DNA of 64,000 nt from Bradyrhizobium sp. CCBAU 051011 (GTDB lineage: Bacteria; Pseudomonadota; Alphaproteobacteria; Rhizobiales; Xanthobacteraceae), in NCBI RefSeq assembly GCF_009930815.1, contig NZ_CP022222.1:1344501-1408500 (forward strand). The letters run 5' to 3'. Position numbers and translations under genes: made by a program. Positions 1-64,000 of this stretch are shown piece by piece (position 1 is the stretch's first letter; the number at the start of each line of letters is the position of its first letter). The notes beneath the pieces are model-generated. The model searched no databases. It saw only the letters and a program-made list of their open reading frames with translations, and was not told the origin of the DNA.

Positions 1-2
1 AA

Positions 3-374
3 TGGAAGCTCGACGAGGTGACCCCGATGGAGCTGAACCGAACGCTCGATCCTCACCCCGATATGAGGCAGATTCGGCTGACGTATCGACGAGCCAGCAA
101 GCTCGTGCCGGAACTCGGGCACGTCGCAATCTCAAACGTGTGGGCCGGCTACATCGACAGCACGCCAGACGGTATTCCGGCAATCGGTGAAGTTGAGTCG
201 ATTCCAGGTTTCATCCTGGCAGCGGGATTCAGCGGCCACGGCTTCGGGATCGGTCCCGGCGCGGGACATATGATCGCCGACATCATTACAGGTAGCGAGC
301 CGATCGTAGACCCCCGCCCTTACAGGCCGGAGCGGCTGAAAATGAGCGCCTGGGGCAAGGTCAGCGAGTTCTAG
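3..374 (+). CDS. FAD-dependent oxidoreductase (DadA/DAO type), C-terminal part
   Basis: This is the last 123 codons of a gene whose start lies outside the window; the frame is open to the left edge. The segment AGYIDSTPDGIPAIGE followed by GFILAAGFSGHGFGIGPGAG is the usual C-terminal end of the DAO family (D-amino-acid dehydrogenase, sarcosine oxidase, gamma-glutamylputrescine oxidase): the substrate-side strand, then the glycine-rich loop that closes over the FAD. Such enzymes oxidise an amine or amino acid to an imine. The substrate cannot be told from this fragment. It sits beside an Lrp regulator, a class III aminotransferase and a semialdehyde dehydrogenase, which fits an amine or amino-acid breakdown unit. 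Confidence 0.85.
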   Translation, partial: WKLDEVTPMELNRTLDPHPDMRQIRLTYRRASKLVPELGHVAISNVWAGYIDSTPDGIPAIGEVESIPGFILAAGFSGHGFGIGPGAGHMIADIITGSEPIVDPRPYRPERLKMSAWGKVSEF

Positions 375-488
375 AAAAGCAGTTTCCGTCCCGGTGGGAA
401 AAGATGCTGGTTGATGCTATGACAACGCGTATGACGCTGAAGGCTCAAGGCATTGACGCCATTATCGCCCACCTCTCATGGCATTGCT

Positions 489-965
489 ATGAAGCTCGAT
501 AAGATCGACATCCGGATTTTATGCGAACTGCAGAAGAACGGGCGGATTTCCAACGTCGAGCTCTCGGAGCTGATAAACCTTTCGCCGAGCCCATGTCTGA
601 TGCGCGTCAAGAGGCTCCAGACGGAGGGCTTCATCACCGGCTATTCCGCCCAGATCGACGTGTCCAAGCTCGGGCAAACTCTGACCGTGTTTGCCGAAAT
701 CACCCTGAAGAATCATAGGCAGATCGATTTCGCTCGCTTTCTCACGACAATCGAGAAGATCGATTCCGTCGTAGAATGCCATCTCGTTTCGGGTGGGTAC
801 GACTATCTGGTAAAATTCATCACCGCAGGGATTAGCGAATACCAGGCGGTCATGGAACGCCTCGTGGAGATGGATATCGGCATCGACAAATACTTCAGCT
901 TTGTCGTGCTGAAATCCCCCATCGTGAAATCCCATCTGCCGCTCGAAAGCATCTTCAATAGCTAA
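489..965 (+). CDS. Lrp/AsnC family transcriptional regulator
   Basis: A 158-residue protein with the standard two-part Lrp plan: an N-terminal winged helix-turn-helix (about residues 3-60, starting KLDKIDIRILCELQKNGR) and a C-terminal RAM/AsnC ligand-binding domain (about 65-145) with the hallmark run VVECHLVSGGYDYLVKF. Lrp proteins respond to amino acids and often control adjacent catabolic genes, so the convergent aminotransferase or the oxidoreductase upstream are likely targets (inference). I chose the ATG at 489 because family members begin MKLDKID; a TTG at 453 with GAAGG nine bases ahead would add 12 residues. It ends 13 bases from the end of the convergent aminotransferase gene. Confidence 0.9.
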   Translation: MKLDKIDIRILCELQKNGRISNVELSELINLSPSPCLMRVKRLQTEGFITGYSAQIDVSKLGQTLTVFAEITLKNHRQIDFARFLTTIEKIDSVVECHLVSGGYDYLVKFITAGISEYQAVMERLVEMDIGIDKYFSFVVLKSPIVKSHLPLESIFNS

Positions 966-978
966 TGAACAGCAGTGA

Positions 979-2355
979 TTATCCTTTCATCGCCGCGCGG
1001 ACGTCCCTGTCTTCGAGCGTCTGGTCGAGCGTGGTCTTAGTCCGTTCAATGATGCCGTCGATGTCCGTAGCCGTGCAGCAGAGCGGCGGCGCATAGCCCA
1101 GCACGCCCTGGGCAAAGGCGCGGATGACGAGGCCGTTGTCCCATGCGCGGTCGAAAATGCGGCGCGCAGGGTCGGCCGCCGCCGGCAGGGGCGTCTTGCG
1201 CTCCTTGTCGGTGACAAGCTCGATTGCGGCCAGCATGCCACGACCGCGGACATCGCCGACAAGGGGATGATCGGCCAGCGCGCGAAGACCTTCCATCAGG
1301 CGGTGCCCGGCCCTCCGGCCGTTTTCCAGCAAGCCATTTTCGTAAAGGTCAAGGCACGCAAGCCCGACGGCTGCGCTGACAGGATGTGCGGAATAGGTGT
1401 AGCCGTGGCCGACGGCCGTCTTGCCGGCACCATTGGCAATCGTGTTGTAGACGCGGTCGGACATCAGGACGGCCCCCATCGGCACATAGCCGGAGGTCAG
1501 TCCTTTTGCCGTGGTCATGAGATCCGGCACGACGTCGTCTTCCTCACAGGCGAAGAGCGGACCGACACGGCCGAAGCCGGTAATGACCTCATCGGCAACG
1601 AACAGAATATCGTGCTCCTTGCAAACAGCGTGCATTTCTTTCAGCCACGACGGCGGCGGAACGAGGACGCCTCCCGAACCCTGAATCGGCTCGACATAGA
1701 AGGCCGCAACGCGGTCTGCGCCCAGTTCGGCGATCTTGGTCTGCAGGGCCGCGACCGACGCAGCAATGATCGCCTGGGGATGGGTACCAACCGGATTGCG
1801 ATAGGCATAGTGCGAGGGAATTTTGTGCTGCCAGCTATATGGTACTCCAAAACCCGTATGAAACGCCCGCAGCGCGGTCAAGCCAGACCCTGCCGTCGAC
1901 GATCCATGGTAGCCATACTCGACGGAAATGAACTGGTCCTTCTGTGGCCTCCCCTGGGCATGATAATAGTACCGGATGAACCGGATCGTGCTGTCGACGG
2001 CATCGGAGCCACCCAAAGTGAAGTAGACATGGTTCAGGTCACCGGGCGCCAGTTCAGCCAGCCTGGCGGCCAGCCGGATAGCCGGGTCGGAGCCCAGTCC
2101 GAAATAACCCGTGGCATAGGGCAGCTCGCGCAACTGTCTCGTCGCCGCTTCAACGATGCTGTCCTGTCCGTAGCCGGCATTGACACACCACAGACCAGCA
2201 AAGCCGTCGAGCAATTGGCGCCCGGAGACATCGGTCAGCGTCGCGCCCTTTGCTGATTTCAGCACCCGCACGCCTTGCGCCTCATGGCTGTGATAGGATG
2301 AGACCGGGTGAATCAGATGCGCGCGGTCGAGTTCAATCAGCGAATTGCTCAGCAT
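979..2355 (-). CDS. Class III (omega) aminotransferase, PLP-dependent
   Basis: A 458-residue member of the class III aminotransferases (fold type I), the group holding beta-alanine:pyruvate, taurine:pyruvate, GABA and putrescine transaminases. Visible signatures are FVADEVITGFGR with the PLP-ring aspartate, and MTTAKGLTSGYVPMG with the Schiff-base lysine at about residue 284. VEPIQGSGGV is also typical. It moves the amino group of an omega-amino acid or amine to pyruvate or a 2-oxoacid, giving an aldehyde. The start at 2355 is preceded by GGAGGACAAC, a strong ribosome site. The neighbouring semialdehyde dehydrogenase and FAD oxidoreductase suggest the aldehyde is oxidised further. The exact substrate is not readable from the sequence. 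Confidence 0.88.
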   Translation of the reverse strand: MLSNSLIELDRAHLIHPVSSYHSHEAQGVRVLKSAKGATLTDVSGRQLLDGFAGLWCVNAGYGQDSIVEAATRQLRELPYATGYFGLGSDPAIRLAARLAELAPGDLNHVYFTLGGSDAVDSTIRFIRYYYHAQGRPQKDQFISVEYGYHGSSTAGSGLTALRAFHTGFGVPYSWQHKIPSHYAYRNPVGTHPQAIIAASVAALQTKIAELGADRVAAFYVEPIQGSGGVLVPPPSWLKEMHAVCKEHDILFVADEVITGFGRVGPLFACEEDDVVPDLMTTAKGLTSGYVPMGAVLMSDRVYNTIANGAGKTAVGHGYTYSAHPVSAAVGLACLDLYENGLLENGRRAGHRLMEGLRALADHPLVGDVRGRGMLAAIELVTDKERKTPLPAAADPARRIFDRAWDNGLVIRAFAQGVLGYAPPLCCTATDIDGIIERTKTTLDQTLEDRDVRAAMKG

Positions 2356-2695
2356 GTTGTCCTCCGGATCGATCCCAATGCGAGTTGCGGACACCCTGAC
2401 GTTTTCGGACCCAAAGTAGAATGTCGAAGACAGCAGTTCCTCCTAAGCAGGAGACAGGTGGAGGAAGTTTTGACTTTCGTTGACGATTGACGTGGCATCT
2501 TATGCCGGTGCTGACGACACGCGGCAATTGACGCTCCCACGCGTCCCTCTTCGCGCAACTCTCTGCCAAAGCTCCAATCCGATACGACACAATATGCTCC
2601 CGGGCTCCGCGACTGCGGTGCTTTATCTCGTGGGCTGCTCATTATGATGCTTGTCGTACCGGCAAGCGGTGCGTGAGGACGGAAGGATACGAGCC
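2356..2695. promoter_or_regulatory. Divergent intergenic region, aminotransferase / haloacid dehalogenase
   Basis: This 340-base stretch separates two divergent genes and must carry both promoters. I see no convincing gene in it. Three TTGAC pentamers start at 2470, 2480 and 2487, the kind of phased half-sites that Lrp-type regulators or -35 boxes can use; nothing more specific can be claimed. Confidence 0.4.
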
Positions 2696-3385
2696 ATGGC
2701 GACGTTTAGACCTAAATACATCACCTTCGACTGCTACGGCACGCTGACCAATTTCGACATGGCCGGCGCCGCAAGGAGAATCTATGGCGCCGAGCTCTCG
2801 TCGACGGCGATGGCAAAGCTCATCAAGGATTTTTCAGCCTATCGCCTGGACGAGGTTCTCGGCGCCTGGAAGCCGTACTTCGAGGTCGTGCACAATGCGC
2901 TGGAGCGCGCGTGCAAGCGCAACGGTGTTGTATTTCGGCCCGAGCACGCCCAGCGCATCAATGAAGAGATTCACACATGGGGTCCACATGCCGACGTCCC
3001 GGCGGGTCTGGCCAAAGTTGCCAGGGAGATTCCGCTGGTCATCCTGTCGAACTCGATGAAGAACCTCATCATGTCGAATGCGGAGAAGCTCGGCGCTCCC
3101 TTCCACATGGTCATCACGGCGGAGGAGACCGGCGCCTATAAGCCGCAGATGAAGGGCTTCGAGTACATGCTGGACAAGCTGGGCTGCGGCCCGGAAGATA
3201 TCACCCACGTCTCCTCCTCCTTCCGCTACGACCTGATGACCGCTTACGACCTCGGCATCAAGAGCAAGGTGTGGGTGAACCGGGGTCATGAGCCCGCCAA
3301 CCCCTTCTATGAATACACCGAGGTCGCTGGCATCGACGGGCTGGCTGCGGCAGTCGGCCTGGAGCCCCTGCGCAAGAGTGCGTGA
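2696..3385 (+). CDS. Haloacid dehalogenase type II (HAD superfamily)
   Basis: A 229-residue HAD hydrolase. Motif I is FDCYGTLT with the nucleophile Asp12, motif II is VILSNS, motif III is the lysine in AYKPQMKGF, and the C-terminal motif appears as SSSFRYDLMTAYDLGIK. The type II 2-haloacid dehalogenases (DehII) have this length and the FDxYGTL start. They hydrolyse S-2-haloacids to R-2-hydroxyacids through an aspartyl ester, but many genomic members act on other small phosphates or haloacids, so the natural substrate is open. Start at 2696 has GGAAGGA nine bases upstream. The gene runs toward the semialdehyde dehydrogenase and shares a terminator with it. Confidence 0.85.
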   Translation: MATFRPKYITFDCYGTLTNFDMAGAARRIYGAELSSTAMAKLIKDFSAYRLDEVLGAWKPYFEVVHNALERACKRNGVVFRPEHAQRINEEIHTWGPHADVPAGLAKVAREIPLVILSNSMKNLIMSNAEKLGAPFHMVITAEETGAYKPQMKGFEYMLDKLGCGPEDITHVSSSFRYDLMTAYDLGIKSKVWVNRGHEPANPFYEYTEVAGIDGLAAAVGLEPLRKSA

Positions 3386-3461
3386 GCGCAATTTCTCTCA
3401 GGTTCTCTCGTTGCGCTTCACTCCTTCGAGAGCTTCAACAGGGATCGATGCGCTGTGAAGG

Positions 3462-3491
3462 AAAAAGGGGGCATTCGACCGCCCCCTTTTT
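3462..3491. terminator. Bidirectional rho-independent terminator
   Basis: An 11-bp perfect stem, AAAAAGGGGGC pairing with GCCCCCTTTTT, around an 8-base loop. It is followed by Ts on the plus strand and carries As on the other side, so it can stop transcription from both the dehalogenase gene and the convergent dehydrogenase gene. Confidence 0.85.
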
Positions 3492-3519
3492 TTGTTTCGG
3501 CCACTCGTCCAATGGACGC

Positions 3520-4977
3520 TTATTCCAACCCGCCGACGTGAAGCGTTTTAGTTTCGAGATATTCCTCTATCCCGAGCTGGGAGCCTTCACGTCCCAGTCC
3601 CGACTGCTTTACACCGCCGAAAGGCGCGACCTCGGTCGAGATCAGGCCGGTGTTCAGGCCCACCATGCCGAATTCGAGCGCCTCGGCAACACGCCACGAC
3701 CGCTTCAGGTTCTCCGTGTAGAAATAGGCGGCAAGGCCGAACGGCGTGCCATTTGCGATCGCAATGGCCTCGTCCTCGGTCTTGAATCGAAACAGCGGCG
3801 CGACCGGTCCAAACGTCTCCTCTGAAGCCAGGAGCATCTCAGTCGAGGCGTCACCGAGCACGACAGGACGGGCATATTGCCGATCTTCCGGCACCGCTTC
3901 ACTTTGCGCGATGATCTTCGCGCCCTTGTCCAGCGCGTCCGTGACATGCCGCTTGATCTTTTCGATCGCCGAGCCATTGATCATCGGTCCGATTTCGACC
4001 CCCTCTTCCGTACCGACGCCGACTTTCATTTTCGCGACCCGGTTGGCGAGCTTCTGTGCGAAGGCGTCGTAAATGCCTGCTTGCACCAGGATGCGATTGC
4101 AACAGACGCACGTCTGGCCCCCATTACGAAACTTCGACGCAATCGCGCCCTCGACGGCCCGGTCGACATCGGCATCGTCAAAGACGATGAACGGCGCGTT
4201 GCCGCCAAGCTCGAGACTGAGTTTCTTGATATTGTCGGCGGCGCCTTTCATCAGCAGTGCGCCCACGCGGGTCGATCCGGTAAACGAAATCTTGCGAACG
4301 GCTTCATTGGCCATCAGCTCCTTGCCGATTTCCGCCGGCATGCCGGTCACGATGTTGATCACGCCCGCGGGAATTCCCGCCCGCTCCGCCAGAACACCGA
4401 TTGCAAGGGCTGAAAAGGGCGTAAATTCAGAGGGCTTGATGACCACGGTGCAGCCCGCGGCAAGCGCAGGCGCCACTTTGCGCGTAATCATCGCATTCGG
4501 GAAATTCCAGGGCGTGATGATCCCGCAGACGCCCACCGGCTCTTTCAGCACCAAAATGCGGCGATCGATAGTGGGTGAAGGGATCGTTGATCCGTTGATC
4601 CGCCGCGCCTCTTCCGCAAACCATTTGACGAAGGAGGCTCCATAGCGGATTTCCCCGAGCGATTCAGCAAGCGGCTTGCCCTGCTCCAGCGTCAGCAGAA
4701 GCGCCAAATCCCGCTCATGGCGCCGCATGAGCTCATACCAGCGCTCCAACAGCGCTGCACGTTCCGCATGAGCCTTGGCCTTCCAACGCTTGAACGCAGC
4801 GGCCGCGGCGTTGATTGCTGCCCTGGTCTCGTCAAGCCCCATGTCGGGGATGGTGCCAAGCACTTTCTGACTGGCGGGATCGATGACATCGACGGTGGCT
4901 TTCGTACTCGCATCCCGCCAATTGCCACCGATCAGCGCCTGTTGGCGAAACAGTTCTCTGTCCTTCAATGCTATCAT
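3520..4977 (-). CDS. gabD: NAD(P)-dependent succinate-semialdehyde dehydrogenase
   Basis: A 485-residue aldehyde dehydrogenase close to the GabD group. Seen: the cofactor-site run ITPWNFPNAMITRKVAPALAAG, the general-base glutamate in LELGGNAPF (Glu256), and the catalytic cysteine in GGQTCVCCNR (Cys290). The tail PFGGVKQSGLGREGS is also typical. GabD oxidises succinate semialdehyde to succinate, the last step of GABA and putrescine breakdown. The start at 4977 has AAAGGAAT upstream; an open frame runs 22 codons further but has no better start. Note the Cys-Val-Cys-Cys cluster at the active site, one cysteine more than the usual CVCANR. Other semialdehydes remain possible substrates. Confidence 0.88.
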   Translation of the reverse strand: MIALKDRELFRQQALIGGNWRDASTKATVDVIDPASQKVLGTIPDMGLDETRAAINAAAAAFKRWKAKAHAERAALLERWYELMRRHERDLALLLTLEQGKPLAESLGEIRYGASFVKWFAEEARRINGSTIPSPTIDRRILVLKEPVGVCGIITPWNFPNAMITRKVAPALAAGCTVVIKPSEFTPFSALAIGVLAERAGIPAGVINIVTGMPAEIGKELMANEAVRKISFTGSTRVGALLMKGAADNIKKLSLELGGNAPFIVFDDADVDRAVEGAIASKFRNGGQTCVCCNRILVQAGIYDAFAQKLANRVAKMKVGVGTEEGVEIGPMINGSAIEKIKRHVTDALDKGAKIIAQSEAVPEDRQYARPVVLGDASTEMLLASEETFGPVAPLFRFKTEDEAIAIANGTPFGLAAYFYTENLKRSWRVAEALEFGMVGLNTGLISTEVAPFGGVKQSGLGREGSQLGIEEYLETKTLHVGGLE

Positions 4978-5098
4978 GGACTTATTCCTTTGCCTTTGGG
5001 CCAACCCCGCCATCGCTGCCTGGATTTGCAATTGGCGAGACAAGGCGGCTCATCCGAGCAATACAGGATCGCACGCCGCATTTTTCATTGAGAATGAA

Positions 5099-5130
5099 TG
5101 GTCTGACGGTCGTTCAATCTGGTCAGACGC
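5099..5130. promoter_or_regulatory. Tandem GntR/FadR-type operator-like sites
   Basis: Two near-identical 11-mers, TGGTCTGACGG (5099-5109) and TGGTCAGACGC (5120-5130), lie 21 bp apart centre to centre, two helical turns, in the gap between the semialdehyde dehydrogenase and cupin genes. Both fit the TnGTnnnAC core known for FadR-subfamily GntR regulators. No GntR gene is in the window, so binding is inference. Confidence 0.4.
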
Positions 5131-5189
5131 GGCCTCGAACGTCGATTGTTCTGACGGCTGCCTATCGGGGCCGATCCCGAGCATCGCGC

Positions 5190-5546
5190 TCAGTCGTAAT
5201 GGCAGACGTAGATCTTTCGCACGGTCTCGATCGTACGCCAGATCCCGACGAAGCCAGGTTTCATCACAAAGCTGTCGCCTGCGCGGTACCTCCGCGTCTC
5301 ACCACCCTTTTCCTCGATTTCGATGAGGCCCGAGATGATGTGGCAGAATTCGAAGGTGGTGCCCTTGATGGAATGGGTCTCGCCGGGCGTAGCTTCCCAG
5401 ACGCCGGTCAGCACCTTTTCGCCCTTCGAAGCGTCTTGCGCCCAGGTCTTGAATGATGGGTTGCCTGAAATGAGCCGTTCCGCATCGGGCACAGCGTTCT
5501 TCGGTGCGAAGTCCGGATTGATGTCGATGCTGATCAGAAGTGACAT
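5190..5546 (-). CDS. Cupin-domain protein (DUF861/EutQ-like)
   Basis: A 118-residue single-domain cupin. The strand pattern TPGETHSIKGTTFEFCHIISGLIEI with a following YRAGDSFVMKPGFVGIWRT matches the small Cupin_3 family found beside amino-acid and amine oxidation genes. These beta-barrels bind small ligands or metals; the enzymatic role, if any, is unknown. The usual metal triad of two histidines and a glutamate is not clearly complete here. The start has CAGGAAAATGCC ahead of ATG. It lies 12 bases after the hydroxyacid dehydrogenase gene on the same strand, so the two are probably co-transcribed. Confidence 0.8.
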   Translation of the reverse strand: MSLLISIDINPDFAPKNAVPDAERLISGNPSFKTWAQDASKGEKVLTGVWEATPGETHSIKGTTFEFCHIISGLIEIEEKGGETRRYRAGDSFVMKPGFVGIWRTIETVRKIYVCHYD

Positions 5547-5558
5547 GGCATTTTCCTG

Positions 5559-6482
5559 TTAGTAGCCGAGGGTTCGATCGACAAGGCCGACCGGATTTCT
5601 GCCGGCGCGGTGGCGCCGGATGTTTTCTATGACGGCTTCTGCTGCCGTATGCGGTTGCGTCACGGACGCGATATGCGGCGTGATGATCACCTTCGGATGG
5701 GACCAGAGTGGATGGCCTTCTGGCAGCGGCTCGGGATCGGTGACGTCAAGCATGGCTGCCGCAAGCTGCCCGCTGTCGAGCGCCTCGATGAGTGCGTCCT
5801 GGTCAAGCTGCGGGCCGCGGCCGACATGCAGCAGCCTCGCTCCCACTGGCAAAAGCGAGAAGAGCCTTGCGTTCAGGATGCCGCTCGTTTGCTCCGTCAG
5901 CGGGAGAAGACAGACGAGGATATCCGTTCCTTGCAGGAATTTCCCAAGCTGATCTTCGCCATGGAAGCAGGTGACACCCTCAACCACCTGCTTGCTTCGG
6001 CTCCAAGCGGCAAGGGGAAATCGAAACGGCTTCAGACGATCGATCGCAGCTTGCGCCAGTGTGCCGAGGCCCAGGAAGCCCACGCGCCGGTCGGTCGCTT
6101 GGGACGTTGCAAGAGCTTGCCATAGGCCCCTTCTCTGCTGCTCCCGATATGCAAGCATCTCGCGATGAAGCGTCAGCACGCCAAGGACGACGTATTCCTG
6201 CATCATGCGTGTTATGCCATCCTCGACCATGCGCACGAGCTTCACGTGGCCGGGTATCGCCTCCGGCCTGAACTGATCAACCCCCGCGCCGAGGGAAAAG
6301 AGCACTTCCAGATTACGAAAGCGCGAGACATCGTCTGGCATGTTCCAGGTCAGCAGGTAGCGTACCTTTTCCGGGTCTATACATTCACTAGAATCGTAGA
6401 ATTCCAGATCCGGAAGCTCGCGCGCAAAGGCCTGGCGAAAAATTGCACCCCGAGCGGTATCGGAATTGAAGAGGAACGCCAT
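5559..6482 (-). CDS. Glyoxylate/hydroxypyruvate reductase A-type D-2-hydroxyacid dehydrogenase
   Basis: A 307-residue NAD(P)-dependent D-2-hydroxyacid dehydrogenase. The Rossmann motif is VGFLGLGTLAQAAIDRL, the arginine of the substrate site is in LHVGRGPQLDQDAL, and the catalytic histidine is in PKVIITPHIASVT. The N-terminus MAFLFNSD and the short length fit the GhrA branch, which reduces glyoxylate or hydroxypyruvate. The start at 6482 has AGAGGAATACG ahead; an open frame extends 49 codons upstream without family-like sequence. It is the first gene of the leftward pair with the cupin, so it may remove a keto-acid made by the transaminase (inference). Confidence 0.85.
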   Translation of the reverse strand: MAFLFNSDTARGAIFRQAFARELPDLEFYDSSECIDPEKVRYLLTWNMPDDVSRFRNLEVLFSLGAGVDQFRPEAIPGHVKLVRMVEDGITRMMQEYVVLGVLTLHREMLAYREQQRRGLWQALATSQATDRRVGFLGLGTLAQAAIDRLKPFRFPLAAWSRSKQVVEGVTCFHGEDQLGKFLQGTDILVCLLPLTEQTSGILNARLFSLLPVGARLLHVGRGPQLDQDALIEALDSGQLAAAMLDVTDPEPLPEGHPLWSHPKVIITPHIASVTQPHTAAEAVIENIRRHRAGRNPVGLVDRTLGY

Positions 6483-6877
6483 CGTATTCCTCTCATGTCC
6501 TCGCCGGGGGTGCCGGGCGCTGAATCCCTGCGGCAGCCTGGCAATAGTTGCGTACCCGACGGACCACGGCGCGGCTTTGCATACCTCGGGGGGTCGGAAA
6601 TGCGACGAGGCTTGCACGGAATCCTTCAACGTTCATTGCATTCACCCAACCTGTCCTATCCCCGGATATTCAGAGGTTAACTGCAAGCTGGAGCGTTCCC
6701 TGCTGAATTGGGTTGCGCTATAGGCTGAACATTCCGAATACCGGCCACCAAACAGGCGAAACCTGCTGGCCTTCCGCTCTATGCTGCTGCAAAACACGCC
6801 TTGTGCGGTAACGCAGCAGAAGATCTACGGAGCGATATGCCGTAGGCTTTGGCATGCTGAAGGAACGGATGATCTGA
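6483..6877. promoter_or_regulatory. Divergent intergenic region
   Basis: About 395 bases between the hydroxyacid dehydrogenase and the acetyltransferase genes. It must hold the promoters of both. I see no further gene, and no strong repeat or operator. Confidence 0.3.
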
Positions 6878-7756
6878 ATGGGACGAACGGTACGTGTGAA
6901 GTCCTTTGAACTGGCCGCGAAGGACATCAACGACGTTGATGTGACACTGCTCCACGCGCTCTCGACTGGGGTGGGCTGGCCGCATCGACCCAAGGATTGG
7001 GATTTCTTGCGCCGCGCGGGTCATGGCATCGTAGCCGTTGACGGCATAGGACGCGTCTTTGGCAGCGCGATGTGGTTCCCACATGGCCCCGAATTCGCGA
7101 CCATTGGCTTGGTGATCACATCGCCCCGCACCCAGGCACAAGGTACAGGGCGATGGCTCATGGAGCAGGTGTTCGAGCGGTGTGGCGACCGGAACTTAAC
7201 CCTCAACTCAACCGATGCTGCCTATCATCTGTATCTTTCGCTGGGCTTCAGGAAGGAAGCGGTTGTGTATCAGTGGCAGGGAGAGGTCGTGTTACCATCC
7301 CCACCGGTGCCAGTTCTGGACGGGGAATTGAAGCCTCTGCCAGCCGAGAATGTTGATGAGATTGCAGCATTGGACGAGCGCGCGTTCGGAACTAACCGTC
7401 AGAAGCTGCTTGCATTGCTTTCGGATGGTGCGTCAATCTTCGTCCTGAGCCGCGGCGGCGAGACCGTCGGTTATTCCATGAAGCGCGAGTTTGGGCGCGG
7501 TCATGTGATCGGTCCCATCGTCGCTAGCAATGATTGTGACGCAATCCATCTTACAGCCGCGCATCTTAAGGAACTCAAGGGACGGTTCGCCCGCGTCGAT
7601 ACGCGGGAGCGGACGGGTCCCTTTGCCGACTTTCTTCAGCAAAGCCGCCTCGGGATGAACGACACCGTCACGACCATGTCCAAGGGCAAGCAATTCCTGA
7701 ACCGAGAAGATGACAAACCGTGGGTTTACGGATTGGCCGGCCACGCGTTGAGCTGA
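6878..7756 (+). CDS. GNAT family N-acetyltransferase with Acetyltransf_18-type C-terminal domain
   Basis: A 292-residue protein of two parts. The first (about 1-130) is a GNAT fold: the acetyl-CoA pyrophosphate loop is seen as SPRTQAQGTGRWLMEQVF, then NLTLNSTDAAYHLYLSLGF, the usual helix before the last strands. The second (about 145-285) looks like the companion domain seen in many rhizobial and actinobacterial GNATs (ALDERAFGTNRQKLLALL). The substrate is unknown. AAGGAA lies 12 bases before the ATG. It is a lone rightward gene. Confidence 0.8.
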   Translation: MGRTVRVKSFELAAKDINDVDVTLLHALSTGVGWPHRPKDWDFLRRAGHGIVAVDGIGRVFGSAMWFPHGPEFATIGLVITSPRTQAQGTGRWLMEQVFERCGDRNLTLNSTDAAYHLYLSLGFRKEAVVYQWQGEVVLPSPPVPVLDGELKPLPAENVDEIAALDERAFGTNRQKLLALLSDGASIFVLSRGGETVGYSMKREFGRGHVIGPIVASNDCDAIHLTAAHLKELKGRFARVDTRERTGPFADFLQQSRLGMNDTVTTMSKGKQFLNREDDKPWVYGLAGHALS

Positions 7757-8264
7757 AGCTGTGAAGCATAGGACGAGAAGGGGTCTGTAGTGATACGCAA
7801 CCTATTTCCCGTCCGCAGTCAGCAGGAACTAGCTCCACTCCACTCGCAGTCCGCTTTGCTCCCATTTTACGACGGGCATCCGATTGATCCTCAGTGCCCG
7901 TCTTCATTCGTATGAAGCTACGCTCAAAGGTGTTACAAAGCTGCAAGCGGACCACTGCTACTGTAGGATACGCAGCCCGTCGCTGCTTCGAGTTTGATTT
8001 GCCTTGGCTTGCGACGTAGCAAGTTGACGTAATAGAGCCAAGTGATACGTTTTTGAATGCGCTGGCGATACAGCCAATTGAACCCGGACGGGATAAAGGC
8101 GCGCTCGTCCGGTATCTCCTAGCCAGCACGCGCGAATACAGAGATCTGCTGAATACAGAGATCTGCTAACGACGCAATGCCGCAAAGTGGCGGCTTCAAA
8201 AGGGGTGACGCGGAGCGACGGACGAGTCTGCTTCGGCTCGGGTCGGCGCGCATGGTTTACCGAG
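7757..8264. other. Intergenic region without recognisable gene
   Basis: Some 500 bases upstream of the giant sensor gene. Apart from a 17-base tandem duplication at 8134-8167, I see no gene, RNA or clear promoter. The first 78 bases of the downstream open frame (from GTG 8187) may or may not be translated. Confidence 0.35.
8134..8167. repeat. Perfect 17-bp tandem duplication
   Basis: The 17-mer GAATACAGAGATCTGCT occurs twice, head to tail (8134-8150 and 8151-8167). It lies just ahead of the sensor gene, in its likely leader. It could be a slippage product or a paired binding site. Confidence 0.9.
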
Positions 8265-11200
8265 ATGATCCCTTGCTCGTTTTTGGGCGCAGGCTGGGCC
8301 CATGGTGCGCAGGTCCTGCGTGAAGAGGAAGGCATTCTGCTGTGCCGTGCCTGCCGTGAAAGCGGCGACGACGAGCGCCAGATCGTGCTGGCCGTGCTGC
8401 CGGCAGCGGAGCATCCAAATCCGCAGAGCCTTGATCGCCTCACACATGAGTTCGGGTTGATAAACGAGCTGGACGGCGCCTGGGCAGCGAAGCCGCTGGA
8501 ACTCTTGCAGGATCACACCCGGACCATTCTTGTGCTTGAAGATTTCGGCGGCGAGCTGCTCACCAGGCTGATGGACGCGCCAATGGAGATGGGGAACTTC
8601 CTGCGCGTCGCCGTCCAGATCGCAGCAGCGTTGGGTAAGGTCCATCAGCGCGGTCTTGTGCACAAGGACATCAAACCTGCCAACATCCTGGTGAATCGCA
8701 CCCAGACGAGCGTGCGGCTCACCGGCTTCGGCGTTGCGTCGCGCCGGCCGCGTGAACGACAGTCTCCGGCGCCTCCCGAATCCATCGCGGGGACGCTTGC
8801 CTATATGGCGCCAGAGCAGACCGGGCGCATGAACCGCTCGATCGACTCCCGCAGCGACCTGTATTCGCTCGGCATCACGCTCTACCAGATGCTCACCGGC
8901 TCGCTTCCCTTCACCGCGACCGATCCGATGGAGTGGGTGCACTGCCATATCGCCAGAAAGCCGGCACCGCCATGCGATAAGTTTGAAGACATCCCACTCG
9001 TGGTTTCGCGAATTCTCATGAAGCTGCTCGCCAAGATGGCCGAGGAACGCTACCAAACCGCGGCCGGCGTCGAGCGGGACCTGCGGCGCTGTCTTGCAGA
9101 GTGGGAGCGTCAGCACCGCATCGACGATTTCCCGCTCGGACAGCACGATGCCCCCGACCGGCTGCTGATTCCCGAAAAGCTGTACGGGAGGTCGCACCAA
9201 GTCGAGACCTTACTCGCCTGTTTCGGCCGCATCGTCGAGAGCAGCGTGCCGGAATTGGTGCTGGTCTCGGGATATTCTGGCATCGGCAAATCCTCGGTCG
9301 TCAATGAACTGCACAAGATGCAGGTCCCCTCTGGCGGCCTTTTTGCATCAGGCAAATTCGACCAGCACAAACGCGATATCCCGTATGCTACGCTCGCGCA
9401 GGCGTTCCAGAGCCTCGTTCGACCGCTACTTGGTAAAAGCGATGCGGAGCTGAGCAGGTGGCGCCGCGACTTTCTGACGGCGCTCGGCCCCAATGCACAG
9501 CTGATGGTCGACCTGATCCCCGAGCTCGAGCTCATTGTCGGCCAACAACCGCCGGTTTCGGAGCTTCCACCACAGCAGGCGCAAAGCCGTTTTCAGGAGG
9601 TGTTGAAGCGGTTCATCGACGTCTTTGCCCGCCCCGCGCATCCGCTGGTGCTGTTCCTCGACGATCTGCAATGGCTCGACGCGGCGACGCTCGACCTGCT
9701 TAAGGATCTTTTGACGCGGGCGGATCTGAAGCACCTCATGGTGATCGGCGCCTATCGGGACAACGAGGTCGACCTCTCTCATCCCCTGACGCGCATGCTC
9801 GACGTCATCAACACCGCGGGTGGAGCGGTCACGCAGATCACGCTTGCGCCGCTCGGCAGGGAGGACCTCGGGCAGTTGCTCGCGGACGCGCTTCGCTGCG
9901 CGCCGGAGCAGGCGGCGCCGTTCACGCAGATGGTGCTCGAGAAGACCGGCGGCAATCCGTTCTTCGCCATTCAGTTCATGTTCTCGCTCGCTGAAGAGGG
10001 ACTGCTCGCCTTCGACCACGACACGGCCTGCTGGTCCTGGGATCTCGATCGTATTCACGCCAAGCGATACACCGACAACGTCGTGGACCTCATGCTCGGA
10101 AAGCTCACCCGCCTTCCGGCCGCGACGCAGACCGCCGTGCAGCAAATGGCCTGCCTCGGCAACATCGCCGAGACGGCGATGCTTTCGATCGTGCTTGGAA
10201 TTCCGGAGGAGCAGCTCCATGCCACTCTGTGGCCGTCCGTTCATCAGGAATTTGTCGAGCCGCAGCCAGGTGCTTATCGGTTCGTTCACGACCGTTTCCA
10301 GGAGGCGGCTTATGCGCTGATTCCCGAGCACGAGCGGCCGGCAGCCCATCTGCGGATCGGCCGACTACTCGCGGCGCGGACAGCACCGGAAGCCCTTGAG
10401 GAAAAGGTCTTCCAAATCGCGAGCCAGCTCAATCGCGGCGCTGCCTTGATTACCGAGGCGGAAGAGCGGGAGAAGTTGGCTGAGCTGAACCTGTTGGCCG
10501 GCCGGCGCGCCAAGGCGGCAACGGCTTTCGCCATGGCGCTCGCCCACTTCAGCGCCGGAGACGCGATGCTGTCGAAGGACCGTTGGGAGCGGCATTACAC
10601 GCTCAGCTTCGAGCTGGCCTTGCAACGTGCGGAGTGCGAATTCGTGACCGGCGAGCACGCCGCCGCCAAAGCCCGCCTTGCCGAACTGGCGGGCCGTGCC
10701 GCTAGCCTTCCCGACTTGGCCGCCGTCACCCGACTGCAGATGGAACCAAATGACCGCGACATCGAAATCGGCCTCGCTTATCTGCGCCGTGTCGGCATCG
10801 CCTGGCCGACGCAGCCGACATCGCAGGAGGTCGCGCGGGAGTATGAGCGCATGTGGAGGCACATCGGTGAGCGCGCGATCGAGGCGCTGCTGGATCTGCC
10901 CCGGATGACCGATCCGATCGCACGCGGCACCATGGACGTCCTTACCGTGCTGGTGTCGCCCGCATGGTTCATCGACGAGAACCTGCGCCGCCTCATCATC
11001 GCGCGCATGACGAACTTAAGCCTGGAGTTCGGCAACTCCGATGCGTCGTGCCTCGCCTATATCCTACTCGGCACCGTGCTTGGGCCTGACTTTCACGACT
11101 ACGAGGCGGGCTACCGCTTCACCCAGCTCGGCCTTGACCTGGTCGAAAGATACGGATTGGACCGCTTCAAGTCGCGCGTCTATCTCGGCTTCGGCAGCTG

Positions 11201-13769
11201 GACACGCCATGTCCGGACAGGGCGGCCGCTGCTGCGGCGGGCCTTCGACGCGGCGCAGCAGGACGGCGACTTCAACTATGCGAGCTTTAGCCGCCACCAC
11301 CTCATGACGCATCTTCTTGCCTGCGGCGATCCGCTCGCCGAGGTGCAGCGGGAGGCCGAGGCCGGCATCGACTTCGCGCGCCGGGCGCGCGTTGACCTTG
11401 CCGTCGCCAGGATCATCGGGCAGCTCCAACTGGTCCGGATGCTGCGCGGCCTGACGGCCAAATTCGGTAGCTTCGATGACGACGATTTCAGCGAGGCGGA
11501 GTTCGAGCGACGTCTGGAGTCGGAGCCGCAGCTGGTGCATGCCGGCTACTGGTACTGGATCCGCAAGCTGCAGGCGCGCGTCCTTGCCGACGATCCGACC
11601 GCCATCGCGGCAGCGGCGAAGGCGGAAGGGCTGCTGTGGACGTCGAAGGCGCTGTTCGAGCGGGTGGAGCTGCATTTCTATGCCGCGCTGGCACAGGCGG
11701 CGCACAGCGATTCAGCTTGCGCCGAGGAGCGCGCCCTGCGTCTCGAAGCCATGGCACCCCATCACGATCAACTTCAGCAATGGACCCGCATCTGCCCGGG
11801 GGACTTCGCGGACCGTGCGGCGCTCGTGGAGGCGGAGATCGCCCGCATCGCAGGCCGCGAGCTCGATGCGATGCGTTGCTACGATCGGGCCATCGCCGCA
11901 GCGCGCACGAGCGGCTTTTTCCATAACGAGGCAGTTGCCAACGAGCTCGCCGGACGGTTCTATGCAGCGCAAGGGTTCGAAAAGATCGCGAATGCCTATC
12001 TGCGCGACGCGCACTACGGATATCTCCGCTGGGGTGCCGATGCCAAGGTGGCGCAACTCGAGCGACTTTACCCGCGACTGCATGTGGTGGAAGACGACAG
12101 CGCCGTCGCGAAGGCGAGCGGCCCGGTCCCGCAACCGGACGTCACTGCTGTCGTCAGGGCGTCGCAGGCCGTATCGAGCGAGATCGAGCTACCGAGGCTC
12201 ATCGAGTCATTGATGAAGATCGCGCTGCAGAATGCAGGCGCGGATCGCGGCCTGCTGATCCTGTCACGCCAGGACGACTTCCGGATCGAGGCGGAGGGCC
12301 AGTCGAGCGGCGATGAGTTCACGATCGCGATGCGCGAGGCGCCCGTCTCTGGTCCCGATTGTCCGGAGGCGCTGCTGCGCTATGTCATTCGCACGCAAAA
12401 GCCCGTCATCATCGATGACGCGTCGCGGCCCGATCCGCTCTGCGACGCAGGCTATATGAGTCGCCGGCACCCCAGATCAATCATGTGCCTCCCACTGATC
12501 AAGCAGGCCAAGCTGATCGGGTTGCTCTATTTCGAGAATAGCCTGACCACGCACGCTTTCACTCCCGACCGTGTCGCGGTGCTGGAAATGCTGGCAGCTC
12601 AAGCCGCGATTTCGCTTGAGAACACCCTGCTCTACCGCGATCTGCAGGAACGCGAGGCGCGCATTCGACGACTCGTCGATTCCAACATCATTGGGATCCT
12701 GTTCTGGGATGCAGACGGTAACATCAGCTACGCCAACCAGGCCTTCCTGACCATGACCGGCTACTCCAGGGAGGAATTGGTGTCCGGAGCGGCCAGCTGG
12801 AAGGAGATGACTCCGGCGGAATACGAAATTGGCGACGTACAGCGGATTGATCAACTTCGTCTGTCGGGAGAGGTTGCGCCCCGCGAGAAGGAGTTCCTCA
12901 GAAAGGACGGCAGCCGAATTCCCGTGCTGGTCGGCTCAGCCGCGATGGCGGGTTCTCCTGATCAAAACGTCTCCTTCGTGCTCGATCTGACAGAACGCAA
13001 GCGGGCGGAAGCTGAAGCGCGCGAGAGCGAGCGGCGCTATCAGGAAATGCAGCTTGAGCTGGCGCACGCGAACCGGGTCGCAACCATGGGTCAGCTCACC
13101 TCTTCGATCGCCCATGAGGTCAGCCAGCCTATCAGCGCTGTTGCCATCAGCGCCAGCGCGGCCTTGAACTGGCTCCGCCGGAATCCGCCTGATCTCGAAG
13201 AAGCGCGAACATCATTAGAGGCTATCGTCAAGGACGCGTATCGCAGCGGCGAAGTGATTAGCCGACTTCGCGCACTCTTCAAGAAGGCGCCGCCGCGCAA
13301 GGAGCACCTCGATCTCAACGAGGCGATCGATGAGGTGATTGTTCTGACCGGTGGCGAGGCACTCAAAAACGGGATTTCGGTGAAGACGCAACTTGCGGAC
13401 GGTTTGCCGCTCATCGAGGGCGATCGTGTGCAGCTACAACAGGTTTTGCTCAACCTCGTTGTCAACGCGATCCAGGCAATGGCCACGATCGCTGACAGGG
13501 CGCGAGACCTGCTCATTACCACCGCCTCGGTCGGATCGGACTCCGTGCTCGTCCGGGTTGCTGATTCCGGGCCCGGCCTCGATCCACAGATGCTCACGCA
13601 TGTTTTCGATCCATATTTCACCACCAAGCCTCACGGCCTGGGCATGGGCTTGGCGATCTGTCGTTCCATTATCGAGGCCCACAACGGACGCTTGTGGGCG
13701 AGCGCCAATGAGCCCAGCGGCGCCGTCTTTCAGTTCACGTTGCCGGCGGATCCTGGCGGCGGACTCTGA
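8265..13769 (+). CDS. Trifunctional Ser/Thr-kinase-like / AAA ATPase / GAF-PAS sensor histidine kinase
   Basis: A 1834-residue soluble signalling protein. Order: Ser/Thr-kinase-like domain (about 1-280; LVHKDIKPANILV at 131-143, APE 182-184), AAA_16 ATPase (Walker A GYSGIGKSS at 336-344, Walker B LVLFLDD at 461-467), a long helical TPR-like section, GAF (about 1309-1459), PAS (1462-1579), then histidine kinase: H-box SSIAHEVSQPIS with His1617, N-box around Asn1734, then ADSGPGLDP and GLGMGLAICRSII. No membrane helix is seen. The kinase part looks dead: no lysine in the VAIK position (IVLAVLPAAEHP) and GFG in place of DFG. I recall LTGFG in relatives, so this may be family-wide. ATG 8265 is preferred since relatives start MIP; GTG 8187 would add 26 residues. 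No response regulator is adjacent. Confidence 0.9.
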   Translation: MIPCSFLGAGWAHGAQVLREEEGILLCRACRESGDDERQIVLAVLPAAEHPNPQSLDRLTHEFGLINELDGAWAAKPLELLQDHTRTILVLEDFGGELLTRLMDAPMEMGNFLRVAVQIAAALGKVHQRGLVHKDIKPANILVNRTQTSVRLTGFGVASRRPRERQSPAPPESIAGTLAYMAPEQTGRMNRSIDSRSDLYSLGITLYQMLTGSLPFTATDPMEWVHCHIARKPAPPCDKFEDIPLVVSRILMKLLAKMAEERYQTAAGVERDLRRCLAEWERQHRIDDFPLGQHDAPDRLLIPEKLYGRSHQVETLLACFGRIVESSVPELVLVSGYSGIGKSSVVNELHKMQVPSGGLFASGKFDQHKRDIPYATLAQAFQSLVRPLLGKSDAELSRWRRDFLTALGPNAQLMVDLIPELELIVGQQPPVSELPPQQAQSRFQEVLKRFIDVFARPAHPLVLFLDDLQWLDAATLDLLKDLLTRADLKHLMVIGAYRDNEVDLSHPLTRMLDVINTAGGAVTQITLAPLGREDLGQLLADALRCAPEQAAPFTQMVLEKTGGNPFFAIQFMFSLAEEGLLAFDHDTACWSWDLDRIHAKRYTDNVVDLMLGKLTRLPAATQTAVQQMACLGNIAETAMLSIVLGIPEEQLHATLWPSVHQEFVEPQPGAYRFVHDRFQEAAYALIPEHERPAAHLRIGRLLAARTAPEALEEKVFQIASQLNRGAALITEAEEREKLAELNLLAGRRAKAATAFAMALAHFSAGDAMLSKDRWERHYTLSFELALQRAECEFVTGEHAAAKARLAELAGRAASLPDLAAVTRLQMEPNDRDIEIGLAYLRRVGIAWPTQPTSQEVAREYERMWRHIGERAIEALLDLPRMTDPIARGTMDVLTVLVSPAWFIDENLRRLIIARMTNLSLEFGNSDASCLAYILLGTVLGPDFHDYEAGYRFTQLGLDLVERYGLDRFKSRVYLGFGSWTRHVRTGRPLLRRAFDAAQQDGDFNYASFSRHHLMTHLLACGDPLAEVQREAEAGIDFARRARVDLAVARIIGQLQLVRMLRGLTAKFGSFDDDDFSEAEFERRLESEPQLVHAGYWYWIRKLQARVLADDPTAIAAAAKAEGLLWTSKALFERVELHFYAALAQAAHSDSACAEERALRLEAMAPHHDQLQQWTRICPGDFADRAALVEAEIARIAGRELDAMRCYDRAIAAARTSGFFHNEAVANELAGRFYAAQGFEKIANAYLRDAHYGYLRWGADAKVAQLERLYPRLHVVEDDSAVAKASGPVPQPDVTAVVRASQAVSSEIELPRLIESLMKIALQNAGADRGLLILSRQDDFRIEAEGQSSGDEFTIAMREAPVSGPDCPEALLRYVIRTQKPVIIDDASRPDPLCDAGYMSRRHPRSIMCLPLIKQAKLIGLLYFENSLTTHAFTPDRVAVLEMLAAQAAISLENTLLYRDLQEREARIRRLVDSNIIGILFWDADGNISYANQAFLTMTGYSREELVSGAASWKEMTPAEYEIGDVQRIDQLRLSGEVAPREKEFLRKDGSRIPVLVGSAAMAGSPDQNVSFVLDLTERKRAEAEARESERRYQEMQLELAHANRVATMGQLTSSIAHEVSQPISAVAISASAALNWLRRNPPDLEEARTSLEAIVKDAYRSGEVISRLRALFKKAPPRKEHLDLNEAIDEVIVLTGGEALKNGISVKTQLADGLPLIEGDRVQLQQVLLNLVVNAIQAMATIADRARDLLITTASVGSDSVLVRVADSGPGLDPQMLTHVFDPYFTTKPHGLGMGLAICRSIIEAHNGRLWASANEPSGAVFQFTLPADPGGGL

Positions 13770-13839
13770 CCAGGCTCGGATGCGCAAGCACACTGCCCAA
13801 AACCACAAGCCGACCTGATGGACCGACTGTGATCTGCTT

Positions 13840-15384
13840 TCAGTTCGCCGACAGATGGACCACATTCCATGAGGCCGGCTTCAACGTCACTTGCATCCGC
13901 GTCCCATCGATGGTGACGCCCAGCAACGGCGCGGGCTTCACCCGCTCCGGCACGTCCCTGGTATTTGTCGCCTGCAAATTGTCGTGGCGCAATTCAAGCG
14001 CCTCGCTCATGGCGAGCGGGCCAAAGCTCCGCGCCTCGAGGTTCACCTCTATCTCCTGCGTCAGGTCGCGGTTGAGCATGAAGAGGGAAAGACTCCCGGC
14101 TCCTCCCGCAACGGCCGCGATCTTGAGATACGGCACGTTCGGCACCGGAAAGGTGAAGTCGTGGATACCACGCGGATCGTAATAGGACGAATCGTAGCTC
14201 TCCGACTCGACCTGGGTCCGCAGAACCTTGCCGCGGCCAAGACGGCTCATTTGCGCGAACGGAAAGAAGATGGTCTGGCGCCAGGCGCGGCCGCCGGTCT
14301 CGGTCATGATCGGCGCGATCGCGTTGACGAGCTGCGCAAGACAGGCCGTTCTCACCCGATCGGCGTGATTGAGCAGCGAAATGCAGGCGCCGCCGAAGGC
14401 GAGCGCATCCTCCATCGTGTAGACTTCCTCCAGGATCGGCGGCGCCACCGGCCACCCCTCCTTGACCCTGTCGGCCCGGTTGCGGCGGGTCCGATACCAG
14501 ACATTCCATTCATCGAAACTCAGCATCATGCGCTTGGTGGAGCGCCTCTTCGCCGCCACCGCGTCGGCGAGCGCGACAACCTCTTCGATGAAGCGGTCCA
14601 TCAGGTCGGGGCTGGCGAGGAACGATGCCGTGTCCTGCCTGTAGTTATTGAGATAGGTATGAAGCGAAATAAACTCGGCATGATCGAAGGTGTGCTGGAT
14701 CACGGTGTCTTCCCACTGGCCGAACGACGGCATATTTCGCCCGGACGAACCGCACGCCGCAAGCTCGATGGTTGGATCGACCCACCGCATCATCTTGGCG
14801 GCTTCGCGCGCCACCGCGGCATAGGCTTCGGCGCTCTTGTGCTCCATTTGCCATGGGCCGTCCATTTCGTTGCCAAGGCACCAGAACCTTACATTGTGTG
14901 GCTTCTCCCAGCCATGGGCGCGGCGCAGATCCGACCACACTGACCCGCCCGGATGATTGCAGTACTCGACCAGGTTGCGCGCCGCGTCCCCGCCCCTGGT
15001 GCCGAGGTTAACCGCCATCATCGGCTCGACCCCGGCGGCCTTGCACCAGTCCATGAATTCATTGGTGCCGAAGCTGTTGGGTTCGGTGCTGAACCACGCA
15101 AGGTCGAGCCGCGCTGGGCGTTTGTCCACCGGCCCGACGCCGTCTTCCCAATTGTACCCGGAAACGAAATTGCCGCCGGGATATCGGATGATGGTGGGGC
15201 CGAGCTCCCTGACCAGCGCCAGCACATCGCCGCGAAACCCGTTTTTGTCCGCCGTTGGATGACCAGGTTCGTAGATGCCGCCATAGACGCAGCGTCCCAG
15301 GTGCTCGATGAAGGCGCCGAACAAACGCGGGTCGGTATGGCCGATGGCAAAATCGCGATCCATCAGCACGTTTGCTCTTCTCAT
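13840..15384 (-). CDS. abfA: Alpha-L-arabinofuranosidase, glycoside hydrolase family 51
   Basis: A 514-residue retaining glycosidase. The GH51 signatures are all present: [19 protein letters not shown] near the start, [20 protein letters not shown], the acid/base glutamate in [11 protein letters not shown] (Glu173) and the nucleophile in [10 protein letters not shown] (Glu292), followed by a C-terminal beta-sandwich. It removes terminal alpha-L-arabinofuranosyl groups from arabinan or arabinoxylan fragments. There is no signal peptide, so it acts in the cytoplasm on imported oligosaccharides. Its start overlaps the stop of the upstream ABC ATPase by 4 bases, so it is the last gene of the transporter operon. 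Confidence 0.93.
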
Positions 15385-16244
15385 GTTCGCCTCTCGGATG
15401 CGCGGTCGCTGGTGAGATTGCTCATACGGACGGAATTGTCTGTCGCGACTTCAGCCAACAGCGCGGCTTCGCGCAACTGACGGGAATAGGGATGCTGCGG
15501 CGCATTCAACACCGTTCTCGCATCACCGCTTTCGACGACGCTGCCCTTCTGCATGATCATGATGCGGTCGCTGGCATAATATGCCGTCGCCAGATCATGG
15601 GTGACATAGATGATGGAGATGTCGAGATCGTCACGCAACGTCTTGAACAGGTTGACGATGGATATGCGCAAGGACGCATCGATCATGGACACCGGCTCGT
15701 CGGCCACGATCAGCTTGGGGTTTGCCAGCAGCGCACGAGCGATCGCGACCCGCTGGAGCTGTCCGCCGGAGAGCTCGTGTGGGTATCGATGGCTAACTTC
15801 CTCCAGCGACAGTCCTACCTTGTGCAGCGCATCGTCAACGGCCGTCCGGGACGTGACCCGCCGATCGGCCGCGATGAAGCGGCGCTGTGTCATGAACAGA
15901 TAGCGATCGAGCCGCTTCAGCGGATTGAAGGATTCGAACGGATTCTGGAAGATCGGCTGCGCCTTGTGCATGAAGGCCAGCCGCTGGGCTCCAGTGCGGA
16001 TTGTCGCAAGGTCGACGCCGTCGAACAACAATTTGCCGCTGGTCGGCGTCTCGATATTCAGGATCATCCGCGAGAGCGTGGTCTTGCCACTTCCGGACTC
16101 ACCGATGATTGCAAATATCTCTGGCCGCCCTGCGTCGAGCTGGAAGCTCACGTCCTTGACGGCAGCAATCCGCTGGCCCGACAGCAGTCCTCTCCGGGTG
16201 AAGGTCTTGCTGACCTGGCAAACATCAAGCAGCAGGTCGCTCAT
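15381..16244 (-). CDS. ABC transporter ATP-binding protein (Opp/Dpp F-type)
   Basis: A 287-residue nucleotide-binding subunit. Walker A is GESGSGKTT, the signature is [12 protein letters not shown] and Walker B is LIVADEP, with the H-loop in IIYVTHDLA. The C-terminal piece [14 protein letters not shown] is the short tail of the oligopeptide-transporter ATPases. It overlaps the arabinofuranosidase start by 4 bases and the preceding ATPase stop by 4 bases, pointing to tight translational coupling. With its partner ATPase it would power the two permeases encoded upstream. In place of the common SMLDASLR the sequence has SMIDASLR, an innocuous change. Confidence 0.92.
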
Positions 16245-17272
16245 GCCTCATCACTCCGGTTGACAGCAAAGCAGGCGACGCGATGCGCGGGTGTGGTCTT
16301 CAGCGTCGCGGGGACCTTGTGCCTGCAAACCTCCATCGCCAGCGGGCAGCGCGGATGGAAGCGGCACCCCGGAGGCGGATCGGAGAGACTTGGCGGGCTG
16401 CCTTCAAGTCCCTCGCGGGGAACGTTATCGCCGATGCGAGGCAGGCTGGAAATGAGATGCCTGGTGTAAGGGTGCAGCGGGTTGCGGAAGATCTCTGCTG
16501 TTGTGGCCTCCTCGATCAGGCGGCCGGCATACATGATGCCGAGGCGGTCGGTCACATGCGCGTGGACGCCCAGATCATGGGTGACCAACACGACCGATGA
16601 GCCCATCTCGCGCCGAATGCCGCTGATCATGCCAAGCACTTCCTTCTGCACCACGACGTCGAGCGCGGTGGTGGGTTCGTCGGCTAGGATGACTTCAGGG
16701 CGGCAGATGGTGGCGAGCGCAATGGTGGTACGTTGACGCATGCCGCCGGACAGCTCATGCGGGTAGGCCGCCAGCACCGACGGGTCAAGCTTGAGGCGCG
16801 CCAGATGGGCGACCACCTGCTGTTCGAATTGCTTGCGGCTCACGCCGATATGCGGATATGCGAAGTCGACGAAGGCCGCCCGCAGCCGACGCAGCGGATT
16901 CAGCACGTTCATCGAGCCTTGCGTGATGTAGGACAAATGTCGCCAACGGATCCGCGCCACTTCCGCGGCCGGCGCGCGGTGCAGTCCGCCATAGCCAGGC
17001 AGGAAAGCGAATTCCACCCGGCCGCCGACCACCTCCAGTGGTGGCCTGACTGCCCCCGCGATCGTCTTGATCAGCGTGGTCTTGCCGGAACTGGATTCGC
17101 CGGCGATTCCGTAGATCTCGCCGCGGCGGAGCGCGAAACTGATGCCGTCGACAGCCTTGACGTCGCGCTTGACACCAAAGCGATCGGTCCGGAAATAGGC
17201 CCGCAGGTCGCGCACCGACAGGATCGGCTGCGCGACGTCGCCCTGCTGCGCCTGCGTCGTCTCGGCCGGCAT
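16241..17272 (-). CDS. ABC transporter ATP-binding protein (Opp/Dpp D-type)
   Basis: A 343-residue nucleotide-binding subunit. Walker A is GESSSGKTT, the signature [14 protein letters not shown], Walker [13 protein letters not shown]. The C-terminal stretch has the oligo_HPY motif ([12 protein letters not shown]) with a run of cysteines ([16 protein letters not shown]), which in the Opp/Dpp D subunits binds an iron-sulfur cluster in some members. The start ATG at 17272 overlaps the permease stop (TGATG), so the longer open frame upstream (to 17518) is not used. Part of the oligosaccharide-type ABC operon. Confidence 0.92.
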
Positions 17273-18135
17273 CACGTGGCCCCTCCGAAGCTGCGGTGAC
17301 GGTTGCGCGGATCGATATAGTCGTTCATCGACACCGCCAGCAGGAACAGCCCGATGAAGGTCATGATCACCGCGATCGTCGGAAACGCGATCCACCACCA
17401 GACTCCCGCCACCATTGCGGTGTGCTGGTTGGCCCAATAAATCATGCCGCCGATCGTCGGCGTGTTGATATCGGTGAAGCCCAGCACCGCCAGCGTCACC
17501 TCCAGCCCGATTGACCATACCATGTTGTTCATGGTCGTCGAGAAGACGATCGGCATCACATAGGGCAAGTGCTCCTGAACCAGGATCTCGCGCGTGCTCA
17601 TGCCGGAGAACAGGCTGCTCTGAGTGAATTCGCGGGCCTTCAGGCTCATGGCCACCGAGCGGATCAGCCGCGCGTCATAGGCCCAGCCGAGGCCGGCCAT
17701 GATCAGGGCCAGCAGCAGCCAGGACATGCGGTCACGCATCACGAAATAGAACAGCACCAGGATCGGCAACAGCGGGATGACAATGAAGGTATCGTTCACC
17801 GCCATCAGCGCCCGATCAATCCAGCCGCCCTTGTAGCCGCTGAGCAGCCCGATCGCGAGCGCCAGCAGGCGGCTGATCAATGCCACGGTGCATCCGAACA
17901 GCAGGGTATTGCGAATGGCAAAGGTCAGCTGCCAGAACACGTCCTGGCCGCGCGACGTGGTGCCGAACCAATAGATCAGCGACGGCGGCACATCCGGCGG
18001 CACCAGATAGACATCCTGCGGGGGATAGGGCGAGAAGCTCGCCAGCACCGACAGCAGCAGCACGACGGCGATCAGCACGGCGCCGATCCGAAATTCGGCG
18101 TGGTAACGCCAGAGGTCACGCAGGATCACGACCAT
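17272..18135 (-). CDS. ABC transporter permease (Opp/Dpp C-type)
   Basis: A 287-residue inner-membrane permease with about six hydrophobic segments; the first is IGAVLIAVVLLLSVLASF and the last is near the C-terminus. The loop REFTQSSLFSGMSTREIL with the following EHLPYVMPIVF is the EAA-type coupling region that docks to the ATPases. The N-terminal cytoplasmic stretch is short. Its start and stop overlap the neighbouring genes by one base (TGATG at both ends). It forms the channel with the B-type permease encoded just upstream. Confidence 0.9.
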   Translation of the reverse strand: MVVILRDLWRYHAEFRIGAVLIAVVLLLSVLASFSPYPPQDVYLVPPDVPPSLIYWFGTTSRGQDVFWQLTFAIRNTLLFGCTVALISRLLALAIGLLSGYKGGWIDRALMAVNDTFIVIPLLPILVLFYFVMRDRMSWLLLALIMAGLGWAYDARLIRSVAMSLKAREFTQSSLFSGMSTREILVQEHLPYVMPIVFSTTMNNMVWSIGLEVTLAVLGFTDINTPTIGGMIYWANQHTAMVAGVWWWIAFPTIAVIMTFIGLFLLAVSMNDYIDPRNRHRSFGGAT

Positions 18136-19139
18136 CAGCTGACCTTCACCCTGGGATCGAGCAGCGGATACAGAAGATCGATAACGAGCACGCCGGCGGA
18201 AACCCCGAGGATGGAAACGGTGGTCACGCCGAGCACGAGCCCGTAGTCCCCCGCATAGACCGCGTCGACCAGCAGCGAACCGACACCGGGATAGCCGAAT
18301 ACCTTTTCGGTGATCACCGCACCGTTGAAGATTCCACCGAGCGAGATGGCGAGCCCGGTCAGCTGCGGCGGCAGCGCGTTGCGCATCACATAGGCTGACA
18401 GGACGCGCCAGGATCTGACGCCCGCCAGTTCGGCATAGACAACATAATCCTCGGTCACGATGTTGGACACCAGCGCGCGCATCCCGAGAAACCAGCTGCC
18501 CACACCGATCAGGATCAGCGAGAGCGCGGGCAGGATAGCGTGCTGCAGCACGCTGCTGACGAAGTCGAACGTCAATGTCTGCGGCAGGTTCATCGCCGAA
18601 CCGCCGGTGATCGGCAGCACGGGCCAGAGGAAGCCGAACACGATCAGCAGCACGAGCGCCAGAATGTAGTAAGGGATGGGGTGCAGCCCCATGGCGATCA
18701 CGCCCATCAGCTTCAGCCCGCGGCTTTTCTGATAGTAGCCGGCAAGTCCGCCGAGCAGGCTGCCGAGCCCCCAGGCGACGATAGTGGAGACCGCGAGCAG
18801 TCCGGCGGTCCAGGGTAGTGCACGGCCAATTAACGTCGCGACGGGCGTTGGAAACGCCGACATCGAGGGACCGAAGTCGGCGCGCAGGATCCGTTTCCAG
18901 AACGCCAGATATTGCTGGGCGGGCGAGCCGCCGAGTCCGTAGAGCTCGCGCAGCGAGGTGCGCATCTGCTCGATCGCATCCGGAGCCGTGTTGGCATAGG
19001 AGGTGACCGCCGAGATCGACTGTTCGATGGGATCGATCGGCGTGGAATGGGTTATCACATAAGCGAGATTGATGCCGATGAAGACCACGAGCACGAACTG
19101 CGCCAGCCGCCGGGCAACATACGCGACATATCCGCTCAT
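18135..19139 (-). CDS. ABC transporter permease (Opp/Dpp B-type)
   Basis: A 334-residue inner-membrane permease. It begins with the usual helix (YVAYVARRLAQFVLVVFIGINLAYVIT, split here) and a large periplasmic loop, then GLGSLLGGLAGYYQKSRG and the EAA-type loop ELAGVRSWRVLSAYVMRNALPP. It ends DLLYPLLDPRVKVS, which is characteristic of the DppB/OppB subunits. GGGAGCATCG precedes the ATG. First permease gene after the binding-protein gene, from which it is separated by a palindromic repeat element. Confidence 0.9.
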   Translation of the reverse strand: MSGYVAYVARRLAQFVLVVFIGINLAYVITHSTPIDPIEQSISAVTSYANTAPDAIEQMRTSLRELYGLGGSPAQQYLAFWKRILRADFGPSMSAFPTPVATLIGRALPWTAGLLAVSTIVAWGLGSLLGGLAGYYQKSRGLKLMGVIAMGLHPIPYYILALVLLIVFGFLWPVLPITGGSAMNLPQTLTFDFVSSVLQHAILPALSLILIGVGSWFLGMRALVSNIVTEDYVVYAELAGVRSWRVLSAYVMRNALPPQLTGLAISLGGIFNGAVITEKVFGYPGVGSLLVDAVYAGDYGLVLGVTTVSILGVSAGVLVIDLLYPLLDPRVKVS

Positions 19140-19225
19140 CGATGCTCCCAGGATGCCGGACCGAGGGATTCGGACAGACGCGACCGGCCGTCCGATTGAT
19201 ACCGTCGCCGCCTTCTCTTCACGTC

Positions 19226-19325
19226 CTAAAGCGCAATGAGATTGGGTTGAATCGTCAATGCGCTTTAGCTCCTTGTTTGGGCATGATCTTTTCGGAAAAC
19301 CGCTTCACACTTTTCCGGATCATGC
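19226..19325. repeat. RIME-like palindromic mosaic element
   Basis: Two inverted repeats side by side. The first has 10-bp arms CTAAAGCGCA (19226-19235) and TGCGCTTTAG (19259-19268). The second has 8-bp arms GCATGATC (19281-19288) and GATCATGC (19318-19325), with an inner CGGAAAA/TTTTCCG pair. From memory this matches the RIME-type intergenic repeats widespread in Rhizobiales. It starts one base past the stop of the binding-protein gene and may act as a stem-loop that protects that message. Confidence 0.75.
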
Positions 19326-19326
19326 C

Positions 19327-21228
19327 TTAGCCGGCCGGCTTGAGCTTAACGAGCATATAACGCGAATTGCCCCAGTTCGGCACCGGATTGGTGTAGGGGT
19401 TTTCCGACGTCGGAAATCCCGTCCAATAGGTCTGGTCCATCGCGGTGAAAACGCTGTACGCCATCAACGGAATGGTTGGCATCTCTTTCACGGCGAGCTT
19501 AATGTAGTCCTTGCCAAGCTCGATCGACTTCGGATCATCAAAGCCCACCATCCGGATGCTCTCGATGATCTTGTCGAGCGCGGGATCCGACCAGCGCTGC
19601 CAGTTGCGCAGTGGCTGCGATTTGCCGGGCTCCGCCACGAACTGCGAATGCCAACTGTCGAGGAAGTAGGACAGGTCGGGGTGGCCGCCCCAGGTTTCGA
19701 CGCTCCAGCCGATGAATGTGTCGAAATCGCCGGCCGCCCGCCGCGTCGGCAGCGTCCCCTGCGCCACATCGATCCGTGCGTCGATGCCGGCCTGTTTCCA
19801 TAACTGCACGATCATGGTCCCGGCCCGCGTCATCACCGGGCGCAGGTCGCCTTCCACCATGACGCGGATAGTGAACGGCCTGCCGTCCGGCATGGTCCAG
19901 GCGCCGCCGCGTTTGCTGAAGCCGGCCTTCTCCAGAAGCTCCTGCGCTGCCTGCGGATCGACCTTCCACCAGCCCATGCCGAAAGCACGGGCGATCTCCG
20001 CGGGATTGGACGGAATCTGCTCGCCCATCGAAGGTCGCAGCATGTCGGCGATCTGCTTGCCGATCGTCGGATCGTACGGCTTGATCTTGCGCTTGCCGGT
20101 GTCGATCTCGAATGCCTTCAGCCATTCTTCCATCGGCTGATGATACGTTGCCGGATGGGCGCCGGTCGGCGGCACGCCGATCGCCGATATGGTGGCGGCG
20201 CCGCGATAGGCTGCCATCGACACCGCCTTGATGTCGATCAGAAGCGCCAACGCCCATCGCACGTCAGGGTTCTTGAACAACTCGTTCTGGGTATTGAAGA
20301 TCACCGCCGGCAGCGTCGGATCGGGATGGCCATAAGGGAAACCCTTGAACCAGGCCCGCGTCATCTTGCTTTGCTTGGCGAGAGCAAACATGCCCTCGGG
20401 CGCGATGTCGTGGATCACATCGAGCTCATGGTTGAGCTGCGCAATGACCCGCTTGTCCGGCGGGCCGGGATCGATGTAGGCGAGAAATTTCGGTCCAGGC
20501 TTGCCGTAGCGCCCGAGCGTGGTGCGCTGCCAATCGTCGCGCAATTGCCAGCTGTACCATTTGCCGTCGGGGTCGTAGCTGTTCAGCACATAGGCGCCGA
20601 GCGAAACCGGCTTGTTGAAATCGAACTTGACTGGATCGTCCACCTTCTCGAAAACATGCTTGGGCAGGATCCACACCGCCCCCCAGCGCACCGTGAAGTT
20701 GGCGTGAAAGCGTGAGTTTGGCTTCTTGAGCTTGAACACCACCGTATAGGGATCCGGCGCCTCGACGGACGCCACGTTGCTCGCGAGCACCGCGCTGAAG
20801 CGCATCCCCGGATGCTTGATCTGGGTCATCACCGTCGCGACGACGTCATCTGCGGTGAACTCGATGCCGTCGCTCCAGAAGATGCCCCTGCGAAGCTTCG
20901 CCGTCATCGCGGTGAAATCGGCATTGTACTGCGGCTTGTCGGCGGCGAGCGAGTTGTCCCAGACGCCTTCGAGACCGCTTTCAGGGTCGATGTACCAGAG
21001 CGTATCGAGGGCAACCTGCTGCAGCCCGTTCGACTGGGATCCTGCATTGATAGCCCAGATGTTGAACCATCCGGCGTTCTTGACGGTCCCTTCCGGGTTT
21101 TCAAGGATCAGCAGTTCCTTCCGGGGAATGTTTCGCGAAGTGCCCTGCGCATGGCCTGAATTCGCTAACAGGAATGGCAGCGCCACGAGAGCGCACGCAA
21201 CCAGCAGAAATGCACGAAAACAGCGCAT
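19327..21228 (-). CDS. ABC transporter solute-binding protein, family 5
   Basis: A 633-residue periplasmic binding protein of the SBP_bac_5 (peptide/oligosaccharide) family. A Sec signal peptide is clear: MRCFRAFLLVACALVALPF then a cut near GHAQG. The lobe-defining pieces are SGLEGVWDNSLA, the family hallmark WSDGIEFTADDVVATV and a C-terminal MVQLWKQAGIDARI-type segment. Longer than average for the family (about 520-550), as seen in the oligosaccharide binders. The paired starts at 21231 and 21228 differ by one residue; the second has better spacing to GAGGAAG. Because an arabinofuranosidase ends the operon, an arabinose-containing oligosaccharide is a better guess than a peptide. Confidence 0.9.
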   Translation of the reverse strand: MRCFRAFLLVACALVALPFLLANSGHAQGTSRNIPRKELLILENPEGTVKNAGWFNIWAINAGSQSNGLQQVALDTLWYIDPESGLEGVWDNSLAADKPQYNADFTAMTAKLRRGIFWSDGIEFTADDVVATVMTQIKHPGMRFSAVLASNVASVEAPDPYTVVFKLKKPNSRFHANFTVRWGAVWILPKHVFEKVDDPVKFDFNKPVSLGAYVLNSYDPDGKWYSWQLRDDWQRTTLGRYGKPGPKFLAYIDPGPPDKRVIAQLNHELDVIHDIAPEGMFALAKQSKMTRAWFKGFPYGHPDPTLPAVIFNTQNELFKNPDVRWALALLIDIKAVSMAAYRGAATISAIGVPPTGAHPATYHQPMEEWLKAFEIDTGKRKIKPYDPTIGKQIADMLRPSMGEQIPSNPAEIARAFGMGWWKVDPQAAQELLEKAGFSKRGGAWTMPDGRPFTIRVMVEGDLRPVMTRAGTMIVQLWKQAGIDARIDVAQGTLPTRRAAGDFDTFIGWSVETWGGHPDLSYFLDSWHSQFVAEPGKSQPLRNWQRWSDPALDKIIESIRMVGFDDPKSIELGKDYIKLAVKEMPTIPLMAYSVFTAMDQTYWTGFPTSENPYTNPVPNWGNSRYMLVKLKPAG

Positions 21229-21549
21229 CATCTTCCTCACGGGTGCAGTTGGCTCGACGCTTGTGCGACGAATGCTAGAGGCGTCAAAAAAGAGTAACAA
21301 TAGAAATCTTGGACCAGAGGCGAAGATCGGTTCCCCGTTTACGCGCACATGTCTGGGCTGCTCGGGAGATAACTCTGTGCCAGAGCCTACAGTCGGCTAT
21401 GAAGGCAGCCAGGAACAGAGCGCGCACCTCGGTAGAATACGTTTCAGAACAGCCGTCGTGCGAAACAATCCACTGAATCGCAAGCGCATTCAGCATGGAA
21501 TTAAGCCACCGCCCGGTACAGTTGGTTCGGTCAGGCGCCGGATGGAGAG
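21229..21549. other. Region upstream of the ABC operon, no recognisable gene
   Basis: About 320 bases between the binding-protein start and the first part of the IS630 remnant. It should contain the operon promoter. Short open frames exist on both strands but none resembles a protein I know. Confidence 0.35.
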
Positions 21550-22391
21550 CGCCCGTGAGCTGCCCCGGACGCCATGCGCTGAGGGGCGAGTGCCGCAGGA
21601 GAACTGCAGGTGGAGGTGACCGAGTGTCTCGACCGGTTGGTCGCATTTCAGTCGATCGTCGGTACCTGCAACCGCGCAATCGTCAACTGCTCGTTGCCGA
21701 GCTTGCCGGACGCGGCCTGAAGGTCGACTACCACTCGGTATGGGACTTCGTGCATGCCGAGAAGCTCAGCTTCAAAAAAAGCGTGGTGGCTGGCGAACGC
21801 GATCGTCCCGACGTGGCGCGTCGGCGCGCCCAGTGGACAAAGTAACAAGGTCGCGTCAAAGCCGAACGGCTGGTCTTCATCGACGAGACCTGGACCCGGA
21901 CTGATATGGCTCCCTTGCGGGGATAGGCGCCACGCGGGCAAAGGCTTCCCGCCAAGGTTCCTCACGGCCGCTGGAAGACCATGACCTTCCTGGCGGCCCT
22001 GCGCCATGACCGGATCGATGCGCCATGGTTCATCGAGGGGCCGATCGATGGCGCGAGCTTCCGGGCCTATGTCGAGAAGGTTCTGCTGCCCACCCTTCGG
22101 CCCGGCGATGTCGTCATCATGGACAATCTCGGAAGCCACAAAGGCAAGGTCGTGCGTCAGCTCATTCGCTCCGCCGGCGCCAAGCTGTTCCTCCTGCCAA
22201 AATACTCACCTGACCTGAACCCGATTGAACAGGTCTTTGCCAAGCTCAAGCATCTGCTCCGAAAGGCTGCCGCCGGAACCGTCGATACGGTCTGCACCGC
22301 CATCGGTGAGGCCCTCGACGCCTTCACACCCGAAGAATGCGCCAACTACCTCAAAAATTCAGGCTATCAACCTAATGCCATCGCGCTTTAG
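21550..22391 (+). pseudogene. IS630-family transposase, inactivated
   Basis: One reading frame gives a clear IS630 transposase broken by two nonsense codons: TAA at 21843-21845 and TAG at 21924-21926. The parts read LAGRGLKVDYHSVWDFVH (DNA-binding region), RLVFIDETWTRTDMAPLRG (first catalytic Asp of the DDE triad), VVIMDNLGSHKGKVVRQL (second Asp) and PKYSPDLNPIEQVFAKLK (the Glu). In active relatives the two stop positions are, as I recall, Tyr and Trp codons, each one base away. The first third is degraded and hard to align. No clear terminal inverted repeats were picked out by eye. Confidence 0.85.
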
Positions 22392-22415
22392 GCGATTGTC
22401 GGCCAGGGGCACCAT

Positions 22416-22760
22416 TCAATGCCAACGATCGCCGGTTACCTGCGGGATTCCTGCCACAACATCAGGCCGGTTCTTTTCGAGCCAGGCCACAGCCTCCGAG
22501 CCATCGACGATACACTCGAATGTTTCCCAGGTCGGATCCTCCAGGGATTCTAGCTGGAGGCGCTTCGCCGCGTACTCGACGAGGTCATGGACGCGTTCGT
22601 ATCCTCGTCGGTGCTCCACGGACTCTGCGATCGCTGTGCTGGCCCACCCTCGTTGGGCCAAATCGACAATGCTTGGAGCATCGGCCTCGCTGAACCATGG
22701 TGTGGCATCGAACTCGACACACAGGATATTATCGGCGGTATGGCAAGTAGCGCGGATCAT
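22416..22760 (-). CDS. Hypothetical protein
   Basis: A 114-residue acidic protein without signal peptide or membrane helix. I do not recognise the family. It begins MIRATCHTADNILCVEFDA and has an alpha/beta character, with a run of helix-forming residues in the middle. AGAAAGGG lies 7 bases before the ATG and the composition is coding-like, which supports it being real. It follows the glutamate dehydrogenase gene by 28 bases on the same strand, so it could be read from that transcript. No functional statement is justified. Confidence 0.55.
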   Translation of the reverse strand: MIRATCHTADNILCVEFDATPWFSEADAPSIVDLAQRGWASTAIAESVEHRRGYERVHDLVEYAAKRLQLESLEDPTWETFECIVDGSEAVAWLEKNRPDVVAGIPQVTGDRWH

Positions 22761-22788
22761 TGGGTACCCTTTCTGCCGTGCCTGCCCG

Positions 22789-25700
22789 TCAGCCCCTGAC
22801 CAGGTCCCCCAGCAAATTGGCCGCCACCGTCAGCTTGGCGAGCGTCAGGCCGCTGGCCGCGATCTCCTCAACCAAGCGGCGGATGCGTGTCGCTTCAGGA
22901 TGAGCGGCGAGCCAGCTGGCAACGGCCTGCGGGCCGGACTCGCCGGTTGCCAGCATGTTGGCGACCAGGGTTCTTTCCGCAGCCGCGATCTGGTCGACGG
23001 CGCGATCGATGGCGAGACGTTCGTAATTATCGGTCGCGGGTACGCTACGCGCGGCGGCGATGATGCGATCGAGGCTGAAATCGGCCTCGGCGGCGAAGAA
23101 GGTCGTGGCGGCGTCACCGATGGCCCGGCTGGTGCGCTCCGCAACGGTTACGATATCCGGTGCCGGGACCAGGGCATCGAGAGCAGCGAGCTCGGCGGCG
23201 AGGTCGGCCGGCACGCCGGCATCGATCAGGTCCTGCCGCCGCTTGGTGCGCCCGGCCAACAAGCCCTCCCGCAGGGTCTCGTCGAGCCCGGCGGCAATCT
23301 GCCGGATGCCGGGGCCGAAGCGTGCGATCACGGCATCGAGACCTGCCTTGAAATCGACATTGCGCACGTACCAGACCATTCGGGAGAGCAGCAGATCCTG
23401 AATCGCCGCGTAAAGGGTAAGTTGCAATTGCCCATCGATGCGGGTGTCGAGCGCATCGATCGCGGCATTCAGCCGCTTCAGCCCGTAGCATTCATCCACC
23501 GCCACATAGGCCATAACAATCGTCGGGATATCGGCATCGGTCTCATCGATCAGGCGTACGACACAGGCCGGGCCGCCGCGGTTGATCACGGCATTGGCGA
23601 GATTGGTCGCGATGATCTCCCGCCGCAGCCGATGCAATTGCACCGCTGTCGGGAATTTGTCTTGAACCTCGCGCGGAAAATACTGGGACAGCTCACGGGC
23701 GAGATAAGGATCGTCGGGTACTCCGGTGGCGAGCAGGTCATCGTAGAGCGTCAGCTTGGCGTAAGCGAGCAACACGGCAAGTTCAGGCCGCGTCAGGAGC
23801 GCACCACGCCTCGTGCGTTCGGCGATCACCGCGTCGTCGGGCAGGAATTCAACAGCGCGGCTAAGCAGCCCGCGCTGTTCCAACGCTTGCATCAGGCGGG
23901 TGAGGAAGCCGATTTCGGCCAGGCCCTTCCGTTCGGCGAGGGAGAGCGCCAGCGTCTGCAGATAGTTGTTGCGCAGTACCAGCGCGCCGACCTCCTCGGT
24001 CATCGCGGCGAGCAGCCTGTTGCGGTCGCCAGGAGTGAGGCGTCCCTCGCGCTCGGGGCGCGCCAACGCGATCTTGATGTTGACCTCGACGTCGGAAGTA
24101 TTCACGCCGGCCGAATTATCGATCGCGTCGGTGTTGAGCTTGACGCCCTTCTGCGCCGCTTCAATGCGGCCGCGCTGGGTGACCCCGAGATTGGCGCCCT
24201 CGCCGATCACCCTGGCACGGACATCCGCGCCCGCGATGCGGATTGGATCGTTGGCGCGATCGCCGACATGATCGTCGCTTTCCCCCGATGCACGGATATA
24301 GGTGCCGATGCCGCCAAACCACAGAAGGTCCGCGCGCGCCTTCAGGATCGCGGTCATCACCTCGAAAGGCGTCGCTTGCGGCTTGTCGATATCGAGAAGG
24401 GTCCGCAGTTCCGGCGGGAGCGGGATCGCCTTGAGCGAGCGCGAGAACACGCCGCCGCCTGGCGAGATCAGCGACTTGTTGTAGTCCTGCCAACTCGACC
24501 GCGGCAGTTCGAACATGCGCTTGCGTTCGGCGAAGCTGCTCGCCGGGTCGGGCGCAGGATCGAGGAAGATGTCTCGATGATCGAAAGCCGCCACCAGCTT
24601 TGTCGCCGGCGACAACAGCATGCCGTTGCCGAAGACATCGCCGGACATGTCGCCCACGCCGACCGCGGTGAAGGGCATGGTTTGAATGTCTGTGCCGAGC
24701 TCGCGGAAGTGACGCTTGACCGCCTCCCACGCTCCTCGCGCCGTGATCCCCATCCTCTTGTGGTCATAGCCCTGACTGCCGCCGGAGGCGAAGGCATCAC
24801 CGAGCCAATGGTTCTTCTCGGCCGAGATCGCGTTGGCGATGTCGGAAAAGGTCGCGGTCCCCTTGTCGGCGGCAACGACGAGGTAGGGGTCGTCGCCGTC
24901 ATGCCGCAGGATGGAGTCCGGCGGCACGATGATGTCGCCGTCGAGGTTGTCGGTGAGTTCGAGCAGCGTACGAACGAAGATGCGATAGGCTTCGGTGCCC
25001 TCGGCCAGCCAAGCCTCGCGATTGGAGGGCGGCGGCAGTCGCTTGGGCACGAAACCGCCCTTGGCGCCGACGGGAACGATCACGGCGTTCTTGACCTGCT
25101 GGGCCTTGACCAGGCCGAGGATCTCCGTGCGGAAATCCTGCGGCCGGTCGGACCAGCGCAAGCCACCGCGCGCCACCTTGCCGAAGCGCAGATGAATGCC
25201 TTCGACACGGGGCGAATAGACGAAAATCTCGTAGAGCGGTCGCGGAGCCGGCAGGTCCTCGATCTTGCGCGCGTCGAACTTGAAGGAGATCACCGGACGC
25301 GGATATCCGTCCTCGCCGACCTGCCACAGGTTGGTGCGTATGGTTGCCTGCACCAGATTGGTGAACCGGCGCAGGATGCGGTCTTCATCGAGTGAGGCGA
25401 CGGATTTGAGCTGCTCCTCGATCTCGGCAAGCAGGGCCGTCTCGCGTGCCGACCGCTCCGCGTCCGTCAAGGCGAGGCGCGGGTCGAAGCGGGCCTGGAA
25501 CAACGCGACGAGGTTGGCGGTGATCGCGGCGTTCTTGCGCAGGGTTTCCCACATATAGTCCTGGGTGAACGGTGCGCGGATCTGGTGCAGATAGCGGGAC
25601 AGCGCGCGGATGGCCGAGACTTCCCTCCAACCCAGGGCCGTACGCAGGATCAGCGCGTTATAGCCGTCGGACTCGGCGCGATCGCGCACCACCGCCATGA

Positions 25701-27606
25701 TCGAGGCTTCCAGGCGATGACTGAATTCCGGGCTGATCTCGATCGGCTGGCCGTCGCTGGTCTCGATGGTCATGTCGTGCAGCCATACCGCCGCCTGCCT
25801 GGCGCCGGGCACGATCTGATAAGTCCGCTCGTTGACCACGCGCAGGCCGTGATTCTCGATCACCGGTACGCGGTAGGACAGCGACAGCGGTGCGGCGTCC
25901 GAGAAGACCTTCAGGCCGAAGCGCCTGGGCTCGTCGTGGCCCTCGTTGCGGTGAACCGAAATCGCCACCGGACGCGTTGCCGTGAGCTTTTCGATGACGG
26001 CGATGTCGGCGATCGCTCGTTCCGCGCTGAAAACCTCCGTATAGCCACCGGCGAAGGCCTGCGCATAACGGTTGGCGAGCATGCGCGCGCGCATGCCATC
26101 GGTCGATGCAGTGAGCGCAACCTTGAGCCTGTCGGCCCAGGTCGCGGCAATGGCGCTGATCCCGGCTTCGAGTGTCGCGCGTTCGACGACGGGCGTTTCG
26201 CCTTGATAACGCCCGATGATGTAGTGGACGCGCGCAAGAGATCCTTCGGGGAAAGACACATAGGAGGCCGCCAGCCGGCCCTCATAGGCCTGCGCCAGGA
26301 AGTCTGCGACACGTGTACGCACATCGGTGTCGTACTTCTCGCGCGGAATGAAGGCGAGGATGGAGACGAAGCGATCGAACTTGTCCACCCGTGACAGCGC
26401 CCGGACGCGGGGGCGCTCGTAGAGGATCAGTATCTCCATGACGAAATTGTAGAGGGTGTCGACGTCGACCTGGAACAGTTCGTCACGCGGATATTCTTCG
26501 AGAATATGCATGAGCGCCTTGCCCGAATGGCTGTTCGGGTCGAAGCCGGCGCGCTGCAGCACTCGCTCCACCTTGTGGCGGACATAAGGGATCTGCCGTG
26601 CCGAGCGCGTGTAGGCGCCCGAGGTGAAAAGGCCGACAAGTCGCAATTCGCCCTCGAGCCGGCCATCGGGCGTGTACAGCTTGATGCCCACATAGTCCAT
26701 CCGGATGCGGCGATGTACGCGGCTGGAGACGTTGGCTTTGGTCACGATGAGCAGCGTTGGCTCGCGCATGAACTCGCGAATTTCCGGAGTCATCACCACC
26801 ATTTCGCTGCCGCGACGCAGGACCTTCACATCTGGATCTCGCAAGATGCCGAGGCCTTCGCCGGTCGAAACGTCGTCAGACACATCGGCTTCGGGTGCGA
26901 TGCGGTATTCGCGCAGCCCCAGAAAGGTGAAATTGTCTGCGCACAGCCATTGCAGGAACTGATTGGCTTCGGCGACCTCGTCGATCGGCAGCGGCGGCGG
27001 ATTGGAAGAGAAGGTCCTGATCGCCTCCTCGATGCGGGCACGCATGGGCTTCCAGTCAGTGACGCAGGCGCGGACATCGTTCAACGTCCTGGTCAGGCCG
27101 TCGATCAGCTTCTGGCGGTCGGCCTCGACGTCCAGGCGGGTGATGTGGAGATGGATCAGGCTTTCGCGCGCGCCCCTTGCTCCTTCCGGCAGTACTTCGC
27201 CATGGAAGCGGATTAGCTGGCCCTGCTCGTCGCGCTCCATGGCGATGATCGGGTGAGCAACCAGGGTGACTTCGATGCCCTGCTCGGTGAGTTCCGCCAG
27301 GGTGGAATCGAACAGGAAGGGCATGTTGTCGTTGAGAATTTCGAGCACAGAGATCTCGCGGCCATCCGGCATCATCGGATTGACAACGCGGATATCGGCG
27401 TGACCCGCGGTGCGACGCTGCACATGTTGCCAGGCCTGCTGGGCCAGGAAGGCTAACGAGGTGGCATCGTAGCCGGCGAGATCCTCGCTATTGGTGTGAC
27501 CGAACAGCAGCTCGGCAAAAGTCCGCGGGGCCTTCCCCAGCAGCATGCTTCCAGCCGCATCGCGGATCAGGGTTGCCCGGGCCTTGTCGTCACGCCACGC
27601 TTCCAT
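22789..27606 (-). CDS. gdhB: NAD-specific glutamate dehydrogenase, large (180-kDa) class
   Basis: A 1605-residue protein of the large NAD-GDH class (typical length about 1550-1650). The long N-terminal part (1 to about 700) carries the ACT-like regulatory sections; the catalytic core follows, with LRWSDRPQDFRTEILGLVKA and the lysine-containing VPVGAKGGFVPK at about residue 845-855, then the nucleotide-binding part. It oxidises glutamate to 2-oxoglutarate and ammonium with NAD and is normally a catabolic enzyme under amino-acid surplus. The start at 27606 has GGAGGGCGCT ahead; upstream ATGs at 27618 and 27657 are in frame but less well placed. A single-gene unit, perhaps with the small gene downstream. 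Confidence 0.95.
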   Translation of the reverse strand: MEAWRDDKARATLIRDAAGSMLLGKAPRTFAELLFGHTNSEDLAGYDATSLAFLAQQAWQHVQRRTAGHADIRVVNPMMPDGREISVLEILNDNMPFLFDSTLAELTEQGIEVTLVAHPIIAMERDEQGQLIRFHGEVLPEGARGARESLIHLHITRLDVEADRQKLIDGLTRTLNDVRACVTDWKPMRARIEEAIRTFSSNPPPLPIDEVAEANQFLQWLCADNFTFLGLREYRIAPEADVSDDVSTGEGLGILRDPDVKVLRRGSEMVVMTPEIREFMREPTLLIVTKANVSSRVHRRIRMDYVGIKLYTPDGRLEGELRLVGLFTSGAYTRSARQIPYVRHKVERVLQRAGFDPNSHSGKALMHILEEYPRDELFQVDVDTLYNFVMEILILYERPRVRALSRVDKFDRFVSILAFIPREKYDTDVRTRVADFLAQAYEGRLAASYVSFPEGSLARVHYIIGRYQGETPVVERATLEAGISAIAATWADRLKVALTASTDGMRARMLANRYAQAFAGGYTEVFSAERAIADIAVIEKLTATRPVAISVHRNEGHDEPRRFGLKVFSDAAPLSLSYRVPVIENHGLRVVNERTYQIVPGARQAAVWLHDMTIETSDGQPIEISPEFSHRLEASIMAVVRDRAESDGYNALILRTALGWREVSAIRALSRYLHQIRAPFTQDYMWETLRKNAAITANLVALFQARFDPRLALTDAERSARETALLAEIEEQLKSVASLDEDRILRRFTNLVQATIRTNLWQVGEDGYPRPVISFKFDARKIEDLPAPRPLYEIFVYSPRVEGIHLRFGKVARGGLRWSDRPQDFRTEILGLVKAQQVKNAVIVPVGAKGGFVPKRLPPPSNREAWLAEGTEAYRIFVRTLLELTDNLDGDIIVPPDSILRHDGDDPYLVVAADKGTATFSDIANAISAEKNHWLGDAFASGGSQGYDHKRMGITARGAWEAVKRHFRELGTDIQTMPFTAVGVGDMSGDVFGNGMLLSPATKLVAAFDHRDIFLDPAPDPASSFAERKRMFELPRSSWQDYNKSLISPGGGVFSRSLKAIPLPPELRTLLDIDKPQATPFEVMTAILKARADLLWFGGIGTYIRASGESDDHVGDRANDPIRIAGADVRARVIGEGANLGVTQRGRIEAAQKGVKLNTDAIDNSAGVNTSDVEVNIKIALARPEREGRLTPGDRNRLLAAMTEEVGALVLRNNYLQTLALSLAERKGLAEIGFLTRLMQALEQRGLLSRAVEFLPDDAVIAERTRRGALLTRPELAVLLAYAKLTLYDDLLATGVPDDPYLARELSQYFPREVQDKFPTAVQLHRLRREIIATNLANAVINRGGPACVVRLIDETDADIPTIVMAYVAVDECYGLKRLNAAIDALDTRIDGQLQLTLYAAIQDLLLSRMVWYVRNVDFKAGLDAVIARFGPGIRQIAAGLDETLREGLLAGRTKRRQDLIDAGVPADLAAELAALDALVPAPDIVTVAERTSRAIGDAATTFFAAEADFSLDRIIAAARSVPATDNYERLAIDRAVDQIAAAERTLVANMLATGESGPQAVASWLAAHPEATRIRRLVEEIAASGLTLAKLTVAANLLGDLVRG

Positions 27607-28200
27607 AGCGCCCTCCATTTTCTCGCAACGTCCGACCGCAATCGCGATCATCAGCACGATCCTGGAGTACCCCCTTCGAGCGCCGTTGTCTTGACCGCGA
27701 TCCCACGGCGCGAAATCTCCGGTCTCGCAACTCTGATATTACCACCCCCGGGCGGCCAAGGCGCGCGAAGTCGTGGCGCGCATGCCGAAATGTCCTACAG
27801 TGGAGTGCAAGGGCCCAATCAGTCCTGACGACCGCCGGCTCGACCCGAGCCGTGCAAAAACTAAAGTGATTTCAATTACATATGTGTTCGCTAGGGTAGC
27901 CTCATGGCGCACCACGCTTCGCCGTCGCGGGCTACGCGGAACGCAGCCACGCAGAGCCGCATCACCGCTATCGCAGCTTCGGCTGGGCAGATTAATTGCG
28001 CTTCCGGTTCGCAGAACAGCCATGGAATGCGCATGGCGAGTTGCTTATTTTCCACATGACGAAAGAGCGGGTTAGGGAATTCTCGATCGCGGGAGTTGCA
28101 AAGTAAGTATCTTCCTCAACTGACGAAAACTGATCAGCGCGGTTTGCACGAACCGAATGCGCCTTGCCAACAAGGCTTTGCTCTCGATCTACGTTCGTTG
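27607..28200. other. Intergenic region, no recognisable gene
   Basis: About 590 bases between the starts of the NAD-GDH gene and the end of the LuxR regulator. It must include the gdh promoter. A rightward 100-codon open frame at 27773-28075 has no start signal or family resemblance and is probably chance. Confidence 0.35.
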
Positions 28201-28881
28201 CTAGCTGCGACGAATCCGAGACGGTTCATGTTCCGGGGCAGGACCCGCACCGTCATCCTGCGAGATCGCAATGGCCGCGAGTACCGTCCGGTTGCTGATT
28301 TCAAGCTTCTGAAAGATGTGATGAAGATGCACCTTGATGGTGCCGTTGCTGATATTCAGGCGGCGGCCAATTTCCTTGTTCGACAGTCCTTCGGACACCA
28401 ACCGCATGATCTGGCGCTCCCGCTCCGTCAGCACAGCGAGTGCGTTCTCCGTGATCGCGCTTTGCTCGCGAAGGACCGTCTGATCGGTTGTAGGCAGCGG
28501 CAATAGCCGCCGGCCTCCGGCAACCTGGCGTAACGACTGCACGAGAATTTCAGGCGTCACATCCTTTGAGATGAGGCTGAAACCGTCGGCAGGGGCTAAC
28601 ATGACCAGTTCACGCTCCACTTCAGCTGAGGTGAAAAAGACGAACCGCGTGGAAAGATTCTCAATACTTGCGATCGACAGAATCTCCGGGCCGGTCGCGC
28701 CGGGCATCGAGCCGTCGAGAATAGCCATGTCCGGCGCGAACTTCCGGATTGCTTCGACGCAGCGCGGACCATCGGTGCAAGATGCAACAATCTTGAAATC
28801 GGAGTGGGCCCCAAGCACGTTGCTCAAGCCCTTCAAAACCACGGGGTGCCGATCCGCAATCACGGTAGTGATACTACGCAC
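28201..28881 (-). CDS. LuxR/NarL-family response regulator
   Basis: A 226-residue two-domain regulator. The receiver (about 1-120) keeps the acidic pocket (Asp10), the phospho-acceptor Asp56 in MAILDGSMPG and the conserved lysine in LISKDV. The C-terminal LuxR helix-turn-helix (about 150-205) reads LTERERQIMRLVSEGLSNKE with IGRRLNISNGTIKVHLHHIF. No histidine kinase is adjacent, so the partner is elsewhere or is the hybrid sensor at 8.3 kb (speculative). GTG start with GAGGACTGCCCA ahead. It lies divergent to a second LuxR protein and at the edge of the EPS locus, so control of EPS genes is likely. Confidence 0.9.
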   Translation of the reverse strand: MRSITTVIADRHPVVLKGLSNVLGAHSDFKIVASCTDGPRCVEAIRKFAPDMAILDGSMPGATGPEILSIASIENLSTRFVFFTSAEVERELVMLAPADGFSLISKDVTPEILVQSLRQVAGGRRLLPLPTTDQTVLREQSAITENALAVLTERERQIMRLVSEGLSNKEIGRRLNISNGTIKVHLHHIFQKLEISNRTVLAAIAISQDDGAGPAPEHEPSRIRRS

Positions 28882-29552
28882 TGGGCAGTCCTCAGCCTGT
28901 CCCCCAATGTTAAACCCCGCGCCCCCACGCTTAGTTCATTCACCCCTGCTCGATGCCGCAACAACATATCTTACCATGATGGCATGGCCAATGCCGCATC
29001 GCAATAAACGAAGGCGGCGAGAGGTTAGCTTCGCCTTGCGGGCGATTCTCCAAGGCACTTTGCACAATCCTGGAAGATGAAGGCACCCGTAGAACTGCGG
29101 GACGGTAGAACTGCGGGCAAGTACGGCTTTCCACTTTCAAAGCGCGCGCGGATCAACTTCCGGTACGTGGCTGCTTCGATCGAAATTTTACAACGCGCAA
29201 TAGACTTCCACTCTTTACTCGCTCAGAGAATGTCGCCTGCAGCACCGCGAAACGCCGTTAACCATTACGAACGGCATACTCCGCGTATCCTGAAGGCCTA
29301 TAACCAAAGGTATATAGGGATAGCGCTAATTCGAATCTAACATTCGCAAATGCTTATTCACTTTTTAGGCCCTCAAAATCCAACCGCATGTTGTAAAGGA
29401 GAAACAATTCTACCCGACTGAAGCAGTCAAAATTCCAGAAACAGAGCAACGGAGAAGAGAACTCAATCGAGCAAAAAACCCGCTAATTCAAGGCTCCAGA
29501 ATTCAACCCGTTTTTCGAAATTGTCATTTTGCGTAAAGGCTGGGAGAGTACA
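28882..29552. promoter_or_regulatory. Divergent regulatory region between two LuxR genes
   Basis: About 670 bases, visibly richer in A and T than the flanks, especially 29320-29530. It carries the promoters for both regulators. No gene, RNA or clean inverted repeat stood out. Confidence 0.4.
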
Positions 29553-30446
29553 ATGCCGAGGCGGCAAGGTTTTGCAACGTTCATCGTCGGGAAAAGCGTT
29601 CTAATCAGAGAGGGAATTGCCAGAATACTAAGCGCGGCAAATTTTCGCACCCTCGCATCGGTGTCATGCATAGATGACTTGTCGCCGAGCAAACTCCAAT
29701 CACATCCATCGCTGGTTCTCATTGTCCATGCGGGCGATGACTTCGAATCCGCGGTTGAACAAATCGAGCTCCTGCGGGAGCGGCATCCGAAAGCGCGCAT
29801 TGCGGTCGTGGCCGATCACTACCGGCTACACGAGATGGTTTCGGCATTTCGGGCGGGCGCCAGCGGCTATTTCATCGACGTCATGACGTGCGATGTATTC
29901 ATCAAATCCATTGAACTGGTGATGATGGGCGAAACAATCTTCCCGCCGGCATTCATGTCGTCCATTCTCGACTCTGAAGGCGACCACTTCGCCAAGGCCG
30001 AGCCGCGCATTGACAATGATCGGGCGATCGCCTTCACGACGGACCGCATTACGCAACAATTGTCCCCTCGCGAAAAGTCAATCATGCAATGCCTGATCGC
30101 GGGCGACTCCAACAAGTCCATCGCGCGCAAGATCGATATCGCGGAGGCGACCGTGAAGGTCCACGTCAAAGCGATCCTTCGCAAGATCCGAGTCCAGAAC
30201 CGGACCCAAGCGGCAATTTGGGGGATGAACAACGGTTCACTGGTGCGACCGACGAATGGCGACTCCAATACATGCGAACAATTGCCAAGTTCGATCGAGA
30301 TGGTCTCAGACATCAAGCAAATCGAAGGACCCGAGCACTTGGAAGCGATCGATCACCAGGCAAGTCACGTCAAGGTTCCTGGTATCAGCCTGATGCGCAA
30401 GAACATCAGCCGAAGACCTAATGCAGTGGTGCGGCTCGGCAAATAG
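29553..30446 (+). CDS. LuxR-family regulator with degenerate receiver domain
   Basis: A 297-residue protein with a receiver-like N-terminal part (about 1-125) and a LuxR helix-turn-helix (about 175-230: LSPREKSIMQCLIAGDSNKS then IARKIDIAEATVKVHVKAIL). In the receiver, the strand that normally ends in the phospho-acceptor aspartate reads SLVLIVHAGDD, with histidine at that place, so ordinary phosphorylation is unlikely. A 65-residue tail after the HTH has no known domain. Start at 29553 has GGGAGAG six bases ahead. Beside the EPS export genes, so it probably regulates them, through a ligand or protein partner rather than a kinase (inference). Confidence 0.85.
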   Translation: MPRRQGFATFIVGKSVLIREGIARILSAANFRTLASVSCIDDLSPSKLQSHPSLVLIVHAGDDFESAVEQIELLRERHPKARIAVVADHYRLHEMVSAFRAGASGYFIDVMTCDVFIKSIELVMMGETIFPPAFMSSILDSEGDHFAKAEPRIDNDRAIAFTTDRITQQLSPREKSIMQCLIAGDSNKSIARKIDIAEATVKVHVKAILRKIRVQNRTQAAIWGMNNGSLVRPTNGDSNTCEQLPSSIEMVSDIKQIEGPEHLEAIDHQASHVKVPGISLMRKNISRRPNAVVRLGK

Positions 30447-30826
30447 GCGGAGCAGGCGCCGACGGCCTTGCACGCGTTGCGCTGGCGCGGACTGACGCGC
30501 CAATCGAAACGCTTTTACAGCGCGGCTCTCGTCGCTCGCCAGCAAGTTTCTCGAAGCCACATCGCAGTGGGGCAGCCCACGTTTTCGGCCGTAGCTGGGC
30601 GCGATCCCCAACTTTGACCGACAAATCATACCTGGCATATTGGACGATATCTCAATGCCACGCTGCCGCGACGTTTCAGGTCACAGTTGCAGCCATGTAT
30701 CGTGATCCGCGCCGACCCTTAACTTCAGTTTGTTCGTCTTGCGCACCCGACACATGGGAACCAGCAGCCGGCGCCTCCGGTCAGTAAGATCATCTCGGAC
30801 ACTTTCCGTATCGCTCAAATTGATGC
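30447..30826. other. Convergent intergenic region, no recognisable gene
   Basis: 380 bases between the ends of two convergent genes. I see no gene and no strong terminator hairpin. Confidence 0.3.
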
Positions 30827-33643
30827 TTACCGGCGCAGCGCCTCAAGCCGCGCTTTCGCCTCCTTGATCCCCGCGGCGTCGGCTTTCGCATAGAGGTCTT
30901 GCGCTTTTGTCGCATCGCCTCGCGTCCCATACGTTCCCCATTTGGCAAGGATCGAGGGATCATAGCTTTCTGCGAGCGAGAAGCTCGCCTGGGCGCTGCC
31001 CATCTCGACGGCACGCTCCAACACAATCCGTGCCGCGCCTATGTCTCCCTGCCTGAGCAGCGCGGTTGCGCGCGCGAGCAACCCTGCCGCCACCGCGGCT
31101 TCCTTCGAATTGACACTGGAATTGGCCTGGGCATCGCCCCGAACGCCCGCAGTTCGTGTTCGGTCAGCAACTGGTTTAACGTTATCCGTAGCCTTGTCCC
31201 GCGCGGTCGAGCCGACCGTCCCGGCATTGGGCGCAGTATGCTTCGCAAGCGCGAGGTCCCGTTCGAGCTGTTCGGACCTGGTCCGCTCCTGCTGCAATGA
31301 ACTGCGTAACGCGGCTAGGTCGCGCTCTGCCGTCTGCCTCGTCCGCGCGGCCTCCTCGCTCGCCCTAGCTATCGAGGCAGTCTGGGTTTCGAGATCGCGA
31401 CGTGCGGTTGCGAGATCCTGTTCCAGCCCCGCCATCCGATCGCGCTCTTCCTGTGCGGATTTGCGAAGCGAAGGCGCGCCGTTAGCGGCCGCCTTTTTAA
31501 GCTCGGCCGTCTCGTCTTCGAGTTTGCGGGTGCGGGCCTCATATGCATAGAGTGCGCTGCGCGTCATCGAGAGGCCTTGCGCAAGTGCGTCGGCCCTTTC
31601 GCGCTCCTTCTGCATCGATTTCCTGAGTTCGGCAGCATCTGCTTCCGCAGCCCGCTTCGCCCGCATGACTGCTTCGGTTGCTTTTGCCGCCAGTGCCGTC
31701 TGAGTTTCGACATCGCGCCGCGTCGCCGCAAGATCCTGCTCCAGCCGCGCGGACCGCTCGCGCTCCTGCTGCAGGGGCTGCTGCAGCTTCGCGTCGCTGC
31801 TCTCGCTTGCCTGTTTCAGCCGGGACGCTTCCTCGGTTGCTTTTGTCGCCAGTACCGTCTGCGTCTCGACGTCGCGCCGCGACGCCGCAAGATCCTGCTC
31901 CAGCCGCGCGGATCGCTCGCGCTCCTGCTGCAGGGGCTTATGGAGCTCCGCTTCGCTGCTCTCACTTGCTTGTTTCAGCCGGGAAATTTCCTCGCTTGCT
32001 TTCGTCGCCAATGCCGTTTGGGTCTCGGCGTCGCGCTGCGCCGCCGCAAGATCCTGCTCCAGCCGCGCGGCCCGCTTGCGCTCCTGCTGCAGCGGCTTCT
32101 GCAGCTCCGCTTCGCTGATCTCGCTTGCTTGTTTCAGCCGGGACAGCTCCTCGGTTGCTTTCGCCGTCAATGCCGTTTGGGTCTCGGCGTCGCGCTGCGC
32201 CGCCGCAAGATCCTGCTCCAGCCGCGCGGCCCGCTCGCGCTCCTGCTGCAAGGGCTTTTGCAGCTCGGCTTCGCTGCTTTCGTTTGCCTGTTTCAGCCGA
32301 GACACCTCCTCGGTTGCTTTCGCCGTCAATGCCGTTTGGGTCTCGACGTCGCGCCGCGTCGCCGCAAGATCCTGCTCCAGCCGCGCGGATCGCTCGCGCT
32401 CCTGCTGCAGGGGCTTCTGCAGCTCCGCTTCGCCACTCTCGCTTGCCTGTTTCAGCCGGGATGCTTCCTCGCTTGCTTTCGCCGCCAAGGCCGTTTGGGT
32501 CTCGACGTCGCGCCGCGACGCCGCAAGATCCTGCTCCAGCCCTGCGGCCCGCTCGCGCTCCTGTTGCAGAAACTTCTGCAGCTCTGCTTCGCTGCTCCCC
32601 GTTGCCTGTTTCAGCCGGGACGCTTCCTCGCTCGCTTTCGCCGCCAGTGCCGTTTGGGTCTCGACGTCGCGCCGCGACGCCGCAAGATCCTGCTCGAGCC
32701 CTGCGGACCGCTCGCGCTCCTGTTGCAGAAACTTCTGCAGCTCTGCTTCGCTGCTCCCCCCTGCCTGTTTCAGCCGGGACGCTTCCTCGCTCGCTTTCGC
32801 CGCCAGTGCCGTTTGGGTCTCGACGTCGCGCCGCGACGCCGCAAGATCCTGCTCGAGCCGTGCGGACCGCTCGCGCTCCTGTTGCAGAGACGTCCGCAGC
32901 TCCGCGTCGCTGCTCCCCCTTGCCTGTTTCAGCCGGGACGCTTCCTCGCTCGCTTTCGCCGCCAGTGCCGTTTGGGTCTCGACGTCGCGCCGCGACGCCG
33001 CAAGATCCTGCTCGAGCCCTGCGGACCGCTCGCGCTCCTGTTGCAGAGACGTCCGCAGCTCCGCGTCGCTGCTCCCCGTTGCCTGTTTCAGACGGGACGC
33101 TTCCTCGCTTGCTTTCGCCGCCTTGGCCGTTTGGGTCTCGACTTCGCGCCGAGCAGCCGCAAGATCCTGCGCCAGCCACTCGGCCCGATCGTGCTCCAGC
33201 TCAAGACGTTGCAGCAACTCGATATCGCGCCTCGCCATGGTGAGTTCGCAGGATAGTGTCTCCGTCCAATCGTATTCTCGTTCCCGAGGCCGATCTGCAT
33301 CACTGGTCGCCGCTTGCGCAACCTGCACCGATCTTTCGTTCCTGCCGCTGCTCGACGGCAAGATCTCGAAGCCGCCATCACCTACCATTCCATCGAAAGC
33401 GAAATTGCGGGCGGTCATCGCATCAGCCGGGTGTCGCGCTTGTTGCGGGGAAGCCTGGGTTTCCGACGCACATGTCATCGCAAGCATGGCCGCGGCTATC
33501 CACGGGTTCGCAGATCGTCCCCGCGTGACCAGGTGCCTCTTGGTCTTCCGCCCAAACGGCGGCTCGTCCAAATCGTGCCCCGACGCTGGTGCGACGGCAC
33601 CAGCGATGTTCATTTCGTCGTTGAGAATTACCGGGCGACCCAT
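30827..33643 (-). CDS. Long coiled-coil protein with twelve 53-residue repeats
   Basis: A 938-residue protein. Residues 33-66 contain basic residues then a hydrophobic run (PWIAAAMLAMTCAS), so it is probably exported or membrane-anchored at the N-terminus. Residues 156-791 are twelve head-to-tail units of 53 residues with consensus RLEQDLAASRRDVETQTALA then AKASEEASRLKQ, SSEAELQK and LQQERERSA; units 2-9 are almost identical, 1 and 10 slightly diverged, 11 and 12 most. The pattern is a long charged coiled coil. The last 90 residues resemble Sel1/TPR repeats (LLARATALLRQGDIGAARIV). The exact function is unknown. It follows the export protein gene on the same strand (253-base gap), suggesting a structural role in EPS export or chain-length control. 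Confidence 0.8.
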   Translation of the reverse strand: MGRPVILNDEMNIAGAVAPASGHDLDEPPFGRKTKRHLVTRGRSANPWIAAAMLAMTCASETQASPQQARHPADAMTARNFAFDGMVGDGGFEILPSSSGRNERSVQVAQAATSDADRPREREYDWTETLSCELTMARRDIELLQRLELEHDRAEWLAQDLAAARREVETQTAKAAKASEEASRLKQATGSSDAELRTSLQQERERSAGLEQDLAASRRDVETQTALAAKASEEASRLKQARGSSDAELRTSLQQERERSARLEQDLAASRRDVETQTALAAKASEEASRLKQAGGSSEAELQKFLQQERERSAGLEQDLAASRRDVETQTALAAKASEEASRLKQATGSSEAELQKFLQQERERAAGLEQDLAASRRDVETQTALAAKASEEASRLKQASESGEAELQKPLQQERERSARLEQDLAATRRDVETQTALTAKATEEVSRLKQANESSEAELQKPLQQERERAARLEQDLAAAQRDAETQTALTAKATEELSRLKQASEISEAELQKPLQQERKRAARLEQDLAAAQRDAETQTALATKASEEISRLKQASESSEAELHKPLQQERERSARLEQDLAASRRDVETQTVLATKATEEASRLKQASESSDAKLQQPLQQERERSARLEQDLAATRRDVETQTALAAKATEAVMRAKRAAEADAAELRKSMQKERERADALAQGLSMTRSALYAYEARTRKLEDETAELKKAAANGAPSLRKSAQEERDRMAGLEQDLATARRDLETQTASIARASEEAARTRQTAERDLAALRSSLQQERTRSEQLERDLALAKHTAPNAGTVGSTARDKATDNVKPVADRTRTAGVRGDAQANSSVNSKEAAVAAGLLARATALLRQGDIGAARIVLERAVEMGSAQASFSLAESYDPSILAKWGTYGTRGDATKAQDLYAKADAAGIKEAKARLEALRR
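31271..33178 (-). repeat. Twelve tandem 159-bp units inside the coiled-coil gene
   Basis: Each unit encodes 53 residues. The central units are nearly identical at DNA level, e.g. the recurring GCGACGCCGCAAGATCCTGC on the plus strand, which implies recent duplication or gene conversion. Copy number is expected to vary between strains. The repeat also creates long but meaningless open frames on the other five frames. Confidence 0.92.
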
Positions 33644-33896
33644 TTGCGATCACCGCCATCATGGCGACACGGCCTGTGGAGATAAGTCATTTTGCGCTCC
33701 GCTGATTCAAATCCTATAACTCGCATGGTTGACCCCTCCCTACCTCTTTTGAGGCAAAACTTCCGCGCGGCGGAATGTGTTTGCACCAAACGCTGACGCC
33801 TGGACCAGTTCGGCGACGCGCCACCTCACCAGCGCCCTGCGAGCGGCAGAGGACTTTTTTGCAACGATTTACGTTCCGGAGTTGCAGCAGCCCTCG

Positions 33897-35285
33897 TCAC
33901 CTCCTGCCGACGCGCGGCGAATCGTCCGCGGTCGCTTCTGTCCGGCTTGTCGTTGACGGAATATTTGAATTGCTTAACCTTCGCGCAGGCGGGTCAAGAC
34001 CGTCCTGGTATCGCAGGGTGACCTCGACGGAGTCACCCGGCTGCAATTCGGTATCTTCGCTTGCGACAATTCGCTCAGGTTCTTTCTCGCCTTTTCTAAT
34101 GATGACGATGTTAGGCTTGCTGTCGGCTCCACGTGCGAGCTGTGATCGAACCATCGCGGTGTACTGAAGCTTCTCGCCGACGCTCTGCAGCCTTTCGCGG
34201 ATCTGGTTGAGCTTTACGCTGGTGTCTTGCAGCTCACGGAGCAGGTCAAGCCTTCGCTGGTCGTCGAGCCTTGCCAGCTTTCTGGTGACCTCGTCCTGTT
34301 CCGTCTTGACCTGCATCAGTAGCGCCGCAGTCTGCAGCCTCCGCGTTGATGACAGCAGCACCGCGCGCCGCGCATCCGTAACGCGAGGGCTGGTCAAGGA
34401 ACCCTTGCCGTAGAGATCGGACGCTTTCTGCAGTTCTTCGAGATCTGCCTGAAATCCCTCTTCTTCTTTCTTCTGCTGCTCTGACAACACGCGGACCCGG
34501 TCGTCTCCCTGTCGCACGCCGCGTTGAAGGAATGCCTTTTCCTGCTGATAATCACTCTGCTTCGTCTTCAAGTATTCCGTTTCTGTATTGATGATTTCCG
34601 AAATCGCCGATCGGACTGTGGGCCCGTTCGCCAGCATGCCTGGATTGATCTGCGACGCCTCTCCGAGCTCGCTCTTGATGCGCCACATGCGCGCCTGTTC
34701 TCTGGCAAGCTCTGTCCAAAGCGATCCATACTCGCTTCTCAGGTCCGCTGACTCGAGATACGGGTTACTCATCCTGATACGCATAATGTCGTAACCACCG
34801 GCCACAGCGACGAGTTGGCGTGCGGTGGTGGCCGGACGATAAGGATACTCACCCGGCTTCGAGACGTCTCCGTTTACGTAGACCGGCCGGTATTCCGCCA
34901 CAACCGCTGTGACCTCATCCGCGTTTATCACGATGATGACCTCGCGGCCGTCCGTAGTCCGCTGTCGAAACACTTTGCTCGCCAGTGCGGCCCCGATCTT
35001 TGCTCGGATCTGCGGTAACGGCAGGCCCGCGACTGGAACCGATCCGACCAGCGGCAACGAAACGTTCCCGTCGATTTGAACGGCAGCACGATTCCGCAGC
35101 TCCGGCACCCCGGCTACCGTGACCTCCAGTACATCTCCGATGTTCACCCGATATTCGGCCTTCGCCTCCGTGATGGAAATTGTAAGGCCAATAGCCAGCA
35201 CCCCCCATTTGCTGCAACGAACCAGGTTAATGCCGCTGCCAAAGATTTCGGCATCGAAACAACGGCTCGGTCTGGAATTCGGCAT
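33897..35285 (-). CDS. Polysaccharide export protein (Wza/ExoF-type, Poly_export/SLBB)
   Basis: A 462-residue protein with a signal-like helix (WGVLAIGLTISITEAKA, about residues 26-43), then the Poly_export domain starting YRVNIGDVLEVTVAGVPEL with GNVSLPLVGSVPVAGL, an SLBB-like section (PVYVNGDVSKPGEYPYRPA) and a long helical stretch (about 190-370) before a final beta section (LQPGDSVEVTL). This is the ExoF type found in rhizobia, which lacks a lipobox; no cysteine sits at a lipoprotein cut site here. It should form or gate the periplasmic/outer-membrane exit of the polymer. ATG 35285 is preferred; an in-frame GTG at 35315 would add ten residues. Likely co-transcribed with the coiled-coil gene. 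Confidence 0.88.
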   Translation of the reverse strand: MPNSRPSRCFDAEIFGSGINLVRCSKWGVLAIGLTISITEAKAEYRVNIGDVLEVTVAGVPELRNRAAVQIDGNVSLPLVGSVPVAGLPLPQIRAKIGAALASKVFRQRTTDGREVIIVINADEVTAVVAEYRPVYVNGDVSKPGEYPYRPATTARQLVAVAGGYDIMRIRMSNPYLESADLRSEYGSLWTELAREQARMWRIKSELGEASQINPGMLANGPTVRSAISEIINTETEYLKTKQSDYQQEKAFLQRGVRQGDDRVRVLSEQQKKEEEGFQADLEELQKASDLYGKGSLTSPRVTDARRAVLLSSTRRLQTAALLMQVKTEQDEVTRKLARLDDQRRLDLLRELQDTSVKLNQIRERLQSVGEKLQYTAMVRSQLARGADSKPNIVIIRKGEKEPERIVASEDTELQPGDSVEVTLRYQDGLDPPARRLSNSNIPSTTSRTEATADDSPRVGRR

Positions 35286-35637
35286 CGCGGCAACTCTCTG
35301 TACGGATCTCGGCACCGGGTGAACTCATTCAAATCTATCCACGGAAGGCAGCGCGTCGACATCGCTACTCTTCACGCAACCATCCCACCAGCCGATGTGC
35401 AAACCAACGTTTCGTCTCCTCATTGGCGCGCGGCCGATCGCTGCCCTTCTTCGCCATGTTCGATTGACCCGTCCACGTTTGATTACTCGACAATCTAGCC
35501 GCGCAGCGCCCCAGCTCAACCGGCCATCGTGGTTACTCCTCTCTACCCATTTTTAGCCAATTTTCGCCCAGTGAACCGAATGCTACTGATCTGGCTGAGA
35601 GGCGGAATGACTGGGAATGAACGCGTGGGAGTGACTG
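35286..35637. promoter_or_regulatory. Divergent promoter region of EPS export and initiation genes
   Basis: About 350 bases between the leftward export gene and the rightward glycosylphosphotransferase gene. No gene is seen; it should contain both promoters, and would be a natural target for the LuxR regulators. Confidence 0.4.
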
Positions 35638-37119
35638 GTGAGTTATGCGTCCTTCACCAATTCGCCGGCCTCTACCCAGTATCGGGCCAGTTCGGTCGGC
35701 GGCGGCAGAGTCGTCGGTAAGAGCCGACTAGCTGCGCTATTGGTTTTGGCAGCAAGTACCGAATTCCTATTCGTAGCCATTGCCGCCTATTCCGCAGCCG
35801 TCCTCTATCATCGCCTTATCCTCTTGGACTCGCCGGCCGCCGCCTACGTCAATGAATCCCTTCTGATTGCCACGATGCAGCTGCTCGTTTCTATCGGGCT
35901 CCATCAATATTCCCGGATCCAGACGCAGCCCCGGCACGTGTTCTTGTGGAGCGGCGTCAGCGCCGTCTTCTTCGTGTTCTCCTTCTTCATCTCGACGATA
36001 TTCCTTCTAAAGATTTCAGACGGCTACTCGCGCGCTACCATTATGGCCCAAGGTGTGAGCGTCCTCCTTGCGGTGCTCTGCGCACGAGCAATATGGTTCT
36101 CATTACTACAGCCTGCCATTGCATCCGGGCTGATAGACGCCAGGCGCGTCGTTCTTATTGGGGACCCGAGTCACACGCTGGATTTTTCCGCTCGAGCAGT
36201 CGGCACCGGAATTCAGACCATCCGTTCGTTCGACTTTCCGACGTTTCGCGCCGAATCTTCGGTACTGACGCGACCCGGAGCGGTCCAAGTGCTGCCTAAC
36301 GTCCGCCAACTGGTTGCGGATTGCCGGCCCCTCCGTGCGGATGACATTGTCATTTTGACTTCGGAAGCTGGTGTCCCGGCTGCCCTCGCGCTTGCCAGCG
36401 CCCTATCAGAGCTGCCAGTTGACGTTCACGTCGTGCCTGTGGGGACTATCGATCTCATGGCCGTGTCGCGGATCACTCCGTTCGGCAACATTGTGACGAT
36501 GCGGATCTTCCAATGCCCCCTTACTCCTTTCAACCGATCCCTAAAACGAGCATTCGACATCGCCGTTGCAGTCGCCGGGCTTATCATGGTTAGCCCTCTC
36601 CTCGTCTTGGTTGCCCTCGCAATCAAGCTCGATTCCCCAGGGCCGGTGCTATTTCGCCAAAGGCGGCACGGTTACAACAATGAGCCCATTCACGTAGTGA
36701 AATTCCGAACGATGACCGTGATGGAGGATGGCGACAATTTCAGCCCCGTCGTCAGACACGATCCACGGGTCACTCGTCTGGGCCACCTCTTGCGCCATAC
36801 CAATATCGATGAGCTCCCGCAGTTGTTCAATGTCCTGATCGGCGAAATGTCGCTCGTCGGACCCCGTCCACATGCAACCTCGCAGAACGAGGCATTCGCT
36901 GAACTGATTTCGTTATTTTCTCGCCGCCACAACGTCAAACCTGGCATTACCGGGTGGGCTCAGGTCAACGGTTACCGGGGCGAGATCGATACTCTCGAGA
37001 AGATGCAGCGTCGGGTGGAGTACGATCTGTACTATATCGACAACTGGTCACTCCTTCTCGATCTAAAGATCGTGGTCATGACCTTCTTTTCCAGAAAGGT
37101 GTGGTGGAATGCCTATTGA
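35638..37119 (+). CDS. Polyprenyl glycosylphosphotransferase (initiating EPS enzyme, WcaJ/ExoY type)
   Basis: A 493-residue integral membrane protein of the polyprenol-phosphate hexose-1-phosphate transferase family. The N-terminal half has four to five membrane helices and a soluble Rossmann-like part ([20 protein letters not shown]). The C-terminal catalytic domain (about 300-493) begins [20 protein letters not shown], then [46 protein letters not shown] and [11 protein letters not shown], all diagnostic. It moves the first sugar phosphate onto undecaprenyl phosphate and so commits the pathway. GTG start after a GGGAG box. It is first in a rightward series with Wzz, methyltransferase and flippase genes. 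Confidence 0.93.
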
Positions 37120-37239
37120 CGCCTTTCCATCTGCTGCACCCTCTATCGCCTTTCACTTAGTAAATTGCGGACTAGGGCATCAGTCGCATCCCATTCTGCG
37201 CCTAACCTCGGTAGTGAAACTATCAGCGCTGGTACGAAA

Positions 37240-38346
37240 ATGCTCAATAGAACGAATGATTGGATAGATCGCGACAATCCGCCGCCCGAATTTCGTCCGG
37301 GGCCGGTCGTGTCGATGGCAGAAGTGCTGGCCGTGCTGGCCTTCATACGACGACATCTACGGACCATATCGCTGACATGTTTCGCGACGCTTGGCCTTGC
37401 TGCACTTTACCTCATCACCGCGGTACCGACGTTCACCGCCAAGGCGCTACTCATCCTAAACTCGAAAGCGACCCTTGGGGACGCGGCGGCGGTGTCAACG
37501 ATCGTGGAAAGTCAGATCGGAATCATAAAGTCTGAGAGCATCGCTAGCGCCGTGATCGAGAAGCTCGATCTTGCTCAAGACCCGGAATTTGCGACCGGCC
37601 GAGGTCGCGGCATGATACATCGGCTGCTCGGCTGGAGTAAACCGGAGACGGAAGCTAGCGCCGCGCGTTATGCCTTGGAACCGTTCGAACGCAAGCTTTC
37701 GGTCAAGCGTGTCGGTCCTACGTATCTTGTCGAGATTACCTTCGACTCCAGAGACCCTGATAGAGCGGCGCAGATCCTAAACGCCGTTGCAGAAAAATAT
37801 ATTACCCATCAAATGGACAAGGCCAGCTTGCAAGACCAGAAATGGGTGAAGGACCGACTGAACGAATTGAGCAATCAAGCACTGGCTGCCCAAAAGGCGC
37901 TGGAGGATTATCGGAAAGAGCCGGCAGATTCAGCTGCGACCATCGATGAATTGGCAGCCGCTGCGGTATCATCAAAAAGCGCCTATGATAATTTTCGCCA
38001 CGTGCTGCGTAAGACAGAAGCGACGCAACAACAATCCTCGCCGGTGTTTGATGCGAGCCTCGTCACCGCGGCGTCGCCTCCTTTGAGGGCAAGCTCGCCA
38101 AGACCCAAGATCGTGCTTGGAATAGCGATCGTTGGAGGGCTACTTCTTGGCGTCGCTATCGCAGTTCTGCGCGATCTCTTAGATCGAGACGTCCGCGATC
38201 GAGACATCCGCGCGAGCGAGCTGGAATATCGTCTAAGCACAGAGGATGGCAGGATCGAGCGAGCGCTTCCGGACGCGATTCGACCGGATCATCAATCCGA
38301 AGCATCCGCAAAGGCAAAGTCAGTACGCCTCACGGGTTCGGGGTGA
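37240..38346 (+). CDS. Wzz-type chain-length regulator, no tyrosine-kinase domain
   Basis: A 368-residue inner-membrane protein. It has one membrane helix near residues 40-62 (ISLTCFATLGLAALYLITAV), a periplasmic part that starts PTFTAKALLILNSKA with the Wzz fold, a helical stretch (LNELSNQALAAQKALEDYRK) and a second helix at about 290-310 (IVLGIAIVGGLLLGVAIAVL). After that only about 55 residues remain, without Walker motifs. Many relatives in rhizobia carry a C-terminal BY-kinase; here it is absent and none is found elsewhere in the window. It should set polymer length with the polymerase. ATG 37240 is chosen; a TTG at 37165 is the alternative. Confidence 0.85.
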   Translation: MLNRTNDWIDRDNPPPEFRPGPVVSMAEVLAVLAFIRRHLRTISLTCFATLGLAALYLITAVPTFTAKALLILNSKATLGDAAAVSTIVESQIGIIKSESIASAVIEKLDLAQDPEFATGRGRGMIHRLLGWSKPETEASAARYALEPFERKLSVKRVGPTYLVEITFDSRDPDRAAQILNAVAEKYITHQMDKASLQDQKWVKDRLNELSNQALAAQKALEDYRKEPADSAATIDELAAAAVSSKSAYDNFRHVLRKTEATQQQSSPVFDASLVTAASPPLRASSPRPKIVLGIAIVGGLLLGVAIAVLRDLLDRDVRDRDIRASELEYRLSTEDGRIERALPDAIRPDHQSEASAKAKSVRLTGSG

Positions 38347-38502
38347 AGAAACCATCTCAAAACTTCCAGACATGTTTCCGTATAAGCAGATCATGCTCCA
38401 GGACTATGCCTACGCCCTCCGGCTAACGTCGGTGTCCGGTCAGAATGGGGTGTAGTCACTAGTGTCGAGTTACCGGATGAGCATCACAATTGGCGTATTT
38501 GA

Positions 38503-39363
38503 GTGTGCTTGATCCGACGTTCTAAGAAGGGAGTGCCGGCAGTGCTCGCAATTCAACCGGAGGTGCGCTTTGGGTTTGGCGAAAACTGGCTCGATTTCGT
38601 TCGTGACTTGGGCGATGAGCAAATCAAAGAAGCCGAGCATTCACTGCTTAAATTTTTGCGTTGTGACACGCTAAGAGGGCAAACTTTTCTCGACGTCGGT
38701 TCCGGTAGCGGACTGTTCTCGCTTGCCGCGCGGCGGCTGGGCGCGCGCGTGCATTCATTCGATTACGATCCGTCCTCAGTGCGATGCACGCAGGAACTCC
38801 GCGAGTACCATTTCGCCGAGGATCCGAACTGGAAAGTCGAGCGCGGCTCAATTCTCGACCGGGACTATGTGCGGCGCTTAGGCCAATTTGACATCGTATA
38901 TGCGTGGGGCGTCTTGCATCACAGTGGCGCGATGCGAGACGCAATAGCTAATGCCGCCTCGGCCGTTGCGCCAACCGGGCTATTCGCATCCGCGCTTTAC
39001 AGCCGCACGCGCCTGTGCAGGCTTTGGCGCGCTGAGAAACGCTGGTATGCCTCTGCGTCGGCCGAGGGGCAGAGGCGAGCGCGGGCGATTTATATCGGCC
39101 TCTTGTTTCGGCTGCGCTTCTTAGTCAGGGGCCGCGACTTTGCGGCCTATGTGGCAAATTACAACAAAAGCCGCGGCATGGATTTCAGTCATGACGTTCA
39201 CGACTGGTTGGGCGGCTATCCTTACGAGTCGATTTCATCGGACGAACTAGATGCGCTCATGAGGCGCCTAGGCTTTGCTTGCGTGCATCGCGCTGACACC
39301 CCGGTAGCGCTTGGGTTAGTTGGCTCCGGGTGCGCTGAATATCTTTACCGCCGATCGGACTAA
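38503..39363 (+). CDS. Class I SAM-dependent methyltransferase
   Basis: A methyltransferase of up to 286 residues. Motif I is FLDVGSGSGLFSLAA, the acidic end of strand 2 is HSFDYDPSSV, and motif IV with the following helix is FDIVYAWGVLHHSG. The C-terminal 100 residues carry several aromatic and basic residues (RSRG-like, HDWLGGYPYESIS), as in EPS-cluster methyltransferases that modify a sugar hydroxyl. The acceptor is unknown. The start is uncertain: GTG 38503, or GTG 38542 which has AAGAAGGGAG about eight bases ahead. It lies between the Wzz and flippase genes. Confidence 0.85.
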   Translation: MCLIRRSKKGVPAVLAIQPEVRFGFGENWLDFVRDLGDEQIKEAEHSLLKFLRCDTLRGQTFLDVGSGSGLFSLAARRLGARVHSFDYDPSSVRCTQELREYHFAEDPNWKVERGSILDRDYVRRLGQFDIVYAWGVLHHSGAMRDAIANAASAVAPTGLFASALYSRTRLCRLWRAEKRWYASASAEGQRRARAIYIGLLFRLRFLVRGRDFAAYVANYNKSRGMDFSHDVHDWLGGYPYESISSDELDALMRRLGFACVHRADTPVALGLVGSGCAEYLYRRSD

Positions 39364-39408
39364 GCGTTTTTGATCGGCTTGGAGCCTTTGACTTCGCCGA
39401 AGGAAGAA

Positions 39409-40950
39409 ATGACGCGCGTCGAGCAAACCGCCAAAGCTCTTCTTGTCACCGAAAGCCTGCTGGAAGAGACCGCACACAGGAGGCGCGCGCGCGGCATGAG
39501 ATCAGGGATTCGCCGCAAGGCAGTATTTCTCGCGGCTGCGGGGCTGCTCGACTATGTTCTGCAGTTGGCCGTACCTGTCGTCCTGGTCCGCCACCTGACC
39601 ACGCAGGAGTTCGGGGACTACCGCTTGGTGTGGCTGCTCGTCGAAACAGGGTTGATCCTCTTTCCCCTGTTCCTGCCGCAATCTCTATTCTATTTCCTAC
39701 CGCTCGCCGCTCCCGGAACCCGCCCAAAGCTGGTGGGCAACACGTTCGCAAGTCTCTTCGTGCTTGGGGGGCTCGCGATTCTGTTGCTCTTGGTATTGAT
39801 GCCAATCTTGCCGAGTTCGATTGCAGGTCTCGAGCGTCATTCGCCGCTCGTTCAGATTTTCGTCGGCACCTGGATATTGGCGTCGATTCTTGACCCCCTG
39901 CCGACGGCAGACGGAAAGGCGGAGTGGGGAGCCTGCGCAGCCATCGGGTTTGCGCTAGTCAGGACAGCGACATTGGCAATTACGGCGGTCGCGTTTAGCG
40001 ATCTCGGGTGGCTTCTGGTGGTAATGTGCGGCCTGGCCACGCTGAAGGTCGGGTTAGCCTTATTGTATGCCCTGTTTGTTGCGCGGGAACGGGGCCTCGG
40101 ATTCGACGGCCAGTTGGCCCGCATACAATTGAAGTATTCGCTGCCCTTTGCGATGGCCAGCGGTTTTTTCGCCTTGCGCGCGCAGGCCGGTCAATGGGTC
40201 GTGGCAGCGAGCTTTCCGAGCTCGGCCTTTGCACTTATCTCGATTGCAGCAATGGTCATGGCTGTCGGTTCGTTGGCCCGCCAGCCTGTGGGTAATGCGC
40301 TTCTGCCCAATATCAGCTCCCTGGTGGGCGAGGGCAACGTTGACGGCGCCCGCAAGCTGATATCGAAAGCGTATCTGCTGCTGGGATGCCTTCTGCTGCC
40401 AACCTTCGGGTTGGTGATAGCGACCGCGGATGAACTCGTGGAACTAATCTATACACGCGAGTATCTCGGGGCAGTGCCGCTCGTGCAGATTTATTCGTTG
40501 GGACAGATCGCAACTGTTTTCGGATCCAGCTGGCTGCTTTCGGCGTTTGGATTCGGCCGACTGGCCGCGACGATCGGCGCGATATCGCTTTTGGTCTCAA
40601 TTGCCTTGAGCATCATTGGTCTCCAGTTATTCGGCCTCGCCGGCGCGGTGGTGGGAACCATCGCGGGTCTCGTTGTTTGGGAATGGTGGGCGTTGATCAA
40701 GATCGCCAAGGCGCTCGGAACCAGCATCGCCAAATTGATACCGATGGATCAGACTTTGAAAGTCGCCTTTGTGGTTGCGGTCGGCGTGCTGGTCGCTCAC
40801 ATCGTCTCCTCCGAGCTGGACGCATCCGTTTTTCTGCGGCTCGTGGCAAAGTCTTCGGCTTTTATGACGACGTTGCTGCTTGGGTTCTTGCTCACGAAGG
40901 TCCATCACTCCGTGATATCTCTCGTTCGCGGCGCGAGTGAAGCGCCTTAG
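39409..40950 (+). CDS. Wzx-type polysaccharide flippase (MOP superfamily)
   Basis: A 513-residue protein with some 12-14 hydrophobic segments, starting with RKAVFLAAAGLLDYVLQLAV and the motif VVLVRHLTTQEFGDYRLVW, which is typical of the polysaccharide-biosynthesis branch of the MOP exporters. It should flip the lipid-linked repeat unit to the periplasmic face. ATG 39409 follows GAAGGAAGAA; an open frame runs 39 bases further up. Together with the Wzz-type and Wzy-type proteins it defines a Wzx/Wzy-dependent pathway. Confidence 0.88.
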   Translation: MTRVEQTAKALLVTESLLEETAHRRRARGMRSGIRRKAVFLAAAGLLDYVLQLAVPVVLVRHLTTQEFGDYRLVWLLVETGLILFPLFLPQSLFYFLPLAAPGTRPKLVGNTFASLFVLGGLAILLLLVLMPILPSSIAGLERHSPLVQIFVGTWILASILDPLPTADGKAEWGACAAIGFALVRTATLAITAVAFSDLGWLLVVMCGLATLKVGLALLYALFVARERGLGFDGQLARIQLKYSLPFAMASGFFALRAQAGQWVVAASFPSSAFALISIAAMVMAVGSLARQPVGNALLPNISSLVGEGNVDGARKLISKAYLLLGCLLLPTFGLVIATADELVELIYTREYLGAVPLVQIYSLGQIATVFGSSWLLSAFGFGRLAATIGAISLLVSIALSIIGLQLFGLAGAVVGTIAGLVVWEWWALIKIAKALGTSIAKLIPMDQTLKVAFVVAVGVLVAHIVSSELDASVFLRLVAKSSAFMTTLLLGFLLTKVHHSVISLVRGASEAP

Positions 40951-41526
40951 GAACGCACGAGATACGCAATGCGATCGCCTCCTACTTTCAGGGCAAGAAC
41001 CACCTCGCCCTACTGACGAGCGCCCTCGCCAGAAGGAGAAACGCAAAGCTCCTCTGCGCCACATTGGCGGCATCGGCTGACAGGCACGATCCTCGATGCG
41101 ACAATTCTGCGCTGGGTCGAGACCGGCTGGTTTCGCCAGACAACCGTCGTGGCGCGAGATCTGCGGCGCCCATGGCGGCCCTCGACGCCGGCGACAGTTC
41201 TTCGATCGCGTAGATCGACTGCATTCCCAGCGGACTCAGCTTGGCCGCACGCTCGTGTTCCTTGGCGAACACGCGACTCGGCACGAGCTGCAGGGCCGTT
41301 CGGCGGAGAGCTGCTTCCCTCGCTCGGCGATGTAAAGGTCTGCATGCCGATTGACTTTCCGGCTTAGCGCTTAGCCATTCCGCGATCTGCTGGTCTTGGC
41401 CTCTACCGTGATCGAGAATGGGTAACCCGAAAGGGTCAAGCCGCGGACCGGTTCAAAATACTATGCTGCCCTATGAATTTGGGTGCCATGCGGTGACGTC
41501 CTCTCATTAGGGAGCTCTTTTCAAGC
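40951..41526. other. Intergenic region, no recognisable gene
   Basis: About 575 bases between flippase and amidotransferase genes. Open frames of 60-110 codons exist on both strands, but none shows a family I recognise or a proper ribosome site. It may be a decayed gene or insertion scar. Confidence 0.35.
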
Positions 41527-43509
41527 ATGTGCGGAATTTCCGGTATTTGGGAGCGTAGTGGTTGCAGCCGGCAAGATCTGAAACGGCGGGCGTCTGCAAT
41601 GACGCAGACCTTGAGCCACCGTGGGCCGGACGACAGCGGAGTTTGGTTAAGCGAGCAAGCCAGCATTGCCTTCGGGCAGCGTCGCCTGGCAATTATCGAC
41701 TTGTCCCCATTGGGACATCAACCAATGGTCTCGGCCAACGGCCAATATGCCATTACGTTCAACGGTGAAATATATAATTTCCGAGAACTGAGGGCCGAAC
41801 TGGAGCGTTGCGGAGTTCGGTTTCGTGGGCATTCAGATACAGAAGTTATTGTCGAAGGATTCGCCCAATGGGGCGTCAAGTCGACCATCGCCCGCTTGAA
41901 TGGGATGTTCGCAATTGCAGCGTGGGACGCCGCAGAACGTCAACTATTCCTGGCTCGTGATCGAATGGGCGAAAAGCCGCTTTATTGGGCGGTTTTCGAT
42001 GGACTAGTTTTGTTCGGATCAGAATTGAAGGCGCTGCGCGCTCATCCCGGTTGGAAGCCAAGTCTCAATCGTGGAGCGATCGCCGCCTTTCTTCGGCATG
42101 GTTATGTGCCGGGTCCATTCACGATCTACGAGGATGTCTACAAACTACCGCCCGCCGGGTTCGTCAAAATTGCGAGCGGCGGCGGCATCGAAGTGGGCAT
42201 GTACTGGGACCTGGCCGGTGTTGTTTCACAGGGGCAACGCAACACGCTTCGAGCCGACGAAGAGGGACTGGTCGATGAGCTCGAGGCGTTGCTACATGAT
42301 GCAGTATCGCGCCGTATGATATCGGATGTTCCGCTTGGCGCCTTTCTGTCGGGCGGCTATGACTCGTCTACTGTCGTGGCATTGATGCAGAAAGCTTCTC
42401 AGAGACCAGTCAAGACGTTTACCATCAGCTTTGAGAACCCGGCATTCGACGAAGCGAAACATGCTGAGGCAGTCGCGCGACATCTTGAGACCGACCATAC
42501 AACGTTTCCCGTTAGCGGCGCTGACGCTCTCGATGTGGTGCCGAAGTTGGCCGAGATGTATGACGAGCCATTCGCCGACTCCTCCCAGATCCCGACCCAT
42601 ATTGTTTCCGCGTTGACGCGAAAACGCGTCACGGTGGCTCTGTCAGGAGACGGTGGGGACGAATTGTTTTCCGGGTACGACCGGTATCAATGGACGGAGA
42701 ACCTTTGGCGACCGAGTGCGAAAATGCCGCTTGCGCTCCGCCGCCTCGTGTCTGCAAGCATTCGCGCTGTGCCGCCTAGCACTTACAACAGCATCGCGCG
42801 CTATGTACCACACTTTCGGCGCGTGCCACGTGTTGGCCAAAAGGCCCACCGGCTGGCGCAAATCCTCTCGGAGTCATCGATCGATTCCATGTACTATCAC
42901 GCGATCTCGTACCACCAAGACCCAGCGGCTCTTGTGAAGGGCTCACAAGAGGTAAGGACGGTCTGCTGGGATCAAGACCTCAAGGTCTTCTTGCCCGATC
43001 CGGTGGACCGGATGCGCTACCTGGACATGTGCACGTACTTGCCCGATGACATCCTGACTAAGGTTGATCGAGCCTCCATGGCTGTCGCTCTTGAAGTGCG
43101 TGTTCCGTTCCTCGACCATCGCGTGGTTGAATGGGTCTGGAGGCTGCCGACATTTCAGAACGCGCGCGCCCCACGCCCCAAACACTTGCTCCGGCGGGTT
43201 CTTGCCCGCCATGTGCCCGATCGTTTGGTCGAGCGCCCGAAAATGGGGTTCGGAGTTCCGCTCCCAAACTGGTTGCGCGGTCCGTTACGGAATTGGGCCG
43301 AGGACCTGATGAACGAAGCTGGCCTGAGCGCTGGTGACATTTTTGACGTCGAGGCCGTTCGCTCGCTCTGGGAGGAATTCTTAAACGGAGATAATGCGAG
43401 CTATTACCTCATCTGGCATATTCTAATGTTTCAGGCGTGGCATCGGCAGTGGCGGTACGCATCAGTGGCGGACACCGAAACAAGACGCTTGGCATCCCTT
43501 TTGAATTAA
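41527..43509 (+). CDS. asnB: Asparagine-synthetase-like amidotransferase (glutamine-hydrolysing)
   Basis: A 660-residue two-domain enzyme. The N-terminal Ntn glutaminase keeps the nucleophile Cys2 (MCGISGIWER), LSHRGPDDSG and FNGEIYNF. The synthetase domain has the PP-loop SGGYDSS at 275-281 and the later SGDGGDELFSGYDRY. It would use glutamine nitrogen and ATP to form an amide. It may simply make asparagine, but AsnB homologues in polysaccharide clusters are often thought to amidate uronic acids, and a second homologue lies at 60.8-62.6 kb, so a role on sugars is plausible. Ribosome site: GGGAGC about 12 bases before ATG. Confidence 0.9.
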   Translation: MCGISGIWERSGCSRQDLKRRASAMTQTLSHRGPDDSGVWLSEQASIAFGQRRLAIIDLSPLGHQPMVSANGQYAITFNGEIYNFRELRAELERCGVRFRGHSDTEVIVEGFAQWGVKSTIARLNGMFAIAAWDAAERQLFLARDRMGEKPLYWAVFDGLVLFGSELKALRAHPGWKPSLNRGAIAAFLRHGYVPGPFTIYEDVYKLPPAGFVKIASGGGIEVGMYWDLAGVVSQGQRNTLRADEEGLVDELEALLHDAVSRRMISDVPLGAFLSGGYDSSTVVALMQKASQRPVKTFTISFENPAFDEAKHAEAVARHLETDHTTFPVSGADALDVVPKLAEMYDEPFADSSQIPTHIVSALTRKRVTVALSGDGGDELFSGYDRYQWTENLWRPSAKMPLALRRLVSASIRAVPPSTYNSIARYVPHFRRVPRVGQKAHRLAQILSESSIDSMYYHAISYHQDPAALVKGSQEVRTVCWDQDLKVFLPDPVDRMRYLDMCTYLPDDILTKVDRASMAVALEVRVPFLDHRVVEWVWRLPTFQNARAPRPKHLLRRVLARHVPDRLVERPKMGFGVPLPNWLRGPLRNWAEDLMNEAGLSAGDIFDVEAVRSLWEEFLNGDNASYYLIWHILMFQAWHRQWRYASVADTETRRLASLLN

Positions 43510-43713
43510 AGATATGGCGATGACACCTTTGTCGTTCTTGCCGGATTCCAGCAGCGCGTGCGACCTTACACGAGCGCTCTCGACATTGGCGTCGTCTGTA
43601 GTCTCTAGGCAGCCCTGCTGCTGCATTGGAAATGATGGCAATGGGTCTGGCAGTCGTTGTCAGCGACGTCGACTGTGCTTCCGAAATGGTACTTCCTAAG
43701 CTCGGGGTGTCAG

Positions 43714-44865
43714 GTGCGAATTCTCTCGATAGATTTTTCCATTCCCTATCTATTGAAGGATGACAACTATCCGATCGGCGGCTGGACCGTCCAACTTTCA
43801 ATATGGCTTCGCGCGCTTGAAAACGCTGGTCACGAAGCCGCTCTTCTTACCTGGAAGGGTGCTTTGGCCCATGTCGGTTCGGGCCAGCAAATCAAGCTTA
43901 TCGAAACCTATGATCCGGCGCAGGGCGTGCGGGTTGCGAGGTGGTTTTACTCATACATTCCCAAGGTGTTGGCGGCCGCCCGCGCCTATCGTCCCGATAT
44001 CATCATCCAGGGCGCACGTGGGGCGGGCACTGCCATCATGGCTTTCGTCGCCGGCCAACTAAGGATTCCGTTCGTTCACCGCGTTGTAAGCGACGCAGAC
44101 GTCGATGAACGATACAAGATCGGGCTTCGATATTATGAATGGTTACCCTATTCTTGGGCTCGGCATCGAACAGCCGCTTTTCTCTGTCAAAATGAGTATC
44201 AACGCGAAAAATTGGCAGCGCTTTTTCCGGGCACGCCTATTCACATCATTCATAATGCCATTGTCGTAGCAGAGGACGCGGCCGCTCCTTTGCCGCGCGC
44301 AGCACGCAGATATGTCGCCTGGCTTGGTGTCTTCCGCGATGGAAAGAACTTGCCATTGCTGTTTCGAATCGCCCAGGAACTTCCGGCCGTCAAATTCCGC
44401 GTGGCAGGGATGCCAGACCGAAATGTTGACCAAGCGACGCTGGACGCCGTGAATGGCCTGCGCCATCTGCCAAACGTGGAACTGGTTGGCGGTGTCCGGC
44501 GGGCAGACGTTCAACAATTTCTATCAGAAGCGACGATGCTTCTTTGCACATCGGATGTCGAGGGCTTCTCGAACACGTATCTGGAGGCCCTGGCCACCGG
44601 CACCCCTGTTGTAACTCGGCGACCTGTCGACCCGGATCTGATCGTTCTGCGCCATGCCCTTGGTGCATCGGCTGAAGACGAGTCGGCGCTTGCCAAATCC
44701 GTGCGCGCAGTTTGGGACATGGACGCGAACGAATACAACGCAGTCGCGACGCGATGTCAGATCTATGTCAAGGCCAATCATTCGCCGACGGCAAAAGCTC
44801 GCGAGTTAATTGCGGCTTTGACGCCTCTTATGGCCAAGTCAAAATACCCAGGGCAATCACTTTGA
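43714..44865 (+). CDS. Glycosyltransferase family 4
   Basis: A 383-residue GT-B fold glycosyltransferase. The N-terminal half begins MRILSIDFSIPYLLKDDNYP with the glycine-rich GGWTVQLSIWLRALE; the C-terminal half has YVAWLGVFRDGKNLPLLFRI, the nucleotide-sugar part PNVELVGG, and the EX7E-like region CTSDVEGFSNTYLEALATGT, which holds the second-domain catalytic/binding glutamates. It transfers one sugar from a nucleotide donor to the growing lipid-linked unit. Donor and linkage are unknown. GTG 43714 has GGGGTG nine bases ahead; the open frame extends 57 bases further. It lies between the amidotransferase and polymerase genes. Confidence 0.87.
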   Translation: MRILSIDFSIPYLLKDDNYPIGGWTVQLSIWLRALENAGHEAALLTWKGALAHVGSGQQIKLIETYDPAQGVRVARWFYSYIPKVLAAARAYRPDIIIQGARGAGTAIMAFVAGQLRIPFVHRVVSDADVDERYKIGLRYYEWLPYSWARHRTAAFLCQNEYQREKLAALFPGTPIHIIHNAIVVAEDAAAPLPRAARRYVAWLGVFRDGKNLPLLFRIAQELPAVKFRVAGMPDRNVDQATLDAVNGLRHLPNVELVGGVRRADVQQFLSEATMLLCTSDVEGFSNTYLEALATGTPVVTRRPVDPDLIVLRHALGASAEDESALAKSVRAVWDMDANEYNAVATRCQIYVKANHSPTAKARELIAALTPLMAKSKYPGQSL

Positions 44866-44960
44866 ATTGGTCCCACACGAGGTACTCGCGTCAACATAGA
44901 GTTTCCACGCGGCGACCTGACCAGATGCGAGTAAGTTTAATGGACGGTTAGAGTAGGTCG

Positions 44961-46358
44961 ATGAGTACATCTTTGAGCGATAGCGCCCGAGCGCCTTATC
45001 ATTTCGCGTTGCCAGATTCAGTCGCGCGAGCTGGAACCTTTTTCTTTCTGTTGTTCCTTTTCATGTGGCCCTTCCATCGCACACCATTTCTGACAGACAA
45101 TTTGTTCGGCATCCAAGGGCTCAAACCCTTCAACTTATTATCAGCAATAGTCTTGGCTTATCTGGTGTTCGGCACTGCGACCCTACACGCGACCGACAAG
45201 ATCGAACGGACATCCATAAGAATTTTTCTCCTGTACTTCGTAACTCTTGCTATCGCCCTCATTCGATCAGTTCCAAACGCGCCCCTTTTGCATAGTCGCT
45301 TCCCTGATTCATTTCCCGAGTCCTACTTTGACTTTGCACTATCGGCTTGCATTGTGCCGATCTTTTACACTCTATCCTTCCTGTTTATCCTTAAGCGTAT
45401 GCGCTCCTTTCAGGAGTTCGAGAGGATCACGACGGTGATCTGCCTTTCGATACTATTGCTATCGATCGCTTTCGTCGCGCTGGTCCTGATGAATCCGTCC
45501 GTTCTGCTTTCAGGTGACCAGATCGGAATGGCCGAGCGAGTTACAGCTAGCCGGAACGAAATGGCCGAGTTGTGCCGAACGTATCTTGGAGCCCATTACA
45601 ATCCGATTGGAAGCATATACATTTCTACGGTACCCTTGTTGCTCTATCGAGCTCTTACGCGCGGCGGTCTCTGGATCGCACCCGTGTGTCTATCGCTTCT
45701 GGCGGTTCTTCTCCTCGGGTCACGAAACGCGCTTGTTACAGTAGCAGTTTCATGTTCCCTATTTCTGATCCTGAGGCGCAGCTTTGTCATTCTAGTTCTT
45801 GGTGCTGCGGCGGCTGGCGTCATAGCGTTCCTGAAGATCGGATCAACCGTTAACGCGCTGCTTTCGGTGGGGTTTGGTAGCGGTTCCGACTTCTCGGCCG
45901 ATGCCTTGCTGACGGGCCGTGTTGATTACGTTTGGATTCCGCTGCTAAGTGAATGGACGAGCAATATCGGCCTGTTCCTGTTTGGTGCTGGTCGCTACGG
46001 AATGGGGACGAGCCAACTTTGGGACACAGGAACCCTGTATCAGGCCAACACAGCGCATAACGCAATTGTCAGCTTCTTTCTTGATTGCGGGGCAATTTTA
46101 ACCGCTGTGCTTCTAATTTTCCTTCTCGTCGGAACAGCTACCGCCTGGCGAGTTGGGCGAAGGTTGAATAGTGACCTATATTGGGCTCTGTTCGCGTGCA
46201 TCTTTGGTTGTGGAATTAGTATGGCGACGCAGATTGACATCTTTCCAACAATTGAAAACATGTATGCATTTCCGATCATTGCGATGATGATAAACTTGGC
46301 GCGGTTGCGCTATCGGGATGCCTATCGCAGTCGATCCAGTTCCGACAAAATGGTCTGA
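44961..46358 (+). CDS. Wzy/O-antigen-ligase-type polysaccharide polymerase
   Basis: A 465-residue protein with about 10-12 membrane helices. It begins with a helix FFFLLFLFMWPFHRTPF and has the large periplasmic loop expected between later helices (VTASRNEMAELCRTYLGAHY and, further on, LFLFGAGRYGMGTS with NTAHNAIVSFFLDCG), which resembles the O-antigen ligase/Wzy family loop with its histidine (AHN). It would join repeat units in the periplasm. Its overall sequence is poorly conserved, as in all Wzy proteins, so topology and the short motif carry the call. The ribosome site is weak. Confidence 0.85.
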   Translation: MSTSLSDSARAPYHFALPDSVARAGTFFFLLFLFMWPFHRTPFLTDNLFGIQGLKPFNLLSAIVLAYLVFGTATLHATDKIERTSIRIFLLYFVTLAIALIRSVPNAPLLHSRFPDSFPESYFDFALSACIVPIFYTLSFLFILKRMRSFQEFERITTVICLSILLLSIAFVALVLMNPSVLLSGDQIGMAERVTASRNEMAELCRTYLGAHYNPIGSIYISTVPLLLYRALTRGGLWIAPVCLSLLAVLLLGSRNALVTVAVSCSLFLILRRSFVILVLGAAAAGVIAFLKIGSTVNALLSVGFGSGSDFSADALLTGRVDYVWIPLLSEWTSNIGLFLFGAGRYGMGTSQLWDTGTLYQANTAHNAIVSFFLDCGAILTAVLLIFLLVGTATAWRVGRRLNSDLYWALFACIFGCGISMATQIDIFPTIENMYAFPIIAMMINLARLRYRDAYRSRSSSDKMV

Positions 46359-46437
46359 CGTGAACTCGAAGACGTCTCAAAAGTGAAGAGATCGATTGCG
46401 AAGTAAGCGTGTGGATCGCAAGGCTCCGGTCGAGCTT

Positions 46438-46580
46438 TCAATTGCCCACAAGTTCTCCTTCGACGATGGCACCCAGCGCGATATCGGTGAGGCGCGACAG
46501 CCCGCGCCACTTACGGTATTGCCGGGCGGCGGATCGCTGGCGCGGGCGAGATAACCGCCGAGCCGGGGTAAGCGTGTAGG
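46438..46580 (-). pseudogene. IS4-family transposase C-terminal remnant
   Basis: Read leftwards, the stretch gives TLT then, one frame over, LGGYLARASDPPPGNTV, then again in the first frame WRGLSRLTDIALGA and ending GELVGN before TGA. I recall this tail from rhizobial IS4-type transposases. At least one frameshift lies between the two pieces and nothing recognisable remains of the catalytic core. Confidence 0.45.
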
Positions 46581-46989
46581 TCACCCGACTTAGCGGATGG
46601 TGTTCGATTGTCAGAGAATCTCCTGGTGATTTGTTCGCAGGCGTTCATGTGAGCGAACATATGTCTGAGGGCAGCGTCGTTCGACGTGCGGTAGACAGCT
46701 GTGGCATCGTCGCCCCCGTCGAAAGGCGCGAGCGGATCGCCGCGCTGGTCGGCGGCGAGCAGTTTGGGCTCCAGTCGTCGAGGAGATTGACGCGCTCCAG
46801 CGCGGGGTAATCCGAAAGAGCCGGCACTTGACGCGAATTTGACGGTAAGGCACGTGCGTATAACCATTACCCTGCACCCTCTACACACCGTTGCCCAGAT
46901 CACCGGGGGCTGAACGCCCCTGCTGAGGTGCGCCGCATCGGAGGGGTCGGCCGGACGGGAAGCCAGCCTGCCCCAAGGGAGCCAAGTCG
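46581..46989. other. Intergenic region, no recognisable gene
   Basis: About 400 bases between the transposase remnant and the methyltransferase. A leftward open frame here (46511-47020) has no start signal or family match and overlaps the next gene. Probably decayed mobile DNA plus the downstream promoter. Confidence 0.35.
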
Positions 46990-47778
46990 ATGAAAGCACG
47001 AACTCGGATTCCGCTGACAAACGGTTGGGATCACACGATGGAGGTGATGTCCCGCGAGATTCGCTCGATCAAGGATCCTGGCAAGGTTCTTGAGATCCTC
47101 GAAGCTGGTTGCGGCCGGAAGTGGGACCTTGACATCGGCGATGGCGGCTATGTGTTGACCGGCATCGATCTCGACCCCGAAGCCCTTCGCATCCGGCGTG
47201 ACCAAAAGAAGGATCTCCACGAATGCATCGTCGGAGATCTGCGCACGGCCGATTTCGGTCAGCGGACCTTCGACGTCATCTTCAACTCCTACGTTCTGGA
47301 ACACGTGCCGGGGGCGCAGCAGGTCCTGGAGAACTTCAACAAATGGGTGAGGCCGGGCGGGCTGATCATCATCATGATCCCCGACCCCTATTCGGCGCAC
47401 GGCTTCACCGCCAGGATGACGCCACACTGGTTTCACGTGCTCTTCTATCGCCTGATCCTCGGATGGAAGAACGCCGGCAAGCCAGGCTACGGCCCCTACA
47501 AGGTCACCTACGACCAGGTGGTGTCGCGCGAGGGCATTCGGGCGTTCTGCGGAGAAAACGGACTGGTCCTGGCCGCCGAATACGGGGTGCCTGGCAGCCA
47601 AGGCCTGATCAACAACAGCCTCAAGCAGAAGCTGGTGGAAGCCTACAAGAAGACGCTTCAGGTCCTGTCCCTCGGCCGCCTGAGCGCCGATTACAACGAC
47701 ATCATCTTTATCATCCGCAAACCGGCTCTCCCCGCGAGGGCGGACCTGCGGGCAAGCGCCGCCACGTCTCTAGCGTGA
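46990..47778 (+). CDS. Class I SAM-dependent methyltransferase
   Basis: A 262-residue methyltransferase. Motif I is ILEAGCGRKWDLD, the acidic end of strand 2 is LTGIDLDPEALRI, and motif IV is FDVIFNSYVLEHVPGA; VRPGGLIIIMIPDP is the usual strand 5 region. The C-terminal section (HWFHVLFYRLILGWKNAGKP) has a hydrophobic patch that could bind a lipid-linked substrate. It resembles methyltransferases of EPS loci; the acceptor group is unknown. AGGGAGCC lies about eight bases before ATG. It stands alone between a transposase remnant and the convergent epimerase gene, and its GC content looks higher than that of the genes just to the left. Confidence 0.85.
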   Translation: MKARTRIPLTNGWDHTMEVMSREIRSIKDPGKVLEILEAGCGRKWDLDIGDGGYVLTGIDLDPEALRIRRDQKKDLHECIVGDLRTADFGQRTFDVIFNSYVLEHVPGAQQVLENFNKWVRPGGLIIIMIPDPYSAHGFTARMTPHWFHVLFYRLILGWKNAGKPGYGPYKVTYDQVVSREGIRAFCGENGLVLAAEYGVPGSQGLINNSLKQKLVEAYKKTLQVLSLGRLSADYNDIIFIIRKPALPARADLRASAATSLA

Positions 47779-47923
47779 GGCCAGTCTTGCGTGGAAAGGC
47801 CCGCAGCAGCGTCCGAAGGCCGGTCCCGCTTTCCGACGCCATACGGGTCGGGCTGTCCGCCTTGCCGGGAGAATCCTGCAGCCGATGCTCCGCCAGCTCG
47901 GGCTCGCGCGTCGGTGGACGGCC

Positions 47924-48937
47924 CTACCAATAAACCCCGTGATATTCGCGATACCATTTCGCGAACCGTGCAACACCCTCGTCGATTGTCGTGGACGGGC
48001 GGAATCCGATATCGCGTTCGAGCTCGGCAATATCGGCGTAGGTTGCCTCGACATCGCCGGGCTGCATCGGAAGCATTTCCTTGATCGTCGTCCTGCCGAA
48101 CTCCTTCTCCAGCAGCGATACCACATCCATCAGATCTTCAGGACGGTTGTTGCCGACATTGTAAATGTTCCAGGGGGCGCTGCTGGTCGCGGGATCCGCA
48201 GGCGTGCCCGGCCGGCCCTGAGGTGGACGGTCGATCAGGCGTACGACAGCCTGGCTCACGTCATCGATATAGGTGAAGTCGCGCCGCATCTTTCCATGGT
48301 TAAACAACTTGATCGGTTCGCCGGCAAGGATTGCCTTGGCAAAGATGAACATCGCCATGTCCGGCCGGCCCCAGGGACCATAGACGGTGAAGAACCGCAG
48401 GCCGGTCGCTGGAATGCGATAGAGATGGCTGTAGGCATGCGCCATCAGCTCGTTGGCTTTCTTGGAGGCGGCATAGAGGCTGATCGGATGGTCGACATTG
48501 TCCCGCACCGAAAAGGGAAGCTTCGTATTCGCGCCGTACACTGACGACGAGGATGCGAAGACGAGATGCCGGCACCCATTGTGACGACAGCCCTCCAGCA
48601 CATTGATGAACCCATCGAGATTCGCATCGACATAGGCGTGCGGATTGTGCAGTGAATAGCGGACGCCGGCTTGAGCCGCGAGGTGAATCACGATTGGGAA
48701 TCGATGCTGTTCGAACAGTGCTCTTGATGCCGCGCGATCGGCTAGATCATGCTTCACAAAACTGAACTTCGGATCGCGCTTGAGAAGCTCGATGCGCGCT
48801 TCTTTCAACCTGGGATCGTAGTAGGCATTGACACTGTCGGCGCCTACCACTTCGCGACCATTAGCCAAGAGCTGTCGAGCGACATGAAAACCAATAAAGC
48901 CTGCGGCCCCGGTCACCAGTACTTTGTCGTTCGGCAT
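47924..48937 (-). CDS. NAD-dependent epimerase, UDP-glucuronate 4-epimerase type
   Basis: A 337-residue extended short-chain dehydrogenase. The NAD motif is GAAGFIGFHVA (about 10-20), the catalytic pair is YAASKK with Ser in SSSSVYG, and AGVRYSLHNPHAYVDANLDG plus FTVYGPWGRPDMAMFIF are the hallmarks of the LpsL/Cap1J group. It inverts C4 of UDP-glucuronate to UDP-galacturonate; a role on the N-acetylated uronate made by the next enzyme (as TviC does) is the alternative. GGGGATAAG precedes ATG. It follows the TviB-type gene by 12 bases, so the pair is one transcription unit. Confidence 0.9.
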   Translation of the reverse strand: MPNDKVLVTGAAGFIGFHVARQLLANGREVVGADSVNAYYDPRLKEARIELLKRDPKFSFVKHDLADRAASRALFEQHRFPIVIHLAAQAGVRYSLHNPHAYVDANLDGFINVLEGCRHNGCRHLVFASSSSVYGANTKLPFSVRDNVDHPISLYAASKKANELMAHAYSHLYRIPATGLRFFTVYGPWGRPDMAMFIFAKAILAGEPIKLFNHGKMRRDFTYIDDVSQAVVRLIDRPPQGRPGTPADPATSSAPWNIYNVGNNRPEDLMDVVSLLEKEFGRTTIKEMLPMQPGDVEATYADIAELERDIGFRPSTTIDEGVARFAKWYREYHGVYW

Positions 48938-48949
48938 CTTATCCCCGGA

Positions 48950-50233
48950 TCAGAGCCGCCACAGTTCGATGGCGGCGGGCTTTGCGACACGATCGAGCCT
49001 CGTCTTAACATCAAGCACGAGGCCCGAGCCATTGCGCAGCAAGCGCTGAACAAACCGCCATCCACCGTCGACATAGGGCTGATGGCCGACGGCGAGAATG
49101 ACGGCATCGGCAGGTTGCAGCGCGTGCAGCTCGGTCAACGTGATCCCAAACTCATGTCGGGCTTCGGCAGAGTTCACCAGCGGATCATGGATCTGCACCG
49201 TGAGCCCGAAAGACTGAAGCTCGCGAACGATGTCGATAACGCGGGAGTTTCGCGTGTCAGGAACGTCTTCCTTGAAGGTCAGCCCGAGGATGGTCACGAT
49301 CCCATTCTGAGCCTTGCGCCGCAAAAGCCCACGAACGCATTCGCGCGCCACTCGCCGACCCATGCCGTCGTTGATGCGTCGCCCGGCAAGAATTACCTCG
49401 GGATGATAGCCAGCCTTTTCGGCGCGATAGGTCAGGTAATAGGGATCGACACCGATACAGTGGCCGCCGACAAGGCCTGGCTGGAACGGCATGAAATTCC
49501 ATTTGGTCTGCGCCGCAGCCAGGACCTCGCCAGTATCGATATTAAGCGCATGGAATATTAGCGACAGCTCGTTCATGAAGGCGATATTCAGGTCGCGCTG
49601 GGTATTCTCGATGACTTTTGCAGCTTCTGCTACGCGGATCGAGGGAGCACGGTGAATGCCGGCGCTGACCACAGATCCGTAGACATCCGCCACGATTTCA
49701 AGCGTTCTGGCATCCTGCGCCGAGACCACCTTGGTAATCGTTTCGAAGCGGTGCTGCTTGTCGCCGGGATTGATCCGCTCGGGCGAATAACCGACAGTAA
49801 AATCTACTCCAGCCTTCAGGTGAGAGTTTTGCTCAAGAACCGGAATGCAGTCGTCCTCTACTGCGCCAGGATATACGGTTGATTCATAAACGACGATATC
49901 GCCCCTCTTGAGCACCGCGCCCACCGATCGCGACGCCGCTATCATCGCGCGCAGATCCGGATTCCGAGCCTCGTCAATCGGAGTCGGCACTGTGACGATA
50001 AAGAAATCGGCCTTCACCATTTCGGCCGGGTCGGCAGTAAAAAGTAGCGTTTCCTGACGCAGATCACCGCTGTCGACCTCACGGGTCCGGTCCTTTCCTT
50101 CCCTGAGGTCAGCGACACGTCCAGAATCCACGTCAAATCCAACGACCGGAACGCCGGAACGCGCGAACGACACGGCCACGGGCAACCCCACATAACCCAG
50201 CCCAATCACCGCTATTTTTCGGCCGTGCATCAT
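48950..50233 (-). CDS. Nucleotide-sugar dehydrogenase, TviB/WbpO type
   Basis: A 427-residue UDP-sugar 6-dehydrogenase. The Rossmann motif is VIGLGYVGLPVAV, the middle domain has the family run GYSPERINPGDKQHRFETIT and VAEAAKVIENTQRDLNIAFM, and the catalytic cysteine is in GLVGGHCIGVDPYYLT. The PGDKQHR run points to the Vi-antigen TviB branch, which oxidises UDP-GlcNAc or UDP-GalNAc to the uronic acid, rather than UDP-glucose. Its start (ATGATG) overlaps the stop of a short fragment of another gene. Makes the donor for an N-acetylated uronic acid, possibly with the 4-epimerase gene next to it. Confidence 0.9.
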   Translation of the reverse strand: MMHGRKIAVIGLGYVGLPVAVSFARSGVPVVGFDVDSGRVADLREGKDRTREVDSGDLRQETLLFTADPAEMVKADFFIVTVPTPIDEARNPDLRAMIAASRSVGAVLKRGDIVVYESTVYPGAVEDDCIPVLEQNSHLKAGVDFTVGYSPERINPGDKQHRFETITKVVSAQDARTLEIVADVYGSVVSAGIHRAPSIRVAEAAKVIENTQRDLNIAFMNELSLIFHALNIDTGEVLAAAQTKWNFMPFQPGLVGGHCIGVDPYYLTYRAEKAGYHPEVILAGRRINDGMGRRVARECVRGLLRRKAQNGIVTILGLTFKEDVPDTRNSRVIDIVRELQSFGLTVQIHDPLVNSAEARHEFGITLTELHALQPADAVILAVGHQPYVDGGWRFVQRLLRNGSGLVLDVKTRLDRVAKPAAIELWRL

Positions 50234-50364
50234 GATTCATGTCCAGACGCCCACGCCGAACGAACACTTGCGTAGGCAACATCCAATCCATCGAATGCGG
50301 ATTGGAGCCGGCGCAGTTGATTCCTGCGCCCTCCCGATGCGACGACAAGGACCTCGTTGGACAC
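50230..50364 (-). pseudogene. N-terminal fragment of a PssD/Alg14-type glycosyltransferase subunit
   Basis: A 44-codon open stretch from GTG reads SNEVLVVASGGRRNQLRRLQ, then SAFDGLDVAYASV. This matches the N-terminus of Alg14/PssD proteins (VLAVASGGGHWVQLLRL with RPAFEG is the usual form). After that the sequence goes to unrelated residues and stops at the TviB-type gene start. The rest of the gene is missing, so this is the edge of a deletion or recombination event. Confidence 0.6.
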
Positions 50365-50368
50365 GATC

Positions 50369-50500
50369 TCACTCCAGCACTGGTACAACGCCGCGCGAGC
50401 CGCCGATCCATCCGCAAAGCACCAGGGCCATGCCTGTGAGCACCAGCAGAAAGCGCGCGCCGTCAATTCTCGTCCAACAACCGGTGCGAGATACCGAGGG
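50369..50500 (-). pseudogene. C-terminal fragment of an unidentified membrane protein
   Basis: Just before the PssD-like start, another frame reads ARFLLVLTGMALVLCGWIGG then SRGVVPVLE and a stop (50369-50371). This is a clean membrane helix with a natural-looking C-terminus, directly joined to the PssD-like start, as two genes of an operon would be. The 5' part is not found upstream. Confidence 0.45.
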
Positions 50501-50832
50501 ACGAAAATTGACCGTGACACTACATTAATAGCAAACCCCCCGGTTCGGGCTTACCAATCAGGATTACCTAAATCGTGAGACGGGTGTCGTAGATACACCT
50601 GGCACATCAAGATTGACCGGATCCTACGTGAGGCGGCAGCCCAGCATTCAGGAGCATTTCTGGCGATGCAATACGCGCTCTCGGCCTGATCGCCACCGCT
50701 CAGCGAGTTGCAGCTATCCGGTCAACTTCGCCAATGGCTGAAGGGCAGTCCGTCACTTTACTGCTCGCGCTGCGTGAGAAAGTGCTAGGCTTCTTTCGTA
50801 TTGCACAGGCCTGATCCTTGCGGGGGCGGTAC
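50501..50832. other. Intergenic region, no recognisable gene
   Basis: About 330 bases ahead of the exported lyase-like protein gene. No gene or repeat is evident; the promoter of the rightward gene should be here. Confidence 0.3.
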
Positions 50833-52455
50833 ATGCGACGGCGCGATCTTCTTACCGGATTGTTGGCCACGACGACGTCGAGCGCCCTTCCGACCGTCGG
50901 GCTGTCGATGCCCACCATCAATGATGAGACCAATGCGCTGGCAACCATGACGCCGGTCCCGAGCGCGTCGTGGCTGGCGGCTGCAGATGCCCTGATTTCC
51001 TCGCTGAAGACGGCCGGGGTCTGGCAGACGCTGGACCTCTTCTATTGTTTCGCCGCGCCCAGTTCGACCGCCTGCACCCACAACTGGGTCAACATGACAA
51101 GCGGACGACTGATCGCCAACGGCAACCTGACCTACCGCGCCAATGCCTGCGTGGCCAGCGACGGTTCGACCGGCTACTTTTCCACGACGTTCAACGTCAA
51201 CTCAGGCAAAGCGCAGGATGGTAACGCCGAGTATGGATTCTTTACACTGAACGAATGTACGACCGACAACATCTCGCCATTCCAGACGACCGGTGGAAAG
51301 CATTATATGGCGCTGCAAGCGAACAGCACAGGCACCGCGATTGCCAGCCTGTTCTCTGCACTCAACACTTCGACAGTGGCATCATTCTCCAGCCTATGGG
51401 GTTCGACCGTAGGTCATTGGGTCATTCAACAGAATGATACCACGGCGCAGTTGCAGGCCTTTGTCGATGGTTCATCGCTTGGCACGAGCACCCAGACGCA
51501 CAGCGCGGATAGCGGCGCCGTGCAGTTATTCAGGAGCGCAAGCGGCTCATATACGACGCGGCAGGTCGCCTTTGTGCATTACGGTTCGAAGCTGACGGCC
51601 CCGCAACAGTTGGCGCTGAGCAAGGCACTCTATACTTTCCTGACGGCGGTGGGTGTACGACCGATGGCAGGCACCCCCGGATTGAATACTGGCCCGACCA
51701 ACGTCGCCCCCTACAAGCACTGCGCCACTTTTTCAGGGACTGATTATCCGATTTCGTCCTCGCTCCCCTCTCCTGCTGGCAGCTTTCAGGGACGAACCGG
51801 CGCTTATCCCTACGCTATGATCAAGGTTAACGATCCCAACTATAATTCCATCATCAGACTGGAGGCCCACGCCGGGGATCGTCCGTCATTCGATCGCATC
51901 ACCATCACGCGGGTGCAAATAAATACGGCGAATCTTATTGCGATCCCATGGCAGACGACGTGCGACTTTGCGTTCTCGTTCTTTATTGAGCACGGGACAG
52001 TTTTTGATACTGGCTTCTGCAACCTAGCCAACCTGCACGACCAGACGAGAGGCGTGAACTGCGGACCGACTCATGCCATTGATCCCCGCACCGGGAATTT
52101 CCTCGTGTGGTACTATGTCAACGGGACCCACTACAACATCTATCCAGTCAGAACCAGTGCGGCATGCGCGAAAGGAGTATGGCATCATGTCCGGACCACC
52201 TACAGGCTCGACAATAGTCCGAACGGGTTCTGTCAGGCTTGGTTCGATGGCGTGCAGGTTCTCAATGCGACGGGCATTCAATTTGCCGCTTCCTCGGGTG
52301 CGCCGTTCTGGTGGAATATCCCTGGTCTTTACCAAGGTGTGACCGGCGCTGGTCCGACCGCCGTTTGGTACGCCAACCTTGAGTTCGATATGTCGGGCAC
52401 ACAGCCGTTTGCGTCGCGCATCTCCAACCCGTTGCCTGTGCCACCGCTGACATGA
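50833..52455 (+). CDS. Tat-exported LamG-like / polysaccharide-lyase-like protein
   Basis: A 540-residue protein. The N-terminus MRRRDLLTGLLATTTSSA is a twin-arginine-type signal. Residues about 40-270 look like a concanavalin/LamG-type sandwich (GTSTQTHSADSGAVQLFRSA). Residues about 300-540 resemble the Polysacc_lyase (PF14099, heparin-lyase-like) family: AFSFFIEHGTVFDTGFCNLA, GVWHHVRTTYRLDNSPNGFC, QAWFDGVQVL, then WNIPGLYQGV and AVWYANLEF. This would cut or trim the polymer in the periplasm or outside; the match is from memory of the fold motifs and catalytic residues are not certain. Start at 50833 follows GGGGGCGG. Confidence 0.75.
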   Translation: MRRRDLLTGLLATTTSSALPTVGLSMPTINDETNALATMTPVPSASWLAAADALISSLKTAGVWQTLDLFYCFAAPSSTACTHNWVNMTSGRLIANGNLTYRANACVASDGSTGYFSTTFNVNSGKAQDGNAEYGFFTLNECTTDNISPFQTTGGKHYMALQANSTGTAIASLFSALNTSTVASFSSLWGSTVGHWVIQQNDTTAQLQAFVDGSSLGTSTQTHSADSGAVQLFRSASGSYTTRQVAFVHYGSKLTAPQQLALSKALYTFLTAVGVRPMAGTPGLNTGPTNVAPYKHCATFSGTDYPISSSLPSPAGSFQGRTGAYPYAMIKVNDPNYNSIIRLEAHAGDRPSFDRITITRVQINTANLIAIPWQTTCDFAFSFFIEHGTVFDTGFCNLANLHDQTRGVNCGPTHAIDPRTGNFLVWYYVNGTHYNIYPVRTSAACAKGVWHHVRTTYRLDNSPNGFCQAWFDGVQVLNATGIQFAASSGAPFWWNIPGLYQGVTGAGPTAVWYANLEFDMSGTQPFASRISNPLPVPPLT

Positions 52456-53312
52456 TCGCTCAAGAAAGCAACGGTCATGGACCAGTGTCTTATGTCTGCA
52501 GGTGTGCGCGATCCGACAAGGAGATCGCGCGTCGTGCTCGCGAGGACGACGTATCGCGCAGAGTGATGACCTTTCCCGGTATCGGCCCTAGCTCCGCTCC
52601 CGCGATCGCCGCCGCACCGCCGGTCGAGACCTTCGCCAAGAGCCGCGACTTTGCCCAGACGATCGTGGAAGGTGAAAGGCGATAGGGGTACTCCAAAAGG
52701 GGCCGCGCGGGCGCGCATTTTGGACGACAGGGTTCGCGCACACGGGGCTGATTTCGGATATCATTTTCTGGTCCGCCCAAGGACGCGGGAATCACGACGT
52801 TGGGCAGATCCGCAATCAATGCCGCTCGACGCCTGGCATCGGATCGGCGGCGCACAGACCCCATGCCTGCTACGGAGAGACGACACTCCGGACAGGTCGA
52901 TGGAAGTGTACTTGTAGTCGAGCCCCGCGATCTCTCTGCCAGCCTCAAATATTTTGGCGAGTCGAACTATCGACTGTGCGGACGGTGCGTGCACGTGCGG
53001 TCTGAGCCTCCTCTTGTCATCGAAATTGGTAATCCTAAAGGGTCGCGCCGCGGCGCCGGATGACAGACTATGCTGGTGCGCGAGTACATACGCGATGGGA
53101 TAGTGCACCCGTAACGCCAACGACAGTGCTTCGAGATGTGTAGGGCAATGTTCGAACACGACGAACATAGGCTGTTCTCCTCTAACGGGCGTCATGTCGG
53201 CCGAGACATTGTGGAGCGGCAGGCTAGCAATTCGAGAGATCGAGCTGGTCACATCCCTAGTCGTTGATGCGCCGACGAGCCTGGTCGTGCTCAAGCCGCT
53301 CAAGGAGAATAG
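52456..53312. other. Scar region with IS110 remnant, otherwise no recognisable gene
   Basis: An 857-base gap before the epimerase-dehydrogenase fusion gene. The first 230 bases contain a transposase remnant; the rest has no gene I recognise. A 253-codon leftward open frame (52761-53522) runs into the fusion gene and lacks a start signal. Confidence 0.4.
52502..52685 (+). pseudogene. IS110-family transposase fragment
   Basis: The frame reads SDKEIARRAREDDVSRRVMT, then FPGIGPSSAPAIAAAPPVET, FAKSRDFA. The FPGIGP with the following FAKSRDFA run is the helix-hairpin-helix section of IS110/IS116/IS902 transposases. It breaks off at TIVEGERR, before the conserved C-terminal part, and the upstream catalytic half is absent. 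Confidence 0.7.
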
Positions 53313-55553
53313 ATGAAAATCGCAATTCTCGTGGGAACCCGTCCAGAAATCATCAAAATGGCGCCGGTCATTCGCGAATGCCGGAAGCGAAAGCTCGACT
53401 ACTTCATTATCCACTCGAAGCAACATTACTCGGAGAAACTCGACGGGATCTTCTTCTCGGAACTCGCTCTTCCCTCGCCAAACTACAATTTGAATATCGG
53501 CTCCGGAGGTCACGCGAACCAAACGGGTCGCATACTGATTGAGCTTGAGCCGATCTTGATGTCGGAACAGCCCGATGTACTACTCGTTCAGGGAGATACG
53601 AACACCGTGGTGGCTGGCGCACTTGCGGCGCACAAACTTCACATCAAGGTCGGGCACATTGAAGCCGGATTACGCTCGTTCGACCAAACGATGCCCGAGG
53701 AAAGCAACCGAATCATCACCGATCATATTTCCGACTACTTGTTTGCTGTCACCGACTTGCAGGTCGGTCACCTCAAACACGAAGGGCTGCCGGACTCGAA
53801 GATCTTCCAGGTCGGCAACACGATCGTCGACGCCTTGCTTTCTCATCGGGTTCAAGCGGAGAAGAACAGTCGGATTCTCTCTGAACTGCAATTGCAGAAG
53901 CGTGGCTATTACCTTCTTACGTCCCATCGGGCCGCGAACGTCGACGATCCGGACGCCTTGAAGGAAATCATCCAATTGATCACGCGAATTCCCGGTAAAG
54001 TGTGCTGGCCGATACACTATCGAACCCAGAAGGTCCTCAAGGAAAGCAAGGTTGACTTGCCGACCAACCTGGTTTGGACCGAGCCCGTTGGCTATTCGGA
54101 TTTCTTGAACTTGCTTTCGAATTGCACGGCCGTCATTACGGATTCCGGCGGCGTGCAGGAGGAGGCCTGTATCCTCGGCGTACCTTGCGTGACCATTCGC
54201 GATCGCACGGAACGGCCTGAAACCGTCGACGTCGGCGCGAATGTTTTGGTACACCGGAACGCTGAGGCGATGGTGGCGGCCCTCAATCGTCCGATTACAT
54301 CTTGGACGAATCCTTTTGGAGATGGCCACACCGCCGAGAGAATACTTGACATCGTCATGGGTCAACATTCGCGGTTGGCCGCACAAACGCAGGATACCGT
54401 TTGCGTTGCAGGTCTTGGTTACATGGGACTTCCGACCTCCCTCCTCTTGGCGAACTCCGGTGTGAAAGTTACCGGCTTTGATCTCAGCGAAAAGAAAGTA
54501 AACGAGATCAACCGAGGCCACTGCCCGTTCGATGAAAAGGGTATTCCGGAACTATTGACGACGGCTTTGAAGACTGAAAACTTCAAAGCTCAGACGAGAC
54601 CTGTGGCGGCGGACGTTTTCGTTGTGGCCGTGCCAACTCCACACGACAACAAGAAATGCGATTTGTCCTTCGTTCTTTCGGCCGTGAACAGTCTCCTTCC
54701 TGTCATGAAAGACGGCAACCTGCTCATCATCGAATCAACGATCAAACCCAAGACGTGTGAAGATATCGTACTTCCGATCCTACGATCGAAACATCTCAAG
54801 GTCGATGTTGCGCACTGCCCTGAGCGCGCCATTCCCGGCAACACTTTATATGAAATCGTTCACAACGATCGAATCATCGGCGCCAAATCGCCGGAAGCGG
54901 CGGAAAGAGCGGCGCGTCTCTATTCGACCTTCACAAAGGGGACGATTCATCGGACAAATCTGGTGACCGCTGAGTGCGTAAAGCTGATGGAAAACACTTT
55001 CCGCGACGTCAACATCGCATTGGCGAATGAGTTTTCTCTGATTGCTGACAAGTTCAGATTCAACGTCTCGGCTGCGATCAAGCTTGCAAACAAACATCCG
55101 CGCGTTGGTATTTTGCAGCCTGGAATCGGCGTCGGAGGTCACTGTATCGCCATCGATCCTTGGTTTTTGACCGAAGACATCAACGATCTAAATGTCATTA
55201 GAGCCGCCCGCGAACTGAACGACGAGATGCCGAAGCATACCGTCGCGCGAATTCAAGACAAGATCGGTCCAGCAGTTAAGAAGATCGGCATTTTGGGAGT
55301 GAGCTACAAGCCAGACGTCGACGATGCTCGCGAGACGCCGGTTTTGGAAATTGCAAAGATTCTTTCAAAAAAGTACGAAATCCGCTGCCACGACCCCCTG
55401 GTAAAAGATTGGGATTTCGAACTCTTCCCCATCGAAAAAGTCGACGGTTGGGCGGACGTGTTGATTGTCCTTTCTGGTCATAAGGTCTACTCGTCGAAGA
55501 AGTTTGATTCCCCGCTGCTTTCGTTTGACCAAATGATCAACGCGGTCCCATGA
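53313..55553 (+). CDS. UDP-GlcNAc 2-epimerase / UDP-ManNAc dehydrogenase fusion (WecB-WecC)
   Basis: A 746-residue single chain. Residues 1 to about 355 are a non-hydrolysing UDP-GlcNAc 2-epimerase: KIAILVGTRPEIIKMAPVIR, VGHIEAGLRSFDQTMPEESN, TSHRAAN and TDSGGVQEEACILGVPCVT. Residues from about 362 to the end are a UDP-ManNAc 6-dehydrogenase: CVAGLGYMGLPTSLLLANSG, then CPERAIPGN, and the catalytic Cys611 in GVGGHCIAIDPWFLTED. In enterics these are separate proteins (WecB, WecC) that make UDP-ManNAcA in two steps. A clean AAGGAGAATAG site precedes the ATG. Base composition looks lower in GC than the neighbours, and it follows an IS110 scar, so horizontal gain is plausible. Confidence 0.92.
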   Translation: MKIAILVGTRPEIIKMAPVIRECRKRKLDYFIIHSKQHYSEKLDGIFFSELALPSPNYNLNIGSGGHANQTGRILIELEPILMSEQPDVLLVQGDTNTVVAGALAAHKLHIKVGHIEAGLRSFDQTMPEESNRIITDHISDYLFAVTDLQVGHLKHEGLPDSKIFQVGNTIVDALLSHRVQAEKNSRILSELQLQKRGYYLLTSHRAANVDDPDALKEIIQLITRIPGKVCWPIHYRTQKVLKESKVDLPTNLVWTEPVGYSDFLNLLSNCTAVITDSGGVQEEACILGVPCVTIRDRTERPETVDVGANVLVHRNAEAMVAALNRPITSWTNPFGDGHTAERILDIVMGQHSRLAAQTQDTVCVAGLGYMGLPTSLLLANSGVKVTGFDLSEKKVNEINRGHCPFDEKGIPELLTTALKTENFKAQTRPVAADVFVVAVPTPHDNKKCDLSFVLSAVNSLLPVMKDGNLLIIESTIKPKTCEDIVLPILRSKHLKVDVAHCPERAIPGNTLYEIVHNDRIIGAKSPEAAERAARLYSTFTKGTIHRTNLVTAECVKLMENTFRDVNIALANEFSLIADKFRFNVSAAIKLANKHPRVGILQPGIGVGGHCIAIDPWFLTEDINDLNVIRAARELNDEMPKHTVARIQDKIGPAVKKIGILGVSYKPDVDDARETPVLEIAKILSKKYEIRCHDPLVKDWDFELFPIEKVDGWADVLIVLSGHKVYSSKKFDSPLLSFDQMINAVP

Positions 55554-55659
55554 ATCTCGAGTCTTCGATCCGAGCTGCAAGTGCAGTCGTCTGTTGTTGT
55601 AATCGGGCCGCCAACATCTGAAGGATCAGTGCACGCGATCGGGCGCTGTTTCTGGCGGG

Positions 55660-56835
55660 CTAACTAGCTGACAGTTGGGGCGACCGACCAGCGCGACCAG
55701 CCAGCGCTCTTTGCTTCGCGAGCAGTGCATCGATGAAGAATTTGGTTGCCCAGTTCGGATATTGCAGAGGAGCATAGCGGCCGTAGATGGGGAATGATCC
55801 CTTGATCCCGCCATAATAGGGCTTCGCCGGCGACATCACGTTCTGCGTCGCAGCAACGTCGTCGAGCAGATTGAGTGCTACGTTGAGGTATCGCTTGTCA
55901 CCATCCAGGCCATAGAGCCTGAAGAACACGATCGCCAATTGCGCGCACCCTGTGAGGCACAGATGCCTCGCGAGAAACTCCCAGTTTTCGCCGATCTCGG
56001 AAGCCAGGCAGCGCTTGGTGTCATAGACCGAAACGATGCGCTCGGCTGCGCGGCGAACGGCAGCGAGGTAGGACGCGCGCCCCGAAATGCAGTGGATCTC
56101 GATTAGCCCTTGCAGCACGTAGGCGATGCCATGTGTGTTGGCGTTCCAGCCTGGCTGGAAAACGTTGTTTAGGAAGAAACCGTTGTCGACTTGTTGCGCC
56201 ACCGTCCAGTCGGCATTGGCGAGCGCAGCCCTTTCATACTTCGTTTCTCCGAGCAGCCTACCTAGGGTCAGCAGCGCCCAGGCGCTTCTGACGTTGTACG
56301 AGTGCACCATGTCGTAGTGCTCGTTGCGCACGAAGGATCCCGTTTCGTCAGCAGATGAGACGATGAAGTCACCCGCCCGCCGCGCGTGCGGGACGAGATC
56401 GTGCCGTCCACGACGTAAGATCAGCGCGTTGAATCCGTGAAGGATTTGGCCGGTGTTGAAGACAACCGGCTTGGTGTCTGGCCAGAGATCGCGCTCGATG
56501 AAGCCGCCACTCGGTTCTTGCAGTCCTGCGAGCCATTCGCCCAGGCGCTCGGCGGTCAAGGCCAAATCAGGTCGTTTGAGGTGATCAGCCACATCCAGGA
56601 GCGTCGGTATGATGTACCCGGTGGTCTCTCGATATGGAGGCAGCCATCCTTTGCCAACCTTATACCCCTTCGAGGACGCACAACCCTTCCCCTGCTCTAT
56701 GGATCGCGTGATGAAGGCGACCGCTGCCTCAAGGTGACGTCGATCATCCGTCAGTCGTTCTGACGTTTTTTGACCTGGGAACTTAATGCGAAAGAAGTCA
56801 CGAACGCTCTCGGCGGCAAAATGAGTCAGCATCAT
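55660..56835 (-). CDS. VpsJ-like alpha/alpha toroid protein
   Basis: A 391-residue helical protein without signal peptide. Recurrent patterns such as GWLPPYRETTGYIIPTLLDV, NTGQILHGFNALILR, SAWALLTLGRLLGE and NTHGIAYVLQGLIEI are the inner and outer helices of an (alpha/alpha)6 toroid. Similar proteins in EPS clusters (named VpsJ in Vibrio) have no proven activity; the fold is shared with sugar epimerases of the AGE family and with some lyases. The RETTGY and HGIAYVLQG segments would face the central cavity. GGGAG lies nine bases before the ATG. It converges with the fusion gene. Enzyme type is not claimed. Confidence 0.7.
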   Translation of the reverse strand: MMLTHFAAESVRDFFRIKFPGQKTSERLTDDRRHLEAAVAFITRSIEQGKGCASSKGYKVGKGWLPPYRETTGYIIPTLLDVADHLKRPDLALTAERLGEWLAGLQEPSGGFIERDLWPDTKPVVFNTGQILHGFNALILRRGRHDLVPHARRAGDFIVSSADETGSFVRNEHYDMVHSYNVRSAWALLTLGRLLGETKYERAALANADWTVAQQVDNGFFLNNVFQPGWNANTHGIAYVLQGLIEIHCISGRASYLAAVRRAAERIVSVYDTKRCLASEIGENWEFLARHLCLTGCAQLAIVFFRLYGLDGDKRYLNVALNLLDDVAATQNVMSPAKPYYGGIKGSFPIYGRYAPLQYPNWATKFFIDALLAKQRALAGRAGRSPQLSAS

Positions 56836-56888
56836 TATCGGTTCTCCCTGCTCGCAATACAGAAACGCACGCTCTGTCGCGAGGCCGC

Positions 56889-57800
56889 CTAGGCCGCAAC
56901 ATATAGCGTTTTGCCGGACGCGGCGGCGGCTCCGAGTGCGCAGTTAATCTCCGACGCCTCAACGCAGTAGAGCGGAACGCCCTTGTACTTCCAAGCCGTT
57001 AGCACGCCCGGGCGAAGCAATCCGGCCAGTCGCTCAATCCTGAGCACGAACTTGTGGGAGAGAGGCGCCGACATCTGGTACGGAATATGCCGGCCGGCAC
57101 CGTCGATCAGGGTAACGCGGATGGGCTCCTCGCGCTCCCGCGGGATAGGGAAGTCGGGACCCATGTGATCCTCGATGGCGTGAACCTGCGTGAGGCTACG
57201 ATAATACTCGGTGCCAACGCCAAGAATCACTGTCTTGTATCGCGCCATCACACCGAACGGTGACAGTGGCCCGCATTCCGCGGAGCTCAGGTGATGGCTG
57301 CGGGTAAGTTCTTCGGCAAGAGGTCCCATCGCGCATACGCTGTGGGTCGGGTGGAGGCTGCGCAAGACGACGCTCAAGTGACGAAATAGCTCGCTCACAA
57401 TTCCCATCTGGGACGGCGTGCGCCGCACGTTGAACAGCGGATTGGCGCGATAATAATCGAGATAGTACTTCTCAGCAGTTCCGAAAAAGAAGGCTGGCAT
57501 GGCCAACGTTCGATCGGGCCCTGTGATGCGCAGGAAGGTCTTGAGCAGTTTGCGGGGATCGTCGCGATACATCGGGGTCAGGCTATTGTAAGAACAATGC
57601 ACCATGAGAATGTCGAAATCATCCGGCAGATGCCGGCGAATCTCGAGCTCAAGCTCGGCCGTCGAGAAGGTCCCGTTCCACGCTTGGATCAGGGGCGTGC
57701 ATTTTAGGCGTAGCCGCCATAGGCGCGACTTGAGATACTGACGCATCGACAGGGAGGTCGCCCGGCGCAGTAGGTAAAAGGCTTCCTTCTTGAGGCTCAA
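56889..57800 (-). CDS. AAC(3)-family N-acetyltransferase
   Basis: A 303-residue protein of the aminoglycoside 3-N-acetyltransferase (AAC(3)) fold. Seen: DDFDILMVHCSYNSLTPMYR (first helix-strand pair), LAMPAFFFGTAEKYYL, the diagnostic SLHPTHSVCAMGPLAEEL with the active-site histidine region, and LILGVGTEYYRSLTQVHAIEDH (with VI for LI). In EPS clusters such proteins probably acetylate an amino sugar rather than an antibiotic; so resistance is not implied. The N-terminus up to residue 45 is basic and may be poorly placed: TTG 57800 sits directly after AAAGGAA, and ATG 57746 is the alternative. Upstream lies an IS3 remnant. Confidence 0.85.
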   Translation of the reverse strand: MSLKKEAFYLLRRATSLSMRQYLKSRLWRLRLKCTPLIQAWNGTFSTAELELEIRRHLPDDFDILMVHCSYNSLTPMYRDDPRKLLKTFLRITGPDRTLAMPAFFFGTAEKYYLDYYRANPLFNVRRTPSQMGIVSELFRHLSVVLRSLHPTHSVCAMGPLAEELTRSHHLSSAECGPLSPFGVMARYKTVILGVGTEYYRSLTQVHAIEDHMGPDFPIPREREEPIRVTLIDGAGRHIPYQMSAPLSHKFVLRIERLAGLLRPGVLTAWKYKGVPLYCVEASEINCALGAAAASGKTLYVAA

Positions 57801-58064
57801 TTCCTTTCATCCTTCCTGGTGGCGGGAGCGACGTTGCGGAACTGGACTCCCTGCACGTTCATCGCCAAAGCATTCCATTTCATGGTTCAAGGACGCGAAC
57901 CGCTTAAGATGTTTCGCCTCGGGTTGATTGGCAATCTAGCCGACAGCACTCGCGAAGTTGGCGGCGCAGAAGTGGGTGTTGGAAGGCCCCGCGCTTCCAA
58001 ATGTGGTACCTCCGAAGTGGAGCTCTTGTCCCGTCAGGTATCGTCGCGCTGACGGTTGAGACAC
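57801..58064. other. Intergenic region beside IS3 remnant
   Basis: Together with the IS3 remnant this forms a 450-base gap between the acetyltransferase and glycosyltransferase genes. No further gene is recognised; a 77-codon rightward open frame looks random. Confidence 0.3.
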
Positions 58065-58259
58065 CACCTACTAATGACGCGATCCTCAAGCGCCTTCAGC
58101 CGCTTAGCGTCGGAAACCTCCAGCCCGCCGTACTTGGCCTTCCGTTTGTAGAAACGTCGCGTCGAGATCCCGTGCTTGCGGCAGACCGGTCGCCACACCC
58201 GCCTCCTGCTCCTGCAAAATCCCGATGATCTGCTCTTCCGTGAAACGGCTCGGCTTCAT
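58065..58259 (-). pseudogene. IS3-family OrfA transposase remnant, frameshifted
   Basis: From ATG 58259 the frame reads MKPSRFTEEQIIGILQEQEA, a typical IS3-type OrfA start. After GVATG it shifts: the other frame continues CRKHGISTRRFYKRKAKYGG then LEVSDAKRLKALEDR. A loss of two bases (or gain of one) fits. The sequence ends there; the rest of OrfA and all of OrfB are missing. Its ATG overlaps the stop codon of the adjacent glycosyltransferase (ATGA). Confidence 0.85.
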
Positions 58260-59440
58260 GGTCTATCCCTCCCGAGACGAGAGACTCTATCCAGTCTTGC
58301 AGAGTTTGCGGGGCCCGGGTTATATGGCGCGCGTGCCCTCTTATCCGCCAACCCGCGATAAAGGCCGAGATACGCGTTAGTCATCGCATCGAGCGAGAAC
58401 GCTGTTTCAATACGCCGGCGCCCCTTTATACCGAGATCATTGGCAAGCTCAGCGCTATTGAGGAGTTTGAGCACACGATCCGTCAACGCTCCAGCGTCGT
58501 GGCTCGGCACAAGAAATCCCGTCTGTCCTTCCAGGACCAGTTCAGGAGTGCCCCCATCGTTTGTTGCTACGATTGGCTTACCCAACGCCATGCATTCGGT
58601 TATTGCGTTGGAAATACCCTCCCCGTGTAGACGGCTGTTGCTAGCGAGAACTCCCACGGTGAAGAGATTAGCGACACTTTCTATATCTCTCCGCTGCCCC
58701 AGAAACTGTATGCGCAGCGAATGTTCTGGTGGCACGCTAGCGCGCACTTGCCGCAGCGTTTCGCCGTCGCCGACAGCGATAAACGTAACATCGTCCCTAA
58801 GATCGCAAATGCGGCATGCCATTTCGACAAAGGTTGCGTAATCTTTTCTGGGCGTGAAGTTAGCAACCATCCCGACAATATGGGAGGTCGCGATGCCCAA
58901 CATGCTGCGAAGCTCTGCCTCGTCCGTTAAGTTACGGACTCTTGCAGGATTAAAGCCATTGTAGATCGATAGACCCTTGCGCTCCGGAACACGGTAGGCA
59001 GCTAGGCCCGCGCGCGAATTGGCGACGACGATGTCTGAAAATGGGATAGTCAGCTTGCCCATTAAATAGTTCTTATTCCACAGCGTCATATGCGGCGGCG
59101 CGTCTCGCACAAAGCCATTGACGAAGGCCGTGCCGCACAGTTTCGCAACCGGAGCGGCATAAACGGAACACATCGGGCTCCAGGAATGAACGATATCTAT
59201 TTTCAAATTGGAGACCAGCTCGTACAAGCGCTTGAAAAGCCGCAGATCTCTCCTGCCTCTCCGAACGAGCTGAATAATCTGCGCGTATCCAAGGTCAATT
59301 TCGTAACGAACCTCGTCCTCGTCCGTAACCGCGACGAATGACTCTATGTCATGGTGAGGAGAAAGCCCACTCAACAGTTCGACGATTTGTCGTTCTTTCC
59401 CTGCCCGGCGTAGAGACTCAGTAAGGTGCAATATACGCAT
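58256..59440 (-). CDS. Glycosyltransferase family 4, C-terminus ending at an IS3 remnant
   Basis: A 394-residue GT-B glycosyltransferase. It begins MRILHLTESLRRAGKERQIV, a common start in this family; the donor-side half has VGMVANFTPRKDYATFVEMA, HSLRIQFLGQRRDIESVANL and the EX7E-like region SNSRLHGEGISNAITECMAL with GKPIVATNDGGTPELV. The family part ends around YLGLYRGLADKR; the last 25 or so residues (starting ARAPYNPGPANS) run into the IS3 remnant and end at its ATG, so the native tail may be replaced. GGGAG lies nine bases before ATG 59440. It follows another GT4 gene with almost no gap. Confidence 0.87.
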   Translation of the reverse strand: MRILHLTESLRRAGKERQIVELLSGLSPHHDIESFVAVTDEDEVRYEIDLGYAQIIQLVRRGRRDLRLFKRLYELVSNLKIDIVHSWSPMCSVYAAPVAKLCGTAFVNGFVRDAPPHMTLWNKNYLMGKLTIPFSDIVVANSRAGLAAYRVPERKGLSIYNGFNPARVRNLTDEAELRSMLGIATSHIVGMVANFTPRKDYATFVEMACRICDLRDDVTFIAVGDGETLRQVRASVPPEHSLRIQFLGQRRDIESVANLFTVGVLASNSRLHGEGISNAITECMALGKPIVATNDGGTPELVLEGQTGFLVPSHDAGALTDRVLKLLNSAELANDLGIKGRRRIETAFSLDAMTNAYLGLYRGLADKRARAPYNPGPANSARLDRVSRLGRDRP

Positions 59441-59441
59441 G

Positions 59442-60611
59442 TCAGCGCTCTCCCGGGTGGACTGATTCAGTCCAAATCGCAACGAGGCGTTCAGCGCAAA
59501 TTTCGATGGCTAACCGGCTTCTATGTAGAGTCCTCCCGTTCTCTCCCAATCGCTGTCTCAATTCGGGATCGTCAATGAGGCGCCCCAATGCAGCAGCAAG
59601 TCCTTCGACATCACCGGGCTCGACGATCAGTCCAGTCCTCTCGTGCTCAATGAGCTCTGGAAGTGCCCCCACTGGGGTACAAACGACGGCCGCGCCGTGA
59701 GCCAAGGCCTCAATCACCGCCATCGGAAGATTTTCGCTAAAGGACGGGAGCACCAGAATATTGGCCGCGCGCAAAAGTGCCTCAACCTGCGCTGGACCGA
59801 CCCAACCTGGCACCGAGATACGATCGCCAAGTCCAGCTCGCTCAACTGCGGCTCTCGTATCGCTCACCGCACCGTCACCTGCGAGCGTGGCCCTCCAGCC
59901 GGACTTTGAATCCAAGCTTGCCAACGCCCTCACAAGTTCCGGCACACCTTTTCTTGGCCCGAGTCGTCCCAAAAAGAGAATGCTGGCTGCCTGCTTCATG
60001 ATGTTCGGATCTTTGAAGTCAGCTGTTCGTGAAGCATTCGGAACAATGACAATCCTTGCAGAGCAATCCGGTACTCTGTCCGCAACAACCTGCTTCCAGT
60101 AATTGCCAAGCACAATGATCTTTTGGCTACTGAGAAACATCAGATCTATTTCTTTCCTCAGAATACTGCGCCGAGAATCCCAAAACTGATCAAACTGATC
60201 GCTATGTAGATGGAGCACATACGGCAATCGGCAAATTCTTGAGATGCGGGCCAAGATGAGCTTGCGATACGTGCTGCCGAACGCCGACAGATTTATATGT
60301 ACAGCATCCACTCGTCCGAGCAGCCGAAGCAGCACCAGACGTATAATTGCCTGCGCAAGAAATAAGGGCGACAATAGTATCGAGCCGGCACCCCGAGTTG
60401 AGACAAAACAGACGTTTACGTTTGCGAAGCGATCCACCTGAAGCGCGCAGCGCAGTTCGTCCATCATCCGGCCCATGCCTCCATGGCCACCTGTGCCTTC
60501 GGCATTAAAGATGACCACTCGAAGCGGACCAGCTGCCTGCTCAATGGATTTAGTTTCGCTGATGCGAGCTTTGTCTGTCTGTGTCCGGTAGCAAACCAAC
60601 GAGGTCGTCAT
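59442..60611 (-). CDS. Glycosyltransferase family 4
   Basis: A 389-residue GT-B glycosyltransferase. The N-terminal half has VVIFNAEGTGGHGGMGRMMD, a glycine-rich acceptor-side loop, and DAVHINLSAFGSTYRKLIL. The C-terminal half has ILFLGRLGPRKGVPELVRAL, WRATLAGDGAV and the EX7E-like LPSFSENLPMAVIEALAHGA with AVVCTPVGALPELIEHERTG. Both halves are full-length, so it should be active. ATG 60611 is used; an in-frame TTG at 60617 precedes it. The stop lies one base before the start of the next GT4 gene, so the two are co-translated. The sugar donor is unknown. Confidence 0.9.
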   Translation of the reverse strand: MTTSLVCYRTQTDKARISETKSIEQAAGPLRVVIFNAEGTGGHGGMGRMMDELRCALQVDRFANVNVCFVSTRGAGSILLSPLFLAQAIIRLVLLRLLGRVDAVHINLSAFGSTYRKLILARISRICRLPYVLHLHSDQFDQFWDSRRSILRKEIDLMFLSSQKIIVLGNYWKQVVADRVPDCSARIVIVPNASRTADFKDPNIMKQAASILFLGRLGPRKGVPELVRALASLDSKSGWRATLAGDGAVSDTRAAVERAGLGDRISVPGWVGPAQVEALLRAANILVLPSFSENLPMAVIEALAHGAAVVCTPVGALPELIEHERTGLIVEPGDVEGLAAALGRLIDDPELRQRLGENGRTLHRSRLAIEICAERLVAIWTESVHPGER

Positions 60612-60758
60612 GTTCAAGCTCTTATCCCCGGGGGCTAATGTCTGCTCAGATCCAAATCACGCCACGTAGGTGCTCCGACGTGATTTGGAGATTGACGTCG
60701 AAACAATTCGATTGGCCAAGCTTCGCAGACGGATACAAGAGGCAGGAGCCGGCTCTTT

Positions 60759-62636
60759 TCATGTTGCTATCTTGAATGTACGCAAGAACATCTCGAGATT
60801 TATCACCGACCAAAGAACCTTTTCGTGGTTCTGCCGACCGCTCAGGTGCTCTGCAACAAGCCTACGAAGCTTGGAGCCGCTTATCATTCGCGCTACACCG
60901 GAACTTTCGCTCACAAGCATGTCCTGTACGAAATCCTGGTAAGGGCCCCTGAACCATTCTGCGACGGGCACACGGAATCCGACCTTTTTTCGCCGCAGGA
61001 TGGACTGTGGCAGGATCTTGTCCATTGCTGCCCGCAGCACGGTCTTGCCGCCCTTGCCTCTCGTCAGAAACTCGTCCGGAAAGCGCGCTACGACGCCGGC
61101 CAGCATCGTATCCATGAATGGCATCCGCCCCTCGATCGACCCTGCCATCATCATCCGATCGCCGCGTTCCAACAGATCATCAGGAAGCCAAGAAGTCTGA
61201 TCGAAGAACAATGTACGCCGTAGACTAGATTCGAGCCCAGACGAGTATGGATAGACGTCCGGCGGCGTTGCCGAGAGGCGGCGGCCGAGCATCGCCTCAG
61301 CTTCAGCAACTGAAGTGCCGCCAAACCAGACCCGCATGCGGTTCACTAGGTCGCGTTCGCCCGCCGCCAATGCAAGAATCTTTACGCGCCTCATTCCGTA
61401 AGGCAATGAGCGGACCAGCGGATAGATTATCCGCTCGTGAAGCAAGTGTGGCATCAGCCATTGATACAGACCGATCCACTGCTCGGCCCGATGCTTCGCA
61501 TATCCTCCCATCAACTCATCAGCGCCTTCTCCCGTGAGTACCATCTTCACGCTACGAGAGGCCATTTCCGAAAGCATGAAGATCGGAACGTCAGATGTCT
61601 CGCTTACCGGAGCCCCCCGGCGCAAGACGGCAGTTGACCAATGCTCCATGAAAGCATCGGGTTCGACGAATAGTTCATTGTGAATTGTGCCAAACTGACC
61701 TGCAATGGCACGCGCGTGATCGAGCTCCGAATACTCCGCTTCCCGAAAACCGACTGAGAACGTTCGCACAGGCTCGGCACTATGCTTAACCATGGTTGCC
61801 ACGACTGCCGAGGAGTCGACACCACCCGAAAGATAGGCTCCGAAAGGTGCGTCGCTACGCATACGAATTCGGACGGCCTCATCGAATGTGTCTTCGAACA
61901 AACGAATTGCATCACCGAATGATTTGACTTCCGGTATCGTCGTCGCAACTGGCGGCGTAAAATAGCGTGTCGTTTTCAGCGTTCCATTCTGCCATACGGC
62001 ATAGTGACCAGGCTGCAGCTTCCTCACCGCACGAAAGAACGTGAGAGGCCCCGGAACATAACGATTGAGAAGATAGTGGCCCAGTGCCTCGAGGTCGAAC
62101 GCTCGGCTGAAGCCCGGAAACTGAACGAGCGGCTCAATCTCCGAGCCGAAGAGAAGACCGCCCTGCAGCTCGGCGAGAAACAGCGGCTTTTTGCCGAAGG
62201 CATCGCGAGCCAGCACCAGGCGCTGCTCTGCTTCATCCCACAGAGCAAAGCTGAACATGCCGCGAAATCTACCTACGGCGTCGAGGTGCCAAGCGCGATA
62301 TGCTTCGATAAGCACTTCGGTATCTGAGTTCGTACGAAAGCGATGACCACGGGCGACAAGTTCCTGTCGCAGTTCAAGGTAGTTATAGATTTCGCCGTTG
62401 AAGATTAAGGTGAAGCGGCCATCCTCGCTCGACATTGGTTGCCCGCCGCCACCGATATCGATAATCGAAAGCCGGCGGTGGCCGAAGCCGATTTGAAATC
62501 GCTCGTCAGAGGTATCGTGAAGCCAGTAGCCGGAGCCGTCCGGCCCCCGATGAAACATGAGATCCGTAAGGCCGATGAGTGTCGTGCGATCCTGACGGTT
62601 CGTGGCCCCAAGAACCCATCCAAAGATCCCACACAT
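60759..62636 (-). CDS. asnB: Asparagine-synthetase-like amidotransferase, second copy
   Basis: A 625-residue two-domain enzyme with Cys2 (MCGIFGWVLG), FHRGPDGSGYW, IFNGEIYNYLELR and the PP-loop SGGVDSSAVV at about residue 268. Later TGEGADELMGGYAKHRAEQW is present. It is a distant paralogue of the protein at 41.5 kb, not a recent duplicate: the two differ in length and in most positions outside the motifs. As in that case, amide formation on a uronic acid of the polymer is plausible, but free asparagine synthesis cannot be excluded. It reads in the same direction as the two GT4 genes, 147 bases ahead of them. Confidence 0.9.
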   Translation of the reverse strand: MCGIFGWVLGATNRQDRTTLIGLTDLMFHRGPDGSGYWLHDTSDERFQIGFGHRRLSIIDIGGGGQPMSSEDGRFTLIFNGEIYNYLELRQELVARGHRFRTNSDTEVLIEAYRAWHLDAVGRFRGMFSFALWDEAEQRLVLARDAFGKKPLFLAELQGGLLFGSEIEPLVQFPGFSRAFDLEALGHYLLNRYVPGPLTFFRAVRKLQPGHYAVWQNGTLKTTRYFTPPVATTIPEVKSFGDAIRLFEDTFDEAVRIRMRSDAPFGAYLSGGVDSSAVVATMVKHSAEPVRTFSVGFREAEYSELDHARAIAGQFGTIHNELFVEPDAFMEHWSTAVLRRGAPVSETSDVPIFMLSEMASRSVKMVLTGEGADELMGGYAKHRAEQWIGLYQWLMPHLLHERIIYPLVRSLPYGMRRVKILALAAGERDLVNRMRVWFGGTSVAEAEAMLGRRLSATPPDVYPYSSGLESSLRRTLFFDQTSWLPDDLLERGDRMMMAGSIEGRMPFMDTMLAGVVARFPDEFLTRGKGGKTVLRAAMDKILPQSILRRKKVGFRVPVAEWFRGPYQDFVQDMLVSESSGVARMISGSKLRRLVAEHLSGRQNHEKVLWSVINLEMFLRTFKIAT

Positions 62637-62812
62637 GCTAGATGCCTTAACCTCGACGACAATCAGATGATAACCGCCACAAATGCTCCTTCTGGAGCCC
62701 GCTGCGATTTAGCCATCAATCAAACGGAACAGGAATCGCTCCGAAGAATACGGTTTGAAGGAGCCCTCCCTTGCACAAAGCGCAAGGACCTCGGCGAGTA
62801 GATCGACGCCGG

Positions 62813-63715
62813 TCACGCGCGACTTGCCCCGCAGGCCGAGACATGCGGAGCCTGCGCGACGCTACACTCGTCGATGAGCCTCTTCGTGTTCAGAATGTTG
62901 CCCTTGCTGGATGCGCCGAATACGATTGATTCTATTTTCTTCTGACTGCAGACGTATTCGATGGCCTCGCGCGGGTCGATCGCTCCGGAAGCCAAGACGG
63001 ACATTGCCACAGGTCTGAACTTGCGCGACGCAATCACCTTCTCATAGAGATCGATACCGCCACACATCCGGAATCCCAGTTTGTTTATATTCGCGCATAC
63101 GATCGGATTCTCTATGCCGATTTCGTCCAGCACATCGAGAAGACGCGGCAAATTCATTGTTATGAAACCCGGCTCAGCGTTGTAGCGATCCTGCACGTGA
63201 TCGGCAAAAATGCGGAATGCGTCTTTAATTCCCATCCCAAGCAACAGGTCGGTGACCACGTTCTGAAGAAAGATAACAGGGGTCCTCAGTCCGCTGAACA
63301 TTTTCATCTCGGCGTCGATCAGTAGCCGCGCCATTCCCTCCACATCCCGCGTCGCCACCGATAAACCACCCCTCACCAGCGCAGAAAGGGCGTTCTGTGC
63401 GGGCAAGAAACGCTTCAATGCCTCAAGCATTCCGTGCTCGGTCACGGCATTTGCGTACTTGTGGGCGTACGGCATGCAGGGAAAAAATTCCAACTCCGAA
63501 TATCGCTCCCGGTGCGAACGGACGTGCGCGCAGAGCTCGGCGATTCGATCATGCGTCGTGCACATGAAGACATGGATTCCGCTGTCATAGGCGACATCCA
63601 GCAGATTGATAATTTCCTGGATATCTGCAAAGCGGATAGCCTGCGCCCGCGCCTTTTCCTCGGACATGTGATTGATGCCGAAGAACTGGTTATCGCCGAA
63701 TAATATCCGATCCAT
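62813..63715 (-). CDS. Aldo-keto-reductase-like TIM-barrel protein, function unknown
   Basis: A 300-residue soluble protein. It begins MDRILFGDNQFFGINHMSEE and has alternating strands and helices through the length. The pieces LLDVAYDSGIHVFMCTTHDR, near the start, and AIDPREAIEYVCSQKKIESI with VFGASSKGNILNTKRLID, near the end, recall the aldo-keto reductase barrel, including the C-terminal cofactor-side section, but I do not see the Asp-Tyr-Lys-His tetrad clearly. It lies beside a Gfo/Idh-type oxidoreductase in a polysaccharide locus, so a role in sugar modification is possible. AGGAAGACCG precedes ATG. Confidence 0.6.
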   Translation of the reverse strand: MDRILFGDNQFFGINHMSEEKARAQAIRFADIQEIINLLDVAYDSGIHVFMCTTHDRIAELCAHVRSHRERYSELEFFPCMPYAHKYANAVTEHGMLEALKRFLPAQNALSALVRGGLSVATRDVEGMARLLIDAEMKMFSGLRTPVIFLQNVVTDLLLGMGIKDAFRIFADHVQDRYNAEPGFITMNLPRLLDVLDEIGIENPIVCANINKLGFRMCGGIDLYEKVIASRKFRPVAMSVLASGAIDPREAIEYVCSQKKIESIVFGASSKGNILNTKRLIDECSVAQAPHVSACGASRA

Positions 63716-63744
63716 CGGTCTTCCTGCCCTTCCCTAACGGAGTT

Positions 63745-64000
63745 CTACCTCAGCGCGCCCGTGACGAGGGACAGCAAGCCACCCTCACTCGTTCGGCTTT
63801 GAGCTGGGGTCCTGGCTCCGGCATCTACTACTCGTCGCCACGCGCCTCCGGCGTCCTCCAACATCGCGGACACGACACAATCTGTCTGTACCGCAGACGC
63901 GAAAGACGAGATGTTCTCCCGGCGACCTTCCGCGATGCATCGGATGAAGTAGTCGAGTTGCGCGGAATATTCCTCGCCCCGCAGGTAATACCACACGTCA
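63745..64000 (-). CDS. Gfo/Idh/MocA-family oxidoreductase, C-terminal part
   Basis: The frame is open to the right edge of the window, so only the last 84 codons are visible. WYYLRGEEYSAQLDYFIRCI and AEGRRENISSFASAVQTDCV match the C-terminal helix end of the Gfo/Idh/MocA family, where a barrel-face helix carries YFxxCIxEGR. These enzymes are NAD(P)-dependent sugar dehydrogenases or reductases. Its stop is 29 bases ahead of the TIM-barrel gene start, so the two are probably one operon. Confidence 0.7.
   Translation of the reverse strand, partial: DVWYYLRGEEYSAQLDYFIRCIAEGRRENISSFASAVQTDCVVSAMLEDAGGAWRRVVDAGARTPAQSRTSEGGLLSLVTGALR

Follow-up and report, generated by a model that had tools for sequence, protein, structure and literature searches.

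A conserved WecB–WecC fusion in Bradyrhizobium sp. CCBAU 051011 and other bacteria, with UDP-ManNAcA as its predicted product

The window, a 64,000-nucleotide stretch of the genome of Bradyrhizobium sp. CCBAU 051011 (NZ_CP022222.1, positions 1,344,501 to 1,408,500), carries a gene in which a WecB-type epimerase and a WecC-like dehydrogenase are joined in one reading frame. Fused WecB–WecC proteins of this kind are a real, conserved and under-annotated family, in biochemical terms a joined form of a known enzyme pair, and the fusion is not unique to the window. A single-chain WecB–WecC enzyme with UDP-ManNAcA as its product is the best-supported interpretation, its substrate, step order and product being predicted from sequence. 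Taking the lines of evidence jointly, we consider it highly probable that the gene encodes a bifunctional UDP-ManNAcA-making enzyme for exopolysaccharide, derived from an archaeal-type wecB–wecC pair that was fused in a bacterial ancestor and spread laterally.

Domain layout and predicted activity of the fused protein

The features of the gene and its immediate surroundings are given in Table 1. Pfam placed Epimerase_2 at residues 22–348 of the 746-residue protein, followed by UDPG_MGDP_dh_N (362–532), the central dehydrogenase domain (552–637), and the C domain (659–729). According to NCBIfam, the first half passed the wecB model TIGR00236 (residues 1–349, 374.1 bits, cut-off 210.15), and the second half passed the NDP-sugDHase model TIGR03026 (residues 362–729, 385.4 bits, cut-off 189.8). 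The single-chain fusion proposed in the first-pass annotation is therefore borne out by the open frame and by domain matches in both halves. The top-scoring specific models for the dehydrogenase half were the WecC equivalogs NF008286 and NF040825, although both scores were under the cut-offs (322.3 against 459 and 316.8 against 750 bits, respectively); for this reason the half is termed WecC-like, and its substrate is not settled by the model. The window genome, a single contig of 9.1 Mb, carries the fused gene once. Its best further matches were a separate TviB-like dehydrogenase, also within the window (33–35% identity), and a separate WecB-like gene outside the window (33–36%), followed by four weaker dehydrogenase matches.

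Table 1. Coordinates of the fused gene, its parts, and nearby features in the window.
Feature	Position	Strand	Remarks
IS110-family transposase remnant, outside the fusion	52510–52655	.	146 bp; 86.7% to an IS110 transposase annotated on a Bradyrhizobium plasmid
Shared upstream stretch	52975–53312	+	Present in L015 and L016, the closest named relatives: 93% with L015 (from 52984); 91% with L016 (from 52975)
Fused wecB-wecC gene	53313–55553	+	Single ATG-to-stop frame, 746 residues
Epimerase half, WecB-type non-hydrolysing UDP-GlcNAc 2-epimerase	53313–54362	+	Residues 1–350; TIGR00236
Linker	54363–54392	+	Residues ~351–360
Dehydrogenase half, WecC-like nucleotide-sugar dehydrogenase	54393–55550	+	Residues 361–746; TIGR03026
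Cys611 codon	55143–55145	+	GGHC motif
Downstream polysaccharide genes	58256–62636	-	Two GT4 glycosyltransferases and an asparagine-synthase-like amidotransferase

In an alignment of 37 rows picked from the fused matches, four catalytic-type residues were invariant in each half. In the epimerase half, these were D95, E117, E130, and H205, which we take to be catalytic from the E. coli enzyme, and in the dehydrogenase half K557, N561, Cys611, and D615, presumably the catalytic residues of this domain. Both halves had been described as full and Cys611 as catalytic; the invariance of Cys611 agrees with the latter, but the dehydrogenase half is somewhat short at its C-terminal end, where the Pfam C domain aligned to position 80 of 103. 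In comparison with the Bradyrhizobium loci L015 and L016, the epimerase half had dN/dS values (NG86) of 0.11 and 0.06, respectively, and the dehydrogenase half values of 0.03 and 0.07; both halves appear to be under purifying selection. The AlphaFold model consisted of two well-formed halves (mean pLDDT 88.9, pTM 0.52), with low confidence in the linker at residues 352–358 and values also below 50 at residues 610–612, around the catalytic Cys. Because of the low-confidence linker and the pTM of 0.52, the model does not fix how the two active sites are placed relative to each other. Among the relatives, the linker varies in both sequence and length. The top Foldseek matches were the M. jannaschii UDP-GlcNAc 2-epimerase and the S. 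aureus UDP-ManNAc dehydrogenase Cap5O.

In the proposed mechanism, the N-terminal half would interconvert UDP-GlcNAc and UDP-ManNAc, and the C-terminal half would oxidise UDP-ManNAc at C6 to UDP-ManNAcA with NAD+, through Cys611. The equilibrium between UDP-GlcNAc and UDP-ManNAc is unfavourable and the oxidation chemistry is essentially irreversible; the near-irreversible second step would thus drag the epimerisation forward. Putative channelling of UDP-ManNAc from one site of the fused protein to the other is possible. The first-pass prediction of UDP-ManNAcA synthesis is supported by the domain models, the conserved residues and the structure matches, but the scores of the dehydrogenase half under both WecC equivalog cut-offs count against it.

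These low WecC scores also leave room for the reverse order of steps, in which the dehydrogenase half would make UDP-GlcNAcA first and the epimerase half would then work on the uronate, like the WbpI-type epimerases, whose substrates are diacetamido uronates. The epimerase half does resemble UDP-diNAcGlcA 2-epimerases (289.6 bits), but the M. jannaschii UDP-GlcNAc 2-epimerase scores higher (395.9 bits), the TIGR00236 wecB model was passed, and the TviB model, which represents a UDP-GlcNAc dehydrogenase, gave only 126.1 bits on the dehydrogenase half against 322.3 for WecC. Moreover, the TEWVEL-type motif by which a WbpI-like member would be recognised, present in the uronate-type epimerase 8sxy, is replaced in the epimerase half by TERPET, as in M. 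jannaschii WecB. This motif may mark the substrate of the epimerase, and together with the scores it favours UDP-GlcNAc, rather than a uronate, as the predicted substrate; we regard the reverse order as improbable. Slightly less probable still is a protein in which one half alone works as an enzyme and its partner persists as a remnant with a structural or regulatory role, as the short C-terminal domain could suggest, given that neither half varies at its catalytic-type residues in the 37 rows from fused matches and that both appear to be under purifying selection. A sequencing or assembly artefact masking a stop codon has a practically negligible probability, being already refuted by independent genomes: 12 further Bradyrhizobium records share the unbroken frame, as do 54 of the 80 loci kept from the genome scan, and dN/dS is low in both halves.

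Genomic neighbourhood and polysaccharide clusters

The fused gene is surrounded by genes encoding a WcaJ-type sugar transferase, a Wzz-like protein, GT4 transferases, and asparagine-synthase-like amidotransferases. The use of UDP-ManNAcA for exopolysaccharide is therefore likely, and the nucleotide sugar would be supplied to glycosyltransferases encoded in the exopolysaccharide cluster around the gene. A point against this proposal is that a recognised ManNAcA transferase was not seen adjoining the fused gene; three WecG-family genes are located elsewhere in the window genome. The flanks of the fused gene vary between Bradyrhizobium strains, with relatives of the GT4 gene at 59442–60617 in 10 and relatives of the amidotransferase gene at 60759–62636 in 8 of the 13 Bradyrhizobium loci, window included.

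Several other genes of the window were recorded. Next to the fused gene but on the other strand, the segment 47924–50233 encodes a TviB-like dehydrogenase (457 bits, cut-off 592) and a sugar-nucleotide epimerase; it is also present in L015 and is a possible second uronate route. The 391-residue protein encoded at 55660–56835 is conserved in this place beside the fused gene in three loci, window included, and matched nothing in Pfam or NCBIfam at the thresholds applied. It is followed at 56889–57800 by a gene for an AAC(3)-family (Antibiotic_NAT) protein that scored far under all listed NCBIfam resistance cut-offs; judging from its setting, a role in resistance is less likely than one as a sugar N-acetyltransferase. 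Farther away, the region 31001–33000 has a very strong negative AT skew (-0.33, -0.47) across the 938-residue ORF at 30827–33643.

In Gammaproteobacteria, the fused gene has a different setting. At the Colwellia locus L042 (6147–16092), the XrtA-associated hydrolases 2 and 1 are situated upstream of the fused gene and two PrsT proteins are encoded downstream, all of them over their NCBIfam cut-offs. When counted by similarity to the L042 proteins (the curated models having been applied to L042 alone among the counted marker genes), a PrsT relative started within 1.2 kb downstream in 25 of the 35 gammaproteobacterial fused loci and a hydrolase-1 relative lay within 5 kb upstream in 20; at least one XrtA marker was thus present in 27 of the 35 loci and none in eight, counts in which some contigs end early and single matches to the TPR-rich PrsT may be unspecific. 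Three neighbours taken from loci L027 and L062 gave no XrtA protein over the NCBIfam cut-offs. The PrsT-like gene that follows the fused gene points to predicted XrtA/PEP-CTERM polysaccharide clusters in Gammaproteobacteria. In the window genome, the sole exosortase match is distant from the fused gene, in a region of ~65 kb away from the window (G000:C1:9010634-9075871) that also contains a WecG-family gene and the separate WecB-like gene, and the amidotransferases of the window are under the cut-off of the XrtA model. The more extended proposal, that a laterally spread synthase, fused from an archaeal-type pair and passing UDP-ManNAc directly between its sites, supplies the XrtA/PEP-CTERM polysaccharide of Colwelliaceae, is rather unlikely when all its parts are taken together; if true, the sugar make-up of this polysaccharide would include ManNAcA.

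Distribution and origin of the fusion

A protein search with the 746-residue query returned 4699 matches and one with the Acidobacteriota member returned 7804; in each case the best 120 all have both PF02350 and PF03721, in searches that took only proteins of similar length and thereby favoured fused forms. One shorter protein among the best 120 of the 4699, P0092, is without the dehydrogenase C domain. Species genomes were scanned with a pair of short peptide patterns, and of the 323 relatives recovered the best 80 were kept as loci. The 54 fused loci are all bacterial and comprise 12 from Bradyrhizobium, 35 from Gammaproteobacteria (mostly Colwelliaceae), five from Bdellovibrionota, and one each from a Myxococcota and an Acidobacteriota MAG. 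The 12 Bradyrhizobium loci (L015–L026) show 81–97% identity to the window protein and those outside the genus 49–58%. In eight of the 12 (L017–L023 and L025), the C-terminus extends ~30–50 residues beyond that of the window protein, several of these tails being basic in the 37-row alignment.

The 26 non-fused loci are 23 archaeal and three bacterial, and none of the 23 archaeal loci is fused. Fourteen of the 23 have the epimerase and the dehydrogenase as separate frames, ~120 bp or less apart in 12 of these 14, and a dehydrogenase frame was not found in the locus DNA of the other nine at the threshold used. In archaeal loci L072 and L090, the gene order is reversed, with the dehydrogenase before the epimerase, and haloarchaeal plasmid records, such as L097, have adjacent separate genes. 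Among the bacterial loci, L071 has the epimerase half, then a stop, and no dehydrogenase was found in its 6.25 kb, while L085 (7974–10242, Bdellovibrionia) has separate epimerase and dehydrogenase genes that overlap by 8 bases; these two are real bacterial exceptions to the fusion. The third, L070, was set aside as uninformative, its contig stopping where the epimerase half ends. A one-piece match on an S. meliloti plasmid (H19) was rejected as a fusion after it resolved into two distinct genes.

In the epimerase tree, the fused rows formed one group with L070, L071, and L085 (support 92), and the starred branches force at least three state changes, L070 with its contig end being counted as split. 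In the dehydrogenase tree, L085 is the single addition to the smallest group that contains every fused row (support 97 after midpoint rooting), and the starred branches force two changes. A tree of both halves, with 34 chosen loci and the query, united the 22 fused rows and L085 (SH-aLRT 100) and grouped L085 with Bdellovibrionota (supports 92 and 94). All three are quick trees, and the branch of L085 is long. The likeliest history is a single fusion of an archaeal-type wecB–wecC pair, followed by spread. The adjacent pair would have become one frame in a bacterial ancestor and the fused gene would then have spread laterally, including to a few Bradyrhizobium. Since L085 sits among fused rows in the tree of both halves, one fusion and a later split is the simplest account, under which L085 is possibly a secondary split. 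The fusion may instead have arisen more than once, as suggested by the unfused bacterial L085 and L071, by the forced state changes, and by AU p values for a fused-only clade of 0.0456 in the dehydrogenase tree and 0.0706 in the both-halves tree.

Arrival in Bradyrhizobium by lateral gain is plausible, as the patchy occurrence of the gene among kin fits such a gain. With the window genome included each time, a match was present in 8 of 146 genomes of the genus sample at E ≤ 1e-100 and, at E ≤ 1e-150, in 2 of 398, 1 of 397, and 1 of 385 genomes of the phylum, order, and class samples, respectively, with at most two candidates per genome scored in the latter three. The gain had originally been proposed from an IS110 scar and a low GC content. 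The remnant is real, and further copies exist in the genus, the Pfam match to Transposase_20 being weak and under its cut-off (E 0.017); but it lies ~660 bp upstream of the fused gene and has no match in the 12 other Bradyrhizobium loci (~8 kb per side, less at contig ends). L015 (Bradyrhizobium iriomotense) has the fused gene between the same neighbours, and L016 (Tv2a-2) has ~350 bp upstream and the downstream genes in common with the window, both without the scar; a further match, G083, showed 90% over positions 520–857 of the queried upstream stretch. Being distant and absent from the relatives' loci, the remnant does not explain the gain, and an IS110-borne origin was rejected. The lower GC content was confirmed but is mild: the gene has 0.523, whereas 35 ORFs of ~200 residues or more, chosen mechanically, average 0.585 (sd 0.034), and only one of them is lower. 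Low GC was discarded as proof of gain because GC3 (0.633 against 0.685, sd 0.072) and codon distance are ordinary, so that base composition backs lateral gain only weakly.

Relation to known systems

Enterobacterial WecB and WecC follow the same pathway to UDP-ManNAcA as separate proteins; the epimerase half of the fusion passes the wecB model, whereas the dehydrogenase half is under the WecC equivalog cut-off. The closest solved relative of the dehydrogenase half is S. aureus Cap5O (3ojl; 38% in the structure alignment), which is itself unfused. For the epimerase half, the nearest solved structure is the archaeal WecB of M. jannaschii (4neq), and that of Pyrococcus horikoshii (4r16) is also related. 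The archaeal relatives of the fused gene are split, mostly into neighbouring genes. The M. maripaludis proteins MMP0705 (WecB) and MMP0706 (WecC) are described as forming UDP-ManNAc and then UDP-N-acetylmannosaminuronate (PMC2952790); the two activities are those predicted for the fusion and the locus numbers are consecutive, but the enzymes are two proteins and not one chain. Likewise, in a Tannerella forsythia glycan cluster, wecB, wecC, and asnB are separate genes (PMC6120980).

The first-pass annotation had allowed that many close relatives with the fusion might already be described; such relatives are indeed numerous in databases, but no description of a WecB–WecC fusion was found in the open-licence literature searched, where absence is weak evidence. 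Among the matches listed, those fused proteins that have a name are nearly always named for the epimerase only, mostly "UDP-N-acetylglucosamine 2-epimerase", some of the names being truncated. Such names conceal the second activity and make UDP-ManNAcA production easy to overlook when genomes are annotated. For the Bradyrhizobium genome alone, the fusion would mean one exopolysaccharide precursor gene. As a family, the fused proteins would provide a natural way of making UDP-ManNAcA with one chain and a system in which to ask whether fusion speeds the unfavourable epimerisation; they would also hint at what polysaccharide the Colwelliaceae XrtA/PEP-CTERM clusters make. The fused proteins of Colwelliaceae, Bdellovibrionota, and other groups share the architecture of the window protein, and in Colwelliaceae, in contrast to the window, the gene is often situated beside XrtA/PEP-CTERM genes.
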